Part shown: positions 1 to 64,000 of the stretch, piece by piece
Numbering within the stretch: position 1 is the stretch's first letter
How the letters are laid out: each line of letters begins with the position of its first letter
Translations under genes and position numbers: made by a program
The notes under the pieces: generated by a model
Database searches by the model: none
Told to the model about the DNA's origin: nothing
What the model saw: only the letters and a program-made list of their open reading frames with translations
From: Bacteroidetes bacterium 2013_40CM_41_45
Lineage (GTDB): Bacteria > Bacteroidota > Bacteroidia > AKYH767-A > 2013-40CM-41-45
NCBI GenBank assembly: GCA_002215675.1
Contig: NGFH01000001.1
Location: forward strand, 186,001 to 250,000
DNA length: 64,000 bases
Direction of reading: 5' to 3'

Positions 1-1142
1 TTCTTGAATATGCCCTTGGTGCAGCTACCGTAAGCATTGCGTGGAGCGAATACCTGAATAAACTGCTGGGATATTTTAATGCATCCATTCCCTACCGGTG
101 GAGTCATTCCCCATTCGAAGTTCTTAAAGATGCAAGCGGCACAGTGATTGAAAGCGGGATAATGAATTTTCCCGCACTTATTATTCTTATCCTTCTCACT
201 TTGTTATTAATTAAAGGAACCAAGGAATCCGCTTTCGTAAACGGGATTATTGTAGTTACAAAAGTTGCCATCGTTGTTCTCTTCATTGTCTTCGGATGGT
301 CGTTTATTAATCCGGCAAACCATACTCCGTATATTCCTCATGCCACCACATATACCGATGTGCAAGGCGTGCCTCATAACTTTGGTGGCATACTTGGCAT
401 TTTGGGTGCAGCCGGAGTTGTGTTTTTTGCCTTTATCGGTTTCGATGCTGTGTCTACCGCAGCGCAGGAAGCAAAAAACCCAAAGAAGGATATGCCTTTA
501 GGCATACTTGGCTCACTGGCTATCTGCACGGTGCTCTATATTCTCTTCTCGTATGTTCTTACGGGCGTTGCGAGCACAGAAGATTTCCGAACCGCAGGCA
601 AGGAAGCTTCCGTTGCGTACGCCATTCAAACCTACATGCCCGGTTTCGGATGGCTTGCTAAACTGGTGACCGTTGCAATCCTTGCGGGCTTCTCGTCTGT
701 AATACTTGTGATGTTGCTTGGGCAGTCGCGCGTATTTTATTCCATGAGTCATGACGGATTATTGCCACGGGCATTTGCTGACATTCATCCTAAGTTCCGT
801 ACACCCTATAAGTCTAATATGATACTCTTTCTTTTTGTCGGCCTCTTTGCCGCATTTGTTCCGGGAGATATTGCCGGAGACATGACCAGCATTGGAACTT
901 TGTTTGCATTTATACTTGTATGTGCCGGGGTTATGATAATGCGCAAGACAGAACCAAATGCTCCCCGCCAGTTTAGGACCCCGTTGGTTCCCTTGGTTCC
1001 TATACTAGGGATAATAGTTTGCGGAGCTATGGTATTCGGATTAGGATGGCCCAATTGGTCGCGGCTGCTGGTATGGCTTGTGATAGGTATTATTATTTAT
1101 TTCGGGTACAGTGCAAAACACAGCAGGCTAAGGAATTCGTAA
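1..1142 (+). CDS. APC-family amino acid permease (5' end outside window)
   Basis: The frame is open from the first complete codon at position 3 through an internal GTG at 144, so the gene starts upstream and about 379 C-terminal residues are visible. Several hydrophobic helices can be read. The segment FFAFIGFDAVSTAAQEAKNP is the hallmark of the cationic amino acid transporter (CAT/YfnA) branch of the APC superfamily, which are inner-membrane proton-coupled amino acid importers. The substrate cannot be told from sequence. It is transcribed towards a T9SS protein gene and followed by a plausible hairpin terminator. A second, less similar APC permease lies at 2896. Confidence 0.85.
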   Translation, partial: LEYALGAATVSIAWSEYLNKLLGYFNASIPYRWSHSPFEVLKDASGTVIESGIMNFPALIILILLTLLLIKGTKESAFVNGIIVVTKVAIVVLFIVFGWSFINPANHTPYIPHATTYTDVQGVPHNFGGILGILGAAGVVFFAFIGFDAVSTAAQEAKNPKKDMPLGILGSLAICTVLYILFSYVLTGVASTEDFRTAGKEASVAYAIQTYMPGFGWLAKLVTVAILAGFSSVILVMLLGQSRVFYSMSHDGLLPRAFADIHPKFRTPYKSNMILFLFVGLFAAFVPGDIAGDMTSIGTLFAFILVCAGVMIMRKTEPNAPRQFRTPLVPLVPILGIIVCGAMVFGLGWPNWSRLLVWLVIGIIIYFGYSAKHSRLRNS

Positions 1143-1163
1143 CATCTCGCTTTTTCTTTTTAT

Positions 1164-1214
1164 AGAAGCCCGTTAGTAATTCTCTTCTCTTCTAAAGAGG
1201 AGTGCTTCTTTTTT
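1164..1214 (+). terminator. Possible terminator after the permease
   Basis: AGAAGC at 1164-1169 pairs with GCTTCT at 1204-1209, enclosing a second short CTCTT/AAGAG stem and followed by a run of T. It is a branched hairpin, so the call is tentative. Confidence 0.45.
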
Positions 1215-1327
1215 CAGGTTAAATCAGAATTACTTTTTCCAAAAAAAATAATTTAGTAATCTGATAATAAATATTTTGTTTTTACGTTATCTTGTTTTAA
1301 CCTGATAAACCTGAAAACCAAACCGCC

Positions 1328-2758
1328 ATGAAAACTTCTTACTCTCTTCGTTGTGCACTCATACTGGTGTCAATCGGCATTGGCAACAATTCATTTGCGC
1401 AGGTTAATACTTTCGAAAAAACATTCGGGGGAAATAAATCGGATTACGGTCACGCGTTTGCTGTTACCAGCGATGGCGGATTTATTATCACCGGGTTGAC
1501 ATTAAGCTTCGGTGATACATTAGGCGATACGTACCTGGTAAAAACAGATGCGAGTGGAAATCAGCAATGGGTTAAGATAATAAGCGGCCCGCAACTGGAA
1601 GGCGGAAACTCTGTTGTGCAAACTACAGACGGAGGATATTTTATTGTATGTCACACCGAGAGCTATGGCGCAGGCGACTGCGATTCCTGGGCGATTAAAA
1701 CAGACAATCTAGGAAACATTCAATGGAGTCAGACTTATGGCAGTCCCTTTGATGACGTTGGTTACAGGGGCATCCAAACCACAGATGGACACTATGTAGT
1801 TACCGGAATATACAGAGGCAGCGATTGGCATGGCGATGCCTTTGTTGCCAAATACGCTCCTGACGGAACCCCGGAATGGATTAAGAACTACGGAGACACA
1901 TCAGGGACAGAAGAACCTTTTCATATTCTTCAGACAACAGATGGAGGATTTCTTGTTGCCGGTGAAACCACTTCAAATACGAACGGGCTAAAAGATATTT
2001 TGGTTTTTAAGATTGATGCCGGGGGTAATCTATTGTGGTCAAGAAATTATGGTGGATCATTTGATGAAGATGGCTATGGACTTTGTGCCGCAAACGGTGG
2101 CGGGTTTGTAGTTAGCGGCTCCACTAAAAGTTTTGGTTCCGGTGATGCCGATGTGTACATTATTAAGATTGATGATGAAGGTATCCAACTTTGGAGCAGA
2201 AATTATGGCGGCATAAACGATGACATCGGAACCCAGGTTGCTGCTACACAGGATGGCGGATATGTTTTAACGGGAAATACAAAGAGTTTCGGAGACAATA
2301 TGGCGGCATTCATTATCAAAACCGATTCTTACGGAAACATGTCATGGATGAAAACATTCGGAGAAAATAATTATCTCACCGAATGCCAGTGGATAGCAAC
2401 CTGTCCTGATGGTGGATTTGCAATCGTTGGTTCGAAGGAAGCAATCGGTTCCGGTGATGTAGACCTTTATTTTGTTAAGACGGATAACACCGGTAATGTT
2501 GCTTCAGGCATTCAAGTGCTCTCCTCTGCCAGCCAGGGTTTAAATATCTATCCCAATCCTGCAATGAATACCATCAATTTATCTTTGGATAAACTCCTTA
2601 CCAACCCCGACATCCGGATATATAATGCAATGGGAAACCTGGTAATGGAAATGCGTAATCAAAAAAGCATAAACATTTCTTCGCTCGCTTCAGGAATATA
2701 TTATGTAACAGCAAGTGATGGGAATAAATTCTTTTCGCAAAAATTTATGCATAACTGA
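1328..2758 (+). CDS. Secreted repeat protein with T9SS sorting domain
   Basis: 476 residues. An N-terminal signal peptide ends near SFAQ (residues 1-25). The body is six to seven imperfect repeats of about 55 residues, each with a core like DGGFIITG, SFGSGD, VKTD and GNxxW followed by YGG. This layout is common in Bacteroidota surface proteins and probably forms a beta-propeller-like fold. The last 75 residues (IYPNPAMNTINLSL onward, with SGIYYV near the end) match a type A T9SS C-terminal sorting domain, so the product is probably exported across the outer membrane and attached to the surface or released. No catalytic motif is visible and its specific role is unknown. Confidence 0.8.
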   Translation: MKTSYSLRCALILVSIGIGNNSFAQVNTFEKTFGGNKSDYGHAFAVTSDGGFIITGLTLSFGDTLGDTYLVKTDASGNQQWVKIISGPQLEGGNSVVQTTDGGYFIVCHTESYGAGDCDSWAIKTDNLGNIQWSQTYGSPFDDVGYRGIQTTDGHYVVTGIYRGSDWHGDAFVAKYAPDGTPEWIKNYGDTSGTEEPFHILQTTDGGFLVAGETTSNTNGLKDILVFKIDAGGNLLWSRNYGGSFDEDGYGLCAANGGGFVVSGSTKSFGSGDADVYIIKIDDEGIQLWSRNYGGINDDIGTQVAATQDGGYVLTGNTKSFGDNMAAFIIKTDSYGNMSWMKTFGENNYLTECQWIATCPDGGFAIVGSKEAIGSGDVDLYFVKTDNTGNVASGIQVLSSASQGLNIYPNPAMNTINLSLDKLLTNPDIRIYNAMGNLVMEMRNQKSINISSLASGIYYVTASDGNKFFSQKFMHN

Positions 2759-2895
2759 GCCGGCTTGAATAAAAAAACCGGCCTGCGCTGTCTTTCGCAG
2801 TTTTAACAATTCCTCTTACTAAGGCACTGAGTACGGGCAAAAAAGATTTACTTTGCCACGTCATGTCTTTTTAAATCATAGCGCTATTCTCCAAA

Positions 2896-4377
2896 ATGAA
2901 TTCTGAAAAGGAAATTGTCGGCTCGCATCGTTCACTCTCACTTCTGGATGCCACTTTATTGGTTTCGGGCTCCATGATTGGTTCCGGAATTTTTATAGTG
3001 AGCGCGGATATATCGCGGCAGATAGGAGGAGGGGGATGGCTTTTGCTCTCGTGGATTGTTGCCGGACTGATGACATTATTTGCTGCCCTCAGTTATGGTG
3101 AGCTTGCGGGGATGTTTCCGCAGGCAGGCGGACAATATATTTATCTTCGTAATGCATTCAAGCCGCTGGTAGGATTTTTATACGGATGGGCATTGTTCTT
3201 TGTGGTGCAATCCGGAACGGCTGCTGCAGTTGCTGTGGCATTTGCAAAATTTACAGGAGTGTTAATTCCCTCTCTTGGAGATAACAATGTTTTTTTTCAA
3301 ACTACCCTTCCAATAATTGGCGAGTATAAATTAACTGCGGCGCAATTCCTCGGTGTTTTCTCTCTGTTTCTTCTCACGGCATTAAACAGCTTAGGCATTC
3401 AGTATGGCAAATTTATTTTACGATTATTTACAAGTGCAAAACTCATAGCTCTGTTTGGTTTAATTATTATGGGGATTTTTATTTATGGAAATTCCGAGAT
3501 ATGGAATTTTAATCTCGCTCATTTCTGGGATACACAACATTGGGAAAAAGACCACATGAGCGGGATATGGATAATGACACAAATCGGGGGCATTGCGTTG
3601 CTTGGTGCATTTGGCGCCGGATTGGTAGGCTCCCTTTTCAGCAGTGATGCCTGGAACAACGTTACATTTATTGCCGGTGAAATTAGAAACCCGAAAAGAA
3701 ATATTCCGCTTAGTCTATTTGCAGGAACATTAATAGTCAGCTCTATCTATGTGCTTACTAATGTTGCTTATTTAAGAATTATCCCTGTGCAGGGAGCCCC
3801 CGATGGACACGATGTATTTTCCAATGGAATTCAGTTTGCTACTCACGACCGTGTGGGCACAGCCGCAGCAACAATGATGTTTGGCTCTGCCGGGACAATA
3901 CTGATGGCTGTACTGATAATGATTTCAACTTTTGGTTGTAATAACGGCTTAGTGCTTTCAAGCGCTCGCCTATACCAGGCAATGGCAAAGGACGGATTGT
4001 TTTTTAAAAGGATGGCAGAAAACAACCGGTACAATGTTCCAGGCTATGCATTGTGGGTTCAATTTATCTGGGCATCACTGCTTGCGCTGAGCGGGCAATA
4101 TGGCACACTGCTCGATTTTGTAATGTTTGCGGTAATCCTGTTTTATATTTTTACCATATCGGGTATTTTTCTTTTGCGAAAAAAGATGCCCGATGCTGAA
4201 CGTCCTTACAAAGCATTTGGATACCCGGTAATTCCTATCATGTACCTTTTACTTGCGGCATTTTTCTGTATCAACCTGCTCATCACAAAACCTTTGGTTT
4301 CCTGGACAGGCGTTGGGCTTGTGCTCCTTGGTATACCGGTTTACTTTTTGATGAAAAGAAAACCGGCCGCCGCCTGA
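2896..4377 (+). CDS. APC-family amino acid permease
   Basis: 493 residues with about 12 hydrophobic segments. The N-terminal LLVSGSMIGSGIFIVSADI is the glycine-rich first helix typical of the LAT/AdiC/SteT side of the APC superfamily, and FIAGEIRNPKRNIPLSL is the conserved loop after helix 6. It is a likely inner-membrane amino acid transporter or exchanger; substrate unknown. A strong bidirectional hairpin follows the stop codon and separates it from the convergent gene at 4469. It is intact, with an ATG start. Confidence 0.9.
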   Translation: MNSEKEIVGSHRSLSLLDATLLVSGSMIGSGIFIVSADISRQIGGGGWLLLSWIVAGLMTLFAALSYGELAGMFPQAGGQYIYLRNAFKPLVGFLYGWALFFVVQSGTAAAVAVAFAKFTGVLIPSLGDNNVFFQTTLPIIGEYKLTAAQFLGVFSLFLLTALNSLGIQYGKFILRLFTSAKLIALFGLIIMGIFIYGNSEIWNFNLAHFWDTQHWEKDHMSGIWIMTQIGGIALLGAFGAGLVGSLFSSDAWNNVTFIAGEIRNPKRNIPLSLFAGTLIVSSIYVLTNVAYLRIIPVQGAPDGHDVFSNGIQFATHDRVGTAAATMMFGSAGTILMAVLIMISTFGCNNGLVLSSARLYQAMAKDGLFFKRMAENNRYNVPGYALWVQFIWASLLALSGQYGTLLDFVMFAVILFYIFTISGIFLLRKKMPDAERPYKAFGYPVIPIMYLLLAAFFCINLLITKPLVSWTGVGLVLLGIPVYFLMKRKPAAA

Positions 4378-4411
4378 GTTTCACACATACGCTTCATCAT
4401 GCGTATAAATC

Positions 4412-4445
4412 AAAAGCCCTCGCGATAACTATCGCGAGGGCTTTT
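4412..4445. terminator. Bidirectional intrinsic terminator
   Basis: A perfect 15-bp stem (AAAAGCCCTCGCGAT and its complement) with a 4-base loop has an A tract on one side and a T tract on the other. It lies between the convergent genes ending at 4377 and 4469 and can serve both. Confidence 0.9.
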
Positions 4446-4468
4446 GGATGAATAACTAAAAGGTAAAA

Positions 4469-6511
4469 TTATTTTGATATCATAATTTTCCGGTTGACGC
4501 TTTCTCCGTTTACAATAACTTTTACGATATATAATCCTGAGCTAAGCCCTTCGAGCGGCATAACCTGATTATATGCACCTGCTGCCAATTCCTCAGTATG
4601 CCTGTTGATTAATTTTCCTGTTCCATCTAAAATTTCCACGCTAACAGTCGCGCCTTTTGTAAGATTGAGATGCAATGTTCCCATGTCATTTATAGGATTG
4701 GGATAGACATTTATAGAAAACGTATTGGAAGGAGCTTCCATTTCGCCGGTAGGCATTAACACTTTTGCAGAATTAAGAATTTGGCCTGTTGAATTTTGAA
4801 TCAACATTCCAATAATGAGCAAGTTGCTAAGATTATAATTAACCGGAACAGTATAATTAAATGTATATGACTGCGTAGAATTTGCCGGGATAGTAGCAGG
4901 TAAGCTGCCCGACTGTCCTGCAAATCCACCGAGTAATGCACGCGCAACATGGTCAAATACCATATTTGCAGCCGGCACAGGGTTGGATTCCAAATCCCAT
5001 TCATGACCGGCACCTATTAAGACACCATTGCCCCCGCCGCTGTAATAATTTGTTTGGTTAAAGGAGGCAGTTGTTCCCGTTACGTTATCTTCAGTTAGAA
5101 CAACAGAATACCTGTAATCACCTGAAAGGTCTACTGCAAAGGTTCCATTTACTGTAATAGTTGCAGCACGGGTAACTGCATTTATGGTTGCGGTTACATT
5201 AATATTAGCAACACCAAAATCATTAATATGTTGCTGATATGAGGCAATAAATTGTGTCGGGTCTATATTAAGGTCTTTACGGTCAACAAGGCCGCTCGGA
5301 TATCCACTGATAAGACTTCCCATAGCAGCGTCATAAGCGGCTACTACCATTGGGTCTCCATTATGAACAGCAACAAGATTAACGGTATTGGGATACAAGG
5401 CACGCAGTGAATCCATGTAAACGGCTCCACGCGGACACCAGCCGCACCAGGTTCCGGTGGCTTCCTCGACAACAACGTTATGCACTGGCGTAAAAGAAGT
5501 TCCGTTAATTACTGTATTCAGCGTATCATTCGTATGATTATTATCTCCGGGAAGTTCAACCCATACTTTAACAGGATAAACGCCGGGCGAAGGAATGCTT
5601 AAAGGAATGCTGTGCGTGAAATTTGCAGTAGCAGCGGTAACAATATTTGTTGCAATATTACTGGTATATATGTTGACGCCACTTTGATATTTAACAGGGA
5701 TAGAAGTGATAGTTGCAGAGCCCAGGTTGGTAATTTTTCCTGTGATGCTTACATTCCCCGGAGTGCCTACATATATCTGGTTAGTAAGCTGGGTCAAACG
5801 AGCTTCACTTACCGGCAGTGTTCCGAAGCCGAATTGATAATATGAATTATCCAAGGGAGTATCTAAAGCATTAAGCGTAGCATTAGAACCCAAACTGGGT
5901 GAACCGGTTACTTGATAAGCAGTAGTGACGTTGAGTTGAATGCCGATAGCAAGGGCAAGAGGAGCATTAAAGCTACGGTGGTCAACGACATAAATATTAT
6001 TAGATGATTCTTCCAAAACGATTGACCAATAGGACCAACCGGTAGAACCGATACACGAATAGGAATTAAACTGTATCCAATGCTGCCTGTTAGGCGCTGA
6101 ACCAAAAGTCTTCGTTATAATATTATCATTGGCTCCGGTACCCGCTAATCCCCACACACATACTGAATTGTCAGGAATGTTTGCTGAAGGAAGTGCAGCG
6201 CTCGTAGATGCAGGAACTGCAACGGCAGAGGTTGTAAAAGTCAATACCCCTGAAGTAGAAACTTTATACGTAGTAACCGGCGCTCCGTTAAAATTAAAAG
6301 TGAAAGGAATAACCATGTTTGATGACCAAACCGGTGTGGCCGAAGGCGCTTGTAAAACAACCCATCCTGCAGAAGTTGCACTGGGTTGCTCAATGTCATT
6401 ATTTAACCCCCCGGGATTCTGTCCGGCATTTAAAAAGTTCATGTAATAATATTGCGCAGACACTCCCAGAGAAATGCAAACAGTCGCAACTAGAGTAATA
6501 ATTTTTTTCAT
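4469..6511 (-). CDS. Secreted thioredoxin-fold (Omp28-like) protein with T9SS sorting domain
   Basis: 680 residues from the ATG at 6511, chosen because it opens a clean signal peptide (MKKIITLVATVCISLGVSAQ) and because a promoter lies just upstream; the longer open frame to 6649 would add 46 unrelated residues. Near residue 350 the stretch EEATGTWCGWCPRGAVYMD is a thioredoxin-like CxxC site of the kind found in Omp28-related surface lipoproteins of Bacteroidota. Upstream is a beta-sandwich-like region, and the C-terminus (VYPNPINDMG to SGLYIVKV) is a T9SS type A sorting domain. Probably exported to the cell surface; redox function is inferred only from the CxxC. Confidence 0.8.
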   Translation of the reverse strand: MKKIITLVATVCISLGVSAQYYYMNFLNAGQNPGGLNNDIEQPSATSAGWVVLQAPSATPVWSSNMVIPFTFNFNGAPVTTYKVSTSGVLTFTTSAVAVPASTSAALPSANIPDNSVCVWGLAGTGANDNIITKTFGSAPNRQHWIQFNSYSCIGSTGWSYWSIVLEESSNNIYVVDHRSFNAPLALAIGIQLNVTTAYQVTGSPSLGSNATLNALDTPLDNSYYQFGFGTLPVSEARLTQLTNQIYVGTPGNVSITGKITNLGSATITSIPVKYQSGVNIYTSNIATNIVTAATANFTHSIPLSIPSPGVYPVKVWVELPGDNNHTNDTLNTVINGTSFTPVHNVVVEEATGTWCGWCPRGAVYMDSLRALYPNTVNLVAVHNGDPMVVAAYDAAMGSLISGYPSGLVDRKDLNIDPTQFIASYQQHINDFGVANINVTATINAVTRAATITVNGTFAVDLSGDYRYSVVLTEDNVTGTTASFNQTNYYSGGGNGVLIGAGHEWDLESNPVPAANMVFDHVARALLGGFAGQSGSLPATIPANSTQSYTFNYTVPVNYNLSNLLIIGMLIQNSTGQILNSAKVLMPTGEMEAPSNTFSINVYPNPINDMGTLHLNLTKGATVSVEILDGTGKLINRHTEELAAGAYNQVMPLEGLSSGLYIVKVIVNGESVNRKIMISK

Positions 6512-6572
6512 TGTTTTTGTTTTTTTAGATGGTTGGTAAACAGAAATATTTTTTGAAATTTTTTCAAGATTA

Positions 6573-6602
6573 CGAAAGTAGATATTTTTTTTAAACAGCA
6601 AA
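6573..6602 (-). promoter_or_regulatory. Bacteroidota-type promoter for the Omp28-like gene
   Basis: On the minus strand TTTG (6599-6602) is followed after 18 bases by TACTTTCG (6573-6580), close to the consensus TTTG-N17-21-TAnnTTTG. Predicted transcription start is near 6566, which leaves a short leader before the ATG at 6511. Confidence 0.6.
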
Positions 6603-6693
6603 TATTCTGAACGGTAAATTTTTACCAAAAACGGGCAAAACCCCTCCAAATTAAATACAAATGCAATTTTGTTATATTCTGTAATCTAAAATT

Positions 6694-9600
6694 TTAAGTT
6701 TTGTTAAGTTTTCGTTTAAGGAAATGCATCGAGAGCAATTTCCTAAGGGCATCGGTTCTAAGGGTAATATAAAGCACTATAGACATGAGCCAGATAACAA
6801 CAAGATTCATTGAGAATGTGCTGTACGAGGTGTCCAAAAAATTTTTTTCGCAGACAAAAAATGGTGCGCGAATAAAGTTGTTCTCAAAAGTCTCCATGAA
6901 TACCGGTTCAAACTTTTGGACAATCCGGTCTTGTGTTACCAATATTTTTTCTGCGCTGTTCGCATTTCTCAGCAGCCCATCGGTAGCCTCGTTCAGGTTA
7001 TTTTTTTTGAATGCTTTAAATTCCTCAGTGCCCATTTGCGACTGAAGTTTTCCAATGGCAGCATCTTTATTTTCAGAGGATGCATTATACCTGCCTATAT
7101 AATATTGCCTTAACTGCTCAAGATGATTTCTTAATTCCGTCAATACAGGCAAACTAAAATTATTCTCATTTAATTTTTCTGTTCCCGTAAATGCAAGAGT
7201 GGGAACATACCGGTTTTCGGTTTCAACTTCATTCTTAATAAGCATAAGAATTTCTCCGAGCTGTTTCTTGTCGCCCTGCTCGGTTAGCAGGCGTTCGGCT
7301 TTGTCAATTTTTTCGCGCAAGGGGGGCATCCACCAGTCTTTTTTATAGGCCGCTCTGCTCATCTGCCGTTCGTAATTAAAAAAGTTTTTTTCGTACGGAT
7401 TATTTCTGAACTGATTTACCGCCAGTGCTTCAAATGCCCATCGCGAAGTCATGATGTTACCGATAAGCGGTACGTTATCATACGAACTTATTACCGGGTT
7501 CAGCTTATCGAATTTCACTATCACACCGCTGAGCAAAATCTGTGGGATAATAAGAAAAGGAATAACAATATAAATAGTTACTACAGAATTTAATCCCGAA
7601 GAAATATTCAATCCCACCAAGTTGGCAAAGCACGAAGTAGTAAACATGACAAGAAAATAATCCGTGTTAAGGCCGTGAATGCCCAGTATCAGATTTCCTA
7701 ATAAAACAAACGTCAGCGATTGAACAGCCGAAAGAATAAACATGACACATATTTTTGAAAAAAGGTAACTGTTCCGGCTTAGGTTAAGGAATGCTTCGCG
7801 CATTTGTATTTTCCGGTCACGGATAATTTCTTCTGCACTTACGATGAGCCCCAGGAACAACGCCACAATTACAGAGATAAAAAGGTAAGCGGGAAGATTC
7901 TGGTTTTCACTGAACAGGTAAGGCGCACCGGGTTTATAGTAACGCAGAACACCCGCCAGCACAACAGCAAGCAGGGGTGCTTCAAGCAAGTTGATTAAAA
8001 TATATTGGCTGTTGCTCAGTTTAGAAAGAACATCTCTTGTAAAAAATATTCTGAATTGTTTGAATAGCCCCGTTCGTTTTTGCTCCGATAGGGGAGGAGT
8101 TGAATTTTTTTCATCGGTGATTTTATGACCGGTAGCCGAAGCATCGGGATTACTTCTGAATCGCAAATACCATTCGTGAGGAGAAACCTTACGCTCTGTG
8201 GTAAGGTTCCCATATTCATCCAGCGAGCGCATTTCAATAATACCGAAAAGTTGTTCGGGATTAATATTTCCACAGCGGTCGCACTCGGCTTCATCGGCTC
8301 CGGCAAAATCGGCAATGCGCCTGAAATGGATTAATGCATCTACAGGATTTCCGAAATACACCGGGTATCCGCCCGTGTCGAGCAGCAACAATTCATCAAA
8401 CATTTTGAAAATATCTGACGAGGGTTGATGGATAACAACAAACACCAGCTTGCCGCTGTTTGCAAGTTGTTTCAAAAGGTCCATCACATTTTCTGCATCG
8501 CGCGATGAAAGTCCCGATGTAGGTTCATCCACAAAAAGTATAGAAGGTTCCCGTATCAGTTCAAGCGCAATGTTCAGGCGCTTGCGCTGCCCTCCGCTGA
8601 TGATTTTATTCAATGCATTGCCCACTCGCAGATTTTTTGTCTCAGAAAGCCCCAGTGATTCAAGTGTTGCTGAAACCTTTTTGTGAATCTCCTCGTCGGT
8701 CAACTGCCCTAAACAAAGCTTAGTGTTATAGAAAAGATTTTGTTCTACGGTAAGGTCTTCAAAAAGTAAATCATCCTGCGGAATATTACCGATAATACCT
8801 TCGCTCTTTTCCGATTCACGGTGAAGATTAATTCCGTTGATGGTTACGTTTCCCCTCGATGGCGCATTGCTGCCGTTCAGTATATTGAGCAGTGTGGATT
8901 TGCCTGCACCGCTTCCACCCATAACACCTACCAGGTTACCGGATGAGGTGGAAAAGCTGAACGTATGCAATCCTATTGCGCCATTCTTGAACCGGTATTC
9001 AATATTCTCTGCCGAAAAAATTATTTTCTTTTCATGCGGTGACTTGAGAAAGCAATGCAAAATCTCGCTGTAGTAAACGGCATCCATTATTCCGCTTCGC
9101 AGCATGGAGCCTTGTGTAATTACATAAATGCTTCCTACAGTTATCTGCTGGCCGTTGAGTGTAAGCGCATCCTTGCCCGAATATTTTGCAAACATGATTT
9201 CGGCCTGCGGAAAACGGATTACCATAATTTCCCCATCCATCCCCGAACGCTTAAGATGTTTGGAGGAGGATGATGATTTTTCATTTGCATTAATCAGAAG
9301 GCATTGGCTTGAATCAATAACAGAAGCAGTTTTTTGCGCGAAAGAAAATCCCAGTGCAAAATCCTCTTGGGTTACGTTCAGAACTTCGGAAACAACTCCC
9401 AGGTAGTTCTTTTCGGTTTCAGAAACTTCTTTGTTGTCTGACAAAATAAATTCAAGGAGCCGAATCAACACAACATACTTTTGCCTGGTGCTTAAGTCTT
9501 TATTGATTTCGGTGCAGATGTCGCGCACCTTTGCGAAGCTTAATGCAGATTTTTCGTCTCCCGAATCAATGCTTGTCTGTGAAACCCGGTAGTGATAATC

Positions 9601-9750
9601 AAAGAGAGATAAATACTCCAGTACGCTGGCAGAATTGAGCTGCTGCTTCAAAAATAATTCGACCACCGCGCGGCTGCGAAACGTTTTTCCCTCAAGCCCC
9701 GCACCAATGGCAAACAACTGCATCAATGCCTTCAGAATTTTTTCGCTCAT
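6694..9750 (-). CDS. ABCG-like ABC transporter, fused ATPase and membrane domain
   Basis: 1018 residues. The first 130 residues are helical and resemble a TerB-like domain. The ATPase follows: Walker A GGSGAGKST near residue 280, signature ISGGQRKRLN near 385, Walker B ILFVDEPTSGLSS near 403 and the VIHQPSSD switch histidine. The C-terminal half carries about six membrane helices of the ABC-2 type, the last two separated by roughly 200 soluble residues. The order ATPase-then-membrane domain matches ABCG half-transporters. The substrate is unknown; export of a lipid or hydrophobic compound is only a family-level guess. It appears monocistronic. Confidence 0.85.
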   Translation of the reverse strand: MSEKILKALMQLFAIGAGLEGKTFRSRAVVELFLKQQLNSASVLEYLSLFDYHYRVSQTSIDSGDEKSALSFAKVRDICTEINKDLSTRQKYVVLIRLLEFILSDNKEVSETEKNYLGVVSEVLNVTQEDFALGFSFAQKTASVIDSSQCLLINANEKSSSSSKHLKRSGMDGEIMVIRFPQAEIMFAKYSGKDALTLNGQQITVGSIYVITQGSMLRSGIMDAVYYSEILHCFLKSPHEKKIIFSAENIEYRFKNGAIGLHTFSFSTSSGNLVGVMGGSGAGKSTLLNILNGSNAPSRGNVTINGINLHRESEKSEGIIGNIPQDDLLFEDLTVEQNLFYNTKLCLGQLTDEEIHKKVSATLESLGLSETKNLRVGNALNKIISGGQRKRLNIALELIREPSILFVDEPTSGLSSRDAENVMDLLKQLANSGKLVFVVIHQPSSDIFKMFDELLLLDTGGYPVYFGNPVDALIHFRRIADFAGADEAECDRCGNINPEQLFGIIEMRSLDEYGNLTTERKVSPHEWYLRFRSNPDASATGHKITDEKNSTPPLSEQKRTGLFKQFRIFFTRDVLSKLSNSQYILINLLEAPLLAVVLAGVLRYYKPGAPYLFSENQNLPAYLFISVIVALFLGLIVSAEEIIRDRKIQMREAFLNLSRNSYLFSKICVMFILSAVQSLTFVLLGNLILGIHGLNTDYFLVMFTTSCFANLVGLNISSGLNSVVTIYIVIPFLIIPQILLSGVIVKFDKLNPVISSYDNVPLIGNIMTSRWAFEALAVNQFRNNPYEKNFFNYERQMSRAAYKKDWWMPPLREKIDKAERLLTEQGDKKQLGEILMLIKNEVETENRYVPTLAFTGTEKLNENNFSLPVLTELRNHLEQLRQYYIGRYNASSENKDAAIGKLQSQMGTEEFKAFKKNNLNEATDGLLRNANSAEKILVTQDRIVQKFEPVFMETFENNFIRAPFFVCEKNFLDTSYSTFSMNLVVIWLMSIVLYITLRTDALRKLLSMHFLKRKLNKT

Positions 9751-9826
9751 AGAAACAGCATAGTTTGAACGGGTTTAAAAGTAGAAAATTTAATTGCGGT
9801 TGTTTATTTTGCCCATAGGCAGAAAT

Positions 9827-9861
9827 AAAAATACCCTCCGGTAGTGCCAGAGGGTATTTTT
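9827..9861. terminator. Intrinsic terminator
   Basis: AAAAATACCCTC pairs with GAGGGTATTTTT around a short loop. It lies just past the stop codon of the lipoprotein gene at 9880 (minus strand) and shields the ABC gene from read-through. Confidence 0.85.
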
Positions 9862-9879
9862 AATCTGTAAACAGGTTGG

Positions 9880-10743
9880 TCAGGCGATTATCCCGTTTCG
9901 GATTTTATTCAGTTCTGTGGAAAGTTTTGCCAGGGAATCCTTGTTAATGTCGTTCACCGATTTTATTTCATCATAAACCTTCTTCAGGCTTTCGAGCTGG
10001 GAGAGAAGGCGTGCAACATCAGGGTCCGATTTTATTTCCTGCATTAAGCTGATAAGGTTCTGTATGTAAAGTTTATTGTTGAAAATCTTCTCGTAGATAC
10101 CTGCGTTCTCAGGAGTTTTGTCGCGATTCTTCATCAATTCAACGCTGAGGTATTGCGCTTCTATAATTGCCCCCGTGATAACGTAAGTCGCGACAATGTA
10201 ACGGTTGTTTGCCTTCAGGTATTTGTCTGTTTCAACATAAGCACGGTCAATAATTACAACCAGTGAATCCTTGTTGCCCTCGTTGGCACGAAAACTTTCA
10301 GTGAACTTGTCAAAAGTTTCTCCAACACCAAGCTTATCCGAAACCTTTTTTGCTGTTGTGTAATAGTCAAGCATGTTCTGGTTTTGTCCGTAGAAAGCCG
10401 TGTACGCCATATCAATGCCAAACACTCCGTAGTTTATGGCTTTCTTAAAGGAGGTATTATAATTACTTTCATTGTTTGTCGGGTTAAGCAAATCAGCGTT
10501 GTAAGGAACCTGGTTGTTGTAGATAGCGCTAATGATTTCAATGGGAGAAGGGAGGTTAGCAATGGTGAAAAAGAATTTAAAGTCGACCAGTTCTTTGGTT
10601 TGCTTAGACATGGTGTCTTCGCGCATGGCGGTAGAATCTACCCCGCTTTGTTCGGCTTGCTTGTTGGATCCTCCACAGGAAATTAGAAAAATAAAAAGAC
10701 CGTATAAAGAAATAACAGATAGCGTGCGTTTTAACATAACCAT
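9880..10743 (-). CDS. Predicted lipoprotein of unknown function
   Basis: 287 residues. The N-terminus is a lipoprotein signal with lipobox LISC followed by GGSNKQ, so the mature protein is probably membrane-anchored in the periplasm or outer membrane. The rest is alpha-helical and charged, with no catalytic motif that I recognise. Two ATGs (10743 and 10737) could start it. A well-formed promoter precedes it and a hairpin terminator follows, so it is its own transcription unit. Confidence 0.75.
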   Translation of the reverse strand: MVMLKRTLSVISLYGLFIFLISCGGSNKQAEQSGVDSTAMREDTMSKQTKELVDFKFFFTIANLPSPIEIISAIYNNQVPYNADLLNPTNNESNYNTSFKKAINYGVFGIDMAYTAFYGQNQNMLDYYTTAKKVSDKLGVGETFDKFTESFRANEGNKDSLVVIIDRAYVETDKYLKANNRYIVATYVITGAIIEAQYLSVELMKNRDKTPENAGIYEKIFNNKLYIQNLISLMQEIKSDPDVARLLSQLESLKKVYDEIKSVNDINKDSLAKLSTELNKIRNGIIA

Positions 10744-10754
10744 TGAGTTTGATG

Positions 10755-10784
10755 CAAATGTAAAAAGTTTGAATTTATATCAAA
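10755..10784 (-). promoter_or_regulatory. Bacteroidota-type promoter
   Basis: TTTG (10781-10784 on the minus strand), 18 bases, then TACATTTG (10755-10762). Both elements match the consensus exactly. The predicted start site near 10748 lies only a few bases before the lipoprotein ATG. Confidence 0.75.
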
Positions 10785-10792
10785 GAGGGCAA

Positions 10793-12235
10793 TTACTGCG
10801 AAAGCTTTTTCAGGTAGTCAAAGATAAATCTAACCCCGTAACCCGAGCCGTTTTTTCCCCTATAGCTGTCTGGTTTATGAAGAAACCCCACCCCGGCAAT
10901 ATCGAAATGATACCAGGGATAATCTGTGAAGTGCTGCAAAAACTTTCCGGCAGTGATGGCACCTGCTGAAGAACCGCCAACATTTTTTAACTCAGCGATG
11001 TCAGATTTTATAAGCTCGCTGTACTCATCCCAGAAAGGAAATTCTGCGAGGCGTTCATATACCGCATCACCGCTTTGTTTGAGAGCATCAACGGTTCCCT
11101 TATCAACTTTTCCCATACATACCATTCCATACGGGCCTACAGCAGCAGAAGCAGCACCGGTGAGAGTTGCAAAATCCATAACAAGTTGTGGTTGGTACTG
11201 CTTTGCCCATGAAAGCGCATCAGCAAGAATCATTCTTCCTTCCGCATCGGTGTTTAGAACTTCAACGGTAGTTTTATCATACATGGTAATTACATCCCCC
11301 GGAGCATATGCGTCTCCGTCAGGGCGATTATCAGTAGAGGGCACAAGCGCAATCACATGCAAAGGAAGCTTTGCTTTAGCTACAGCATACATGGCACAGC
11401 CCACAGCAGCCGAGCCAGCCATATCGCTCTTCATATAATCCATGGAATTGAGCGTTGGTTTCAGGCTCAATCCGCCTGTATCATACACCACTCCTTTGCC
11501 AACAAGCACCACCGGTTTTTTGTTTTTCGCATTGGCAGACTTCCATTCCATAATGGTGAATGTCGGAGGCTGAATGCTTCCTTTATTTACGGCAAGGAGT
11601 CCGCCCATTCTCAGTTCGGTGATTTTCTCTTTGTCAAAAACTGTTACCGAAAAACCCGCTTCTTTTCCCAGGCGAACGAATTCGCCGGCAAGAACTTCGG
11701 AAGTCAGGTACGATTGCGGCTCGTTCACTAAGTTACGTGCATTATAAACTGCGTTTGTTGAAATTTGGAGCAGCTCTGCATCGCGCCTTGAAACCGATTC
11801 ATCCTGTATTAGAATAGTGCGTACACTGTTTCGTTCCTTTGCAGCATCTTTCCGGTACTTCAGAAACTGGTAATTGCCAAGCGCCATTCCCTCTGCAAAT
11901 GCAATTGAAAGCCCGGGCTTGCCAATGAAAGAAACCACGACAACCTGTTTTGCCTTTGTTTTATTGAAACGACCAAGTGCATCGTTACCGGCTTTGCGGT
12001 AGGCTTCCACAACATCGTGCGCTTCTTTTTTATCGCCCGAAATATTTACAACACAGACAGTACGGTTATACTGGTTGATGAAAACGATTTTGCTTTTATT
12101 TTTGAATTCTGCTTTGACATAATCAATTTCTTTTTTGCCGAAATGCGATGCGGGAAGGTTCTTCGCATTATCTGTCAGGAAAACAATATGTTCTAAACGA
12201 CTGTAGCTTGTTGCTTTTTTGATGTAAACACTCAT
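10793..12235 (-). CDS. pepA: Leucyl aminopeptidase (M17)
   Basis: 480 residues from the ATG at 12235. A TTG at 12283 would add 16 residues, but a -7 element (TACATTTG, 12281-12288) overlaps it, so the ATG is preferred. The family signature NTDAEGRMILADAL is intact, as are the metal and active-site segments KGVVYDTGGLSLKP and MKSDMAGSAAV. The enzyme is a cytoplasmic dimetal exopeptidase removing N-terminal residues from peptides. It is divergent from mqnC at 12318, and the two share an 82-bp upstream region. Confidence 0.92.
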   Translation of the reverse strand: MSVYIKKATSYSRLEHIVFLTDNAKNLPASHFGKKEIDYVKAEFKNKSKIVFINQYNRTVCVVNISGDKKEAHDVVEAYRKAGNDALGRFNKTKAKQVVVVSFIGKPGLSIAFAEGMALGNYQFLKYRKDAAKERNSVRTILIQDESVSRRDAELLQISTNAVYNARNLVNEPQSYLTSEVLAGEFVRLGKEAGFSVTVFDKEKITELRMGGLLAVNKGSIQPPTFTIMEWKSANAKNKKPVVLVGKGVVYDTGGLSLKPTLNSMDYMKSDMAGSAAVGCAMYAVAKAKLPLHVIALVPSTDNRPDGDAYAPGDVITMYDKTTVEVLNTDAEGRMILADALSWAKQYQPQLVMDFATLTGAASAAVGPYGMVCMGKVDKGTVDALKQSGDAVYERLAEFPFWDEYSELIKSDIAELKNVGGSSAGAITAGKFLQHFTDYPWYHFDIAGVGFLHKPDSYRGKNGSGYGVRFIFDYLKKLSQ

Positions 12236-12280
12236 GCGATAAAGTTGTATTTTTGAAGTCTGTTTCTGAAAATATTCCGA

Positions 12281-12288
12281 CAAATGTA
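12281..12288 (-). promoter_or_regulatory. -7 promoter element of the aminopeptidase gene
   Basis: TACATTTG on the minus strand, about 46 bases before the ATG at 12235. No convincing TTTG lies at the expected -33 distance. Confidence 0.45.
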
Positions 12289-12317
12289 ATCGGAGTTTTG
12301 GAGAAAATGCTTAAGAA

Positions 12318-13442
12318 ATGAAAATCGATTCTCTTTTAGATAAAGCCCTCAACCAGGAATTTCTTTCTGCCGAAGAGGGTGTATTTCTTTTTCAGCACGC
12401 ACCCACATCTGCATTGATGTTCACCGCGAATGAGTTGAGAAAATTAAAACGTCCTGATAACAAAGTCACCTGGATAATTGACCGCAATGTAAATACCACC
12501 AATGGTTGCATTGCCAATTGCAAGTTCTGCAACTTCTACCGAATACCCGGCCACCCGGAATCATACATCACAACGATTGGGCAGTACAAGCAAAAAATTG
12601 AAGAGACATTTCGTTTCGGTGGCGACCAGCTTCTGCTGCAAGGCGGGCATCATCCCGATTTAGGATTATCATTTTACACCAATCTTTTCCGCCAGCTCAA
12701 ATCACTTTATCCCAACCTTAAACTTCACTCGTTGGGCCCGCCCGAAGTAGCACACATTGCCAAGCTCGAAGGAATGACACACACAGAAGTGCTCACCGAG
12801 CTTCGCAAAGCTGGATTGGATTCCTTGCCCGGTGCAGGTGCAGAAATTTTAAGCGACCGTGTGCGCAGAATTATTTCCAAAGGAAAATGTTCGGCGCGGG
12901 AATGGTTGGATGTAATGCGCGCAGCACACAAGCTTCGTATCACCACATCGGGCACCATGATGTTCGGGCATATCGAAACATTGCAGGAACGGTTTGAGCA
13001 TCTTGTGATGCTGCGGCAAGTGCAAAGCGAAAAGCCAAACGATGCAAAAGGATTTATTGCTTTTATCCCCTGGACGTTCCAGGATGTGGGGACTTTATTG
13101 AAAAGAATTCGCGGAGTGGAAAATACGGTGACAGGAGAAGAATATATCCGCATGATTGCCATGAGCCGGATTATGCTTCCCAACATTAACAACATCCAGG
13201 CATCCTGGCTTACAGTAGGAAAAGAAATTGCGCAGGTGTGCCTTCATGCAGGCGCCAATGATTTTGGTTCTATTATGATTGAAGAAAACGTAGTGAGCGC
13301 TGCCGGAGCACCGCACCGATTTACAGCGAAAGGAATTCAGCAGGCCATTCGTGAAGCAGGTTTTGAGCCGCAGCTGCGCACGCAGCAATATGAATACCGT
13401 CCCATGCCCGAAGTCATGGAAGAACAGGTGATTGATTATTGA
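12318..13442 (+). CDS. mqnC: Cyclic dehypoxanthinyl futalosine synthase (radical SAM)
   Basis: 374 residues. The radical SAM cluster motif GCIANCKFCNF (Cx3Cx2C) is at residues 63-73. The QGGHHPDLGLSFY and SLPGAGAEILSDRVR segments and overall length fit the MqnC branch of the CofH-like radical SAM family. It catalyses cyclisation of dehypoxanthine futalosine, a step of the futalosine pathway of menaquinone synthesis. No other mqn gene is in the window, so the pathway must be encoded elsewhere. MqnE or CofH are the alternatives, but the sequence looks most like MqnC. Confidence 0.85.
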   Translation: MKIDSLLDKALNQEFLSAEEGVFLFQHAPTSALMFTANELRKLKRPDNKVTWIIDRNVNTTNGCIANCKFCNFYRIPGHPESYITTIGQYKQKIEETFRFGGDQLLLQGGHHPDLGLSFYTNLFRQLKSLYPNLKLHSLGPPEVAHIAKLEGMTHTEVLTELRKAGLDSLPGAGAEILSDRVRRIISKGKCSAREWLDVMRAAHKLRITTSGTMMFGHIETLQERFEHLVMLRQVQSEKPNDAKGFIAFIPWTFQDVGTLLKRIRGVENTVTGEEYIRMIAMSRIMLPNINNIQASWLTVGKEIAQVCLHAGANDFGSIMIEENVVSAAGAPHRFTAKGIQQAIREAGFEPQLRTQQYEYRPMPEVMEEQVIDY

Positions 13443-13449
13443 TGCTATT

Positions 13450-14325
13450 TCAGAGCTTAATTATTTTTCCGCTTGTCAGTTTTTTACCGTCAACAACAAT
13501 AGCATAGCTGTAAGCTCCCTGTCTTATGTCTTCAGTGGAGAGATAAATATCATCATACTGCCCGTCAATCTCCTTTTGCTTAATCAGTTTTCCGGTTATG
13601 TCATAAAGATTAATGAATGCATGTTTAAAGTTCGGGGGTAAAGAATATTTTATTTTTATGTAATCAGTAGATGGATTAGGATAAGCCAATGACTTGTTTT
13701 CTTCCGATATTAAATGTAGCGGCTGCACAATCCCGTTTACAAAACCATTATTGCATTCAAGACAAGTAAGCTGACCGGGAAGATTATAAACTATCGTTTT
13801 AGCAAAAGCTAAAGGTAAGCCTTTATAAAGATATAATTTGATTTGATTTCCATCAAGGAAAATTGGATGTAAAACAAAACCTCTGTATAGATCGCCACCA
13901 CTACTGGTCACATCAAATTGAGCTGAATCCTCATAGAGTAAAGTATTTCCATTTTCATTGAGAATTGCTACATCGTAAACAGGAGGATTGACGGTATCAG
14001 AATAATATAACATATACTCAATCAGAGTATCGGTATCGAAAAGAGCATCCGAAACGAATGAGATGTTAAAATCATATTTACCTGGTATTTGAGGAACATT
14101 AATTGTTCTGAAAATACTGTGGTCAGGATTGTATAAAACAAAATAAGTTACTGAATTATTTGTCGAAGAATAATGCTCAGCAAAATATTTCAAACCAGAG
14201 CTTAGCTTAAATGCTTGACTTGGTGGGTCTGTCGTATAAACATGGTCAACTGTAATCTGTGCATTAACATTTTGTCTGCTGCACAACATGAGAGCAATAA
14301 AAGCCATCAGCATAATTTTTTTCAT
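13450..14325 (-). CDS. Secreted protein with T9SS sorting domain
   Basis: 291 residues from the ATG at 14325, which opens a signal peptide ending NVNAQ; the open frame continues to 14376 but adds a non-signal extension. The middle has no motif I recognise. The C-terminal 80 residues (AYPNPSTDYIKIKYSL, YDITGKLIKQ, and the final basic tail) are a T9SS type A sorting domain. The gene is convergent with mqnC, with only 7 bp between stop codons and no room for a separate terminator. Confidence 0.75.
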   Translation of the reverse strand: MKKIMLMAFIALMLCSRQNVNAQITVDHVYTTDPPSQAFKLSSGLKYFAEHYSSTNNSVTYFVLYNPDHSIFRTINVPQIPGKYDFNISFVSDALFDTDTLIEYMLYYSDTVNPPVYDVAILNENGNTLLYEDSAQFDVTSSGGDLYRGFVLHPIFLDGNQIKLYLYKGLPLAFAKTIVYNLPGQLTCLECNNGFVNGIVQPLHLISEENKSLAYPNPSTDYIKIKYSLPPNFKHAFINLYDITGKLIKQKEIDGQYDDIYLSTEDIRQGAYSYAIVVDGKKLTSGKIIKL

Positions 14326-14376
14326 GACATCAGGTTTTGAAAAGTAAAAGTAATCAGAAAAATTTCTATAAAACAT

Positions 14377-14411
14377 AAAGAGCCGCCCGTCAATTGACGG
14401 AACAGCTCTTT
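14377..14411 (-). terminator. Terminator downstream of the collagen-like lipoprotein gene
   Basis: AAAGAGC and GCTCTTT arms with an inner CCGTCAATTGACGG palindrome. It closely resembles the hairpin at 15001, which ends the groEL transcript. Confidence 0.75.
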
Positions 14412-14443
14412 GATAAGTTTTTAATGGATTAATGAATTAACTA

Positions 14444-14929
14444 TCAGTCAGTCAAATTAAATGCTGCTTTTACTTCGCTATAATTATTATAATCAATATC
14501 GGAATTGTTTCTTGCAATGGATGAAGGAATAACTACTATTCTATAATTCCAGGTTGCATTTGGGGCGGAAGTGTAGCTATACCAAAGTCTTACGGAACCG
14601 GTAACAAAAGCGAATTGATAATTATCGTTCGTAGAAGAGAGGCTTGAAACAGGCATTGCCCACCACTCACTGCCAGAACCATTAATTTGAACATAGACCT
14701 GTACCAGGCTTGTGCCTGGATTAGTAAGTGAGGGAACAGAAACATCAATATACCACCATGGAGCGCTGCCATTCCATGCGCCAGGAGTAGCTGTAAAAGT
14801 TGTATTGGAAATATTAGCTGTACCATTTGCGCCGGCAGGTCCTTGCGGTCCCGGTGGTCCATCATCTCCTTTACAGGCGGAAAGAATAACAGCAACAATC
14901 ATTGATAAGAGAAATAATTTTGTTTTCAT
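14444..14929 (-). CDS. Lipoprotein with a short collagen-like segment
   Basis: 161 residues. The lipobox VILSAC is followed at once by about six Gly-X-Y triplets (GDDGPPGPQGPAGANGTA). The remaining 120 residues have the aromatic, beta-rich look of a small surface domain without a known catalytic site. Such a Gly-X-Y stalk next to the lipid anchor could hold the globular part away from the membrane; that is inference. It has its own promoter and lies between two nearly identical terminators. Confidence 0.7.
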   Translation of the reverse strand: MKTKLFLLSMIVAVILSACKGDDGPPGPQGPAGANGTANISNTTFTATPGAWNGSAPWWYIDVSVPSLTNPGTSLVQVYVQINGSGSEWWAMPVSSLSSTNDNYQFAFVTGSVRLWYSYTSAPNATWNYRIVVIPSSIARNNSDIDYNNYSEVKAAFNLTD

Positions 14930-14969
14930 ATTAATTTGATTTAAGAATCGGGAGAAATTTTTAGTGCTT

Positions 14970-14998
14970 CAAAAGTAAAAAAATATTAATCCGCCAAA
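14970..14998 (-). promoter_or_regulatory. Bacteroidota-type promoter
   Basis: On the minus strand TTTG (14995-14998), 17 bases, then TACTTTTG (14970-14977), about 40 bases before the lipoprotein ATG at 14929. Confidence 0.6.
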
Positions 14999-15000
14999 TA

Positions 15001-15035
15001 AAAAGAGCCGCCCGTCAGTTGACGGACAGCTCTTT
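15001..15035 (-). terminator. groEL terminator
   Basis: AAAGAGC and GCTCTTT arms around CCGTCAGTTGACGG, followed by T on the minus strand. Nearly the same sequence as the terminator at 14377. Confidence 0.75.
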
Positions 15036-15067
15036 CATTGTACTTTGTACTTAGTACGTTATACTTC

Positions 15068-16708
<1,641 letters not shown>

Positions 16709-16740
16709 TTAGTGTTTAGAGTTTAAGTGTTTAAAGTTCA

Positions 16741-16763
16741 GTGTTCTTTTTATTATAGAACAC
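16741..16763. promoter_or_regulatory. 7-N9-7 inverted repeat between groES and groEL
   Basis: GTGTTCT (16741-16747) and AGAACAC (16757-16763) are perfect inverted copies separated by nine AT-rich bases. It could be a protein operator or an mRNA stem shaping expression of the two cistrons; neither is shown by sequence. Confidence 0.4.
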
Positions 16764-16799
16764 GATTCGTAAATTCGTAATGATTCGTTATTCGTACTA

Positions 16800-17096
16800 T
16801 TAGAAGTTACCAAAGATATCGTCCTGGCGTAGGATGAGGTATTCTTTGCCGTCAATGGTGATTTCATTTCCGGCATACTTGCCGTAAAGGACTTTATCGC
16901 CAACTTTCTTTGTCATTGGGATTAGGTTGCCTGTAAGGTCAGCATATTTACCAGGTCCGACTGCAACAACAGTTCCTTTTTGTGGTTTTTCTTTAGCTGT
17001 GTCGGGGATGATGAGTCCGCCAGCTGTTCTTTCTTCAGCGGCATCTGCTTCAATAAGCACTCTGTCGCTGTGTGGGATGAAATTTACTTCGCTCAT
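16800..17096 (-). CDS. groS: Co-chaperonin GroES
   Basis: 98 residues. Typical GroES pattern: [20 protein letters not shown] with the mobile loop ([18 protein letters not shown]), and [20 protein letters not shown] near the end. It caps the GroEL ring. It is the first gene of the groES-groEL pair. The 177-bp region upstream lacks a recognisable CIRCE repeat. Confidence 0.97.
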
Positions 17097-17273
17097 GGTT
17101 GATTTGATTTAATGGTTAGTGATTAGAAAAGATTACTTTGATTTTTTGTTCTGTCGATTATTGTGCCATATATTTTCTTTCTGATAATTCTGACAGGTTT
17201 TCTGTTTCAATGGTTCCCGATAACTGATCGTGTCACATTTTTTGTGACAGCATGACATTTTTTATCTTAAGGA

Positions 17274-17660
17274 TTATTTAGGAGGATTCTGTTGAGCCGG
17301 CTGAATGGGTTGTGCCTGCTGCCCTTTCTGCCCCTGTTGACCTTGCTGTTGAGATGGTGCAGTCGGAGGCGCTTGCGGAAGTGTTCCTGCGCTTTCAGCT
17401 TTTTCCTGCATAATAGACTGGGTGCCGCCCTGGTTGCCTGACGGAAGAATAATAGTACCGAGCAGGCAGAATACAATCACAGATATAAGTAACCCCCACG
17501 TAAATCTTTCAAGGAAGTCGGTTGTTTTGCGAACTCCCATTACCTGGTTAGATGCAGAAAATCCTACAGCAAGTCCCCCCCCTTTGGGGTTCTGAATCAA
17601 TACGGCAAGTACCAGCAGAGCACATGCTAAAATTATTAATACGGTTAAAGCGATATACAT
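17274..17660 (-). CDS. secG: Preprotein translocase subunit SecG
   Basis: 128 residues. Two membrane helices flank the conserved cytoplasmic loop IQNPKGGGLAVGFSASNQVMG, diagnostic of SecG. The C-terminal 45 residues are a Q/P/A-rich tail absent from short SecG proteins but common in Bacteroidota. It supports SecYEG protein export. It is the second gene after the uncharacterised gene at 17676, with a 15-bp gap, so the two are probably co-transcribed. Confidence 0.92.
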   Translation of the reverse strand: MYIALTVLIILACALLVLAVLIQNPKGGGLAVGFSASNQVMGVRKTTDFLERFTWGLLISVIVFCLLGTIILPSGNQGGTQSIMQEKAESAGTLPQAPPTAPSQQQGQQGQKGQQAQPIQPAQQNPPK

Positions 17661-17675
17661 TGTTTTGATATTTAA

Positions 17676-18674
17676 CTATTTACCCTCATTCAACTGTTGA
17701 GTCAGTTTTTCAATAAGGCCTGCAAAGAAACTACTTTTTTCAGGATTAGACAACATAAGTTTACGGTACATTTCTATTGCTTTGAGCAGATTGCCCTGTT
17801 CGGCAAAAATCCCCGCAAGTGTCTCAGAAACAAGGTCATCATGCTCTTCCAGGCTCTGTTTTGCCATCTTTATCGGGTTATAAAACTCTGCCTTGGAAGG
17901 AATAATCCGCGGCTCAGTTTCTATAAAACGACTTATGATTTCATCGGTTGAAGAAGCTGCCTGGACACTTTTCTTCTTTTCGACAGGTTTGGCAGCAGGC
18001 TCCTTCTTAGTGGTCTTTAGCCATTCGGTGAAAGAATGTTTTCCCGATTTCTGGTCTTCTTCTTTTTTCTTTTCAGAAATTTCTGGCTTGATAATTTTCT
18101 GAGTAACTAACGTTTCTTCTTTAACCGGAATAGGTTCGCTCTTTATTTCAACTTTCTTTTCCTGTTCAATTTCAGGAACAAGAACCGTTTCTTTTTTAAG
18201 AGAAGAAATTTCCTCCAATCGCTTTTGAATAATGTCTGATGGATTACGGTTTTCTTTAACAATCTTTTTCTCAGGGATAATTATTTCAGGAACCTGAGCA
18301 ATAATTTCTTTGGTGCGTTGCTCTTTTCCTTCAGTAGGTATTTCTTCAGAGAAAATTTCCGTTAGAACGGGTTCCTCTTTTCTTTGGAGAGGGACGAAGC
18401 CTGCCTGCCCAGACGATGGCATAGGCGTGGCAGGCAGGGATGAGTCAGCATGAATCAAATGATAAAGCACTTTCCTGTCGGCAGCATAAGCCGCAGCAAT
18501 TTTCAGGTACTCGGGGTAGTGAACACTTTTTTGCGAATGGAGATATTTAACAAAAAGTAACTGCCCCGTCTGACAGTACGGAAAATCTTCGGTGAATTTT
18601 TTCAATGCAATGTTTTCCGTTTCCGAAACAGAGTCTCGATGTTCAAGAAGCTGAAGAAAAAGCTGGCGGTTCAT
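17676..18674 (-). CDS. Uncharacterised Lys/Glu-rich protein with TPR-like C-terminus
   Basis: 332 residues. Residues 1-85 are a helical domain containing FPYCQTGQLLFVKYLHSQ; residues 100-230 are low-complexity and rich in K, E, P and V; the last 60 residues (AEQGNLLKAIEMYRKLMLSN) read like one tetratricopeptide unit. No signal peptide is seen. The reading frame contains a 39-bp palindrome (18400-18438) encoding part of SSLPATPMPSSGQAGF. It is directly upstream of secG. Function unknown. Confidence 0.7.
   Translation of the reverse strand: MNRQLFLQLLEHRDSVSETENIALKKFTEDFPYCQTGQLLFVKYLHSQKSVHYPEYLKIAAAYAADRKVLYHLIHADSSLPATPMPSSGQAGFVPLQRKEEPVLTEIFSEEIPTEGKEQRTKEIIAQVPEIIIPEKKIVKENRNPSDIIQKRLEEISSLKKETVLVPEIEQEKKVEIKSEPIPVKEETLVTQKIIKPEISEKKKEEDQKSGKHSFTEWLKTTKKEPAAKPVEKKKSVQAASSTDEIISRFIETEPRIIPSKAEFYNPIKMAKQSLEEHDDLVSETLAGIFAEQGNLLKAIEMYRKLMLSNPEKSSFFAGLIEKLTQQLNEGK
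18400..18438. repeat. Palindromic element inside a coding sequence
   Basis: CCTGCCTGCC (18400-18409) and GGCAGGCAGG (18429-18438) are perfect 10-bp inverted arms around a 19-base loop. The total of 39 bases is a multiple of three and leaves the frame of the 332-residue protein open. It is much more GC-rich than its surroundings, which suggests insertion. Confidence 0.7.
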
Positions 18675-18827
18675 CTTTAGAAAATTGCTTTTTAGAAATT
18701 TGAAAATTGTAATGGATATTTGAAATATGAAAATGGAGTAAATGCTTGTTTATTCCTGTCCAATTTCGAGTTTCTATTTTCCATTACCAATCTCAATTTT
18801 CGATATAACTAATTTCAATTTTTTTAA

Positions 18828-19373
18828 TTACCAATTAATAAATACGCGATTAAAAATATCATCGACAATCTGGTCGCTTATGGTTCCCGATAGCTGTTGT
18901 TCTACACTGGAGAAGTTCTGTTTACTGTCGTAATCGGCATACCGGCTGAATGATGTTTCAAAATTCTGCTTTTCATTTTTTGTATTCGTAAATTTAACAT
19001 TGATGCTGATGGTAAGGCGGTTCTGCGCTGCTGTTTCATTGACTTGAATAGCGATGGGTTGTATGGAATAACCGGTAATGTTGCCTTCAAGAATTAAATC
19101 GCCCTGCCTGTCGGTATGCGACAGCGATGCCTGGGAAACTATTTTCTCTTTAAGTTTTTCTGAGAACGTCTGGCTCAGCGAGGGATTCACAATAGGTGCG
19201 TTGTTCGGAAAATATTTTACAGAGAAAGTTTTTATGTCAGGCGAAACACTTGCCCCGGTAAAGCCATAATTAACCTTGCAACCGGAAACCAATAACCAAC
19301 AACCAATGACCAATGACCAATGACCAATGACCAATTTCTTTAAATCGTAAATCGTAAATCGTAAACCGTACAT
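18828..19373 (-). CDS. lptE: LptE-like LPS assembly lipoprotein
   Basis: 181 residues from the ATG at 19373, which overlaps the stop codon of the upstream sigma-54 activator as TGATG and implies translational coupling. The signal region LKKLVIGHWSLVIGCWLLV leads to lipobox VSGC. The mature part (KVNYGFTGASVSPDIKTFSV, with FPNNAPIVNPSLSQTFSEKL) fits the Bacteroidota LptE family, the lipoprotein partner of LptD in placing LPS in the outer membrane. The hydrophobic signal is encoded by tandem repeats (19286-19371), an odd origin for a signal peptide. Confidence 0.8.
   Translation of the reverse strand: MYGLRFTIYDLKKLVIGHWSLVIGCWLLVSGCKVNYGFTGASVSPDIKTFSVKYFPNNAPIVNPSLSQTFSEKLKEKIVSQASLSHTDRQGDLILEGNITGYSIQPIAIQVNETAAQNRLTISINVKFTNTKNEKQNFETSFSRYADYDSKQNFSSVEQQLSGTISDQIVDDIFNRVFINW
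19286..19371. repeat. Two heptamer/octamer tandem repeat tracts in the lptE signal region
   Basis: About 19286-19335 is built of CCAATGA-type heptamers (four perfect in a row plus degenerate flanking copies). About 19341-19371 is built of AAATCGT/A octamer-like units. On the minus strand both tracts are translated as the lptE signal peptide (units of LVIGHWS and LRFTIYDL). Confidence 0.85.
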
Positions 19374-20599
19374 CACCCATGTATATTATACTCGTTCATC
19401 TTTCTGTAAAGGGTGCGTTCTGAAATTCCCAACTCACGCGCAGCATATTTTCGCTTGCCTTTATATTTCTGAAGAGCCTTTTTGATAAACTCTTTTTCTT
19501 TTTCCACCAGCGACAGTGATTCTTCAACTTCCTCATGTGGTTGAATAGGAGAGACTGTTGGCTGAGGCCTTTCAATAGTCATAGCCGGTTGTTCCGCCTG
19601 CTGAGACTGCACATCGTCATATAGTTTGTTCAGAATTTGGTTTTGCTCTTCGCCTGCCAAATGATGTTCTCCGCCATTATGAGAAATCACATCAAAAACA
19701 ATTTTCTTTAAATCGTTCAAATCCTTTTTCATGTCAAAGAGGACTTTATAGAGAAGTTCACGCTCCGAGAATTCGCCTTTCTTTTCATCCCTCGCAAGCA
19801 CAAGCTGTGTATTAACGCCCTGCGGCTGTAAATATTTCAGCAGCACTTCGCCTGTTATTTCCCTGTTCTTTTCAAGGAGGGAAATTTGTTCCGTAATATT
19901 TTTAAGCTGGCGTATATTTCCTGGCCAGTGAGCATCACAAAGAAGTTTCATCGCTTCGGGATAAAGAGTGATGGGAGGTGTACGGTATTTCTCTGCAAAG
20001 TCGGAGGCAAACTTCCGGAACAAAATGGGGATGTCTTCTTTGCGATTACGCAGAGGAGGAATAAAAATAGGAACGGTGCTCAAGCGGTAATACAAATCCT
20101 CGCGGAACTTGCCATGCTCAATACGGTCAACGATGCTAACATTAGATGCAGCAACAATCCGCACGTTGGTTTTTATAACTTTTGATGAACCAACTTTTAT
20201 AAACTCTCCGGTTTCAAGAACACGAAGCAACCGTACTTGCGTGGAAAGCGGAAGCTCGGCAACTTCATCCAAAAAAATAGTTCCGCCATTAGCGACTTCA
20301 AAATATCCTTTGCGCGCTTCATGCGCACCGGTGAACGAACCTTTCTCATGACCGAAAAGCTCGGAGTCAATCGTTCCTTCGGGAATGGCGCCACAATTCA
20401 CAGCAATATACGGTCCGTGCTTTCGTGAACTTAACTGGTGAATGATTTGAGGAAAAGCTTCTTTGCCTACACCGCTCTCACCTGTGATCAAAACCGTGAT
20501 ATCGGTAGGCGCAACCTGCATTGCCGTATCAATGGCATGGTCAAGCTGCGGTGAGATACCGATAATGCCGTAACGGTTTTTTATATCCTGCAATTTCAT
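19373..20599 (-). CDS. Sigma-54-dependent transcriptional activator (AAA+ and Fis-type HTH)
   Basis: 408 residues. There is no N-terminal receiver or GAF domain: the AAA+ domain starts almost at once, with Walker [11 protein letters not shown] near residue 41, the sigma-54 contact loop as GSFTGA rather than GAFTGA, and Walker [15 protein letters not shown] linker of about 100 residues precedes a Fis-type helix-turn-helix ([20 protein letters not shown]) at the C-terminus. It drives open-complex formation at sigma-54 promoters by ATP hydrolysis. Lacking a sensor domain, it may be constitutive or controlled by a partner. It is translationally coupled to lptE, hinting at an envelope-related regulon. 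Confidence 0.92.
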
Positions 20600-20680
20600 C
20601 TACGAATACGAATCAATACGAATTTACGAATGATACATTAAGGAAGCCTGTATATTTAGATAGACGGATTAACTTCTCTA

Positions 20681-22138
20681 TTATTTTATTTTGTGAGCAC
20701 TAACAGCCTTGCCAATCAAAGTTGTCGCACTGCAATTGTCAGCAAGCACATCAACGTATTCTCCTTTTTTGAAATTCATTTTCGGAAACACAACTACGGT
20801 ATTCTGCGTGTTGCGTCCAAAAAACATTTCTTCCGATTTTTTTGATGTGCCTTCAATCAGCACGCGGTGAACTTTGCCGACTGCTTCTTTTACTTTTTCT
20901 GCTGAATGTTTTTGCTGCAATGCAATTACTTCCTGCAACCTGCGGAGCTTTGTTTCTTCAGGAATATCATCGGCATATTTCCGTTGCGCCAGCGTTCCCG
21001 GTCGCTCTGAATATTTAAACAGGTAAGAAAAATCGTATTTCACTTCTTCCATCATAGAAACGGTTTCTTTGTGTTGCTCTTCGGTTTCTCCGCAAAAGCC
21101 GGTCATCATGTCGGTGGAAACTCCGCAGCCGGGAATTATTTTGCGGATGGCTGCAATCCTGTTCAGGTACCATTCGCGCGTGTAACCGCGGTTCATGCGT
21201 TCCAGCACTTCGCTGTTGCCGCTCTGCACAGGAAGATGAATGTACTTACAGATGTTTTCATACTTCGCCACTACATACAAAACATCATCCGTCATATCCT
21301 GCGGATTGGAAGTAGAGAAACGAATTCGCAGTTCAGGATTAACTAATGCAACACGCTCAAGAAGATTTGCAAAAGTCACCGCGATGCCGTGTCCCCCCTC
21401 GCCATTTGGAGAGGGGGCTAGGGGGTGAGGCGTAAACTTATAACTATCAACATTCTGCCCCAGCAGAGTCACTTCGCGGTAGCCATTTTCAAAAAGCTCA
21501 TGCGCTTCGCGTACAATACTTTCCGGGTCGCGGCTGCGTTCGCGTCCTCGGGTGAAAGGCACAACGCAGAACGAACACATGTTATCGCATCCGCGCATGA
21601 TGCTGATGAATGCTGTTACTCCATTGCTATCTAAACGAATCGGGCTGATATCCGCATAAGTTTCTTCGCGCGACAACAAAACGTTCACGGCTTTCTGCCC
21701 GCCTTCAACAGTTTCAATAAGCGCGGGTAAATCCCTGTATGCATCGGGACCCACAACGATGTCCACTATTTTTTCTTCTTCAAGAAATTGTGATTTCAGC
21801 CGTTCCGCCATGCATCCCATCACGCCAATAATAAGCGATGGATTTTTTCTTTTGATGTAATTAAATTCTCTGAGCCGCCCGCGCACACGCTGCTCCGCAT
21901 TTTCGCGGATGGCGCAGGTGTTGATGAGGATTATATCTGCTTCGTTGTAATCGGGGGTAGTGGAATATCCCTTATCCGACAAAATAGATGCAACAATTTC
22001 GCTGTCAGAAAAGTTCATCTGGCAGCCGTAGCTTTCAAGGAAAAGCTTCTTGCCGTTGGCTGCCGGCTGCTGACTTTCCAGGGTCAGAGCTTCACCCTGG
22101 CGACCTTCCTCTATAACCTTATTATTAGTGTCAAACAT
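20681..22138 (-). CDS. miaB: tRNA-2-methylthio-N6-dimethylallyladenosine synthase
   Basis: 485 residues from the ATG at 22138; a -7 element (TACCTTTG at 22152-22159) argues against the longer frame to 22162. The N-terminal cluster cysteines ([31 protein letters not shown]), radical SAM motif [19 protein letters not shown] and C-terminal TRAM domain are all present. It adds the 2-methylthio group to i6A37 in tRNAs reading UNN codons. After NVDSYKF there is an extra stretch, [16 protein letters not shown], encoded by a palindromic element (21391-21432) and located in a loop that varies in length between homologues. Confidence 0.95.
21391..21432. repeat. Palindromic element inserted in miaB
   Basis: A GC-rich hairpin (CCCCTC, loop, GAGAGGGG) is followed by GCTAGGGGGTGAGGCG. 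The same hairpin-plus-tail grammar occurs at 28418-28455 and, in reverse complement relation to its gene in the same way, in dnaE at 50322-50367. The miaB frame stays open across it. Confidence 0.8.
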
Positions 22139-22151
22139 AATTTTGGGGGCA

Positions 22152-22159
22152 CAAAGGTA
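22152..22159 (-). promoter_or_regulatory. -7 promoter element of miaB
   Basis: TACCTTTG on the minus strand, 14 bases before the ATG at 22138. No TTTG at -33. Confidence 0.45.
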
Positions 22160-22223
22160 CAAAATGGCAGGATGTCAGGCACTGTTATTTCGGCAGAATT
22201 GGGCTGTATTTGGGTAAAAACAG

Positions 22224-23432
22224 CTACAATCCAATCCTGTACACCGCTCCGGTTGGGCTTTTGGGTCCGAAAAGTTTTTGGGTGATGAGATAGATTTCTC
22301 CGTTTGAATCCTCGCCCATGCTGTTGATTTTTGAACCCATGTCGTTGGATTTGTTGTCGTCTGCAATCACTTCTCCGCGCTTCCACGTTTTGTCCGGTTG
22401 CTGCTCCAGGTAAAACACCTTGCCCGACCAGTCGGAAAAAATATAATGGTTGTTCAGCGAGGGAAACATTTTGCCGCGGTACATATGCCCTCCGCAAATG
22501 CTGATGCCCGTGCCGTGACTGTACTCATCTATGGGCATGGTTAACCCCTTTGTGTTGCAGTTGGTGGAAGGATTGTAGCAATGCGTGCCTTCCATGGTGC
22601 GCCAGCCGTAATTTTTTCCTTTCTCTACAATGTCAATCTCTTCCCATTCGTCCTGACCCACATCTCCGCAAAACAAAGTGCCGGTACTGCGGTCGAACGA
22701 AAACCTCCATGGGTTGCGCAAACCGTACGCATAGATTTCGGGCTTTGCATTGCTGCGGTTTACAAAAGGATTGTCAGCGGGAACAGCGTATGGTTTTTTA
22801 CCGTTGACATCAATGCGAAGAATTTTTCCGAGCCACGTATTTAGGTTTTGCCCGTTGCCGGTGGTGCCGTGCTTGTCTCCCGCGCCACCGCCATCACCCA
22901 ATCCTATATATAGGTATCCGTCTTTGCCGAACACCAGGCATCCACCGTTGTGGTTGCTCTCGGGCTGGATGATTTCCATGATGATGGTTTCCTTTGTGTC
23001 CGCCACATCAGGGTTTGTTGCAGAAACTTTGTATTCGGCAACAACGCTTTTGTGGTCGATGCCTTTACCCGAAGCCGGAGCGCTGTAGTAAATAAAAAAT
23101 CTTCCGTTGGTTTTATAATCGGGATGAAACGCCAAACCCAACAAACCCTTTTCACTGTATGCAATGTTAAGCCCGTCAAGCTTGTCAGTAACGGTTAGGA
23201 AAGGAGTTGAAATCACTGTTCCGTTTTTTATGATTTTAATTTTTCCTCCCTGCTCAATTACAAACAACCGGTTGCTGCCATCGCGGGGAGCTGCCATGCC
23301 TACGGGAGAAGTGAGTCCTCTGGCAACTTGTGTAAGCTTTACTTTAAGTGGAGGCAACGATGATTGCTGGGGGAGAAATGAGGAGGAGAATACTCCAACG
23401 GATAGGAGAACGAGAAACGAGAATGTTTTCAT
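22224..23432 (-). CDS. Exported PQQ-dependent sugar dehydrogenase-like beta-propeller
   Basis: 402 residues with a signal peptide (MKTFSFLVLLSVGVFSSSF). The pattern VARGLTSPVGMAAP, EKGLLGLAFHPDY, NHNGGCLVFGKDGYLYIGLG, GKILRIDVNG and YGLRNPWRFSFD is that of soluble glucose/sorbosone dehydrogenases (GSDH family), six-bladed beta-propellers that bind PQQ and calcium. Its probable role is periplasmic oxidation of a sugar or sugar alcohol; substrate and cofactor use are family-level inference. The start ATG at 23432 lies within 15 bases of a TAACTTTG element (23439-23446), so the mRNA may be nearly leaderless. Confidence 0.88.
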   Translation of the reverse strand: MKTFSFLVLLSVGVFSSSFLPQQSSLPPLKVKLTQVARGLTSPVGMAAPRDGSNRLFVIEQGGKIKIIKNGTVISTPFLTVTDKLDGLNIAYSEKGLLGLAFHPDYKTNGRFFIYYSAPASGKGIDHKSVVAEYKVSATNPDVADTKETIIMEIIQPESNHNGGCLVFGKDGYLYIGLGDGGGAGDKHGTTGNGQNLNTWLGKILRIDVNGKKPYAVPADNPFVNRSNAKPEIYAYGLRNPWRFSFDRSTGTLFCGDVGQDEWEEIDIVEKGKNYGWRTMEGTHCYNPSTNCNTKGLTMPIDEYSHGTGISICGGHMYRGKMFPSLNNHYIFSDWSGKVFYLEQQPDKTWKRGEVIADDNKSNDMGSKINSMGEDSNGEIYLITQKLFGPKSPTGAVYRIGL

Positions 23433-23438
23433 TACTTA

Positions 23439-23515
23439 CAAAGTTAATTAAGTTGACTAAGTGAATTAAGTTAAATAAGGTGATTAAGGGATTTCCTCAA
23501 TCAACTCAATTAACT
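23439..23515. repeat. AATTAAGTTA-type degenerate tandem repeat
   Basis: This spacer is made of degenerate 8-10-base units such as AGTTAATTA, AGTTGACTA, AGTGAATTA and AGTTAAATA, then their inverted form (TCAACTCAATTAACTA) at the far end. A similar unit fills 55343-55400. Confidence 0.7.
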
Positions 23516-24146
23516 ACTTCTTCACACTTTTATAGTAAGCGCAAACAGTGTTCATTACACACTCCGTGTGTTTTGGATTGGTAGGTCTGCAAATTTCGCG
23601 ACCGAGAAAAGAAATATCCATTCCAACGCCCCAATCTTTTTGCGGAATTACTTCCATAATTTGCTGCTCAATTTTTTTTGGGTCTGTGCCGGTTGCAATG
23701 CCCAGACGCGGTGCCACGCGCACCACATGTAAATCAACAATTACACCTTCGGGAGTTTTTCCTGATTCGCGCATAATAACATTGGCAGATTTTCTTCCGA
23801 TGCCGGGTAGTGCTGTCAACTCATCCATGGTAGTGGGAATATTTTTATCGTGCTTTAATTTCTGCGCAAGTGTCATCAGCCATTTTGTTTTATTGCCAAA
23901 GTTGCGCACAGAGCGGATATATGGAAATAAGCCATCTGCATCTGCACGTGCCAGTGATTCCATATCGGGAAATGCCTCAAAGAATTTTTTCGCCACTTCG
24001 TTGATGTGCCTGTCAGAATCCTGTGCTGATAAAATGACCATTACCATGAGCTGGTAAAGATTTTTATATTCAAGCGGATGTTTTTTGTCCTTGTATTTTT
24101 TGCGAAGCGGTTTTATTGCTTCTGCCCAATTAACTTTTGCTGCCAT
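23514..24146 (-). CDS. nth: Endonuclease III homologue with altered FeS ligands
   Basis: 210 residues. The helix-hairpin-helix LPGIGRKSANVIM with the catalytic lysine, and the catalytic aspartate in VIVDLHVVRVAPRLG, are both conserved, so a DNA glycosylase/AP lyase acting on oxidised pyrimidines is likely. The C-terminal cluster motif, normally Cx6Cx2Cx5C, reads C-x6-H-x2-C-x5-C (GREICRPTNPKHTECVMNTVC): the second cysteine is a histidine. The cluster may be ligated by histidine, or may be absent. Confidence 0.88.
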   Translation of the reverse strand: MAAKVNWAEAIKPLRKKYKDKKHPLEYKNLYQLMVMVILSAQDSDRHINEVAKKFFEAFPDMESLARADADGLFPYIRSVRNFGNKTKWLMTLAQKLKHDKNIPTTMDELTALPGIGRKSANVIMRESGKTPEGVIVDLHVVRVAPRLGIATGTDPKKIEQQIMEVIPQKDWGVGMDISFLGREICRPTNPKHTECVMNTVCAYYKSVKK

Positions 24147-24258
24147 AATTTTTAAAATGGAATGTAAAAATACGAAATGCTGTTCTTTTCCTGCTTAATT
24201 TTCTACCTAATCCCAAATTAATCTACATTGTTTTATCCTTATGTAATTTCGCACCGCA

Positions 24259-25128
24259 ATGGAACGCAGAAAGTTTATAAAAGGAATAACTTTACTTCCA
24301 TTAGCAGCAAGCGCTATGAATCTACACGAACTTAAAAATATCACCGACTCATTCAGCAATACATCAAAGATGCCGGTCTTCTTTGTCGGACACGGCAGTC
24401 CTATGAATGCAGTGGAGGATAATTCCTACACCCGCAGCTGGAGTGCGATGGGAAAATCGGTAAAAGAAAAACCCAATGCCATTCTTGTAGTCTCTGCTCA
24501 TTGGCTCACAAGGGGAACATTTGTAAGCACAGCTCCAACACCCGAAACCATTTATGACTTCGGTGGATTTCCTGATGAGCTGTACAAGATAAAATATCCT
24601 GCTCCCGGCTCGCCTGAATATGCAAAGCAGGTGATGCAATTAATTCCTGAAGCAAAAGAAGATAAAGAATGGGGACTTGACCATGGTGCATGGGTAGTGC
24701 TGAAGTTCCTTTTTCCCGAAGCGAAAATTCCTGTCTTTCAATTGAGCATTGATTACTATAAACCGCTGCAATATCATTTTGATTTGGCGAAACGACTAGC
24801 GTCACTAAGGGAAAAAGGTGTACTGATTATCAGCAGCGGAAATATTGTGCATAACCTTAGAAAATTTTTTGAGAACCCGGATGCAAAACCGTTTGAGTGG
24901 ACGGTTGAATTTGATGAATGGGTAAAAAATAGAATCAATGCCCGCGATTTTCAGAGCTTGATTGACTATGAAAAGCATGGGGCATCAGCAAAACTTTCTG
25001 TGCCAACTCGGGACCATTACATTCCTATGATTTATTCGCTCGCATTGACAGATAAAATGGAGGATATTCATTTCACTAACGAAGAAACGATTGCATCTGT
25101 TAGCATGCGCGCTTTCCGAATCGGCTGA
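24259..25128 (+). CDS. ygiD: DODA-type extradiol aromatic ring-opening dioxygenase
   Basis: 289 residues. After a short leader with a twin-arginine-like start (MERRKFIKGITLLPLAASA), the body MPVFFVGHGSPMNAVEDN, VVSAHWLTRG, FDFGGFP-like YDFGGFPDELY and LDHGAWVVLKFLFP match the class III extradiol dioxygenase family YgiD/DODA, in which histidines of HGSP, SAHW and DHG bind the metal. Known members open 4,5-catechol rings; the physiological substrate is uncertain. The leader could direct export, which would be unusual for this family. Confidence 0.88.
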   Translation: MERRKFIKGITLLPLAASAMNLHELKNITDSFSNTSKMPVFFVGHGSPMNAVEDNSYTRSWSAMGKSVKEKPNAILVVSAHWLTRGTFVSTAPTPETIYDFGGFPDELYKIKYPAPGSPEYAKQVMQLIPEAKEDKEWGLDHGAWVVLKFLFPEAKIPVFQLSIDYYKPLQYHFDLAKRLASLREKGVLIISSGNIVHNLRKFFENPDAKPFEWTVEFDEWVKNRINARDFQSLIDYEKHGASAKLSVPTRDHYIPMIYSLALTDKMEDIHFTNEETIASVSMRAFRIG

Positions 25129-25141
25129 ATACTTTCTCTTA

Positions 25142-25230
25142 CTACCCTCTGACTCCCTAAAGGGAGAACTTCTTCTGCTTTTGCCCGGAAGAATTTCTCC
25201 CTTTAGGGGTAAGGGGTAAAGCGATGGGAG
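25142..25230. repeat. About 90-bp element with imperfect inverted ends, copy 1
   Basis: Its first 28 bases (25142-25169) are identical to 44197-44224, and CCCTTTAGGGGTAAGGGGT (25199-25217) is identical to 44253-44271. The two ends are imperfect inverted repeats of each other (left core CTCCCTAAAGGGAGAA). The middle differs between copies. No ORF lies inside. Confidence 0.85.
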
Positions 25231-25294
25231 CAAAAGACCTTAGCCGAAATAGGGAACTCAAATTCTTTTAATTTCGCCTTTGAAATTTTCAAGG

Positions 25295-25474
25295 GTGGGA
25301 AAGAAGAAACAAAAAAGAAAATCTGTAAATGTTGCGCAGGCGCTTCAGCGCAAGCTGGCAAAGCAGCAGGGATTTTATGACGGGCGTTTTAAAGAAAAAA
25401 CCGTCCGCGACAAAAAGAAAGAGTGGAAGAAAAAACTTTCGCGAAAAAAAGTAAAAATTGACGAATTAATTTAA
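25295..25474 (+). CDS. Small, very basic protein of unknown function
   Basis: 59 residues from a GTG at 25295 (or 64 from a TTG at 25280). More than a third of residues are Lys or Arg (GKKKQKRKSVNVAQALQRKL). It ends 9 bp before polA and is probably co-transcribed with it. The composition suggests nucleic-acid or ribosome binding, but I do not recognise the family. Confidence 0.6.
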   Translation: MGKKKQKRKSVNVAQALQRKLAKQQGFYDGRFKEKTVRDKKKEWKKKLSRKKVKIDELI

Positions 25475-25483
25475 GGATTAATT

Positions 25484-28381
25484 ATGCCTGAACAGAAAAA
25501 ACTTTTTCTCCTCGATGCTATGGCGCTCATTTACCGCGCCTATTTTGCTTTTGCTAATAATCACCGCATCAATTCGAAAGGACAAAACACATCGGCTGTT
25601 TTCGGTTTTACAACCACGCTGCTTGAAGTGCTGAAAAAAGAAAAACCAACGCACATCGCTGTTGCGTTTGACACTGCAGCACCCACTTCACGCCACGAAG
25701 AGTTTGCAGATTACAAAGCGCACCGCGATGAAATTCCTGAAGACCTCGCTTCAAATATTCCTCTTGTTGTTAAGCTGTGCGAAGCATTCAATATTCCGGT
25801 CATAGCCATGGATGGATATGAAGCGGATGATGTGATAGGCACGCTGGCAAAGAATGCGGAGAAAAAAGGTTTCGATACCTACATGATGACTTCCGACAAA
25901 GACTTCGGTCAGTTGGTGGATGAACATACTTTTATTTATAAGCCCGCTCGTGCGGGTGACAGTGCGCAGGTGCTTGGCGTAAAGGAAGTTTGTGCGCGAT
26001 GGGAAATTGAAAACGTAGACCAGGTGCGCGACATCCTCGGGTTGATGGGCGATGCCTCTGATAATATTCCCGGTATTCGCGGAGTGGGGGAGAAGACAGC
26101 CATCAAGCTCATTAAAGAATTTGGCACGATAGAAAAACTTTTAAAAAACACGGATAAGCTGAAAGGTTCTTTAAAAGAAAAAGTGGAGAACGACAAAGAC
26201 ATGGCGGTGCAATCAAAACGCCTTGCAACCATCCAGATCGATGTTCCGGTGAAAATAAAATTGGAAGAGCTGGAATGGAAAGACTTGAACCGTGATGCGG
26301 TGAGAGAACTTTTCACCGAGCTTGAATTCCGCAGGCTGGCAGACCAGGTGCTGGGAGATAAGCCGAAACCTGTTTCGTCTCTTCTTTCATTTAATGGCGG
26401 TGGCGAGATAAAAAAGAGTGAGTCAAAAAAATCCTCGGCTTCGTCTCCTGCTCAAACAAGTTTATTCTGGACCAACGCTCCCGAAACCGTAGAAGTTGCG
26501 GCTCCTGTTGCAGAAGAAGAATTGACTCTTTTCCACGGTGAACCGGCAGCCGGCACTACGTTCAAAACGATAGCTGATGTCAAACATAACTACATCGTTG
26601 CGCAGACAGAAACTGAAAGAAAAGTATTGGTCAAAAAATTATCGGAGCAAAAAGAATTTTGTTTCGACACCGAAACCACTGGCACTGACCCTATCCGCGC
26701 AGATATTGTAGGGATGTCTTTTTCCTTCAAGTCATTTGAGGCATACTATGTTCCGGCACCTCCTGTTTACGATGCAGCTAAAGCAATTGTCAACGAGTTC
26801 AAAAAAGTTTTTGAAGATGAAAGCGTCAGTAAGAGCGGACAGAATTTAAAATACGACATGGAAATTTTGAGTCGCTATGGTGTTGAAGTGAAAGGAAAAC
26901 TTTTCGATACCATGATTGCTCATTTTCTTGTTCACCCCGACATGAGTCATGGAATGGATGCCATGTCAGAAGCATTTTTAAAATATTCTCCCGTTTCCAT
27001 CGAAACACTTATCGGCAAAAAAGAAAGAGGAAAAGAGCAGGGCAGCATGCGCGATGTTCCGTTGGAAAAAATTTCGGAATACGCTGCTGAAGATGCCGAT
27101 GTCACACTTCAGCTCAAAGAAAAACTGGAGCCCATGCTGAAGCAGGCCGGAGTCAAAAAACTTTTTGAAGAAGTGGAGATGCCGCTCGTTTCAGTTCTCA
27201 CCTCAATAGAACTCGAGGGAATCCGTCTCGATGCAAAAGTTCTTAAAGAACTTTCAGGTGAGCTCACCGAAGACATCATAAAAGCCGAAAGTGACATTCA
27301 GGGTATGGCAGGAGCGCAGTTCAATGTATCCTCGCCAAAACAAGTCGGGGAAATTTTGTTTAACGTAATGAAAATTTCTGACAAGCCGCCCAAAACAAAA
27401 ACGGGACAATATTCCACCAGTGAAGATGTGTTGAGCAAGATGGAAAACAAGCATCCTATCGTCCGCAGGATTCTTGACTACCGCGAACTTGTCAAGCTCA
27501 AGAATACTTATGTAGATACGCTTCCCGACATGGTGAACCCGGCTACAGGAAGAATCCATACTTCGTTCAGCCAGGTAGTAGCAGTCACGGGACGATTAAG
27601 TTCCGACAATCCCAACCTGCAAAACATTCCCATCCGCACAGAGCGTGGGCGCGAAATCCGCAAAGCATTTATTCCGAGCGACAAAAATTGTGTTCTCCTC
27701 TCATCCGACTATTCACAGATAGAACTTCGCATCATTGCCGAGCTAAGCGGTGACCCGGGAATGCTCCACGCATTTACATCAGGAGAAGACATTCATTCAG
27801 CCACCGCAGCCCGCGTATATGGTGTCGATGCGAAAGCCGTCACGTCCGATATGAGACGCAACGCCAAGATGGTCAACTTCGGAATCATCTATGGCATTTC
27901 CGCGTTCGGTCTTGCTGAGCGGCTCAACATATCGCGCACCGAAGCCAAAGAAATCATTGAAAATTATTTCCGCCAGTACTCCGGTGTGCGCGAATTCATG
28001 GACGAAAGCATCGAGAAAGCCCGCAGCAAAGGATACGTGGAAACCGTGATGGGGCGCAGGCGCTACCTGCGCGACATCAACTCCGCCAACCAAACCGTGC
28101 GCGGGTTTGCCGAGCGCAACGCCATCAACGCGCCCATCCAGGGCAGCGCTGCAGACATGATAAAAATCGCCATGATAAACATACACCGCGAGCTGCAGCG
28201 CAAAAAGCTCAAATCAAAAATGGTGCTCCAGGTGCATGACGAACTCCTTTTTGACGTGCGCAAAGAAGAGCTCCCCGAAGTGCAAGCCCTGGTGGAAGAA
28301 AAAATGAAAACCGCCCTCCCCCTCAAAGTCCCCGTTGAAGTAAGCATAGGAACCGGCAATAACTGGCTCGAAGCGCATTAG
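25484..28381 (+). CDS. polA: DNA polymerase I
   Basis: 965 residues. The 5' nuclease domain occupies residues 1-290 (LLDAMALIYRAYFAF, VAFDTAAPTSRHEEF, GDASDNIPGIRGVGEKTA). The 3'-5' exonuclease at about 370-560 retains FDTETTGTDP, LKYDMEIL and YAAEDADVT, so proofreading should be active. The polymerase domain carries motif A DYSQIELRI, motif B RRNAKMVNFGIIYG and motif C VHDEL. It works in Okazaki fragment processing and excision repair. A linker of about 70 residues between the nuclease and exonuclease domains is Ser/Ala/Glu-rich. Confidence 0.98.
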   Translation: MPEQKKLFLLDAMALIYRAYFAFANNHRINSKGQNTSAVFGFTTTLLEVLKKEKPTHIAVAFDTAAPTSRHEEFADYKAHRDEIPEDLASNIPLVVKLCEAFNIPVIAMDGYEADDVIGTLAKNAEKKGFDTYMMTSDKDFGQLVDEHTFIYKPARAGDSAQVLGVKEVCARWEIENVDQVRDILGLMGDASDNIPGIRGVGEKTAIKLIKEFGTIEKLLKNTDKLKGSLKEKVENDKDMAVQSKRLATIQIDVPVKIKLEELEWKDLNRDAVRELFTELEFRRLADQVLGDKPKPVSSLLSFNGGGEIKKSESKKSSASSPAQTSLFWTNAPETVEVAAPVAEEELTLFHGEPAAGTTFKTIADVKHNYIVAQTETERKVLVKKLSEQKEFCFDTETTGTDPIRADIVGMSFSFKSFEAYYVPAPPVYDAAKAIVNEFKKVFEDESVSKSGQNLKYDMEILSRYGVEVKGKLFDTMIAHFLVHPDMSHGMDAMSEAFLKYSPVSIETLIGKKERGKEQGSMRDVPLEKISEYAAEDADVTLQLKEKLEPMLKQAGVKKLFEEVEMPLVSVLTSIELEGIRLDAKVLKELSGELTEDIIKAESDIQGMAGAQFNVSSPKQVGEILFNVMKISDKPPKTKTGQYSTSEDVLSKMENKHPIVRRILDYRELVKLKNTYVDTLPDMVNPATGRIHTSFSQVVAVTGRLSSDNPNLQNIPIRTERGREIRKAFIPSDKNCVLLSSDYSQIELRIIAELSGDPGMLHAFTSGEDIHSATAARVYGVDAKAVTSDMRRNAKMVNFGIIYGISAFGLAERLNISRTEAKEIIENYFRQYSGVREFMDESIEKARSKGYVETVMGRRRYLRDINSANQTVRGFAERNAINAPIQGSAADMIKIAMINIHRELQRKKLKSKMVLQVHDELLFDVRKEELPEVQALVEEKMKTALPLKVPVEVSIGTGNNWLEAH

Positions 28382-28417
28382 GAATTATGAATGATGAATT
28401 CAGAATGCAGAATTAAA

Positions 28418-28455
28418 AAGTCCTTCTCCTTTGGAGAAGGATTTAGGATGAGGCG
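28418..28455. repeat. Intergenic copy of the miaB/dnaE-type palindromic element
   Basis: CCTTCTCCTTTGGAGAAGG is a 19-base hairpin followed by ATTTAGGATGAGGCG. The tail matches the tail of the miaB copy (GCTAGGGGGTGAGGCG) in its TAGG and TGAGGCG parts. The rest of 28382-28583 has no gene; 28485-28545 is GC-rich with short inverted segments. Confidence 0.75.
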
Positions 28456-28583
28456 TTTTTGAAGACAACCCTTATTAATTCTCTCACTCTCCCGTCCCGC
28501 TTTCCGCTCGCAGGAGCTCCCCTCAATCGGGTCTATGCACGAAGATTCAGAATTCTTATAGCCTTGTAAAAATTTCATTTAAT

Positions 28584-29792
28584 CTATCCGTCAGGGGTAG
28601 TGCTTTTGTCATTTGACTTAAGTCTCGTTGTTACCGGAGATTTAAAATAACCTAATTCATTTTTGATTTGTTCTGCTTCCTTTTGTTGTACATCGCTCCA
28701 TTGTGTCAAGTTCATATAAGTCAAGTCTAACGAATGTCCTTTCCCTTTTTGATACGGGTCTGTTCCAATTCCAATGACAATATTTTTATCCCTATTTAAT
28801 GAGCGGGCTACTAAACATCTTAAATGTAATTCTTTTCTTCCAAATTCTCTATCATCGTGAGGCCGAACCATTATAACATAAAGAGGTGAGTTTTCTAATT
28901 CGCTAGAAATAATTCGAGCTTTAACTTTTGGTTTTTCTATATTGCTATCAAGTACCTCCATTAAAAGTTTACTCATTTGGCGTCTGTCAATTCTTCTTTC
29001 TTTATTCATAAACCGAAGAGCAATTTCTAATTCTTCACGGCTTATTATATTAATTAAATTTTGTGTCTCAAAATCTGCCGTTAATCTTTCAATAAGCCCG
29101 TCCCATATGTAACTTATTTTATTTTCGGTTTTTTCTTTTAGATATTCTTCCGATTTAGAAAAGCTACTCCAGTATTCACCGTCCATTATTAGCAAGTCAA
29201 CGTCATTAGGAACACTAAAGCGATTATGTAAATACATAGCTAAATAATCCTCGCCAGAAAAAACTACATGACGGATATGTTTATTTACGAAATCCTCTTT
29301 CGCTTTTAAGAATTCTATAAAATCAGCAATGGTATCAAGCTCATGAAGTACAATTTGAATAGAGCGTTCATCAAAAACGTGTACGAAACCCTTTCCAAAA
29401 TCTCCAAGTTTTAATGAAAATCTTTCTCCTCTTCCAAATGCTACTGCGACTCGATAAATATTTCGTGTCTCTTTTTTTGGGAGTTTTAGTTTTGTTTTTT
29501 TATCTTTTAAAAGTATATCTTCCTTAAACTGTAGAATTCTCTCCGCTCCATAGATTTGGTCAACTGATTCGTTTATAGCTTTTCGTTCCCATCTTTCTGC
29601 ATCTATGTCGTAATTTCCACTATCTTTTACAATAATCTCTTTAACTGAAAATATTATTATATCAGGGTCACATACTACCAATATGTCACAAAGTTCTTTA
29701 CCTAATTCTTTACCGATAGGATTCGGAAAACTCCAAAAAGAAAGAAATGTGCTCCGACAAAGTTCTGATACGAATTTTTCTGTTGGTGTCAT
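28584..29792 (-). CDS. Orphan protein, possible nuclease fold, unknown function
   Basis: 402 residues, no signal peptide. Near the N-terminus KELCDILVVCDPDIIIFSVK has the spacing (acidic, hydrophobic strand, xVK) of a PD-(D/E)XK-like core, but key residues are not certain. The remaining sequence is mixed alpha/beta with no motif I know. Base composition is visibly more AT-rich than polA beside it, and palindromic repeats and structured DNA flank it, all signs of an acquired gene. A -7 element (TACTTTTG, 29819-29826) lies upstream. A defence or restriction-related role is possible but unproven. Confidence 0.65.
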   Translation of the reverse strand: MTPTEKFVSELCRSTFLSFWSFPNPIGKELGKELCDILVVCDPDIIIFSVKEIIVKDSGNYDIDAERWERKAINESVDQIYGAERILQFKEDILLKDKKTKLKLPKKETRNIYRVAVAFGRGERFSLKLGDFGKGFVHVFDERSIQIVLHELDTIADFIEFLKAKEDFVNKHIRHVVFSGEDYLAMYLHNRFSVPNDVDLLIMDGEYWSSFSKSEEYLKEKTENKISYIWDGLIERLTADFETQNLINIISREELEIALRFMNKERRIDRRQMSKLLMEVLDSNIEKPKVKARIISSELENSPLYVIMVRPHDDREFGRKELHLRCLVARSLNRDKNIVIGIGTDPYQKGKGHSLDLTYMNLTQWSDVQQKEAEQIKNELGYFKSPVTTRLKSNDKSTTPDG

Positions 29793-29818
29793 TACAATGT
29801 CAGGTTTTTCCGCTCTGC

Positions 29819-29826
29819 CAAAAGTA
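29819..29826 (-). promoter_or_regulatory. -7 promoter element of the orphan gene
   Basis: TACTTTTG on the minus strand, 27 bases before the ATG. No TTTG at -33. Confidence 0.4.
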
Positions 29827-29865
29827 TCAACTTAATCTTTCTTGGTCAGCACAGCCAAAATTGGG

Positions 29866-29980
29866 AGGAAGCATAGGGCTTTCGCGGGGTCGCCCTCTGC
29901 TTCAGTAACCCCAAGCTTGCTGCAACCCAGGCTGGTTGCTGCAGTTTGTAACCCCTTTTAGGTAACAAAAGGGCATGCAG
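29866..29980. other. GC-rich structured intergenic region without an ORF
   Basis: The 303-bp gap between 29792 and 30096 holds AGGGC/GCCCT arms (near 29875-29893), two direct copies of GTAACCCC, a near-palindrome TGCTGCAACC...GGTTGCTGCA and a CCCCTTTT...AAAAGGG stem. It contrasts with the AT-rich genes on both sides. It could be an RNA, a decayed repeat or an integration scar; nothing decides between them. Confidence 0.35.
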
Positions 29981-30030
29981 GGGCAGTTTAATGGACAAAA
30001 AATGAAAACAGATGAGTGTTTGTATTTTTA

Positions 30031-30062
30031 TTTGAAATTATTTCCCGACCCATGTATCTTTG
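30031..30062 (+). promoter_or_regulatory. Bacteroidota-type promoter
   Basis: TTTG (30031-30034), 20 bases, then TATCTTTG (30055-30062). Both elements match the consensus, about 35 bases before the TTG start at 30096. The -7 box is embedded in the near-palindrome CATGTATCTTTGTACATG. Confidence 0.8.
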
Positions 30063-30095
30063 TACATGGTAAATTGTGCTTAATAATTATTTGAG

Positions 30096-32612
30096 TTGAA
30101 AATAAAAAATTACACTTTCTTTTTTACTCGAGCGGGAATACTTTGCTTCCGGTTTATTTTTCTTGCAGGTATTTCTTCTGCGCAGAACACCCAGGTCGGT
30201 ATTCCGTGGACGGGCGCTTATGGTATTACGCAAACTGTTCAGCAGATTATGGCGCAGGATACCGCGCAGGCAGCATACACAGGAAATGTTATTATTGCGC
30301 GTGAACATGAAACGCATTTGCATAAGTCAAACAATCCGGATGCGCCTAATGTGTCAAGGTATCCTGTTGGTGCAGGTAACCCTGATGAAGATACAAGGTC
30401 AAGTGTGCCTACACAGGCCATAGGTGCAAGTTTTCTTGCCGCAGCAATCAGCAATACGGTTGGATATATTCCACCTGACTGCAATGGCGCTGCCGGGCCA
30501 GCACAGATTCTTGCTGTGGCCAACGGGCGCATTCGCGTATTCAGCAAAGCGGGGGTTCTTGGCTCGCTTGATGTAACTACCGATGCATTTTTTACCTCGG
30601 TGCGAAACGGTTCCAGCATCAGCGACACGCACATCCGCTACGACAGGTTATCTGCAAAGTGGTTTGTTGTTGCTATCAACGTAGCTAATACAAACAACAG
30701 GGTTGTCATTGCAGCCAGCAGCGGGCCGACCATTACAAACGCATCGTCATTTACATTTTATTATTTCGATTTCACGCTGGTGTCTCCTGCCGGGGATAAT
30801 GGAAAATTTCTTGACTATCCCACATTCGGTGTCGATGCAAATGCACTTTATATAGGAGGTGTTCGTTTCGACCCTAACAACTTTAACGGCTGCCCTGTCT
30901 TTGTTGTCAGAAAATCTTCTGTAACCGGTGTCGGGCCCATTGTTGTTACCGCTTTCAGAAATGCCGGCGGAACTTCTTCTGGTATTTATGTTCCGCAGGG
31001 AGTTGATAATGATGACCCCGCCGCAGCAGAAGGTTATTTCATCGGCACCGATGCAGGTGTTTACAGCAGACTGAATATTATCCGTGTGAGCACTCCGGGC
31101 GGCACACCGTCTATCACCACGCTTTCTCCCATCACCATCCCAACCAACAATAATCCTGTATTACAATATCACCAGGGAGCTGCGGCCAACAGGAGGTTAG
31201 ATGGATTAGACGACCGGTTGTTTGCAGCACACATCATGAAAAACAAGCTTACCGGTGTTTCATCATTGTGGACATCGCACGCAACCAAAGTTAACAACGT
31301 AGGAACGGCATCGGGCACTATGGACCGCAATGCCGCGCGCTATTATGAAATCGGGAATCTCACCACTACACCCACGCTGCTGCAGGCAGGAACACAATTT
31401 GATGGTGCAGCAACTAACCCGCGCGGATTTTGGATATCGAGTATTGCCATGACGGGGCAGGGACATGCGGTGCTCGCATACAGCACTGCCGGAACTGCGA
31501 GTTATGTTAATGCAGGCGCATCTGGGCATTACAGTGTTGATGCAGCCGGCCTGTTGCAAGGTTACAGCTTGGCTACTGCCTCAAGCACGGCATACAACGT
31601 TCAGGCTACTGACGGCCAGCGCTGGGGCGATTTCTCCCAGGTTGTTGTTGACCCGACGGATAACATGACGCTATGGACATTCCAGGAATATTGCAACGCA
31701 ACGAACTCATGGGGCGTTCGTGTCTTCTCGCTCAGGGCGCCCGCTCCTCCGCCCACCGCTTCTCTCAATGCATTACCCTTCGTTGGTATTTCGCCTTCCA
31801 ATCCGTTAAGCGTTGTCGCCAGTTCCACTCCAAACAACACAGGATTCTTTGACCCGGGCGCTGATGCCGGAGGTCCGGGTTTTGCCAATCACATCACCGC
31901 TTCGACTACGGGAGGAATCACGATGAACTCCGTTTCCTTTGTTGACCCAACCCATGTTAATCTCAACATTAACACATCGGCAGCATCTGCGGGAACGTAC
32001 ACCATTACCATTACAAACCCTGACGGCCAGTCTACCACCATCTCCATCACGGTAGTGTCTGCGCTGCCGGTCGAATTGATTTCATTTAATGCCGCCATTG
32101 ACGGTGATGCCTGTGTGCTTAGCTGGTCAACAGCATCCGAAAACAACAATGACTTTTTCGCTGCGGAAAAAAGCCTTGATGGTAACACTTTTGAAGAATG
32201 CGGAAGAGTGGGCGGAGCGGGCAATTCGTTGGTCATGCGTAACTATTCTTTCACCGATAAAAACCCTTACCCCGGGGTTTCCTTCTACCGCCTCCGCCAG
32301 GTTGACTTTGACGGAGCTACGGCTTTTTCCAGGGTAGTGGGGGTGTCGTTTGACAGGAATGATTTCTTCCTCATCAATGCGCACGCTGACTTCGAGAACC
32401 AATCCGTAATAATTTTTGTTAATGACAACGCAAACGAAACCATTGATTATCGCCTCACCGATGTTCCCGGGAAAACACTGTGCACCGGTTCCGTTGCGGC
32501 TTCAAAAGGAATCAATACATTCAGCATAAGCTGCAAAGACCTTTCACGAGGCATTTATTATTTGTCTCTTGCCGGCAGCACCAAAATTATTTCAGGAAAG
32601 ATTTTTTATTAG
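30096..32612 (+). CDS. Large secreted protein with T9SS sorting domain
   Basis: 838 residues from a TTG codon at 30096: an in-frame stop at 30081 rules out an upstream start, and this start gives a signal peptide (FFFTRAGILCFRFIFLAG, ending ISSAQ). Residues 130-520 form a beta-rich domain with GYIPPDCNGAAGP, DTHIRYDRLSAKWFVV and WGDFSQVVVDPTDNMTLW, possibly propeller-like. An Ig-like region (TASTTGGITMNSVSF to TITNPDGQST) follows, then a VELISFNA...LSWSTASENNNDFF segment typical of Bacteroidota surface proteins and a T9SS type A sorting domain. The function is unknown; adhesion or degradation are guesses. Confidence 0.8.
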   Translation: MKIKNYTFFFTRAGILCFRFIFLAGISSAQNTQVGIPWTGAYGITQTVQQIMAQDTAQAAYTGNVIIAREHETHLHKSNNPDAPNVSRYPVGAGNPDEDTRSSVPTQAIGASFLAAAISNTVGYIPPDCNGAAGPAQILAVANGRIRVFSKAGVLGSLDVTTDAFFTSVRNGSSISDTHIRYDRLSAKWFVVAINVANTNNRVVIAASSGPTITNASSFTFYYFDFTLVSPAGDNGKFLDYPTFGVDANALYIGGVRFDPNNFNGCPVFVVRKSSVTGVGPIVVTAFRNAGGTSSGIYVPQGVDNDDPAAAEGYFIGTDAGVYSRLNIIRVSTPGGTPSITTLSPITIPTNNNPVLQYHQGAAANRRLDGLDDRLFAAHIMKNKLTGVSSLWTSHATKVNNVGTASGTMDRNAARYYEIGNLTTTPTLLQAGTQFDGAATNPRGFWISSIAMTGQGHAVLAYSTAGTASYVNAGASGHYSVDAAGLLQGYSLATASSTAYNVQATDGQRWGDFSQVVVDPTDNMTLWTFQEYCNATNSWGVRVFSLRAPAPPPTASLNALPFVGISPSNPLSVVASSTPNNTGFFDPGADAGGPGFANHITASTTGGITMNSVSFVDPTHVNLNINTSAASAGTYTITITNPDGQSTTISITVVSALPVELISFNAAIDGDACVLSWSTASENNNDFFAAEKSLDGNTFEECGRVGGAGNSLVMRNYSFTDKNPYPGVSFYRLRQVDFDGATAFSRVVGVSFDRNDFFLINAHADFENQSVIIFVNDNANETIDYRLTDVPGKTLCTGSVAASKGINTFSISCKDLSRGIYYLSLAGSTKIISGKIFY

Positions 32613-32691
32613 CCGGCAGTTTTATCAGGCTTCCACTTCTCCAGAATTACTTTTTCCTTCCCATCCTTAGAATAAAACTAAGCTCATGTTC

Positions 32692-33798
32692 TCATTTTCT
32701 CATGATGTGCAGAAACCCATGAATATCTTTTGTTGCATTTGTGCAAAGATGACTGAAGTTCACGATGCCCGTATAGTAATACACTCCATCCGGACAATCT
32801 TTTCCTGAAGATTTATTTTTCCCATCCCAATTTACTTCTTTGTCATTAGTTTCAAAAACGAGATTGCCCCATCGGTTAAAGAATTTAATGTTGATGCCGC
32901 TGACATTTGAATATGCCGGACACTTCAATTGCATTTCAGCATTTGTAGCGAGGTTACATGGATGAAATAAATCATTGACACCATCGCTATTTGGGGAGAA
33001 GACGTTGGGAAGATTATAGATGAAATCAGTTTTCTCCATAGGGCATTGAAAAACGGTATCTACTTCCGTACTTACGCATAAACGGACATCATCTAAGATT
33101 AGCTCGGTAAACAATTGGGAAATATGCCCCCAATGAGTGAACTTAATAGTATGCGAATCAGATATAGCGTTAAATTCAATAATGAATCGCTTGCCAATGC
33201 CAAGCGGAGGCGGGGTTCGTCTTTCCCGTAGTAAAATGTTTCCGAAACCCACATCTACTGCAAATAAACCAGGGTAGAAATTGTCCTCACCACCCGCCCA
33301 GAATTCCAATATGTATTTTGTGCATGGCGTAAGCCCGGTTACGGTCTGTCGCAAACTAACCCCGACTGTATCACCATAACCAGGATAGCGAGCTACAGGG
33401 TATCCAGGAGGGATATCACTTACTACACAACCCGAAGTGATTAAACACGATTCATCATTCGTATCAGGAGAGCAAGCATCCCAAAACCAATTTCCAAAGT
33501 AAACTGCCTTAGTTCCTTCCGGAATGACGGAAAAAGTATTATTGACCAAGTGAGCATAAGTATTAATTCCACCCCCTGTGCATATCCAATTAGTGATATT
33601 ACAGTTGTATGTTGTAGCATTAGGGCAAAAGAAAGTTCCAACTCCACACCCATTTTCAAAACCCCCGTTTAGAATTAGGTTATTAACGCCATTAGTTATG
33701 GGAGCATTTTGGTCGTAGCAGGAAACACAAGTTACTTGTCCTGCTGAATAGTTGCAGATTGTAAAACTAAATACGCCATAAAAAAAATATTTTTTCAT
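32692..33798 (-). CDS. Secreted protein with gliding-motility-type (T9SS type B) C-terminal domain
   Basis: 368 residues from the ATG at 33798; a TACATTTG element (33832-33839) lies upstream of this ATG and overlaps the longer alternative start. There is a signal peptide ending YSAGQ. The middle is a cysteine-containing domain with a repeat-like GGFENGCGVGTF and a carbohydrate-binding-like region (FILEFNAISDSHTIKF-type strands). The C-terminus NVFSPNSDGVNDLFHP, FNRWGNLVFE and GKDCPDGVYYY is the type B sorting domain, used by SprB-like adhesins with a PorP/SprF partner. Probably surface-exposed. Confidence 0.8.
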   Translation of the reverse strand: MKKYFFYGVFSFTICNYSAGQVTCVSCYDQNAPITNGVNNLILNGGFENGCGVGTFFCPNATTYNCNITNWICTGGGINTYAHLVNNTFSVIPEGTKAVYFGNWFWDACSPDTNDESCLITSGCVVSDIPPGYPVARYPGYGDTVGVSLRQTVTGLTPCTKYILEFWAGGEDNFYPGLFAVDVGFGNILLRERRTPPPLGIGKRFIIEFNAISDSHTIKFTHWGHISQLFTELILDDVRLCVSTEVDTVFQCPMEKTDFIYNLPNVFSPNSDGVNDLFHPCNLATNAEMQLKCPAYSNVSGINIKFFNRWGNLVFETNDKEVNWDGKNKSSGKDCPDGVYYYTGIVNFSHLCTNATKDIHGFLHIMRK

Positions 33799-33831
33799 TG
33801 CGTAAAGTTTTGCCTTGAAAAAAGATGTCCT

Positions 33832-33839
33832 CAAATGTA
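33832..33839 (-). promoter_or_regulatory. -7 promoter element of the type B secreted protein gene
   Basis: TACATTTG on the minus strand, about 34 bases before the ATG at 33798. Confidence 0.4.
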
Positions 33840-33984
33840 CCTTTTTTCAGTACCATAAAAAATTCAGTTTTCAGGATAGACAATCTTTTTAATCCTTTCG
33901 CTGCTTTACGCATGGTTAAGCAAAAATTTACGAGTCAATTTCAGCAAGTGTCAATTTCTTACGCAAAAAGTTTTTCTCTTTTAA

Positions 33985-33992
33985 TACATTTG
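33985..33992 (+). promoter_or_regulatory. -7 promoter element of icd
   Basis: TACATTTG, 22 bases before the icd ATG at 34014. The -33 position holds no clear TTTG. Confidence 0.4.
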
Positions 33993-34013
33993 ACACCCTT
34001 TTAAAAACCAACC

Positions 34014-35339
34014 ATGAGCAATAAAATCACACGAGGACAAACCCTCAACATTCCCGATAATCCAATCATCCCATTCATAGAAGGCGATGGCACCGGGCCC
34101 GACATATGGCGCGCATCCGTCCGCGTTATGGATGCAGCTGTAGAAAAAGCATACAACGGCAAAAGAAAAATAGAATGGAAAGAAGTCCTTGCAGGGGAAA
34201 AAGCATTCAACAAAACCGGCAACTGGCTGCCCGATGAAACGCTGGACGCATTCAGGGAATATTTGGTCGGCATAAAAGGGCCGCTTACCACGCCCGTTGG
34301 CGGAGGCATCCGCTCACTTAATGTGGCCTTGCGGCAGATACTGGATTTGTATGTGTGTCTTCGACCTGTGCGGTGGTTCAAGGGAGTCCCTTCTCCCGTA
34401 AAAAACCCGGGTGCTGTGGATATGGTCATCTTCCGCGAGAACACCGAAGATATTTATGCGGGCATTGAGTACGCTGCCGGCTCCCCCGAGGCGCAGAAAG
34501 TTCTCAACTTCATTGCCGAAGAGTTTCCAAAAGATTTTTCTAAAATCCGTTTCGGCACCAAAGAAAAATCTGCCGAGTTCTGGAAAATGGTTGGCGCACC
34601 CAATGCAAAGGAAGATGTGCTTGTTGGCGTTGGCATCAAGCCTGTAAGCTGGAGCGGAAGCACGCGATTGATGCATTCTGCAATTTCTTACGCTTTGTTA
34701 TACAAGCGGAAAAGCGTTACCATCGTTCACAAAGGCAACATAATGAAATTCACCGAAGGCGCTTTCCGCGACTGGGGATATGCTGTTGCTGAAGAATATT
34801 TTCCTGGGAAAGTTTATACATGGAAGCAATGGGAGAAAACCAAAAAAGAAAAAGGAGAAGATGCAGCCAATGCAGAACAGAAGCAGGCGCTAGCTTCGGG
34901 AAAACTTTTGATTAAGGATGCCATAGCTGATATAGCCCTGCAGCAAGTGCTTACCCGTCCCGATGATTTTGATGTGATTGCTACGCTCAATCTCAATGGC
35001 GATTATTTGTCCGATGCGCTTGCTGCACAAGTTGGAGGAATAGGAATTGCTCCGGGAGCGAATATAAATTACATCACCGGGCATGCCATTTTTGAAGCTA
35101 CACATGGTACTGCTCCCAAATATGCAGGGCAGGATAAGGTGAATCCCGGCTCGGTGATTCTCTCCGGTGCGCTCATGTTTGAATACATGAAATGGGATGA
35201 AGCCGCTCAACTCATTTACAAGGGGCTTGAAAAATCCATTGCAGCCAAACGCGTCACATACGATTTTGAACGTCTTATGGAAGGAGCAACACTTTTGAAA
35301 TGTTCTGAGTTCGGAGATGAGATTATAAAGAATATGTAA
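34014..35339 (+). CDS. icd: NADP-dependent isocitrate dehydrogenase
   Basis: 441 residues. The start of the substrate site, [16 protein letters not shown], the phosphorylation-loop region ([21 protein letters not shown]), the [15 protein letters not shown] motif and the [19 protein letters not shown] metal-binding segment match the homodimeric E. coli-type enzyme, which oxidises isocitrate to 2-oxoglutarate in the TCA cycle. NADP preference is inferred from family membership. The gene stands alone, followed by the GxxExxY cassette. Confidence 0.95.
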
Positions 35340-35347
35340 AAAAGGAA

Positions 35348-35812
35348 TTCACGCAGAGGCGCGGAGAAATAATACGCAAAGGGCGCTAAGAAACATGACA
35401 GAGAATGAGATTTCGTACAAGATTATTGGCGCAGCAATTGAGCTGCATAAAAAACTTGGCCCGGGATTATTAGAATCTGTTTATGAAAATGCGCTTGCGT
35501 ATGATTTACGTGAAATCAGCTTAAAAATTCTTCAGCAGGTTCCCATGCCTTTGATTTATAAAGAAGTTAAAATGGAAGCGGGTTTCAGACTTGACCTGCT
35601 TGTTGAAGACAAAGTAATAGTTGAAATAAAATCTGTAGAAATACTTGCTCCGGTTCATTACTCACAACTGCTGACGTATCTTCGCTTGAGCAATAAAAAA
35701 TTAGGACTCTTAATTAATTTTAATAGCGAGGTTCTAAAGAGCGGAATACATAGAATTGTAAATAACCTTTAGCTCTGCGACCTTTGCGACTTCGCTTTGC
35801 GTCTCTGCGTGA
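35348..35812. mobile_element. Putative GxxExxY cassette bounded by inverted octamer arrays
   Basis: Left of the gene, 35348-35391 holds two units, ACGCAGAGGCGCGGAG and ACGCAAAGGGCGCTAAG. Right of it, 35773-35812 reads, on the minus strand, TTCACGCAGAGACGCAAAG followed by further TCGCAAAG and TCGCAGAG units. TTCACGCAGAG is shared exactly and in inverted orientation at the two outer ends. The ORF starts 3 bases after the left array and stops immediately before the right one, so the unit looks like a compact mobile cassette. No target duplication could be confirmed. Confidence 0.6.
35395..35772 (+). CDS. GxxExxY protein (PD-(D/E)XK-like nuclease family)
   Basis: 125 residues. GAAIELHKKLGPGLLESVYE contains the diagnostic G-L-L-E-S-V-Y motif of the GxxExxY family. 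FRLDLLVEDKVIVEIKSVE has the D...ExK spacing of a PD-(D/E)XK nuclease core, and the protein ends with a helical HYSQLLTYLRLSNKKLGLLINFN segment. The family is widespread but its biological role is not established. The gene sits exactly between inverted octamer arrays and interrupts nothing obvious between icd and the helix-hairpin-helix gene. Confidence 0.85.
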   Translation: MTENEISYKIIGAAIELHKKLGPGLLESVYENALAYDLREISLKILQQVPMPLIYKEVKMEAGFRLDLLVEDKVIVEIKSVEILAPVHYSQLLTYLRLSNKKLGLLINFNSEVLKSGIHRIVNNL

Positions 35813-35827
35813 AAAACATTTAACCCC

Positions 35828-36769
35828 ATGAAGAAACCATCCCGTTTCACCGATTCATGGAAGGACGTTTTCACATTTTCGGCGGGGGAGAAGCGGGGTA
35901 TTTATGTACTGCTCATTATCATTCTGATTTTAGCAGGAGCCATTTGGTTTTACCGCTACTATCCTCCTGCATTTCCAAAAGAAGATTATAGCGCATTTGA
36001 AAAAGAAGTGGACGAATTTCTTGCAGCGCAGGCACAACATGATTCATTAAAACCAAGTGCTCAAGTAACTGAAAAAGATTTTTCTCCTAAGAAATCTTCC
36101 ATCATTTACTTTGATTTTGACCCGAATAATATCTCCGCGGAAAGATGGAAGCAATTAGGGCTGAATAACGGTCAGATTCGTGCCATAAATAATTATCAAT
36201 CTAAAGGTGGAAAATTCAGAAAGAAGGAAGACTTTAAAAAGATGTATGTCATTTCTGAAAATGATTATGCGCGACTGGAACCATATATTAAAATAAAAGA
36301 ACAACAGCACGATACGACAAAGTATGGCGAGAAAAAATCTTTTACTCTTGTAACAACACACCCTGCGATACATATTGACATTGGGATTGCCGATACAGTG
36401 GAACTGCTGGCGGTAAAAGGAATCGGGCCTTCGAGAGCAAGAGGAATATTTAAATACAGGCAGTTGCTTGGAGGATATTATTCCGTCAATCAGTTGCGTG
36501 AGGTCTACGGAATTGACTCTGCTGCATATGCTGAAATTGCAGAACAGGTTTTTATCAAAGACGTCAGTAACATTAGCAAAATAAATATTAACACGGCAAC
36601 GTCTGAGCAAATGAGCAAGCATCCGTACATCAGGAAAAAACTTGCTGAAATTATCGTCAGGTACAGGAATCAGAATGGAAACTATAGTGATATTGCTGCA
36701 ATAAAGAAAATGCCTTTGGTGAATGACTCATTATATTTTAAACTTGCACCGTACTTAAAAGTGGAATAA
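35828..36769 (+). CDS. Membrane-anchored helix-hairpin-helix protein (ComEA-like)
   Basis: 313 residues. One membrane helix (IYVLLIIILILAGAIWFY, residues 27-45) precedes a soluble region with three helix-hairpin-helix units: FDPNNISAERWKQLGLNNGQ, then VELLAVKGIGPSRARGIFKY and finally INTATSEQMSKHPYIRKKLA. Such repeats bind DNA non-specifically; the topology suggests a periplasmic DNA-binding protein, as in ComEA of transformation systems, but no other competence gene is nearby. Start ATG at 35828. Confidence 0.8.
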   Translation: MKKPSRFTDSWKDVFTFSAGEKRGIYVLLIIILILAGAIWFYRYYPPAFPKEDYSAFEKEVDEFLAAQAQHDSLKPSAQVTEKDFSPKKSSIIYFDFDPNNISAERWKQLGLNNGQIRAINNYQSKGGKFRKKEDFKKMYVISENDYARLEPYIKIKEQQHDTTKYGEKKSFTLVTTHPAIHIDIGIADTVELLAVKGIGPSRARGIFKYRQLLGGYYSVNQLREVYGIDSAAYAEIAEQVFIKDVSNISKININTATSEQMSKHPYIRKKLAEIIVRYRNQNGNYSDIAAIKKMPLVNDSLYFKLAPYLKVE

Positions 36770-36770
36770 A

Positions 36771-36844
36771 AAGTTATACGTTATAAGTTACACGAAGAGA
36801 TATTAATGCCTTTTCGTATAACATATAACATATAACATATAACT
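36771..36844. repeat. TATAAC-type inverted repeat element upstream of apt
   Basis: Left arm AAGTTATACGTTATAAGTTA, right arm made of CATATAA units (ATAACATATAACATATAAC). The arms are inverted copies. A close relative lies at 39811-39879 upstream of hpf, and a short one at 42238-42262 upstream of the second subunit III gene. Confidence 0.75.
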
Positions 36845-36852
36845 TTCAATCA

Positions 36853-37404
36853 ATGCCGGTAAAGGAAAAATTGTCAATTGAGGAGCGCATCAAAAGTGCT
36901 GTTCGTGACGTTCCAGATTTTCCCAAGCCGGGAATATTATTTAAAGACATCACTCCCATACTGAGCAACCCGATTTTATGCGAGGAAATTGAAGAGGAAT
37001 TTTTAATTGTGTTTGATGAGATGGATATTGATGCGATTGCAGGAATAGAAAGCCGCGGATTTTTATTCGGTATGAGCTTGGCAAAACAGCTTTCGGTTCC
37101 TTTTGTTCCCGTTCGCAAAAAGGGAAAGCTTCCTTACAAAACCATTGCTTACGAATATGAACTGGAGTACGGGGCTTCCATAATAGAAATGCATACCGAT
37201 GTAATTACAAAAGGAATGAATGTTTTGATTCATGATGATCTTCTTGCAACGGGAGGAACAGCAGCGGCAACAGCGGAACTGGTGAAGATGCAGGACGCAA
37301 AAGTTGCCGGCTTTGCATTTATAGTTGAACTGGATTTTCTGAACGGGAGGAAAATGCTTGAGAAATACAAGGGTGAAATAATTTCATTGGCACATTATAA
37401 TTGA
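36853..37404 (+). CDS. apt: Adenine phosphoribosyltransferase
   Basis: 183 residues. [15 protein letters not shown] is the characteristic APRT N-terminal motif, [12 protein letters not shown] the adenine site, and [17 protein letters not shown] the PRPP-binding loop. It salvages adenine to AMP in the cytoplasm. The ATG lies 9 bp after the TATAAC repeat, so this repeat forms its leader or promoter region. The stop codon is 3 bp before the acyl-CoA dehydrogenase ATG, so the two are likely co-transcribed. Confidence 0.95.
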
Positions 37405-37406
37405 AC

Positions 37407-38552
37407 ATGGATTTTAATCAGACAGAAAATCAGAAGCTGATTGCCGAAGCGATAAGGAAATTTGGCGAGGCACATATCCGCCCTCACGTAATGGAATGGG
37501 ATGAGGCGCAGCATTTCCCGGCAGACTTGTTTCACAAAATGGGAGAAATAGGTCTGATGGGAGTGATTATTCCGCAGGAATATGGCGGTGCAGGACTTGG
37601 CTATCTTGAATATGTGACTGCAATTTCTGAGATCGCTAAAATCTGCGGAAGCATCGGCTTGTCTATGGCGGCACATAACTCGCTTTGTTCAGGTCATATA
37701 CTTGAGTTCGGGAATGAAACACAGAAGAAAAAATATCTCACCAAGCTTGCTACCGGCGAATGGCTTGGTGCATGGGGACTGACCGAACCCGGTACCGGCT
37801 CCGATGCAGCCAATATGATGTGCACTGCCGTTCGCGATGAGGATTATTGGGTTATCAACGGAACCAAATCCTGGATAACCCATGGTAAGTCGGGCAATGT
37901 TGTTGTGGTGATTGTCCGCACGGGAGAAAAAGGAAATACACGGGGCATGACTTCTTTTATTGTGGAAAAAGGAACTCCGGGATTTTCTGCCGGAAGAAAG
38001 GAAAACAAGCTCGGTATGCGTGCATCAGAAACGACAGAACTGATTTTTGACAGCTGCCGTGTTCACAAGGATAGTATGATGGGAAAAGAAGGTGAAGGAT
38101 TTCAGCAAGCCATGAAGGTATTGGATGGAGGACGCATCTCCATTGCGTCACTTGCACTTGGAATTGCAAAGGGTGCCTTTGAGGCATCGGTGAAATATTC
38201 TAAAGAGCGCAAACAATTCGGCAAACCGATTTCAGAATTCCAGGGAATCTCTTTTAAGCTGGCCGATATGGCGACACAGATTGAAGCAGCCGAACAGCTC
38301 ACCATGCAGGCAGCCGATTTGAAAAACCGTGGTGAAAAAGTAACTCAATACAGCGCTATGGCAAAGTATTACGCATCTGAAGCGGCAGTACGTATTTCGA
38401 CAGATGCCGTGCAGATTTTTGGCGGCTATGGCTATACCAAGGATTTCCCGGTAGAAAAATACTACCGCGATTCAAAGCTATGCACCATTGGCGAAGGCAC
38501 CTCGGAAATCCAAAAAATGGTGATTGCGAGAGAAATTTTAAGAAAAGTTTGA
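37407..38552 (+). CDS. Acyl-CoA dehydrogenase
   Basis: 381 residues. Typical features of short/medium-chain FAD-dependent acyl-CoA dehydrogenases: [50 protein letters not shown], and [17 protein letters not shown] near the end, with the catalytic glutamate. It catalyses the first oxidation of beta-oxidation or of branched-chain acyl-CoA breakdown. Chain-length preference is not visible. ATG at 37407 is preferred to the TTG at 37401, which overlaps the apt stop. Confidence 0.93.
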
Positions 38553-38577
38553 TATTCAGGCTCTATGCTTATATTTG
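38548..38577 (+). promoter_or_regulatory. rpsU promoter
   Basis: TTTG (38548-38551), 18 bases, TATATTTG (38570-38577). It overlaps the end of the acyl-CoA dehydrogenase gene, giving a leader of about 14 bases before rpsU. Confidence 0.7.
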
Positions 38578-38596
38578 CGCTCCCAAATTGAAAAAA

Positions 38597-38785
38597 ATGC
38601 TTATTGTACCCATTAAAGAAAACGACACGATTGATAAAGCGCTCAAAAAATTCAAAAAGAAATTTGAGAAAACAGGAGTAGTGCGCGAACTGAGGAGCCG
38701 CCAGGGTTTTGAAAAGAAATCCATTACCAGGCGCCAGCAAGTGCTCAAAGCCATTCACCGTGCCAAGATGAACCCCCCGAAATAA
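38597..38785 (+). CDS. rpsU: Ribosomal protein bS21
   Basis: 62 residues from the ATG at 38597; the frame is open further upstream but MLIVPIKENDTIDKALKKFK is the conserved start. RRQQVLKAIHRAKMNP near the end is typical of the Bacteroidota protein. bS21 sits near the 3' end of 16S rRNA. I see no strong Shine-Dalgarno sequence before the ATG. It is followed by the terminator-like hairpin at 38793. Confidence 0.95.
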   Translation: MLIVPIKENDTIDKALKKFKKKFEKTGVVRELRSRQGFEKKSITRRQQVLKAIHRAKMNPPK

Positions 38786-38792
38786 TTCTTCA

Positions 38793-38815
38793 TTCGCCCT
38801 GGCGAAATTTTTTTT
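38793..38815 (+). terminator. Terminator after rpsU
   Basis: TTCGCC and GGCGAA form a 6-bp stem with a 2-base loop followed by a long T tract. Confidence 0.75.
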
Positions 38816-38892
38816 ATCTTTACACTGATATTTTCAGTGTGTTCGAAGTAACAAACATATAGTTGAATCCGTTCCTAAGGAGCGGATTTTTT
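38815..38892 (+). promoter_or_regulatory. Leader with hairpins and possible attenuator before xer
   Basis: TATCTTTA (38815-38822) is a near-consensus -7 box. It is followed by a small hairpin CACTGA-TCAGTG (38823-38839) and a second hairpin in which AATCCGTTCC pairs with AGGAGCGGATT (38866-38887), trailed by TTTTTT. The latter has the form of an intrinsic terminator 12 bp before the xer ATG, so it may be an attenuator. Confidence 0.45.
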
Positions 38893-38903
38893 ATTGCAAT
38901 AAT

Positions 38904-39803
38904 ATGTCGTCACAAAGTTTTATACGTTACCTGAGTTATGAAAAGCGGTATTCAAACTATACAGTGACGGCATATCAGAATGACTTCCTTCAGTTTGAAA
39001 ATTTTCTAAAAGACCAGTACGGAATAGATGAGCCGAAGGATGCCGAGCATACTATGATTCGCTCGTGGCTGGTTCATCTTATGGAACATGAAGGCAAGGG
39101 TCAGAACAGCAAAATCAGTGCGCGTTCTGTCAACAGAAAAATTTCAGCGTTGAGGACGTTCTACCGTTTCCTTTTGAAAAACAAAAAAATCAAGCACGAC
39201 CCGATGCTGAAAATCATCCGCCCTAAAGAAGCCAAAAAGCTTCCGGTTTTTTTGGATGAATCCCGCACGGAAATGCTGTTGGACAAAGCAGATTTTGGAG
39301 AAGGTTTTCCTGCGCAGCGCGACCGCCTGATTCTTGAAATGTTTTATGCTACCGGCATGCGCGTATCAGAGCTTTGTAATATCCGCGAGCAAAGCATCAA
39401 CATGTCTGATTGTTCAATTAAAGTTCTTGGAAAGAGAAATAAGGAGCGCATCATTCCATTTACAAAAGTCATGAAAGACCTGATTTCGGAATATCGTTCC
39501 GAGAAAAAAAAATGCGGCTTTAATGACAATTATTTTTTTGTAACCGATGAAGGAAAAAAAACCTATTCCAAATTTGTGTATCGCTTGACGAATAAATATT
39601 TGAGCGCTGTTTCCACGGCAGACAAAAAAAGCCCGCATGTATTGCGGCATACGTTTGCAACGCATATGTTGAATAACGGTGCTGATATAAACTCCATTAA
39701 AGAAATTCTGGGCCACGCAAGCTTAGCAGCAACGCAGGTCTACACGCATAACACTATTGAAAAATTAAAAAAAGTTTATAAACAAGCTCATCCACGAGCG
39801 TAA
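38904..39803 (+). CDS. xerC: Site-specific tyrosine recombinase (XerC/XerD type)
   Basis: 299 residues. An N-terminal SAM-like DNA-binding domain (FIRYLSYEKRYSNYTVTAYQ) is followed by the catalytic domain with the arginine of FYATGMRVSELCNI, the SPHVLRHTFATHML box and the catalytic tyrosine in QVYTHNTIEKLKKVYK. It resolves chromosome dimers at dif with a partner. The rpsU-xer-hpf order is characteristic of Bacteroidota, and the length fits a chromosomal Xer protein better than a mobile integrase. XerC versus XerD cannot be fixed. Confidence 0.92.
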   Translation: MSSQSFIRYLSYEKRYSNYTVTAYQNDFLQFENFLKDQYGIDEPKDAEHTMIRSWLVHLMEHEGKGQNSKISARSVNRKISALRTFYRFLLKNKKIKHDPMLKIIRPKEAKKLPVFLDESRTEMLLDKADFGEGFPAQRDRLILEMFYATGMRVSELCNIREQSINMSDCSIKVLGKRNKERIIPFTKVMKDLISEYRSEKKKCGFNDNYFFVTDEGKKTYSKFVYRLTNKYLSAVSTADKKSPHVLRHTFATHMLNNGADINSIKEILGHASLAATQVYTHNTIEKLKKVYKQAHPRA

Positions 39804-39810
39804 AAAAACA

Positions 39811-39879
39811 AGTTATACGTTATACGTTATATGAAAAATAGCGTAAGCGTATAATTAATAACATATAACTTATAACTAA
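39811..39879. repeat. TATAAC-type inverted repeat element upstream of hpf
   Basis: Left arm AGTTATACGTTATACGTTAT, right arm ATAACATATAACTTATAAC. It shares layout and arm sequence with 36771-36844. It ends 5 bp before the hpf ATG. Confidence 0.75.
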
Positions 39880-39884
39880 TCATT

Positions 39885-40184
39885 ATGGAAATCAGAATTC
39901 AATCCGTTCATTTTAATGCAGACTCAAAACTGCTCGGCTACATCCAGGAAAAAGTGGACAAACTTGTACACTACTACGACCGGATTATTGCCGGAGAAAT
40001 TATTTTAAAGCTGGATAAATCGGCTGACCTGCACAACAAAATAGTACACGTCAAACTTCACATTCCGGGCAACGATATTTTTGTTGAAGAAAAGGGACGC
40101 TCCTTTGAAGAAGCCACGGACATTGCCGTTGACGTGCTGGCAAGGCAAATCAAGAAGCACAAAGAGAAAATGCGCAGAATGTGA
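39885..40184 (+). CDS. hpf: Ribosome hibernation-promoting factor (short HPF/YfiA type)
   Basis: 99 residues. EIRIQSVHFNADSKLLGYIQ and FVEEKGRSFEEATDIAVDVL match the short HPF/RaiA fold, which binds the 30S decoding centre and inactivates 70S ribosomes on starvation. It lacks the C-terminal dimerisation domain of long HPF. It follows xer with the TATAAC repeat between them. Confidence 0.93.
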   Translation: MEIRIQSVHFNADSKLLGYIQEKVDKLVHYYDRIIAGEIILKLDKSADLHNKIVHVKLHIPGNDIFVEEKGRSFEEATDIAVDVLARQIKKHKEKMRRM

Positions 40185-40259
40185 TTTGCTGTATTTAATA
40201 TGGAAGCAACGGGTGGGTAAGGCAAGGCACGCTCTTCTTTCGTTTGTTAAATATAATTT

Positions 40260-40267
40260 TACCTTTG
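40260..40267 (+). promoter_or_regulatory. -7 promoter element of the cold-shock gene
   Basis: TACCTTTG, about 32 bases before the ATG at 40299. The leader is AT-rich (ATTAATTATTAATTAAATT). Confidence 0.5.
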
Positions 40268-40298
40268 CCGCACTATTAATTATTAATTAAATTAAATT

Positions 40299-40493
40299 AT
40301 GAAAACAGGTACCGTTAAATTTTTCAACCGCAGCAAGGGCTACGGATTTATTATGCCGGATGACGGAGGCAAAGAAATTTTTGTCCACCAGACTGGTCTT
40401 ACCGAGCCCATTACCCAGAACGACAAAGTGGAATATGAAGAAGCAGAAGGTAAGCGGGGCATCAATGCAGTGAACGTTAAAAGAGTTCAGTAA
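40299..40493 (+). CDS. cspA: Cold-shock domain protein
   Basis: 64 residues. [20 protein letters not shown] contains RNP1 (KGYGFI), and EIFVHQTGL is RNP2 in the usual place. A single OB-fold that binds single-stranded RNA. The second motif reads FVHQTGL instead of the commoner FVHVTGL or FVHHSAI. It has its own -7 box and a strong terminator. Confidence 0.93.
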
Positions 40494-40510
40494 TTGTATC
40501 CGCATTGCTT

Positions 40511-40543
40511 AAAAAAACCCTTCCGAAAACGGAGGGGTTTTTT
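40511..40543 (+). terminator. Terminator of the cold-shock gene
   Basis: AAAACCCTTCCG and CGGAGGGGTTTT form a strong stem around AAAA, followed by TTTTTT. Confidence 0.9.
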
Positions 40544-40623
40544 GTTTGCATCCCTCACAAATTTCGTATCCTATATTTCAAATCTTTTTCTAAACTTGCA
40601 CCTCGAAAATTTTTTTCTTCTCC

Positions 40624-41523
40624 GTGGAAAAAACGTATGCATTAGAGAGCCAGAGCCGGTTTGCGGCTAAAGTTTCCGATTATTCCCAATTGATAAAATT
40701 GCGTTTATCGATGCTTGTTGTTTTTTCTGCAGCAGTTGGATATCTTCTTGGTTTAAAAGGCCCGCTTGACTGGAATATTCTTTTGCTGGTTCTTACAGGA
40801 GGAACGTTGGTAACTGCATCGTCCAATGGGTTCAACCAGGTAATAGAGCGCGATACCGATAAGCTGATGAATCGCACCTCGGGAAGACCCATTCCGGCAG
40901 GCAGAATGAGTGTTTCAGAGGGAATCATTTCATCGTTCATAATGGGCGCTGCAGGCATTTTGCTCCTGTGGATATTTGTGAATCCCCTTACAGGGATGCT
41001 CTCGTTGGTTTCTCTTCTGCTGTATACACTTGCATATACTCCGCTTAAAAAATCTACACCGCTTGCTGTGTTTGTGGGAGCTATTCCCGGTGCTATGCCA
41101 CCGCTTATTGGGTGGGTAGCTGCTACCGGAAGTATAGAACCTGCAGCTGTTGTTTTATATGCGCTGCAATTCATTTGGCAGTTTCCGCATTTCTGGTCAC
41201 TGGCATGGGTACTCGATGAGGACTACAAACGCGGGGGATTTAAAATGCTTCCATCACCCGATGGAAAAGGAAAGCGCTCTGCCTTTCAGACCATGGTTTA
41301 TACTCTTAGCTTGATACCTCTGGCATTATTGCCCCGGTATTTCGGAGTGGGAAATATATTTTCAACGGTGATTCTTATTGCCTGCGGAATATATTTTTCA
41401 TACCAGGCAATACAGCTTTACCGCACTTCTTCAGACCAGGCAGCTACGCGGCTGATGTTCGGTTCATTCTTTTACCTGCCCCTTACGCAGATTGCAATGC
41501 TCATAGGAAAAATGTTTTCATAA
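40624..41523 (+). CDS. cyoE: Protohaem IX farnesyltransferase (haem O synthase)
   Basis: 299 residues from a GTG at 40624. The DXXXD-type motif NGFNQVIERDTDKLMNRT is the UbiA/CtaB prenyl diphosphate site, and YTPLKKSTPLAVFVGAIPGA is the second conserved segment. Eight to nine helices are readable. It converts haem B to haem O for the cytochrome oxidase encoded downstream. It is the first gene of a cluster in the order cyoE, two subunit III genes, subunit IV, SCO, DUF420. Confidence 0.95.
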   Translation: MEKTYALESQSRFAAKVSDYSQLIKLRLSMLVVFSAAVGYLLGLKGPLDWNILLLVLTGGTLVTASSNGFNQVIERDTDKLMNRTSGRPIPAGRMSVSEGIISSFIMGAAGILLLWIFVNPLTGMLSLVSLLLYTLAYTPLKKSTPLAVFVGAIPGAMPPLIGWVAATGSIEPAAVVLYALQFIWQFPHFWSLAWVLDEDYKRGGFKMLPSPDGKGKRSAFQTMVYTLSLIPLALLPRYFGVGNIFSTVILIACGIYFSYQAIQLYRTSSDQAATRLMFGSFFYLPLTQIAMLIGKMFS

Positions 41524-41582
41524 TTCAACTTAACTCTGATTTTTTGTCTCCGAACCCCAAACCATTTACTCCCAACTAAAAT

Positions 41583-42230
41583 ATGATGGCAGCAACGTAT
41601 ACTGGTTCCCCGCAACGGTATGAACGGGTCAGCACCCGTAAGTTCATGCTTTGGCTGGGAATTGTGAGTATCGTTATGCTGTTTGCGGGACTTACCAGCG
41701 CTTACATCGTAAGGCAGGGTGAAGGCAAGTGGGTGAACTTTGAATTGCCCAGCCTTTTTATGGTAAGCACAACGCTGATTGTTCTTAGCAGCGTTACTCT
41801 GCAATGGGCTCTGATTTCTGTAAAGAAGAATAACCTGGGTAGAATGAACCTAGCGCTGGTGCTTACGGCAGTTTTCGGCCTTGGGTTTGTTTTGTTTCAA
41901 TATCTCTCATGGAAGCAATTGGTTGGAGGCGGAATTTACTTTGTGGGCGCGGTGAAAGACATCAATATGAATTACCAGTACATAAAGGCGGGTACCGAAA
42001 ACCCTGCTGACGTTCAGAACGTAGCGGGTTCGTTTCTATATGCGATAACCGGTTTACATATTGCGCATGTGCTGGGCGGATTAATTGCTTTAACTGTTGT
42101 ACTTTGGCGCGCAGCACTGAAAAAATATTCTGTTTCCAATTATGAAGGTATATCACTCTGCGCAATCTACTGGCATTTTCTTGATGGCTTATGGATTTAT
42201 TTATATTTGTTCCTGATTTTTATCCGCTGA
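41583..42230 (+). CDS. ctaE: Cytochrome c oxidase subunit III-like protein, copy 1
   Basis: 215 residues with five predicted membrane helices. FMLWLGIVSIVMLFAGLTSA at the start and LHIAHVLGGLIALTVVLWRA plus YWHFLDGLWIYLYLFLIFI at the end are typical of haem-copper oxidase subunit III. Directly followed by a second subunit III gene at 42266. The Bacteroidota cluster normally has both. Subunits I and II are not in the window. Confidence 0.92.
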   Translation: MMAATYTGSPQRYERVSTRKFMLWLGIVSIVMLFAGLTSAYIVRQGEGKWVNFELPSLFMVSTTLIVLSSVTLQWALISVKKNNLGRMNLALVLTAVFGLGFVLFQYLSWKQLVGGGIYFVGAVKDINMNYQYIKAGTENPADVQNVAGSFLYAITGLHIAHVLGGLIALTVVLWRAALKKYSVSNYEGISLCAIYWHFLDGLWIYLYLFLIFIR

Positions 42231-42237
42231 TTTTTTT

Positions 42238-42262
42238 GGTATAACCGATAACGTATAACGAT
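42238..42262. repeat. Short TATAAC-type repeat
   Basis: GGTATAACCGATAACGTATAACG resembles one arm of the elements at 36771 and 39811. It lies directly before the second subunit III gene. Confidence 0.4.
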
Positions 42263-42265
42263 TCT

Positions 42266-43084
42266 ATGTCTCAAGCACACGCAGCAACAGCAACAGCATC
42301 CACTGAAGAAGTATGGGGCGGAGGGCATTCTCCGTTCAACGTTCGCTGGGGAAAATTGTATATGTGGATTTTCCTGATTTCCGATGCGTTTACATTTTCG
42401 AGTTTACTCGTTGCATACGGAACGCTTCGCCACCGCTTCAGTGAAATATGGCCTACACCTGGAGAAGTGTTTACTCACTTCCCATTTATTCACCACCATG
42501 TGCCATTGGCATATGTAGGGTTGATGACCTTCATCCTCATCATGAGTTCGGTAACCATGGTTCTTGCCGTTGATGCCGGGCACCAGATGAATAAAAAAGG
42601 AGTGAAGCTATGGCTCGGACTCACCATCGTGGGAGGCTTAATGTTTCTTGGCTCACAGGCATGGGAATGGTATCATTTTATTCACGGAAGCGAAGGCGGT
42701 TCTTATTACCTGGCTGACGGACGTTTGGCGCGCACCGATGATTTAGAGCCGGGTGTTTTGAAATTTCATGGCGGCGGAATGGTGGAAGGTGCAGAGGCGC
42801 AGGTTCTGATTGCAACGGCAACAAAACATGTTCATGGAGCAAACCTTATAGGAAACGAATATGGAGCAACACCGCTGTTCGGTGATTTCTTTTTCTTCAT
42901 CACCGGCTTTCACGGTTTTCACGTTTTCAGCGGGGTGGTGATTAATACCATTGTGCTGATAGTGGTTTCGCGCGGGTTTCTTGAGCGAAAAAAGGACTAC
43001 GAGCTTGTGGAAAAAGTAGGACTCTACTGGCACTTCGTTGACTTAGTGTGGGTCTTTGTATTTACCTTCTTTTATCTTGTTTAA
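42266..43084 (+). CDS. Cytochrome c oxidase subunit III-like protein, copy 2
   Basis: 272 residues, longer than copy 1 because of a loop of about 60 residues (SEGGSYYLADGRLARTDDL) in the middle. FFFITGFHGFHVFSGVVI and VGLYWHFVDLVWVFVFTFFY are conserved subunit III segments. It probably assembles into the same oxidase complex as copy 1. Confidence 0.9.
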   Translation: MSQAHAATATASTEEVWGGGHSPFNVRWGKLYMWIFLISDAFTFSSLLVAYGTLRHRFSEIWPTPGEVFTHFPFIHHHVPLAYVGLMTFILIMSSVTMVLAVDAGHQMNKKGVKLWLGLTIVGGLMFLGSQAWEWYHFIHGSEGGSYYLADGRLARTDDLEPGVLKFHGGGMVEGAEAQVLIATATKHVHGANLIGNEYGATPLFGDFFFFITGFHGFHVFSGVVINTIVLIVVSRGFLERKKDYELVEKVGLYWHFVDLVWVFVFTFFYLV

Positions 43085-43128
43085 TTCATTCTTCTATCTA
43101 AACTCCAAACCTCAAACTTAAAACCAAA

Positions 43129-43491
43129 ATGTCAGAAGACGAAGATATCGTAGGACAGGACATTCACCACGAACATGTTTCGCATGAAGCCATTGAGAAG
43201 GCACACAGCGGGCTGAATACAAAAGTTATCTGGAGAGTATTCTGGATACTGCTGGCAGTGACCATTTTTGAAGTGCTCATTTCATTTTCGGGTATTCCAC
43301 ATACCATACTGATATGGACTTGGGTATTTCTTACACTTGTTAAGGCATATTTTATTGTGGGATTTTTTATGCACCTCAGGTTTGAAAAAATTCCGATGAT
43401 ATATTCTTTAATGTTACCGTTTTTTCTTATTGTATATTTAATATTCATTGCGCTCTACGAAGGCGTTGCACTGGGACACACTCCCTACTAA
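43129..43491 (+). CDS. Cytochrome c oxidase subunit IV
   Basis: 120 residues with three membrane helices after a histidine- and acid-rich leader (GQDIHHEHVSHEAIEKAHSG). VKAYFIVGFFMHLRFEK is the conserved segment of the small bacterial subunit IV (CtaF/CyoD-like). It stabilises the oxidase. Position directly after the subunit III genes supports the call. Confidence 0.9.
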   Translation: MSEDEDIVGQDIHHEHVSHEAIEKAHSGLNTKVIWRVFWILLAVTIFEVLISFSGIPHTILIWTWVFLTLVKAYFIVGFFMHLRFEKIPMIYSLMLPFFLIVYLIFIALYEGVALGHTPY

Positions 43492-43499
43492 ATTAATCC

Positions 43500-44159
43500 A
43501 TGAAAATTTCAACGCTGGGAAAAATTGCCATTGTTCTCAGCATCCTTATTTTTCCTATGGTTTTCTTTTTGATTCTCTCAAAAGGAAAAAACAATTACAA
43601 GCATCTTGATTTTTTCGGGCCGAAAGAAGTAAATGTTTCAGGAGATACTGCCTATTTTACCGTTCCCGATTTCCGGCTTATCAATCAAAACGGAGATACG
43701 ATTTCGCAAAAAAGTTTAGAAGGGAAAATCTACGTTGCAAATTTTTTCTTCGCTTCCTGCCCGGGCGTTTGTCCCAAAATGACCGATGAAGTGAAACAGG
43801 TGCAGGATGAATTCAAAAAGAATAATGACGTTTTGTTTATCTCTCATACAGTCGATCCGGAACACGATTCATTGCCGGCTTTAAAGGCGTTTGCTGAAAA
43901 GCATGGAGCAGATTTAACAAAATGGTTTTTTGTGACGGGAAACCGCGATTCGATTTACAATCTTGCCATTAAAGGATACCTGGTACCTGCTGCCGAAGAT
44001 GCCCGCGCTGAAGGCGGATTTCTGCACAGCCAGGATTTGCTTTTAGTGGATAAAGAAAAAAGAATACGCGGCATTTATGACAGCATGGAGCCCGAAGAAA
44101 TCAAACGTCTTAAAGATGAAATCAAAGTGCTGCTTTACGAGTATAAAAAGAAAAAATGA
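43500..44159 (+). CDS. SCO1/SenC copper chaperone
   Basis: 219 residues: an N-terminal membrane anchor followed by a periplasmic thioredoxin-like domain. The copper-binding pair is in FFASCPGVCPKMTDEV (CxxxC), and the histidine ligand is probably the one in GGFLHSQDLLLVD. It delivers copper to the CuA site of oxidase subunit II. It starts 8 bp after subunit IV and is probably in the same operon. Confidence 0.93.
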   Translation: MKISTLGKIAIVLSILIFPMVFFLILSKGKNNYKHLDFFGPKEVNVSGDTAYFTVPDFRLINQNGDTISQKSLEGKIYVANFFFASCPGVCPKMTDEVKQVQDEFKKNNDVLFISHTVDPEHDSLPALKAFAEKHGADLTKWFFVTGNRDSIYNLAIKGYLVPAAEDARAEGGFLHSQDLLLVDKEKRIRGIYDSMEPEEIKRLKDEIKVLLYEYKKKK

Positions 44160-44196
44160 TTGGGGAGAGTTGTCGAAAATGTTTTTTCTGCCTTTG

Positions 44197-44283
44197 CTAC
44201 CCTCTGACTCCCTAAAGGGAGAACCCCCTCCTGCGCAATTGAGCCCAGATTCCCCTTTAGGGGTAAGGGGTGTGCGGTGGGAT
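44197..44283. repeat. About 90-bp element with imperfect inverted ends, copy 2
   Basis: Shares 28 identical bases at the left end and 19 at the right with 25142-25230; the central 28 bases differ. It sits between SCO and DUF420 genes within the cluster, transcribed along with it unless it terminates transcription. Confidence 0.85.
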
Positions 44284-44309
44284 AAAAATGAACCAAAAAC
44301 ATTTTTGAG

Positions 44310-44861
44310 ATGGGACAAATGATTCCGGCATCTTCTGAAAAAAATATTTTCAGAATTATTTTTTCTGTATCACTGCTGGTATTGATTCTTGTTATAATAC
44401 TGAACAGGAAAATTCTTCCTCGCCCTGAAGTTCCGCCATCATTTATTTATTTTCTGCCAAAGCTTAATGCTATCATTAATGCAACCTGCACGGTGTTGCT
44501 GCTTACCTCTTTTTATTTCATCAGGCGGAAAAAAATTTATATTCATAAGCGGCTTAATATCACAACCTTTTTTCTGTCGTCACTGTTTCTTATTTCGTAT
44601 GTGGTATATCATTACTTCGCTGATGAAACTAGATTCCCGGCTGACAACCCGTTGCGTACGCTTTATCTGGTCATCCTCACTTCTCATATTATTCTTGCCG
44701 CCCTTGTGCTGCCATTGATTCTCATTTCATTTTATCGCGGATTGAATATGCAGGTGGCAAAACACAAAAAAATTGTAAGATGGGCTTTCCCCATCTGGCT
44801 TTATGTAACAATTACCGGCGTAATTGTGTATCTCATGATTTCGCCTTACTATAAATTTTAG
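44310..44861 (+). CDS. DUF420 membrane protein (oxidase cluster)
   Basis: 183 residues with five helices. NAIINATCTVLLLTSFYFIRR and HIILAALVLPLILISFYRG are characteristic of DUF420, found regularly beside cytochrome oxidase genes and thought to help assembly. Its exact function is unknown. A shorter ATG (44319) is also possible. Confidence 0.85.
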   Translation: MGQMIPASSEKNIFRIIFSVSLLVLILVIILNRKILPRPEVPPSFIYFLPKLNAIINATCTVLLLTSFYFIRRKKIYIHKRLNITTFFLSSLFLISYVVYHYFADETRFPADNPLRTLYLVILTSHIILAALVLPLILISFYRGLNMQVAKHKKIVRWAFPIWLYVTITGVIVYLMISPYYKF

Positions 44862-44906
44862 CCAAAAACCTTATTGACCGCTGGCGTATAAGTGGTAGTA
44901 TCTTCT

Positions 44907-44914
44907 TATCTTTG
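44907..44914 (+). promoter_or_regulatory. -7 promoter element
   Basis: TATCTTTG, 17 bases before the ATG at 44932. No TTTG at -33. Confidence 0.5.
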
Positions 44915-44931
44915 CATTAAATAATTAAGTA

Positions 44932-45171
44932 ATGAAAAAGTTTATAATCAGTTTGGTTTTCAGTATGTCTCTGCTGATGTTTTTTCAAACAGACACCAAC
45001 GCGCAGTGTGCTATGTGCAAACGCATAGCTCAGACAGACAAGGAAAATAAAACGTCTGATAAAGGCCGCAGCCTCAACAATGGCATTCTCTATCTTCTTT
45101 CCATCCCATACCTGATAGGCGCTGCCGGTGCCATTGCGTGGTATAAGAACAGGAAAAAAACAGGCAACTGA
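44932..45171 (+). CDS. Small exported membrane protein with a CxxC
   Basis: 79 residues. A signal peptide (FIISLVFSMSLLMFFQT, ending NAQ) is followed by CAMCKRIAQTDKENK, with a CxxC directly after the cleavage site, then one membrane helix (GILYLLSIPYLIGAAGAIAWY) and a short basic tail. It follows the oxidase cluster and may bind a metal or haem; this is inference. Confidence 0.7.
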   Translation: MKKFIISLVFSMSLLMFFQTDTNAQCAMCKRIAQTDKENKTSDKGRSLNNGILYLLSIPYLIGAAGAIAWYKNRKKTGN

Positions 45172-45219
45172 TTTTTCAATACCCGGATTTATCGCTTTAA
45201 AAGAAAGTAGATTTTTTCA

Positions 45220-46170
45220 ATGAATCGCCTCCGGAATATCTATGATTCAAAGACGCTGACTGCACGTTTACAACAGGAACCATTTCAGCGGATTACACTT
45301 TCATTCTATCGCTATGTAAAAATTGAAACCCCTTTTGCTTTTCGTGATGAGTTGTACGAAGCATTTTCTTCGCTCGGAGTTTTGGGAAGGATTTATGTGG
45401 CCACAGAAGGCATCAATGCACAACTTAGCGTGCCTGAAAATAGTTTTTCCGCATTTTGGAATTACCTGGATAATCATGAGAAGTTTTCCGGAGTTGCTTT
45501 AAAAACTGCCGTTGAGGACAATCGTTTTTCTTTCATCAAGCTTAAAATAAAAGTACGGAATAAAATTCTGGCAGACGGACTGAATGATGACACTTTTGAT
45601 GTAACTAAAACAGGAGCACATCTTTCTGCCAAAGAATTTAATGCCGCAATGGAAAATCGCGAAACCATTGTTGTAGATATGCGAAACAATTACGAAAGTG
45701 AAGTGGGATATTTTAAGGGAGCCATTTTGCCCGATACGGATACATTTAAAGAAACACTGCCGAAAGTTGTAGAGATGTTATCTGGAAAAAAGAATAATAA
45801 AATTCTTTTGTATTGCACAGGTGGAATCCGTTGCGAAAAGGCAAGCGCATACTTGAAGCATGTGGGTTTCACCGATGTAAACCAATTGGGTGGAGGAATC
45901 ATTCAATATACACACCAGGTTCGCGAGCAAAACCTTGAAACAAAGTTTATCGGAAAGAATTTTGTGTTTGATGACCGACTTGGCGAACGAATTACGGATG
46001 ATGTCATTAGCCATTGTTACCATTGCGGCACAAAATCAGATATACATAGAAATTGTGCTAATGTTCAGTGTCATGAACTTTTTATCCAGTGCGAAGATTG
46101 CGCTACGGAGATGCATGGATGCCATTCTGATGAATGTAAAGCGGTTTTCGAGGCAAGTTTGGCTGATTAG
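45220..46170 (+). CDS. trhO: tRNA uridine(34) hydroxylase, rhodanese family
   Basis: 316 residues. The N-terminal domain ends in a rhodanese domain with the catalytic cysteine in LLYCTGGIRCEKASAYL. The C-terminal part (FVFDDRLGERITDDVISHCY and a cluster of cysteines around HRNCANVQCHELF) matches TrhO/YceA, which makes 5-hydroxyuridine at tRNA position 34. Start at ATG 45220. Its rhodanese cysteine and cysteine-rich tail are both intact. Confidence 0.92.
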   Translation: MNRLRNIYDSKTLTARLQQEPFQRITLSFYRYVKIETPFAFRDELYEAFSSLGVLGRIYVATEGINAQLSVPENSFSAFWNYLDNHEKFSGVALKTAVEDNRFSFIKLKIKVRNKILADGLNDDTFDVTKTGAHLSAKEFNAAMENRETIVVDMRNNYESEVGYFKGAILPDTDTFKETLPKVVEMLSGKKNNKILLYCTGGIRCEKASAYLKHVGFTDVNQLGGGIIQYTHQVREQNLETKFIGKNFVFDDRLGERITDDVISHCYHCGTKSDIHRNCANVQCHELFIQCEDCATEMHGCHSDECKAVFEASLAD

Positions 46171-46189
46171 ATTTCGCGCTTTATATTTG
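46158..46189 (+). promoter_or_regulatory. metH promoter
   Basis: TTTG (46158-46161), 20 bases, TATATTTG (46182-46189). It overlaps the end of trhO and places the start site near 46195, just before the SAM riboswitch. Confidence 0.75.
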
Positions 46190-46204
46190 CACTCAGTTCT
46201 TTAA

Positions 46205-46374
46205 ATCACTTATCACGAAAGGTGGAGGGATACGCCCTATGAAACCTTGGCAACCAATCCCGTTAATTCGGGGGAACGGTGCCAAATCGTAATGAGATAA
46301 GTCAGAGAAATATTGAAATTATTAAAATCAAAATATAAATCTCCTCTGACAACCAGGGGAGATTTTTTTTACAC
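46205..46374 (+). promoter_or_regulatory. SAM-I riboswitch with terminator expression platform
   Basis: P1 arms CTTATC (46209-46214) and GATAAG (46296-46301) enclose the S-box core AAGGTGGAGGGATACGCCC, TATGAAACCTTGGCAACC and GGTGCCAAATC. Downstream, AATCTCC and GGAGATT form an intrinsic terminator (46338-46370, T8). GTCAGAG (46301-46307), which begins at the last base of P1, is exactly complementary to CTCTGAC (46344-46350) inside the terminator and can serve as an antiterminator. High SAM should therefore stop transcription before metH. The T tract ends 6 bases before the ATG. Confidence 0.93.
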
Positions 46375-46376
46375 GA

Positions 46377-49300
46377 ATGTCAGACATAAAAAAAATATTG
46401 GAAGAGCGCATCCTCGTCATTGACGGGGCGATGGGGACTATGATTCAGCAGCACAAGTTGAGTGAGGCGGATTATCGCGGCTCGCGTTTTGCCAATTGGG
46501 AACATGACCTGAAAGGCAACAACGATTTGCTGTGCCTTACACAGCCCGATATTATTAAAAACATCCATCTTCAATACCTGGGTGCAGGTGCCGACATTAT
46601 TGAGACTAACACTTTTAACGCCCAAAAAATTTCACTTGCCGATTACCACATGCAGGAGCTGGCGTATGAAATAAATTTTGAAGCAGCGAAAATTGCCCGT
46701 TCGGCTTTAGATGAGTTTAAACAACAGCCCCGTTATGTGGCAGGCGCCCTTGGTCCAACCAATAAAACCCTTTCGCTTTCTCCTGATGTAAATAATCCCG
46801 GCTTTCGCGCGGTGACGTTCGATGAGGTAGTTGAAGCATACAGCGAGCAGGTAAAAGGTTTGATTGATGGTGGAGTAGATTTACTTTTGGTTGAAACCAT
46901 TTTCGATACGCTTAATGCGAAAGCAGCGCTCTTTGCTATTCAGAATATTTTTGAGGAGAGACGAATCGAATTGCCTGTAATGGTTTCAGGAACAATTACT
47001 GATGCCAGTGGAAGAACGCTGAGCGGGCAAACCGTTGAAGCGTTTTTGAATTCGGTCTCTCATGTAAAGTTGCTAAGCATCGGTCTCAATTGTGCATTGG
47101 GAGCGAAAGAGATGAGACCGTACCTCGAGGAGCTGTCTGCAAAAGCCCCATTTTTTATTTCGTGTTATCCAAACGCGGGCTTGCCGAACCAGTTTGGTGA
47201 GTATGATGAAACACCGGAAACCATGTGCCTGCAGATTGATGATTTTCTTGCAAGCGGGTTCATTAATATTGTTGGTGGGTGTTGTGGCACAACGCCGGAG
47301 CATATTAAGCATATTGCAGAACACGCGAGAAAAACTCCTCCAAGAAAAATTCCGAAGACAGAGCCTTATTTGAGATTGAGCGGGCTGGAAGCGGTTACGC
47401 TTCGTCCCGATTCTAATTTTATGAATGCGGGAGAACGCACGAACGTAACGGGTTCACGCAAATTTGCAAAGCTGATTCTTGATGGTAAGTATGATGAAGC
47501 GCTTTCCGTAGCACGCGAGCAAGTGGAAGGAGGCGCCCAGGTGATTGACATTTGTATGGATGAAGGTATGCTTGATGCCGTTGATGCAATGACAAAGTTC
47601 TGCAATTTGATAGCGGGCGAACCGGATATCTCTAAAGTTCCCATCATGGCTGACTCTTCAAAGTTTCATGCCATTGAAGCGGGATTGAAGTGTATCCAGG
47701 GAAAAGGGATTGTGAATTCCATTTCGCTTAAAGAAGGCGAGGAAGTTTTTATTCAGCATGCGAAGACGGTTAAGAAATACGGAGCAAGTGTTATCGTTAT
47801 GGCATTTGATGAACAAGGGCAGGCCGATTCTCTGGAAAGAAGAATTGAAGTTTGCTCACGTGCTTATAAGATTCTCACAGAGAAAGTCGGCTTTCCTCCG
47901 CAGGATATAATTTTTGACCCGAATATTTTTCCTGTCGCAACAGGAATGGAAGAGCATCGCAGAAACGCGCTCAACTATTTTGAGGCAACGAAGTGGATAA
48001 AGAAAAATCTTCCTCTTGCAAAGGTGAGTGGTGGAGTAAGCAACGTTTCGTTTTCATTTCGTGGAAATGATATGGTTCGCGAAGCAATTCATTCAGCATT
48101 TCTGTATCATGGAATAAAAGCAGGCATGGATATGGGTATTGTTAATCCGTCACAGCTACAGGTATATGATGAAATCCCTAAAGAGCTTTTAGAACTTGTT
48201 GAAGATGTTTTGCTTGACAGGCGGGAAGACGCAACAGAAAGATTGGTCACCTACGCGGAAACCATTAAGGGAAAAGGAAAGCAGAGAGATGTAAAGGATG
48301 AAGAGTGGCGCAAGGGAACGCTGCAAGAACGGATTACGCACTCACTGGTAAAAGGAATTACGGATTACATCGAAGAAGATGCAGAAGAAGCGAGAAAAAA
48401 TTCTGCCAAAGCGATCGAAGTGATTGAAGGACCGCTAATGAACGGAATGGGAGTGGTCGGGGATTTATTCGGAAGTGGAAAAATGTTTTTGCCACAAGTG
48501 GTAAAGAGCGCCCGCGTCATGAAGAAAGCTGTGGCACACCTCACTCCTTATATTGAAGCCGAAAAAGTAAAAGGTACAGCTAAAGGGAAAATAGTTCTTG
48601 CTACAGTGAAAGGCGATGTGCACGACATAGGGAAAAATATTGTAGGAGTAGTGCTTGCCTGCAACAATTATGAAATTATCGACCTGGGCGTGATGGTTCC
48701 CTGCGAAAAAATATTGGAGACAGCAAAAAGAGAAAAGGCAGACATTATTGGGTTAAGCGGACTTATCACACCGTCACTCGATGAGATGGTGCACGTAGCC
48801 AAAGAAATGGAACGACAAGAGTTTGATATTCCCTTGCTGATTGGTGGAGCCACGACTTCAAAAGTTCACACGGCGGTGAAGATTGAACCCAATTATAAAT
48901 TCCCGGTTGTGCATGTGAACGATGCATCTCGGAGCGTGCCTGTTGTCGGAAATCTCGTTTCAAAAGCGCTGCAAAAAGATTTTGTGAATTCGGTTCGTGG
49001 TGAATATGAAAGAATACGGGAACAGAATAAAAAAATATCAGGGCAGAATATTTACCTCTCGTTAAAGGAAGCGAGAGAAAATAAATTTTTATTGAACGGA
49101 GCGCCATATGTGCCTGTGAAACCAACTTTCATAGGGAATAAGGCATTCAAAAAATATCTCCTTGAAGAAATTGCAAAGTATATTGATTGGACTCCCTTCT
49201 TCCACAGTTGGGAACTGAAAGGTTCGTATCCGAAAATATTCGAAGACAAAGAAAAAGGAATTGAAGCGAAAAAACTTTTCGATGATGCACAGGCCATGCT

Positions 49301-50009
49301 GAAAAAAGTTTGTGACGGAAAATGGCTGCAGGCGAATGCCGTAATAGGATTTTATCCTGCTAATTCTTTTGGAGATGATATTTATCTTCAAAACCGAAAA
49401 GAAGAAATAGTGCTGCATACTATACGGCAGCAAACTAAAAAACCGGACCAGCATCGCAATATTGCCCTTGCAGATTTTATTTTACCAGTACCCCAAACAG
49501 ATTACATAGGGGCATTTGCAGTTACGACAGGAATCGGCATTGAAAAAAAGTTAACGGAGTTTGAAAAAAATCATGATGACTATTCCGCCATCATGTTGAA
49601 AGCGTTAGCCGACAGGTTAGCTGAGGCATTTGCGGAATTGATGCATGAAAAAGTGCGGAAAGAATTGTGGGGTTTCGCTAAGGATGAACATTTATCGAAC
49701 GAAGAATTAATCAAAGAAAAATACCAGGGCATTCGCCCTGCTCCCGGTTATCCTGCGCAGCCGGACCATACAGAGAAGAAAATTATTTTTGATTTGCTTG
49801 AAGTGGAAAAGAATACCGGAATTACTTTAACAGAAAGCATGGCAATGTACCCGACTGCCGCAGTTAGCGGGTTATATTTTTCACATCCCGACTCGCATTA
49901 TTTTGGCATAGGCAAAATCCAGCGCGACCAGGTAGAAGATTACGCAAAGAGAAAAAATATGAGCGTGGAACAAATGGAGCGGTGGTTAGGAAGCGTGCTG
50001 GCTTACTGA
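46377..50009 (+). CDS. metH: Cobalamin-dependent methionine synthase
   Basis: 1210 residues with all four modules. The homocysteine domain ends in [14 protein letters not shown]; the methyltetrahydrofolate domain contains [20 protein letters not shown] and [15 protein letters not shown]; the cobalamin domain has [13 protein letters not shown] with the lower-ligand histidine; the SAM-dependent reactivation domain carries [20 protein letters not shown]. It methylates homocysteine to methionine. It lies under a SAM-I riboswitch, and its 3' end overlaps the convergent dnaE-like gene by 24 bp. Confidence 0.98.
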
Positions 50010-52997
50010 CAAATCCTTTTCAGAAATATCATTTCTCGTTCTGAAGTCAAGGCGCTTCATTTCAATTACGTCAAGGCTGTAAAATCCAAACTCTTCCACA
50101 ACTTTTCCGGTGATGAGGTAACAACCTTTCCCCATGAAAGGAAATTTCTTCAGCACATCGGGAAAATGTGTAGTGTCAATCCACTTTCCCTCTTTATCAA
50201 GAAAAGTTCCGAAGCACATTTCTTCACCACGCCTTGTACGGGTTCTTTTCCGGGTAACAGAATAACCGATAATAGAAACCGTTTTTCCAAGATGGCTTTT
50301 TAATTGAGCCACTTCAGGCACGTGCTCCCCTTCTCCTTTGGAGAGGGGGCCGGCGGGGAACGAGGCGATTAATTCAAATGGAGAGCACAGAGAAAACCCA
50401 AGGATTTCAATTTCATCCCATGCATCATCCAGCCACGTGTGATGCAGTTGCGGCAGGTTGAAATCTTTTCTGCCTGTCTCGAATAATTCCTTTTCCTTCT
50501 TCGTTTTTTTCTCTGCTCCAATTATAGAATGCACATCCCAAAGCAATTGCTTCTTCGCTCTTCCTGTAAATTGAAATGCACCAATGCGGATGAGAATCCG
50601 CAGCTGCTCAACAGAAATAGAAACACGTTTCATAAAATCTTCGAGTGAAATGAATTCGCCATTTTCTGTTCGTTCCGTCAAAATATTTTCAATGACTTGT
50701 TTTTCAAGCTCTGCAATCAAATTAAACCCGAGATAAATATTATCACCTGAAATAGCCGCCAGGTATTTGCTCTTATTAATTTCAGGAGCGTGAATTTTTC
50801 CTCCGCACATGCGCGCTTCGTGAACATAAAACTCCGGTGCATAAAATCCTCCACCATTATTCAGCACTGCAACCATATATTCAAGAGGATAATATGTTTT
50901 CAGGTACATGCATTGGTAACTCTCCACTGCATACGAAGCGCTGTGCCCTTTGCTGAATGCGTATCCTGCAAAGCTTTCAATCTGCCGCCATACTTCTTTC
51001 GTTACTTTATCATCATATCCTTTTTCCCGGCAATTGTCAAAAAACTTTTTTTCCACCTTCTGAAATTCAGCGCGGGCGCGGTATTTACCGCTCATGCCTC
51101 TTCGCAGCATATCGGCTTCTCCAAAAGTTAATCCTGCAAAGTAGTAGGCAACTTTAATTACATCTTCCTGGTACACCATCACGCCAAATGTGTCATGGAG
51201 AATTTCATAAACCGCTTTGGGGGTTTCATAAGATGGCGGCCTTCCTTTGAAACGAAGAATATATTCGCGCATCATTCCCGATGATGCCACCCCCGGACGA
51301 ATGATAGAACTGGCAGCAACTAAATCCAGGTATGTTTTTGCCTCCAGCTTGGTAAGCAGCATGCGCATGGCAGGGCTCTCGACATAGAAGCAACCCATCA
51401 GGTTAGCAGTTTCTAAATTTTTTCTCACCAGACCATCTGCCTTGAATTTTTCCGCAGCATGGATATCAATTTCATCTCCCGTGTTGTGTTTAATAATTTC
51501 AACGGCATCTCTTACTTTTCCCAGGCCGCGCTGGGCGAGAATATCAAACTTGTACAAACCCACATCTTCCGCCTCAAGCATGCTGAATTGTGTGAGTGGA
51601 AAATTTTTTGGTGGAAGAGCAGTCGCTGTATAATTATGGATGGATTCCTCGGAAATTAAAATGCCTCCCGCATGAATACTCAGATGGCTTGGAAAAGAAT
51701 AAAGCAAACTTCCATATGAATAAATAAGCTTTGCAATATGGTCGGGAGTTTCGCTGTTTTTGCGGTTATCAAGTAAACTATCAATCTCCGCTTTGGGTAG
51801 GCCAAAAACTTTTCCAAGCTCGCGCGTAACGGCATTGTCTTTCATTTCACTGTAAGTTGCCAGCAGCGCAACGCGGTCTTTGTATTTTTTTCCATAAGGC
51901 GAACGGTAAAAAATATAGTCAATCACATCATCGCGTTCGTCAGAAGAAAAATCAATATCAAAGTCGGGAGGATTGGTGCGCGAAGGATTGATAAACCGCT
52001 CAAAATATAAATCCAAATCAATGGGGTCTACGTCTGTTATTCTAAGCAGGTAGGCAACAATGGAATTAGCTCCGCTTCCACGTCCCACATAAAAATAATT
52101 TTGGCTTTGAGCATAACGGACAATATCATGGTTGATGAGAAAGTAAGAAGTGAATCCCTGCGAAGTGATTACATCAATTTCTTTTTTGAACCGTTCAGAA
52201 ATTTTTTCATTCCGTTGCGGGTAACGATAGGAGAAGTTGTTTTCGCAAACTTGCAAAAGCAAATCATGGTCATCTTTTGCATTACCCGTAAAATATTTCA
52301 GATTCTTATTCTTTTGAAATTGGAAATCAATATGACATTGCTCCAGCAGGTTTTTTGTATTGTAAATTAGCTGAGGGTAATTCCGATAAATATGCAGCAT
52401 CTCTTTTTCCGAAAACATGATTTCATCAGGCTGTGCCTGCTCGGTAAGAGGAAGCTTGCTGAGCAACGTGTTGTTATCAATTGCCCGGAGAAGGCGGTGT
52501 GCATTAAAATCGATTTTGTTTCTGAATGTTACGGCAGAAAGCATAACTAACTTGTGCGGATGATTTTTCCATTCAGAAAGATTCAATCGTAATAAATCTA
52601 ATGGTTTGATGCCGATATATTCATTCTCATTCAGCTTAACATAAGCAGGTGAAAAAGGATAAATTACAAATGCATTTTCAAAAGCAGGTGAACGAGCAGG
52701 AATGAGTTCACCGGAATGCAGGTGATGCGAAAGAAATGCATTTAACTCACGGAACCCGTCCCTGTTTTTTGCAATGCCAATAAATTTTTGTTCAACTCCG
52801 TTTCTAAAGTCGATTCCTGCCACAGGTTTTATATTCGCCTTGAAAGCAAGCCGGAAAAAATCAAGAATACCGGAAGTGTTGTTAATATCTGTAAGCGCCA
52901 GGCACGAAATTTCTTTTTGCTGCGCCTCTGCAAGCAATTGTGCCAGGCTCATAGTCCCGTATTTGAAACTGAAATATGAATGGCAGTTGATGTACAT
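49986..52997 (-). CDS. dnaE: DNA polymerase III alpha-type subunit, ImuC/DnaE2-like paralogue
   Basis: 1003 residues, shorter than a main replicative DnaE. The PHP domain is degenerate: NCHSYFSF instead of HxHSxxS and LTDINNTSG instead of LTDHGN. The polymerase site [17 protein letters not shown] and the [20 protein letters not shown] region are intact. A helix-hairpin-helix region and an OB fold ([20 protein letters not shown]) follow. This set suggests a translesion type of polymerase, though no imuA or imuB gene is near. [14 protein letters not shown] near residue 890 is encoded by a palindromic repeat (50322-50367). Confidence 0.88.
50322..50367. repeat. Palindromic element inserted in the dnaE-like gene
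   Basis: CCCCTTCTCCTTTGGAGAGGGG hairpin with tail GGCCGGCGGGGAACGAGGCG (written in two adjoining parts). Read on the gene strand it aligns to the miaB copy from CGCCTC through CCCCCTCTCCAAA to the CACG end, but it is translated in a different frame. It falls between the catalytic part and the OB fold. Confidence 0.8.
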
Positions 52998-53090
52998 GTA
53001 TCGCTCTTTGCCCTACAAACTTAATCAGAAAAGCAGTGATTTTAATGTAGACAAAGGCATATTGATAATTAAATATGTCATCGCTCGTTT

Positions 53091-53098
53091 TACCTTTG
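53091..53098 (+). promoter_or_regulatory. -7 promoter element of the PBP1A gene
   Basis: TACCTTTG, 24 bases before the ATG at 53123. Confidence 0.45.
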
Positions 53099-53122
53099 AC
53101 AAGGTTCTATTTTTGAGGCGTA

Positions 53123-55342
53123 ATGAATAAAGCAACGAATAAAAAGACAAAAAAATACCTGCTCATCTTTTGGGCTTTGGTATTGCTGCCGATAGTTTCT
53201 TTCGTCATGTTTATTGCGGCCATTTCGGCAGGATGGTTTGGTGCACTGCCCTCATTTGAAGAATTGGAAAACCCCAAAAGCAATCTCGCATCCGAAATTA
53301 TTACCAGTGACCAGGAGGTGTTGGGTAAATATTATATCGAAAACCGTTCTAATGTCCGCTACGAAAATCTTTCGCCTCACCTTATTAACGCGCTGAAAGC
53401 AACAGAAGACATACGCTTTGAAGAGCATTCGGGCGTTGACCTGAGAGGATTATTCAGGGTGATTTTTAAAACCATTTTTCTGCGCCAGGAAAGTTCGGGT
53501 GGGGGAAGCACCATTACGCAGCAGCTTGCAAAAAATTTATTTCCCCGTGAAAAAATTTCGGGTACGGGAATAGTCATAAGGAAAATAAAAGAATGGATTA
53601 TTGCCGTTCGGCTGGAGCGAAACTATACAAAGGAAGAAATTCTTGCCATGTATCTTAACACGGTTGAGTTCGGCAGCAATGCTTTTGGAATTAAATCTGC
53701 AGCAAGAACTTTTTTTAATACCTCCCCGGCCGAACTTTCGCTCCAGGACGCTGCTGTACTGATAGGATTGCTCAAGGCGCCAACGCATTTCAGCCCCGTG
53801 AGCAACCCCGATAATTCTATTGACAGGCGCAATGTGGTTTTATTTCAAATGAAAAAGTATAACTATTTAACTCAGCAGGAATTCGATTCGCTGAAAGCGC
53901 TTCCTGTAGAATTGGATTACCAGGTGGAAGACCACAATTACGGAATGGCAACTCATTTCAGAGAAGTGCTTCGCGGAGAATTATTAAAGTGGTGTAAGGA
54001 GCATACCAAGGCAGACGGCACTCCTTATAATCTTTATAGTGACGGGCTGAAAATATATACCACTATTAATTCACATATGCAGCGGTATGCCGAGGAAGCA
54101 ATGCGCGAACACCTTACCGAGCTGCAGAAATTATTCAACGTGCACTGGAAAGGCCGCGACCCATGGGAACTTCATAAGGAAATACTTACCGATGCTATGA
54201 AGCGGTCTGACCGGTACATTGCTCTGAAAGAGGCAAAGGCGAGCGAGAAGGAAATAAAAAAACAATTCAATAAAAAGGTACGGATGAAATTGTTTTCGTG
54301 GAAGGGAGATGTAGATACGCTAATGACGCCGATGGACTCTATTAAATACTACAAAAAAATTCTGCAGTCGGGATTTATGTCTATGGAACCGCACACCGGC
54401 TTTGTTCGCGCCTGGGTTGGCGGATTAGATTACCGCTACTTTAAATACGACCACGTGAAAATGGGCACGCGGCAGGTTGGTTCCACCTTTAAACCATTTT
54501 TATACACCGTGGCCATGCAGGAAGGATATTCACCGTGTTACAAAGTTCCCAACGTGCGTGTTACGATTCCGCTGCCGCCTCCACAGGAGCCATGGTCACC
54601 TGAAAATGCAGATGGAAAATATGGAGGTATGCTCACTCTTAAATATGCACTGGCGGAATCCGTCAACTGTGTTTCGGCTTTTTTGATGAAGCAGTTTGGC
54701 CCGCAGGCCATGATAGATGTTGCGCGGAAAATGGGAATCACCACACCTATTGATGCAGTGCCTTCCATCTGTCTTGGAACTGCCGATGTTTCGCTTTATG
54801 AAATGGTAGGTGCGTATTGCACCTTTGCGAACAAAGGCGTTTGGACTGAACCAACCTATGTTACACGCATAGAAGATAAGTTTGGAAATATTCTCCAGGA
54901 ATTTGTTCCCCGAAAAGTAGAAGCCATCAGTGAGGAGACAGCATATCTTATGCTTAACGTAATGGAAGGAGCTTCGCTTTACGGCACCAGTGTCCGCCTT
55001 CGATTCAAATATAATTTCACCAATCCTATCGCTGCCAAAACAGGAACCACGCAAAATCAAAGTGACGGATGGTTTATGGGGTTGACACCTGAACTTGTTT
55101 CAGGTGTATGGACGGGCTGTGAAGACCGCAGTGTTCATTTTCGTACTCTCGAACTCGGACAGGGCGCAAACACCGCACTCCCCGAATGGGCGTTGTTTAT
55201 GCAAAAAGTTTATGCTGATACAACGCTGCATTATTCAAAGGGAGGTTTTGAGCGCCCCTTGGAACCATTGCACGTAGAAATTGACTGCGCCAAATATGAC
55301 CAGCAGGATAAGCGGAAAAATGATAACAAAATCGATTTTTAG
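53123..55342 (+). CDS. mrcA: Class A penicillin-binding protein (PBP1A-like)
   Basis: 739 residues. One N-terminal membrane anchor, then a GT51 glycosyltransferase domain (ATEDIRFEEHSGVDLRGLF, GGGSTITQQLAKNLF) and a transpeptidase domain with SxxK in RQVGSTFKPFLYT, SxN as ESVNCVS and KTG as AAKTGTTQNQSDGW. It polymerises and cross-links peptidoglycan in the periplasm. There is no sign of truncation. Confidence 0.95.
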   Translation: MNKATNKKTKKYLLIFWALVLLPIVSFVMFIAAISAGWFGALPSFEELENPKSNLASEIITSDQEVLGKYYIENRSNVRYENLSPHLINALKATEDIRFEEHSGVDLRGLFRVIFKTIFLRQESSGGGSTITQQLAKNLFPREKISGTGIVIRKIKEWIIAVRLERNYTKEEILAMYLNTVEFGSNAFGIKSAARTFFNTSPAELSLQDAAVLIGLLKAPTHFSPVSNPDNSIDRRNVVLFQMKKYNYLTQQEFDSLKALPVELDYQVEDHNYGMATHFREVLRGELLKWCKEHTKADGTPYNLYSDGLKIYTTINSHMQRYAEEAMREHLTELQKLFNVHWKGRDPWELHKEILTDAMKRSDRYIALKEAKASEKEIKKQFNKKVRMKLFSWKGDVDTLMTPMDSIKYYKKILQSGFMSMEPHTGFVRAWVGGLDYRYFKYDHVKMGTRQVGSTFKPFLYTVAMQEGYSPCYKVPNVRVTIPLPPPQEPWSPENADGKYGGMLTLKYALAESVNCVSAFLMKQFGPQAMIDVARKMGITTPIDAVPSICLGTADVSLYEMVGAYCTFANKGVWTEPTYVTRIEDKFGNILQEFVPRKVEAISEETAYLMLNVMEGASLYGTSVRLRFKYNFTNPIAAKTGTTQNQSDGWFMGLTPELVSGVWTGCEDRSVHFRTLELGQGANTALPEWALFMQKVYADTTLHYSKGGFERPLEPLHVEIDCAKYDQQDKRKNDNKIDF

Positions 55343-55400
55343 TTTTGTTAATCAGGTTAATTGAGTTAATTAAGTCAATTAAGCATTTAACTCAGTTAAC
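55343..55400. repeat. GTTAATTGA-type degenerate tandem repeat
   Basis: Units such as GTTAATCAG, GTTAATTGA, GTTAATTAA and GTCAATTAA run in series, followed by an inverted copy ending ACTCAGTTAACTTTT. It closely resembles the spacer at 23439-23515. Confidence 0.7.
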
Positions 55401-55442
55401 TTTTTTGTATGATTGTATCCAAAATTTTGCTTCAACTGATTT

Positions 55443-56141
55443 ATGAATAAAGTTGTTCCCAATGCTGACGAGGCGGTAAAAGATATTAAGGACGGGATGA
55501 CATTAATGCTTGGCGGTTTTGGGTTATGCGGCATTCCGGAAAACTGCATTGCGGCTCTCGTAAAAAGAGGTGTGAAAGGATTAACCTGCATTTCTAACAA
55601 TGCAGGGGTAGATGATTTTGGACTGGGATTGCTCCTTCAGAAAAAACAAATCAAGAAAATGATTTCATCCTATGTCGGGGAGAACGCAGAGTTCGAGCGG
55701 CAGATGCTGAGCGGAGAGCTTGAAGTGGAATTAATTCCGCAGGGCACTCTTGCCACCCGATGTCTTGCTTCGGGTTACGGAATGCCGGCCATTTACACAC
55801 CCGCTGGAGTAGGGACAGAAGTTGCAGAAGGGAAAGAGGTGAGAAACTTTAAAGGAAAAGATTATTTACTTGAATTTGCATTTGAATCAGACTTTGCAAT
55901 AGTAAAGGCGTGGAAAGGAGATACCCAAGGCAATCTTGTGTTTCATGAAACGGCACGCAACTTTAATCCATTGATGGCGATGGCAGGAAAAATTACAATA
56001 GCCGAAGTGGAGCAGCTTCTTCCCGCCGGGCACCTTCACCCAGACCATGTTCATACTCCGGGAATTTTTGTGCATCGAATTTTTGAAGGTGTCAATTACG
56101 AGAAGCGCATTGAACAAAGAACAGTGAGAAAACGTAATTAG
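55443..56141 (+). CDS. scoA: 3-oxoacid CoA-transferase subunit A
   Basis: 232 residues. [19 protein letters not shown] and [20 protein letters not shown] are signature segments of family I CoA-transferase subunit A, followed by [12 protein letters not shown]-type [17 protein letters not shown] near the end. With subunit B it moves CoA from succinyl-CoA to acetoacetate or similar acids. The gap to subunit B is 14 bp, so they form an operon. Confidence 0.93.
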
Positions 56142-56155
56142 CTAATCAACCAATC

Positions 56156-56815
56156 ATGCTTGATAAAAACGGAATTGCAAAACGTATCGCCAGAGAGCTG
56201 AAAGACGGCTATTATGTGAATCTTGGAATCGGGATTCCTACATTGGTCGCAAACTATATTCCGGAAGGTATTGATGTAGTGCTGCAGTCGGAAAACGGAT
56301 TGCTTGGCATGGGGCCCTTTCCTTTTGAAGGTGAAGAAGACACCGATTTAATAAATGCCGGCAAGCAAACCATTACTACCGTTCCCGGGTCGGCTTTTTT
56401 TGATTCAGCGATGAGCTTTGGAATGATTCGCGCACAGAAAATTGATTTAACCGTACTCGGTGCGATGGAAGTGAGTGAGAACGGTGACATTGCCAACTGG
56501 AAAATACCGGGTAAGATGGTGAAAGGCATGGGAGGTGCAATGGACCTTGTTGCCGCTGCAAAAAATATAATAGTAGCCATGCAGCATGTAAATAAGGCGG
56601 GAGAATCGAAACTTCTTCCAAAGTGTATGTTGCCTATTACAGGATTACGTTGCGTGAAAAGAATTGTAACAGAGCTCGCAGTGATTGATGTTTTAAAAGG
56701 AGGCGGTTTCAAACTTATTGAGCGCGCTCCCGGAATTTCAGTCGAGCAAATTAAAAATGCAACGGCAGGACGGCTTATGGTTGATGAAGAAATTCCTGAA
56801 ATGAAAATAAATTGA
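56156..56815 (+). CDS. scoB: 3-oxoacid CoA-transferase subunit B
   Basis: 219 residues. The catalytic glutamate is in VVLQSENGLLGMGPFPFEG, and VTELAVIDVLKGGGFKLIER and GMGGAMDLVAAAKNIIVAM are conserved. It pairs with scoA just upstream. The pair probably serves ketone body, fatty acid or polyhydroxyalkanoate metabolism; the acyl-CoA dehydrogenase at 37407 could feed the same pathway. Confidence 0.95.
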   Translation: MLDKNGIAKRIARELKDGYYVNLGIGIPTLVANYIPEGIDVVLQSENGLLGMGPFPFEGEEDTDLINAGKQTITTVPGSAFFDSAMSFGMIRAQKIDLTVLGAMEVSENGDIANWKIPGKMVKGMGGAMDLVAAAKNIIVAMQHVNKAGESKLLPKCMLPITGLRCVKRIVTELAVIDVLKGGGFKLIERAPGISVEQIKNATAGRLMVDEEIPEMKIN

Positions 56816-56886
56816 TGGAGCCAGTTTGTAATATGCCGTATTCGCGACTGCAACATTAAGGACGAAAAATAATATTCCCCGTAGCT

Positions 56887-57600
56887 ATGAATTTCAAAAA
56901 ACTCTCAGTTATTATTCCGGCCTACAATGAAGAAGCAACTATTCTCAGGGTTATTGAAAAGGTGAGAGAGGTAATTCTTCCTGATGGAATAGATAAAGAA
57001 ATTATTGTTGTGAACGATTGCTCTCGGGATAACACACGCCAGGTAGTTGAAAAATTTCTTAATGATAATCCCGGAACAGGAATCCGCCTTTTGAATCATG
57101 AAATCAATAAGGGAAAAGGAGCTGCATTGCATACGGGCATTAAACAAGCAACCGCAGATTTTGTCATTGTGCAGGATGCAGACCTTGAATATGACCCGCG
57201 CGAATTCAATCAACTGCTGCAGCCGATTCTCGATGGATTTGCCGATGTAGTTTATGGCTCCCGTTTTATAGGTGGTAATCCGCACCGTATACTTTTTTTC
57301 TGGCACTCACTCGGAAATAAATTTCTTACATTTTTCTCCAACATGTTCACCAATCTGAACCTTACCGATATGGAGACATGCTACAAGATGTTCAGGCGTG
57401 AAATCATCCAGTCGCTCGAATTAAAAGAAAATCGTTTTGGCTTTGAACCGGAAGTTACCGCGAGAATTGCGCGCATCCCGGGCATCAGAATTTACGAAGT
57501 TGGAATTTCATATTACGGACGTACCTACAAAGAAGGTAAAAAAATAGGATGGAAGGATGGCTTTAGAGCTATTTGGTGCATAGTAAAATATAGTTTCTGA
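56887..57600 (+). CDS. Family 2 glycosyltransferase (polyprenyl-phosphate sugar type)
   Basis: 237 residues. The GT-A fold is seen as [47 protein letters not shown] and the metal-binding [14 protein letters not shown]. It resembles polyprenol-phosphate mannosyl/glucosyl transferases but lacks their C-terminal membrane helices. It may supply lipid-linked sugars to the GT-C type membrane proteins encoded downstream. Confidence 0.85.
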
Positions 57601-57610
57601 TTTTTTTTTG

Positions 57611-59521
57611 ATGAACAGTTCTTTTGCCTCGGTCGACAATCTTTCTGATGGTGAGTCCTTTGCTTTGCTTACTAAAAAAGAAAATGTGTGGTTCGTTCCG
57701 CTGCTTTTTTTCATTCTCAATTTAATTATTAAAAGTTTTTCTGTTACTAAGGTCAGCTTCGACCTGGATGAAGCGTGGCATACTTACTTTTCGCAGAAAG
57801 GGATAGGCGAAATTCTGAAGATAGCCGGTACCGACCCCAATGGTCCGTTTTTTAATCTCCTCATTCATTTCTGGATTCGGTTGTTTGGTGTAAGCGAAGT
57901 TGCAACACGTTCCTTGTCTGTGATTCTAAGTGCTGCCACCGCGCCGTTGCTTTTTCTGTTAGGAAAAAAATATTTTAATTATCTCACCGGAGTATTTGGT
58001 GCGCTTATTTTTTCGTTCTCTAATCTTCATTTTTTCTTTTCGCACAATGCCAGGGTGTATGCTCTCATTTGTTTTTTAGCTACCCTTTCGTTCCTGCTTT
58101 TTTTTAAACTGATAAAAAAACAGCGATACGGTTCATTTACTTTACTCATCTTAGTTAATACGATGCTTCTTTACACGCATCTGACAGCTTCTTTTTTCCT
58201 CGCTGCCGAAGGGATAGCCGCTGTGCTTTTTTTTTCTGAGACCAGAAAGGGAGCACTTTTAGTAATTGCCGCTCAAATTATTTCGGCTGCTTTTTTTGCG
58301 CCGTGGGTATTACTAACACCCTATTACCACGAACCTGTTCATGGAATCTGGCTTCATCCTCCCAATTGGGATGAAGTGAAACTTGTTTTATATGATTTCT
58401 GCGGAACGGAAAATATTCTCCATCTGTTCATTGCCATATTTATTTTTTCGTTCATTATTCGCCAAAGAAATTCTTTGTCTCTTACGTTAAAATTGCAAGC
58501 GATTCTATTCCTGTGGTTTTGCGTTCCTATACTTTGCAGCGTTGCGGTATCGCATATGCTTGTTCCGGTATTTATGACTAAGTATGTTATGACCTCTTCC
58601 CTGGGGCTGTTTATGCTGACGGCCTATTCAATTTCACTGCTTCGGGTAGGTACGGGGATAAAATATATTGCAGTCGCATACCTGCTTTTCAAACTTTACC
58701 CAACCATCGGAGCGCAGGAATTTATTTCCGAAGATTGGAGGACAGCAGTGAAAGAGGTGAAAAAACACAAAACAGACAGAACAATAGTTATTGTTTCACC
58801 CTGGTATATGCATTACCCGTTCTGTTATTATTATAATCGTGAATATTATATTGATACAGAGAATACTTTGCTTCTGTTAAACAGGGAAAGAATTTTTTTC
58901 GGGGAAAAAAAAGAAATTATGCTTCAGCAGCCAACCGACTATGACAATGTTATCCTTCTTACATCGCATGAGAAAATGATAAATCCTGAATCAATCCTGA
59001 CGCATCTCCGGAATAATTTTCTGCCGGAGTGCGACACTGCTTTCCCAAGTATTAAAATGTACTGCTTTAAGAAAGAGCAAACACTGGCTACGTTTATGAC
59101 TGATATGGAAACACCGGCTCAGTCGTTTCAGCCTAACAAAATTGAGGAAAAAAATTTCGCACACTCAGGAACAAAAGTTTCTGTACTCAATGGAAAAAAC
59201 ACATACAGCGCTACATTCGAAGATAAAGCGGGAACGTTTTCAAAACAATCAACTGCAATAAACGCATGCGGGTGGGTTTATTATGAGGATGAAGACACAG
59301 ACTGTATTTTTGTTATTTCCTTTGAAAACAAGAAGGGCTCTTTTCTGTATGAAACAGTCAACGTGGCAAAGTCTGGTCCTCCGGATAAATGGTTCCCCAT
59401 TTGCAGGAGGGTAAAAATCCCTCCGCAAACCAAACCGGACGATATTGTAAAGGCATATTTTTGGAATAAGGGAGCAACTCCTGTGTATGTTGACGATATG
59501 GAAGTGACTGAAATAAAATAA
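57611..59521 (+). CDS. GT-C-type membrane glycosyltransferase (GT39-like)
   Basis: 636 residues from the ATG at 57611 (a TTG one codon earlier is unlikely). The DE motif in FDLDEAWHTYFSQKGIGE and the NGPFFNLLIHFWIRLFG and SEVATRSLSVI segments near the N-terminus fit polyprenyl-phosphate-dependent GT-C enzymes of the PMT/ArnT superfamily. About 11 helices are followed by a soluble C-terminal region of about 200 residues. It probably transfers a sugar from a lipid carrier to an envelope substrate on the periplasmic side. Confidence 0.75.
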   Translation: MNSSFASVDNLSDGESFALLTKKENVWFVPLLFFILNLIIKSFSVTKVSFDLDEAWHTYFSQKGIGEILKIAGTDPNGPFFNLLIHFWIRLFGVSEVATRSLSVILSAATAPLLFLLGKKYFNYLTGVFGALIFSFSNLHFFFSHNARVYALICFLATLSFLLFFKLIKKQRYGSFTLLILVNTMLLYTHLTASFFLAAEGIAAVLFFSETRKGALLVIAAQIISAAFFAPWVLLTPYYHEPVHGIWLHPPNWDEVKLVLYDFCGTENILHLFIAIFIFSFIIRQRNSLSLTLKLQAILFLWFCVPILCSVAVSHMLVPVFMTKYVMTSSLGLFMLTAYSISLLRVGTGIKYIAVAYLLFKLYPTIGAQEFISEDWRTAVKEVKKHKTDRTIVIVSPWYMHYPFCYYYNREYYIDTENTLLLLNRERIFFGEKKEIMLQQPTDYDNVILLTSHEKMINPESILTHLRNNFLPECDTAFPSIKMYCFKKEQTLATFMTDMETPAQSFQPNKIEEKNFAHSGTKVSVLNGKNTYSATFEDKAGTFSKQSTAINACGWVYYEDEDTDCIFVISFENKKGSFLYETVNVAKSGPPDKWFPICRRVKIPPQTKPDDIVKAYFWNKGATPVYVDDMEVTEIK

Positions 59522-59642
59522 TGATGCAATAAATATTGCGCACTCCTATATTCGCGTTTGAATGATTCATGAAAAGAGAATTTCACTTGGAGAAAATCAA
59601 TAGCTATTGGAAATGACGCTAATGAATAATATTTTTCCAAAA

Positions 59643-59650
59643 TACTTTTG
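59643..59650 (+). promoter_or_regulatory. -7 promoter element with near-leaderless start
   Basis: TACTTTTG ends 6 bases before the ATG at 59657, which would place transcription start at or next to the start codon. No TTTG at -33. Confidence 0.4.
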
Positions 59651-59656
59651 CAAACT

Positions 59657-61051
59657 ATGAATTTATCGCTCCAGGTCAACATTAAAAACTTTTTAAGCAA
59701 AGTTGCTCTTTGTGTTGTTGTATTAGCATTGACGGCTGCTTTTTTCAATATTAAAAAATACAGGTCAAAAACACTCATAGAGAACGACATTATTTCCTAC
59801 TATGCTTACCTGACGGCAACATTTGTTCATCACGACCTTACGCTGAGTTTTCTTAACAATCCTCCCCCTGACATGGCGGGTGTATATTGGCCCGAAACAG
59901 CTCCCAACGGTGGTAGAGTGATAAAAACAACCATGGGACTTGCTATCATGTATCTTCCGTTTTACATGCTCGGTCAACTTTTTGCATGGTTAGGCCACAG
60001 TGGGATGAATGGGTACTCGCCTCCGTATTTTTTTTGGGTTTCGCTGAGTAGTTTGGTCTACGTAATTGGCGCTTTTTTTATTTTGAGAAAAATTCTGATA
60101 AGGTTCTTTGAGGATGGTGCAGCGGCATTAACGCTGGTTACATTGGGGTTGGGTACAAATTTGTTTTTTTATACTGCAAACGATCCTCTTATGTCGCATT
60201 CTTATATTTTCTTTCTGTCGGTTGTGTTTATTTATTCTATGTTAAGATGGTATGACACTCCCCATTTTTCCAATTCCATTTTTTTGGGTGCGGCACTGGG
60301 GCTGCTTTCGCTGGTGCGACCGTTATGTATTCTTTACCTCCTGCTATGGATTTTATATGGCGTTTACAATTGGAGAACGTTGAAAGATAAAATCTTTTTC
60401 TTCTTTAGGAACAGTTTGAAGGTCTTAACTGCGGCAGCATTTTTTATTTTGATTTGGCTGCCTCAGCTTTATTACTGGAAAGTTAATACCGGCACCTGGT
60501 TTTTTAATTCCTATCAGGGAGAACATTTCTTTTTCAATCACCCGCATTTGGCTGAAAGCTTAATCGGCTTCAGGAAAGGATGGCTGATTTACACTCCGCT
60601 GATGGCATTGTCCTTAATCGGAATAATTTTTCTTCGTAAAAAATGCGCTGACTTTTTTGTTCCGGTGCTTAGTTTCAGCGTCGTGTATATCTATATACTT
60701 TCATGCTGGTGGGCATGGTGGTTCGGTGGAAGTTTCGGCAATCGGGGTTATATGGATTTATACGGAGCGCTAACCATCCCTTTAGCTGCGTTTTATTCTT
60801 TTGCTCTGAATAGAAAATTCTTTCTCAGGACAAGCATGGTTATTATCGTATTGCTAATGGTTGTCTATCAATTATTTCAGACGCTACAATTTCGTTACCA
60901 GGCAATTCATTATGAAGGCATGACGCACAGGTCTTATTTTGCTACCTTCCTGAAACTTCATCCCAATCCAGCATTTTATGAAGCGTTGCGGCGGCCCGAC
61001 TACGAAAATGCAAAAGCGGGTTTGCCGGAAAGAGAATTGAAATACGATTGA
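59657..61051 (+). CDS. Polytopic membrane protein, GT-C-like, unknown function
   Basis: 464 residues from the ATG at 59657 (a TTG at 59648 is a possible alternative). About 10 helices. An acidic luminal loop near the N-terminus (LIENDIISYYAYLTATFVHH) and PPPDMAGVYWPETAPNGGRV resemble GT-C glycosyltransferases, but I see no secure family match. Its last 19 residues, RPDYENAKAGLPERELKYD, are nearly repeated by the relic at 62629, which indicates that a second copy once existed. Confidence 0.65.
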   Translation: MNLSLQVNIKNFLSKVALCVVVLALTAAFFNIKKYRSKTLIENDIISYYAYLTATFVHHDLTLSFLNNPPPDMAGVYWPETAPNGGRVIKTTMGLAIMYLPFYMLGQLFAWLGHSGMNGYSPPYFFWVSLSSLVYVIGAFFILRKILIRFFEDGAAALTLVTLGLGTNLFFYTANDPLMSHSYIFFLSVVFIYSMLRWYDTPHFSNSIFLGAALGLLSLVRPLCILYLLLWILYGVYNWRTLKDKIFFFFRNSLKVLTAAAFFILIWLPQLYYWKVNTGTWFFNSYQGEHFFFNHPHLAESLIGFRKGWLIYTPLMALSLIGIIFLRKKCADFFVPVLSFSVVYIYILSCWWAWWFGGSFGNRGYMDLYGALTIPLAAFYSFALNRKFFLRTSMVIIVLLMVVYQLFQTLQFRYQAIHYEGMTHRSYFATFLKLHPNPAFYEALRRPDYENAKAGLPERELKYD

Positions 61052-61091
61052 GTTATGACAAAGCGGAAGTTTTGACAGAGCTATGGTCGAA

Positions 61092-62432
61092 TCACTTAGG
61101 AAATGGAAAAACTCTTCGAAGCAATAATAATAAACTTCTATAATTAATTGAATCGAAAATCAATACCAATGAAAAGAAACCAAGAAACTGCACCACAATA
61201 TTCGTAGTTATTAAATGTCTGTCAACTTCCATTGCATCTCCATTGTATGAAACTAAAACATGGAAAACAAAAATTATTAAAATCAAAGGAGGGAATAAAA
61301 ATACTTGTCTCTTATGTTTGAAAAAAAGAATAATTAAAATAATAGCTAATATTAAAGTCATATACCAGCTAAAAAGAGGAAAGATGTTTTGGACAAGATA
61401 GCTATATCCCTTTGCCGGTCCTGTAAAAGTTAAGTTATATGCAAAGATTCTTTGAAGGTGCTCTTTATTTTCATCCAACAAAAGGGCGTAAGATGGATGG
61501 GTTATTAAAAAATGGATATAAGAAGTTCTGCCCTTTGTTGTAATCCAATCGAAGAATGCCTGATTAGTAGAATCATTATAGAGTTTGTACAGTTTATCCT
61601 TATTCTTGCCGCCATCGAAACCAACAAGATCCTTTTTGAGTTTTTCGACATTGGGTAGACCATGATTTACAAACCAGCGGGTGTATTCCGGATTAGGTAA
61701 TACCCTGGCAGCAATTGAATTAAACAATGGGAGTTTATAATGGCCGCCTTTCTTGGATATTGTGTGTTGCATGAAAAGCAGTACAATGCTAAATGATAAA
61801 AAGACAAGATTTTTTTTGATTAGACCTTTGTCAGTTATGTAAAATATAAATATATAGAGTATATTAAAAGTGACAATGATATACGGCCATGTGTCACGCG
61901 TGAAAGCAAAGAAAAAAGTAACGATAATATGAACAATCATTGAAACAATTGTTCTCTTTTTAAGAAAAAATAAAAATGATGCTATCCAGCAAAACAAAAA
62001 TGACATGGAAAGAGATTCTGATAATAGTACGATGGTCCATCCCAATATATTCCACCAGGACATAAGCATATAAATGCAAATTATCAGTAAATATTTTAAG
62101 GATATTTTTTCAACAAAAAGCAAAAGAGAGTTTACGAGAAAAAAAATACTGAATACATAAATTAACTTTTGTATTTGAATAATAATATCCGGATTACTAT
62201 TGGCTACCTTATAAAATAACGGGACAGTAAAAGGGCGTGGAAAAAACCCCGGGCTTATATGCGGAGCATAAAGGTCTTTATCAAAGAACGATCTTTGAGA
62301 TTGTTCTAAATAATCCCAGGGGTCAGAAAGCCAACTCCATGACGGAGGGTTCCACGGTATTAGTAAAATAAGAAAAAGAGTTATAGAGAAAAATAAGAAA
62401 TTAACATTTAAAGAATAATCTTTTATCAACAT
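61092..62432 (-). CDS. Polytopic membrane protein, unknown function
   Basis: 446 residues with about 10-11 helices. An N-terminal acidic loop (WLSDPWDYLEQSQRSFFD) follows the first helix, as in GT-C enzymes. Very AT-rich compared with the genes to the left. It is transcribed towards the 59657 gene, with 40 bp between the stop codons. No named family is recognised. Confidence 0.6.
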   Translation of the reverse strand: MLIKDYSLNVNFLFFSITLFLILLIPWNPPSWSWLSDPWDYLEQSQRSFFDKDLYAPHISPGFFPRPFTVPLFYKVANSNPDIIIQIQKLIYVFSIFFLVNSLLLFVEKISLKYLLIICIYMLMSWWNILGWTIVLLSESLSMSFLFCWIASFLFFLKKRTIVSMIVHIIVTFFFAFTRDTWPYIIVTFNILYIFIFYITDKGLIKKNLVFLSFSIVLLFMQHTISKKGGHYKLPLFNSIAARVLPNPEYTRWFVNHGLPNVEKLKKDLVGFDGGKNKDKLYKLYNDSTNQAFFDWITTKGRTSYIHFLITHPSYALLLDENKEHLQRIFAYNLTFTGPAKGYSYLVQNIFPLFSWYMTLILAIILIILFFKHKRQVFLFPPLILIIFVFHVLVSYNGDAMEVDRHLITTNIVVQFLGFFSLVLIFDSINYRSLLLLLRRVFPFPK

Positions 62433-62628
62433 ATAAAATGTTCCGGGGTTTAAATATAGTAAAAAGAAACATCAATTAAATCTAAATATTCCGTACTTAA
62501 AAATCGTCCACAAAATTTTTAAACACTCTGATGTTCTGTTTTTTTACCCTCTCCCTCATTGCGAAGGAAATATTTTACAGCATTGATGAAACTTTCTCCT
62601 AACTTTGTTTTTTAGCGGGCACTTAAGT

Positions 62629-62688
62629 AGACCGGATTATGAAAATGCAACAGTGGGCTTGCCGGAAAGAGAATTGAAATACGATTGA
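62629..62688 (+). pseudogene. C-terminal relic of a paralogue of the 59657 gene
   Basis: Sixty bases, ending in TGA, encode RPDYENATVGLPERELKYD, matching the C-terminus of the gene at 59657 (60992-61051) at 52 of 60 bases by hand count, with the last 30 identical. Nothing upstream continues the reading frame as a related protein. Most differences are at third codon positions, so the copy was probably a functional gene before it was cut down. Confidence 0.8.
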
Positions 62689-62718
62689 GAGAGTATCAAA
62701 AATTAAAATAGGCTCATA

Positions 62719-64000
62719 TCAATCAGGTGAAACACCTTTGAATAAGGTAACTTTTAAATCCGAAATATTAATTAATCTTTTCTGCACATTCCAGAAGTAA
62801 ATACATATATTTTTAGTTTCCTTCGGAACAATCTCAACATATTGCTTACGGTGTATAAAACCAACTTTACGAACATCCGACCTTGCCTTTTGTAAATCTA
62901 AAGCATCATACGATAAGGAATTACCCTTTTCATCTTTTAATTCTGTAACTATCCAACACTTCAGAGGAAATCGGTCTGCCTGCACTTTAAATGTAACATC
63001 AAAACAAAACGGATAGTCAATAAATGTATCTGCCGGAGCAGTAATGATTGATAAATACTCTTCAGAACTATTATGGGTATCACCAGGGTAAATACCTGAC
63101 GGTTTCCATTCTATTAATTTTCTTCGCCGCATTAATGTAACCCCCGTCTGCCTTTCGCATAGCACCGTATCATATTCTATAGGTGAGATATGATCCCATT
63201 TATTAATAATTAAAAAGTCAGCTACGTTACTTGGTGCTATACTTCCTTGTGCGGTGTTAAGAACACCTCCATTATGAAAACCATAATAATTAAGCACATT
63301 TACCAGTATGGGGTTACCTGAAATAGTGGGCAGAGAGCCGGTTTGTGTTTGTGTCTGAATCAATTTTTTATAAAATGAATAAGGGGCAGATTCATTTATC
63401 CAAGCAGGAACAAAGCTGACATTAAGAGTTCGCACTAATTGCATTATAAATAAAAGTGAAATGAGAACAGGAAAAACTAAAAGTGCTTTGAAATTAACAG
63501 CGTCAATGGAAAAGAAAAATGGTATAAAAAATAAAATAAAAAAATGCAATGCAGTTCTGTTTTGAGGATAGTTTACTCCGTATTTGGTATGTAGCAACAC
63601 CGTGCCTATTATAGTGCCCCACAGAAGAAACTGGCTTAACAGGAGATAGATGTTGAGACGTTTGACAACCAGTGAATAAATGCTGGCCGCTATATAAGCG
63701 GTAAAAAGAATGATAAAGATTTTTGTTGCAAGTATGTATGAACCTGAAAATTCATTTATCAAATGTATAATCACAGACTGGATAAAATCGGAGCTTGCAC
63801 CATGGTAAAGATGTCCGCCATTTTTCAAGGCAATGCTGTATTCTATCGCATAAAATAACGGAATCAAAAAAAGAGAAATAATAAAAAAAACATCTACCGC
63901 GGTTCGTTTAAAATTCCTTGACTTATTAGCCCGCTTAATAAATAAAATTATGAAAATGCCTCCTAAAATAAGGACAAGAACCATCAAAGCTAAATTTGAC
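62719..64000 (-). CDS. Polytopic membrane protein (start outside window)
   Basis: At least 427 residues. The frame is open to the end of the window, so the apparent TTG/ATG near 63984-63987 is not the true start. About nine helices are followed by a soluble C-terminal region of about 150 residues. The helical part contains NGGHLYHGASSDFIQSVIIH and YGVNYPQNRTALHFFILFFI. It belongs with the glycan-related membrane proteins of this region, but no family can be named. Confidence 0.6.
   Translation of the reverse strand, partial: SNLALMVLVLILGGIFIILFIKRANKSRNFKRTAVDVFFIISLFLIPLFYAIEYSIALKNGGHLYHGASSDFIQSVIIHLINEFSGSYILATKIFIILFTAYIAASIYSLVVKRLNIYLLLSQFLLWGTIIGTVLLHTKYGVNYPQNRTALHFFILFFIPFFFSIDAVNFKALLVFPVLISLLFIMQLVRTLNVSFVPAWINESAPYSFYKKLIQTQTQTGSLPTISGNPILVNVLNYYGFHNGGVLNTAQGSIAPSNVADFLIINKWDHISPIEYDTVLCERQTGVTLMRRRKLIEWKPSGIYPGDTHNSSEEYLSIITAPADTFIDYPFCFDVTFKVQADRFPLKCWIVTELKDEKGNSLSYDALDLQKARSDVRKVGFIHRKQYVEIVPKETKNICIYFWNVQKRLINISDLKVTLFKGVSPD

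Follow-up and report, generated by a model that had tools for sequence, protein, structure and literature searches.

On the minus strand of the window, the 64,000-nucleotide stretch of DNA that was analysed, lies an open reading frame (ORF) of 332 residues (17676-18674) with conserved N- and C-terminal parts and a variable linker, which holds a 39-bp palindromic element at 18400-18438. On the plus strand, a sequence search of the window places the left arm, CCTGCCTGCC, at 18400-18409 and the right arm, GGCAGGCAGG, at 18429-18438; between them is a variable centre of 19 bases (18410-18428) with a GGC/GCC core. As the initial annotation had claimed, the arms form a perfect 10-bp inverted repeat, complementary at 10 of 10 positions within a total of 39 bases, and the G+C content of the element is indeed far above that of its surroundings: 69% versus 39% for the rest of the ORF, in a window of 42% G+C. 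On the minus strand the element reads (S)LPATPMPSSGQAG and encodes the peptide SLPATPMPSSGQAG, which is placed between ...LIHAD and FVPLQRKEEP and forms the start of a Lys/Glu-rich linker.

The 332-residue ORF has no Pfam or NCBIfam match. Relatives are encoded in 36 of the 41 other genomes of the order and have the N- and C-terminal parts in common, but their linkers are too variable for the borders of the insertion to be placed. None of the 29 aligned relatives has an LPA...QAG segment. The window contains six perfect 10-bp inverted repeats with spacers of 15-25 bases, compared with a mean of 1.35 in 20 Markov-1 resamplings. Judged on the window alone, the departure from chance is modest; judged on the whole genome, with 12 exact-armed places for this palindrome and none for the reversed pattern, it is decisive.

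These 12 places come from a search of the forward strand of the source genome for both arms separated by 5-35 bases. It returned 13 matches, one place having been counted twice through an extra TGCC; the reversed-pattern control had no match in the whole genome. A covariance model built on the 12 perfect-armed copies added at least seven decayed copies, and the seven that were kept have one to five arm changes each. The resulting set of 19 own copies, termed family A, is a lower bound, as the model search scored 150 of 2608 candidates and matches of 31 and 36 bp (L261, L263) and four of 19-20 bp were left out. The initial annotation had suggested that the genome may carry several palindromic families entering genes, the 39-mer among them, and had named uniqueness or conservation of the insert as outcomes against this; neither was observed. 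With 12 perfect-armed and at least seven decayed copies, the insert is not unique, and family A is dispersed and multicopy in the source genome. Nor is it conserved across the order, where exact-armed matches occur in 3 of 42 genomes including the source. In the two others (of 41), they lie on contigs other than the one that carries the match to the 332-residue ORF.

In family A, CCTGCCTGCC is followed by a variable stretch of 19-22 bases, with GGC/GCC at its centre, and then by GGCAGGCAGG. The arm is a doubled TGCC, all 12 perfect-armed copies have CCTG/CAGG ends, and a GGC or GCC core is present in the 19-22-base centre of 11 of them; the constancy of the arms in this alignment is imposed by the search for perfect arms. 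The predicted hairpins have energies of -20.8 to -28.7 kcal/mol. A conserved inner stem was considered and rejected: in five genomes, pairing within the centre does not exceed what column shuffling gives, and the conserved structure therefore consists of a 10-bp stem and a large loop. An excess of the half-arm TGCCTGCC (129 and 127 matches versus 25 and 16 for the reversed sequence) was not counted as evidence, because the single-arm sites in 15 stretches are nearly all lone and partnerless. One copy (L002, 1501-1542) stops some 15 bases short of the likely start of a presumably LpxD-like gene, so named from reading its translation, and occupies the position expected for the ribosome-binding site.

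Four of the 12 perfect-armed copies are located within protein-coding sequence. Besides the window ORF, the hosts are genes for MazG (L008), an RlmL-like methyltransferase (L003) and a 4'-phosphopantetheinyl transferase (L010). Compared with its relatives, MazG has gained 20 residues, RlmL 31 residues comprising two palindromes, and the phosphopantetheinyl transferase 14 residues, that is 42 bp, the length of the element. The insert is present in 0 of 29, 0 of 24 and 0 of 19 aligned relatives, respectively, which agrees with the view of the initial annotation that the palindrome is an insertion and not a conserved part of its host. The aligned relatives are members of the order with fetched loci; matches existed in 38, 40 and 35 of the 41 genomes. 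The insert is also missing from the solved structures of MazG (3cra) and RlmL (3v97). These family A copies occupy conserved genes at sites that are empty in relatives. MazG gained 60 bp, 21 more than the length of the palindrome, which shows that insertions are not always exact. The proposal that the palindromes enter coding sequences in multiples of three holds for all four in-gene copies, whose lengths across the set are 39, 39, 42 and 39 bp, but lengths divisible by three also occur in 8 of the 15 other own copies, so that length alone is weak proof.

The reading frame is more uniform. All four own in-gene copies are read in the frame that gives xLPA...QAGx; over the 19 own copies, the three frames are open about equally often (31, 30 and 35 of 38). 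Five copies from other genomes that are bracketed by recognised protein sequence (L082, L119, L141, L302 and L303) are in the LPA frame as well, which brings own and foreign bracketed copies to nine of nine. Outside the bracketed count, L080, L138 and L042 are also in this frame, and L048, located in a C-terminal tail, is in another. The residues encoded by the centre of family A are not conserved.

The window also carries palindromes of a second family, family B, with the sequence GCCTCACCCC..CCCCTCTCC..GGAGAGGGG. One is located at 21395-21436 on the minus strand, in the ORF 20681-22162, which from its translation is taken to be MiaB-like; this copy serves as the empty-site reference. Another is located at 50321-50367, likewise on the minus strand, in the ORF 49986-52997, for which the name dnaE is that of the initial annotation. 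A third lies in RlmL (L003, about 1487-1570), and family B is found at one further place (L278, around 1193). The family B palindromes in genes preserve the frame, and their presence in the MiaB-like ORF, the dnaE-named ORF and RlmL supports the earlier suggestion that several palindromic families of this genome enter genes. Two inverted repeats of yet another palindromic family, CCCTAAAGGG/CCCTTTAGGG, are found at 25155-25208 and 44210-44262; they have similar flanks (TACCCTCTGACTCCCTAAAGGGAGAA...) and overlap no ORF of at least 150 aa.

Families A and B are not independent. When the 39-mer is excised from RlmL and its flanks are joined, the result, TTGACGCCTCACCCCCAA, aligns with the miaB copy of family B, TTTACGCCTCACCCCCTA, and the alignment runs through the joint uninterrupted (score 41, reached in 0 of 500 shuffles). 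The unbroken alignment implies that exactly 39 bp were inserted, without target duplication. At this one site with a readable empty state, the insertion, as reconstructed, corresponds exactly to the palindrome, and the alignment places the 39-mer within an older in-gene family B palindrome.

A similar arrangement is probable in the window ORF. Although the 39-mer itself does not match the miaB/dnaE family, as had been stated, this does not extend to its neighbourhood. The segment at 18367-18393 on the minus strand, which adjoins the element downstream on the coding strand and encodes PLQRKEEP, resembles a decayed family B core: aligned locally, it scores 29 with the dnaE copy, a value that none of 500 shuffles reaches. 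Its scores with the miaB and RlmL copies are 22 (4 of 500) and 18 (26 of 500). The distance from the CCTCTCC core to the element is 7 bases in both the window ORF and RlmL. The window copy lies beside, and probably inside, an older miaB/dnaE-type palindrome. The possibility that family B is a general part of the element was rejected after comparing the flanks of the 19 copies with three family B copies: the extended composite matches at RlmL and the window ORF only, and the other 17 own copies have no family B neighbour (next best score 18). Family B resembles family A in consisting of in-frame palindromes within conserved genes of the same genome, and joins it in RlmL and the window ORF, but it differs in sequence and serves as a target for family A.

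More widely, a scan of GTDB genomes for the two arms with a gap of 15-25 bases found at least 118 stretches in many phyla, which include chance matches in high-G+C genomes; only nine viral stretches show the arm pattern. Complete searches of 29 genome entries, of which two (G019 and G045) look like one assembly, gave 1 to 32 copies per genome and none of the control. Element-rich examples are Lentimicrobiaceae and Sphingobacteriaceae metagenome-assembled genomes with 8-12 copies, and among isolates Gelidibacter japonicus and Paucihalobacter ruber have at least one match each. After dropping copies with less than 150 bases of flank and duplicate contexts, 131 distinct copies were obtained, 23 of which lie in ORFs of at least 150 aa (22 distinct ORFs, all scanned with Pfam). 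The five bracketed copies are found in ribosomal protein uL2 (Daviesbacteria), the C-terminal subunit of transketolase (Yanofskybacteria), the head domain of the CCA-adding enzyme (Levyibacteriota), a CcmB-like protein (Bacteroidetes) and an acyltransferase/ELM1 protein (Omnitrophota). Since TGCC doublets readily form palindromes, the same arms in distant phyla may or may not reflect common descent. In a Sphingobacteriaceae metagenome-assembled genome (MAG), two family A elements of identical sequence directly adjoin each other in head-to-tail orientation (G052:C2:128241-128318, L280). An Omnitrophota MAG (isolate Modern_marine_planktonic.mb.39; L086, L095, L137 and L148) has 32 matches, where the flanks lengthen the palindrome in some cases (gtgtcactttgg...ccaaagtgacac in L137).

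Taken together, the 39-mer most likely belongs to a family of short mobile repeats that form hairpins and are non-autonomous. The comparison with relatives of other genera and with the paralogous repeat suggests that family A moves. Insertion would be carried out by a trans-acting enzyme that recognises the arms, probably in single-stranded hairpin form. Copies landing in genes would survive only if the net length keeps the frame, and they would also need a loop or linker site and the frame that gives a benign Leu-Pro-Ala...Gln-Ala-Gly peptide. What counts against simple copying is that the arms are fixed and the centres differ, which is partly an effect of the perfect-arm search.

No mobilising enzyme and no linked transposase was found. 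The element could itself be a REP that a REP-associated Y1 tyrosine transposase (RAYT) moves as a single-stranded hairpin, an explanation with a small but appreciable chance of being correct. Its size, hairpin form, missing target duplication and occasional in-gene copies are REP-like, as far as REPs are described in the consulted part of PMC3733652. A Y1_Tnp match is present in all 14 element-carrying genomes tested, and at one Y1_Tnp locus (L336) a whole element lies about 800 bases from the gene. However, of 10 genomes of the same family with no copy of the element, 9 also have Y1_Tnp, and at 28 of the 31 Y1_Tnp loci examined the fetched flanks contain no CTGCCTGCC arm (any arm at 3 of 31), so that a RAYT as the mover is not supported. 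Moreover, neither end of the element carries a GTAG or CGTC tag, and no such tetranucleotide is dominant or strongly conserved in the flanks of the 19 copies. The sole Y1_Tnp match of the source genome (L028, 1501-1842 and 1880-2010; G000:C1:282186-282527) is interrupted by an internal TAA and accompanied by hairpins of another type (TTGGCTTTAGCCAA); its fetched flanks hold no family A arm. This gene and its hairpins resemble a decayed REP-transposase pair that is unrelated in sequence to family A. Direct repeats bear on another possibility, namely a MITE that a DDE transposase excises and reinserts and whose target duplications have since eroded. With no adjacent direct repeat of even 2 bp at 16 of the 19 own copies and at 131 of 167 copies overall, no adjacent target duplication of at least 4 bp at 18 of the 19, and none at the reconstructed empty site in RlmL, this is unlikely. 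The own copy L262 does have an adjacent direct repeat of 8 bp, and the foreign copies L080, L083 and L138 are flanked by repeats of 7 bp. Adjacent repeats of at least 4 bp occur in 7 of 148 foreign copies, above the roughly 0.8 predicted from mismatched flanks; yet some of these are tandem arrays or palindromes, and L080 and L083 sit in tandem-repeat arrays. A weak, symmetric target preference speaks for the mobile-repeat reading and would also suit a MITE: outward position 3 is T in 24 of 38 own flanks versus 30% expected, and in 19 of 36 and 26 of 56 flanks of two other groups, for which the background is that of the source genome only.

Two further explanations were weighed. Each palindrome may have arisen independently in place by template switching, the arms being alike since TGCC repeats easily become palindromic. 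The doubled-TGCC arm makes such convergence plausible across phyla, and some foreign matches lie in high-G+C or low-complexity sequence. Twelve identical-armed copies in one genome, with a common central GGC/GCC and near-constant length, in a genome whose window has 42% G+C and whose reversed-pattern control is empty, make this origin very improbable for family A. Similarly, it can hardly be expected that the LPA...QAG loop or an mRNA hairpin is a selected feature regulating the host genes, given that these genes are unrelated to one another, that relatives have no insert, and that the centre residues vary. The single frame common to all bracketed in-gene copies, the strength of the predicted hairpins and the copy just upstream of the likely LpxD-like gene start would fit such a role. 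A mobile, non-autonomous hairpin repeat is the preferred reading, which in substance bears out the initial annotation.

In-frame palindromes in protein genes are best known from Rickettsia, Wolbachia and the tagged REPs. The rickettsial palindromic elements (RPE; Ogata et al. 2000, reviewed in PMC2229807) are described, in the part of the review consulted, as palindromic repeats of 105-146 bp, found both in intergenic DNA and, with the frame kept, within conserved protein genes, whose products tolerate them. Like them, family A is both intergenic and in frame within conserved protein genes, and it shows the features of the RPE-like class: multicopy palindromes located in conserved genes with the frame kept and with relatives empty. 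Unlike RPE as described there, it measures 39-42 bp, which sets it apart by size, belongs to Bacteroidota, combines constant arms with a variable centre, and has arms that are also found in Patescibacteria and Omnitrophota records. According to the consulted part of PMC3733652, GTAG and CGTC REPs are short hairpins of many lineages with stems of 5-13 bp and loops of 2-20 (GTAG) or 4-5 bases (CGTC), mostly intergenic but in some cases within genes. Family A is likewise a short, sometimes intragenic hairpin; it differs from these REPs in its loop of 19-22 bases, the missing tags and the fact that no associated transposase was found. It works like RPE and tagged REPs but, by size, tags and linked transposase, is a member of neither.

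In the open-licence literature on palindromes in protein genes, the matches listed concern RPE, REP and MITE, and family A is absent among them. The arm sequences and PAGRQAG, searched as text in the same literature, gave seemingly unrelated matches among those listed. As far as open-licence literature shows, family A, its single-frame rule, its nesting and the same-armed counterparts elsewhere are new.

The finding means that a differently built family of palindromes enters genes in frame in a Bacteroidota genome and is nested there in a second such family. Same-armed counterparts lie in frame in uL2, the CCA-adding enzyme and transketolase of other phyla. The single-frame rule and exact, duplication-free insertion open both the insertion mechanism and the filtering by selection to direct tests. 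They also caution that an LPA...QAG segment of a metagenomic protein may be an insertion, not a conserved motif. A broader scenario is possible but tentative: a single hairpin design, whose CCTGCCTGCC/GGCAGGCAGG arms stay constant while the centre varies freely from lineage to lineage, might be spreading in Bacteroidota, Patescibacteria, Omnitrophota and other groups. An enzyme other than the usual REP transposase would insert it with no target duplication, and it would nest in other palindromes and keep to the single LPA...QAG frame even in uL2. If true, short peptides would have a general way into essential proteins that has so far not been described.
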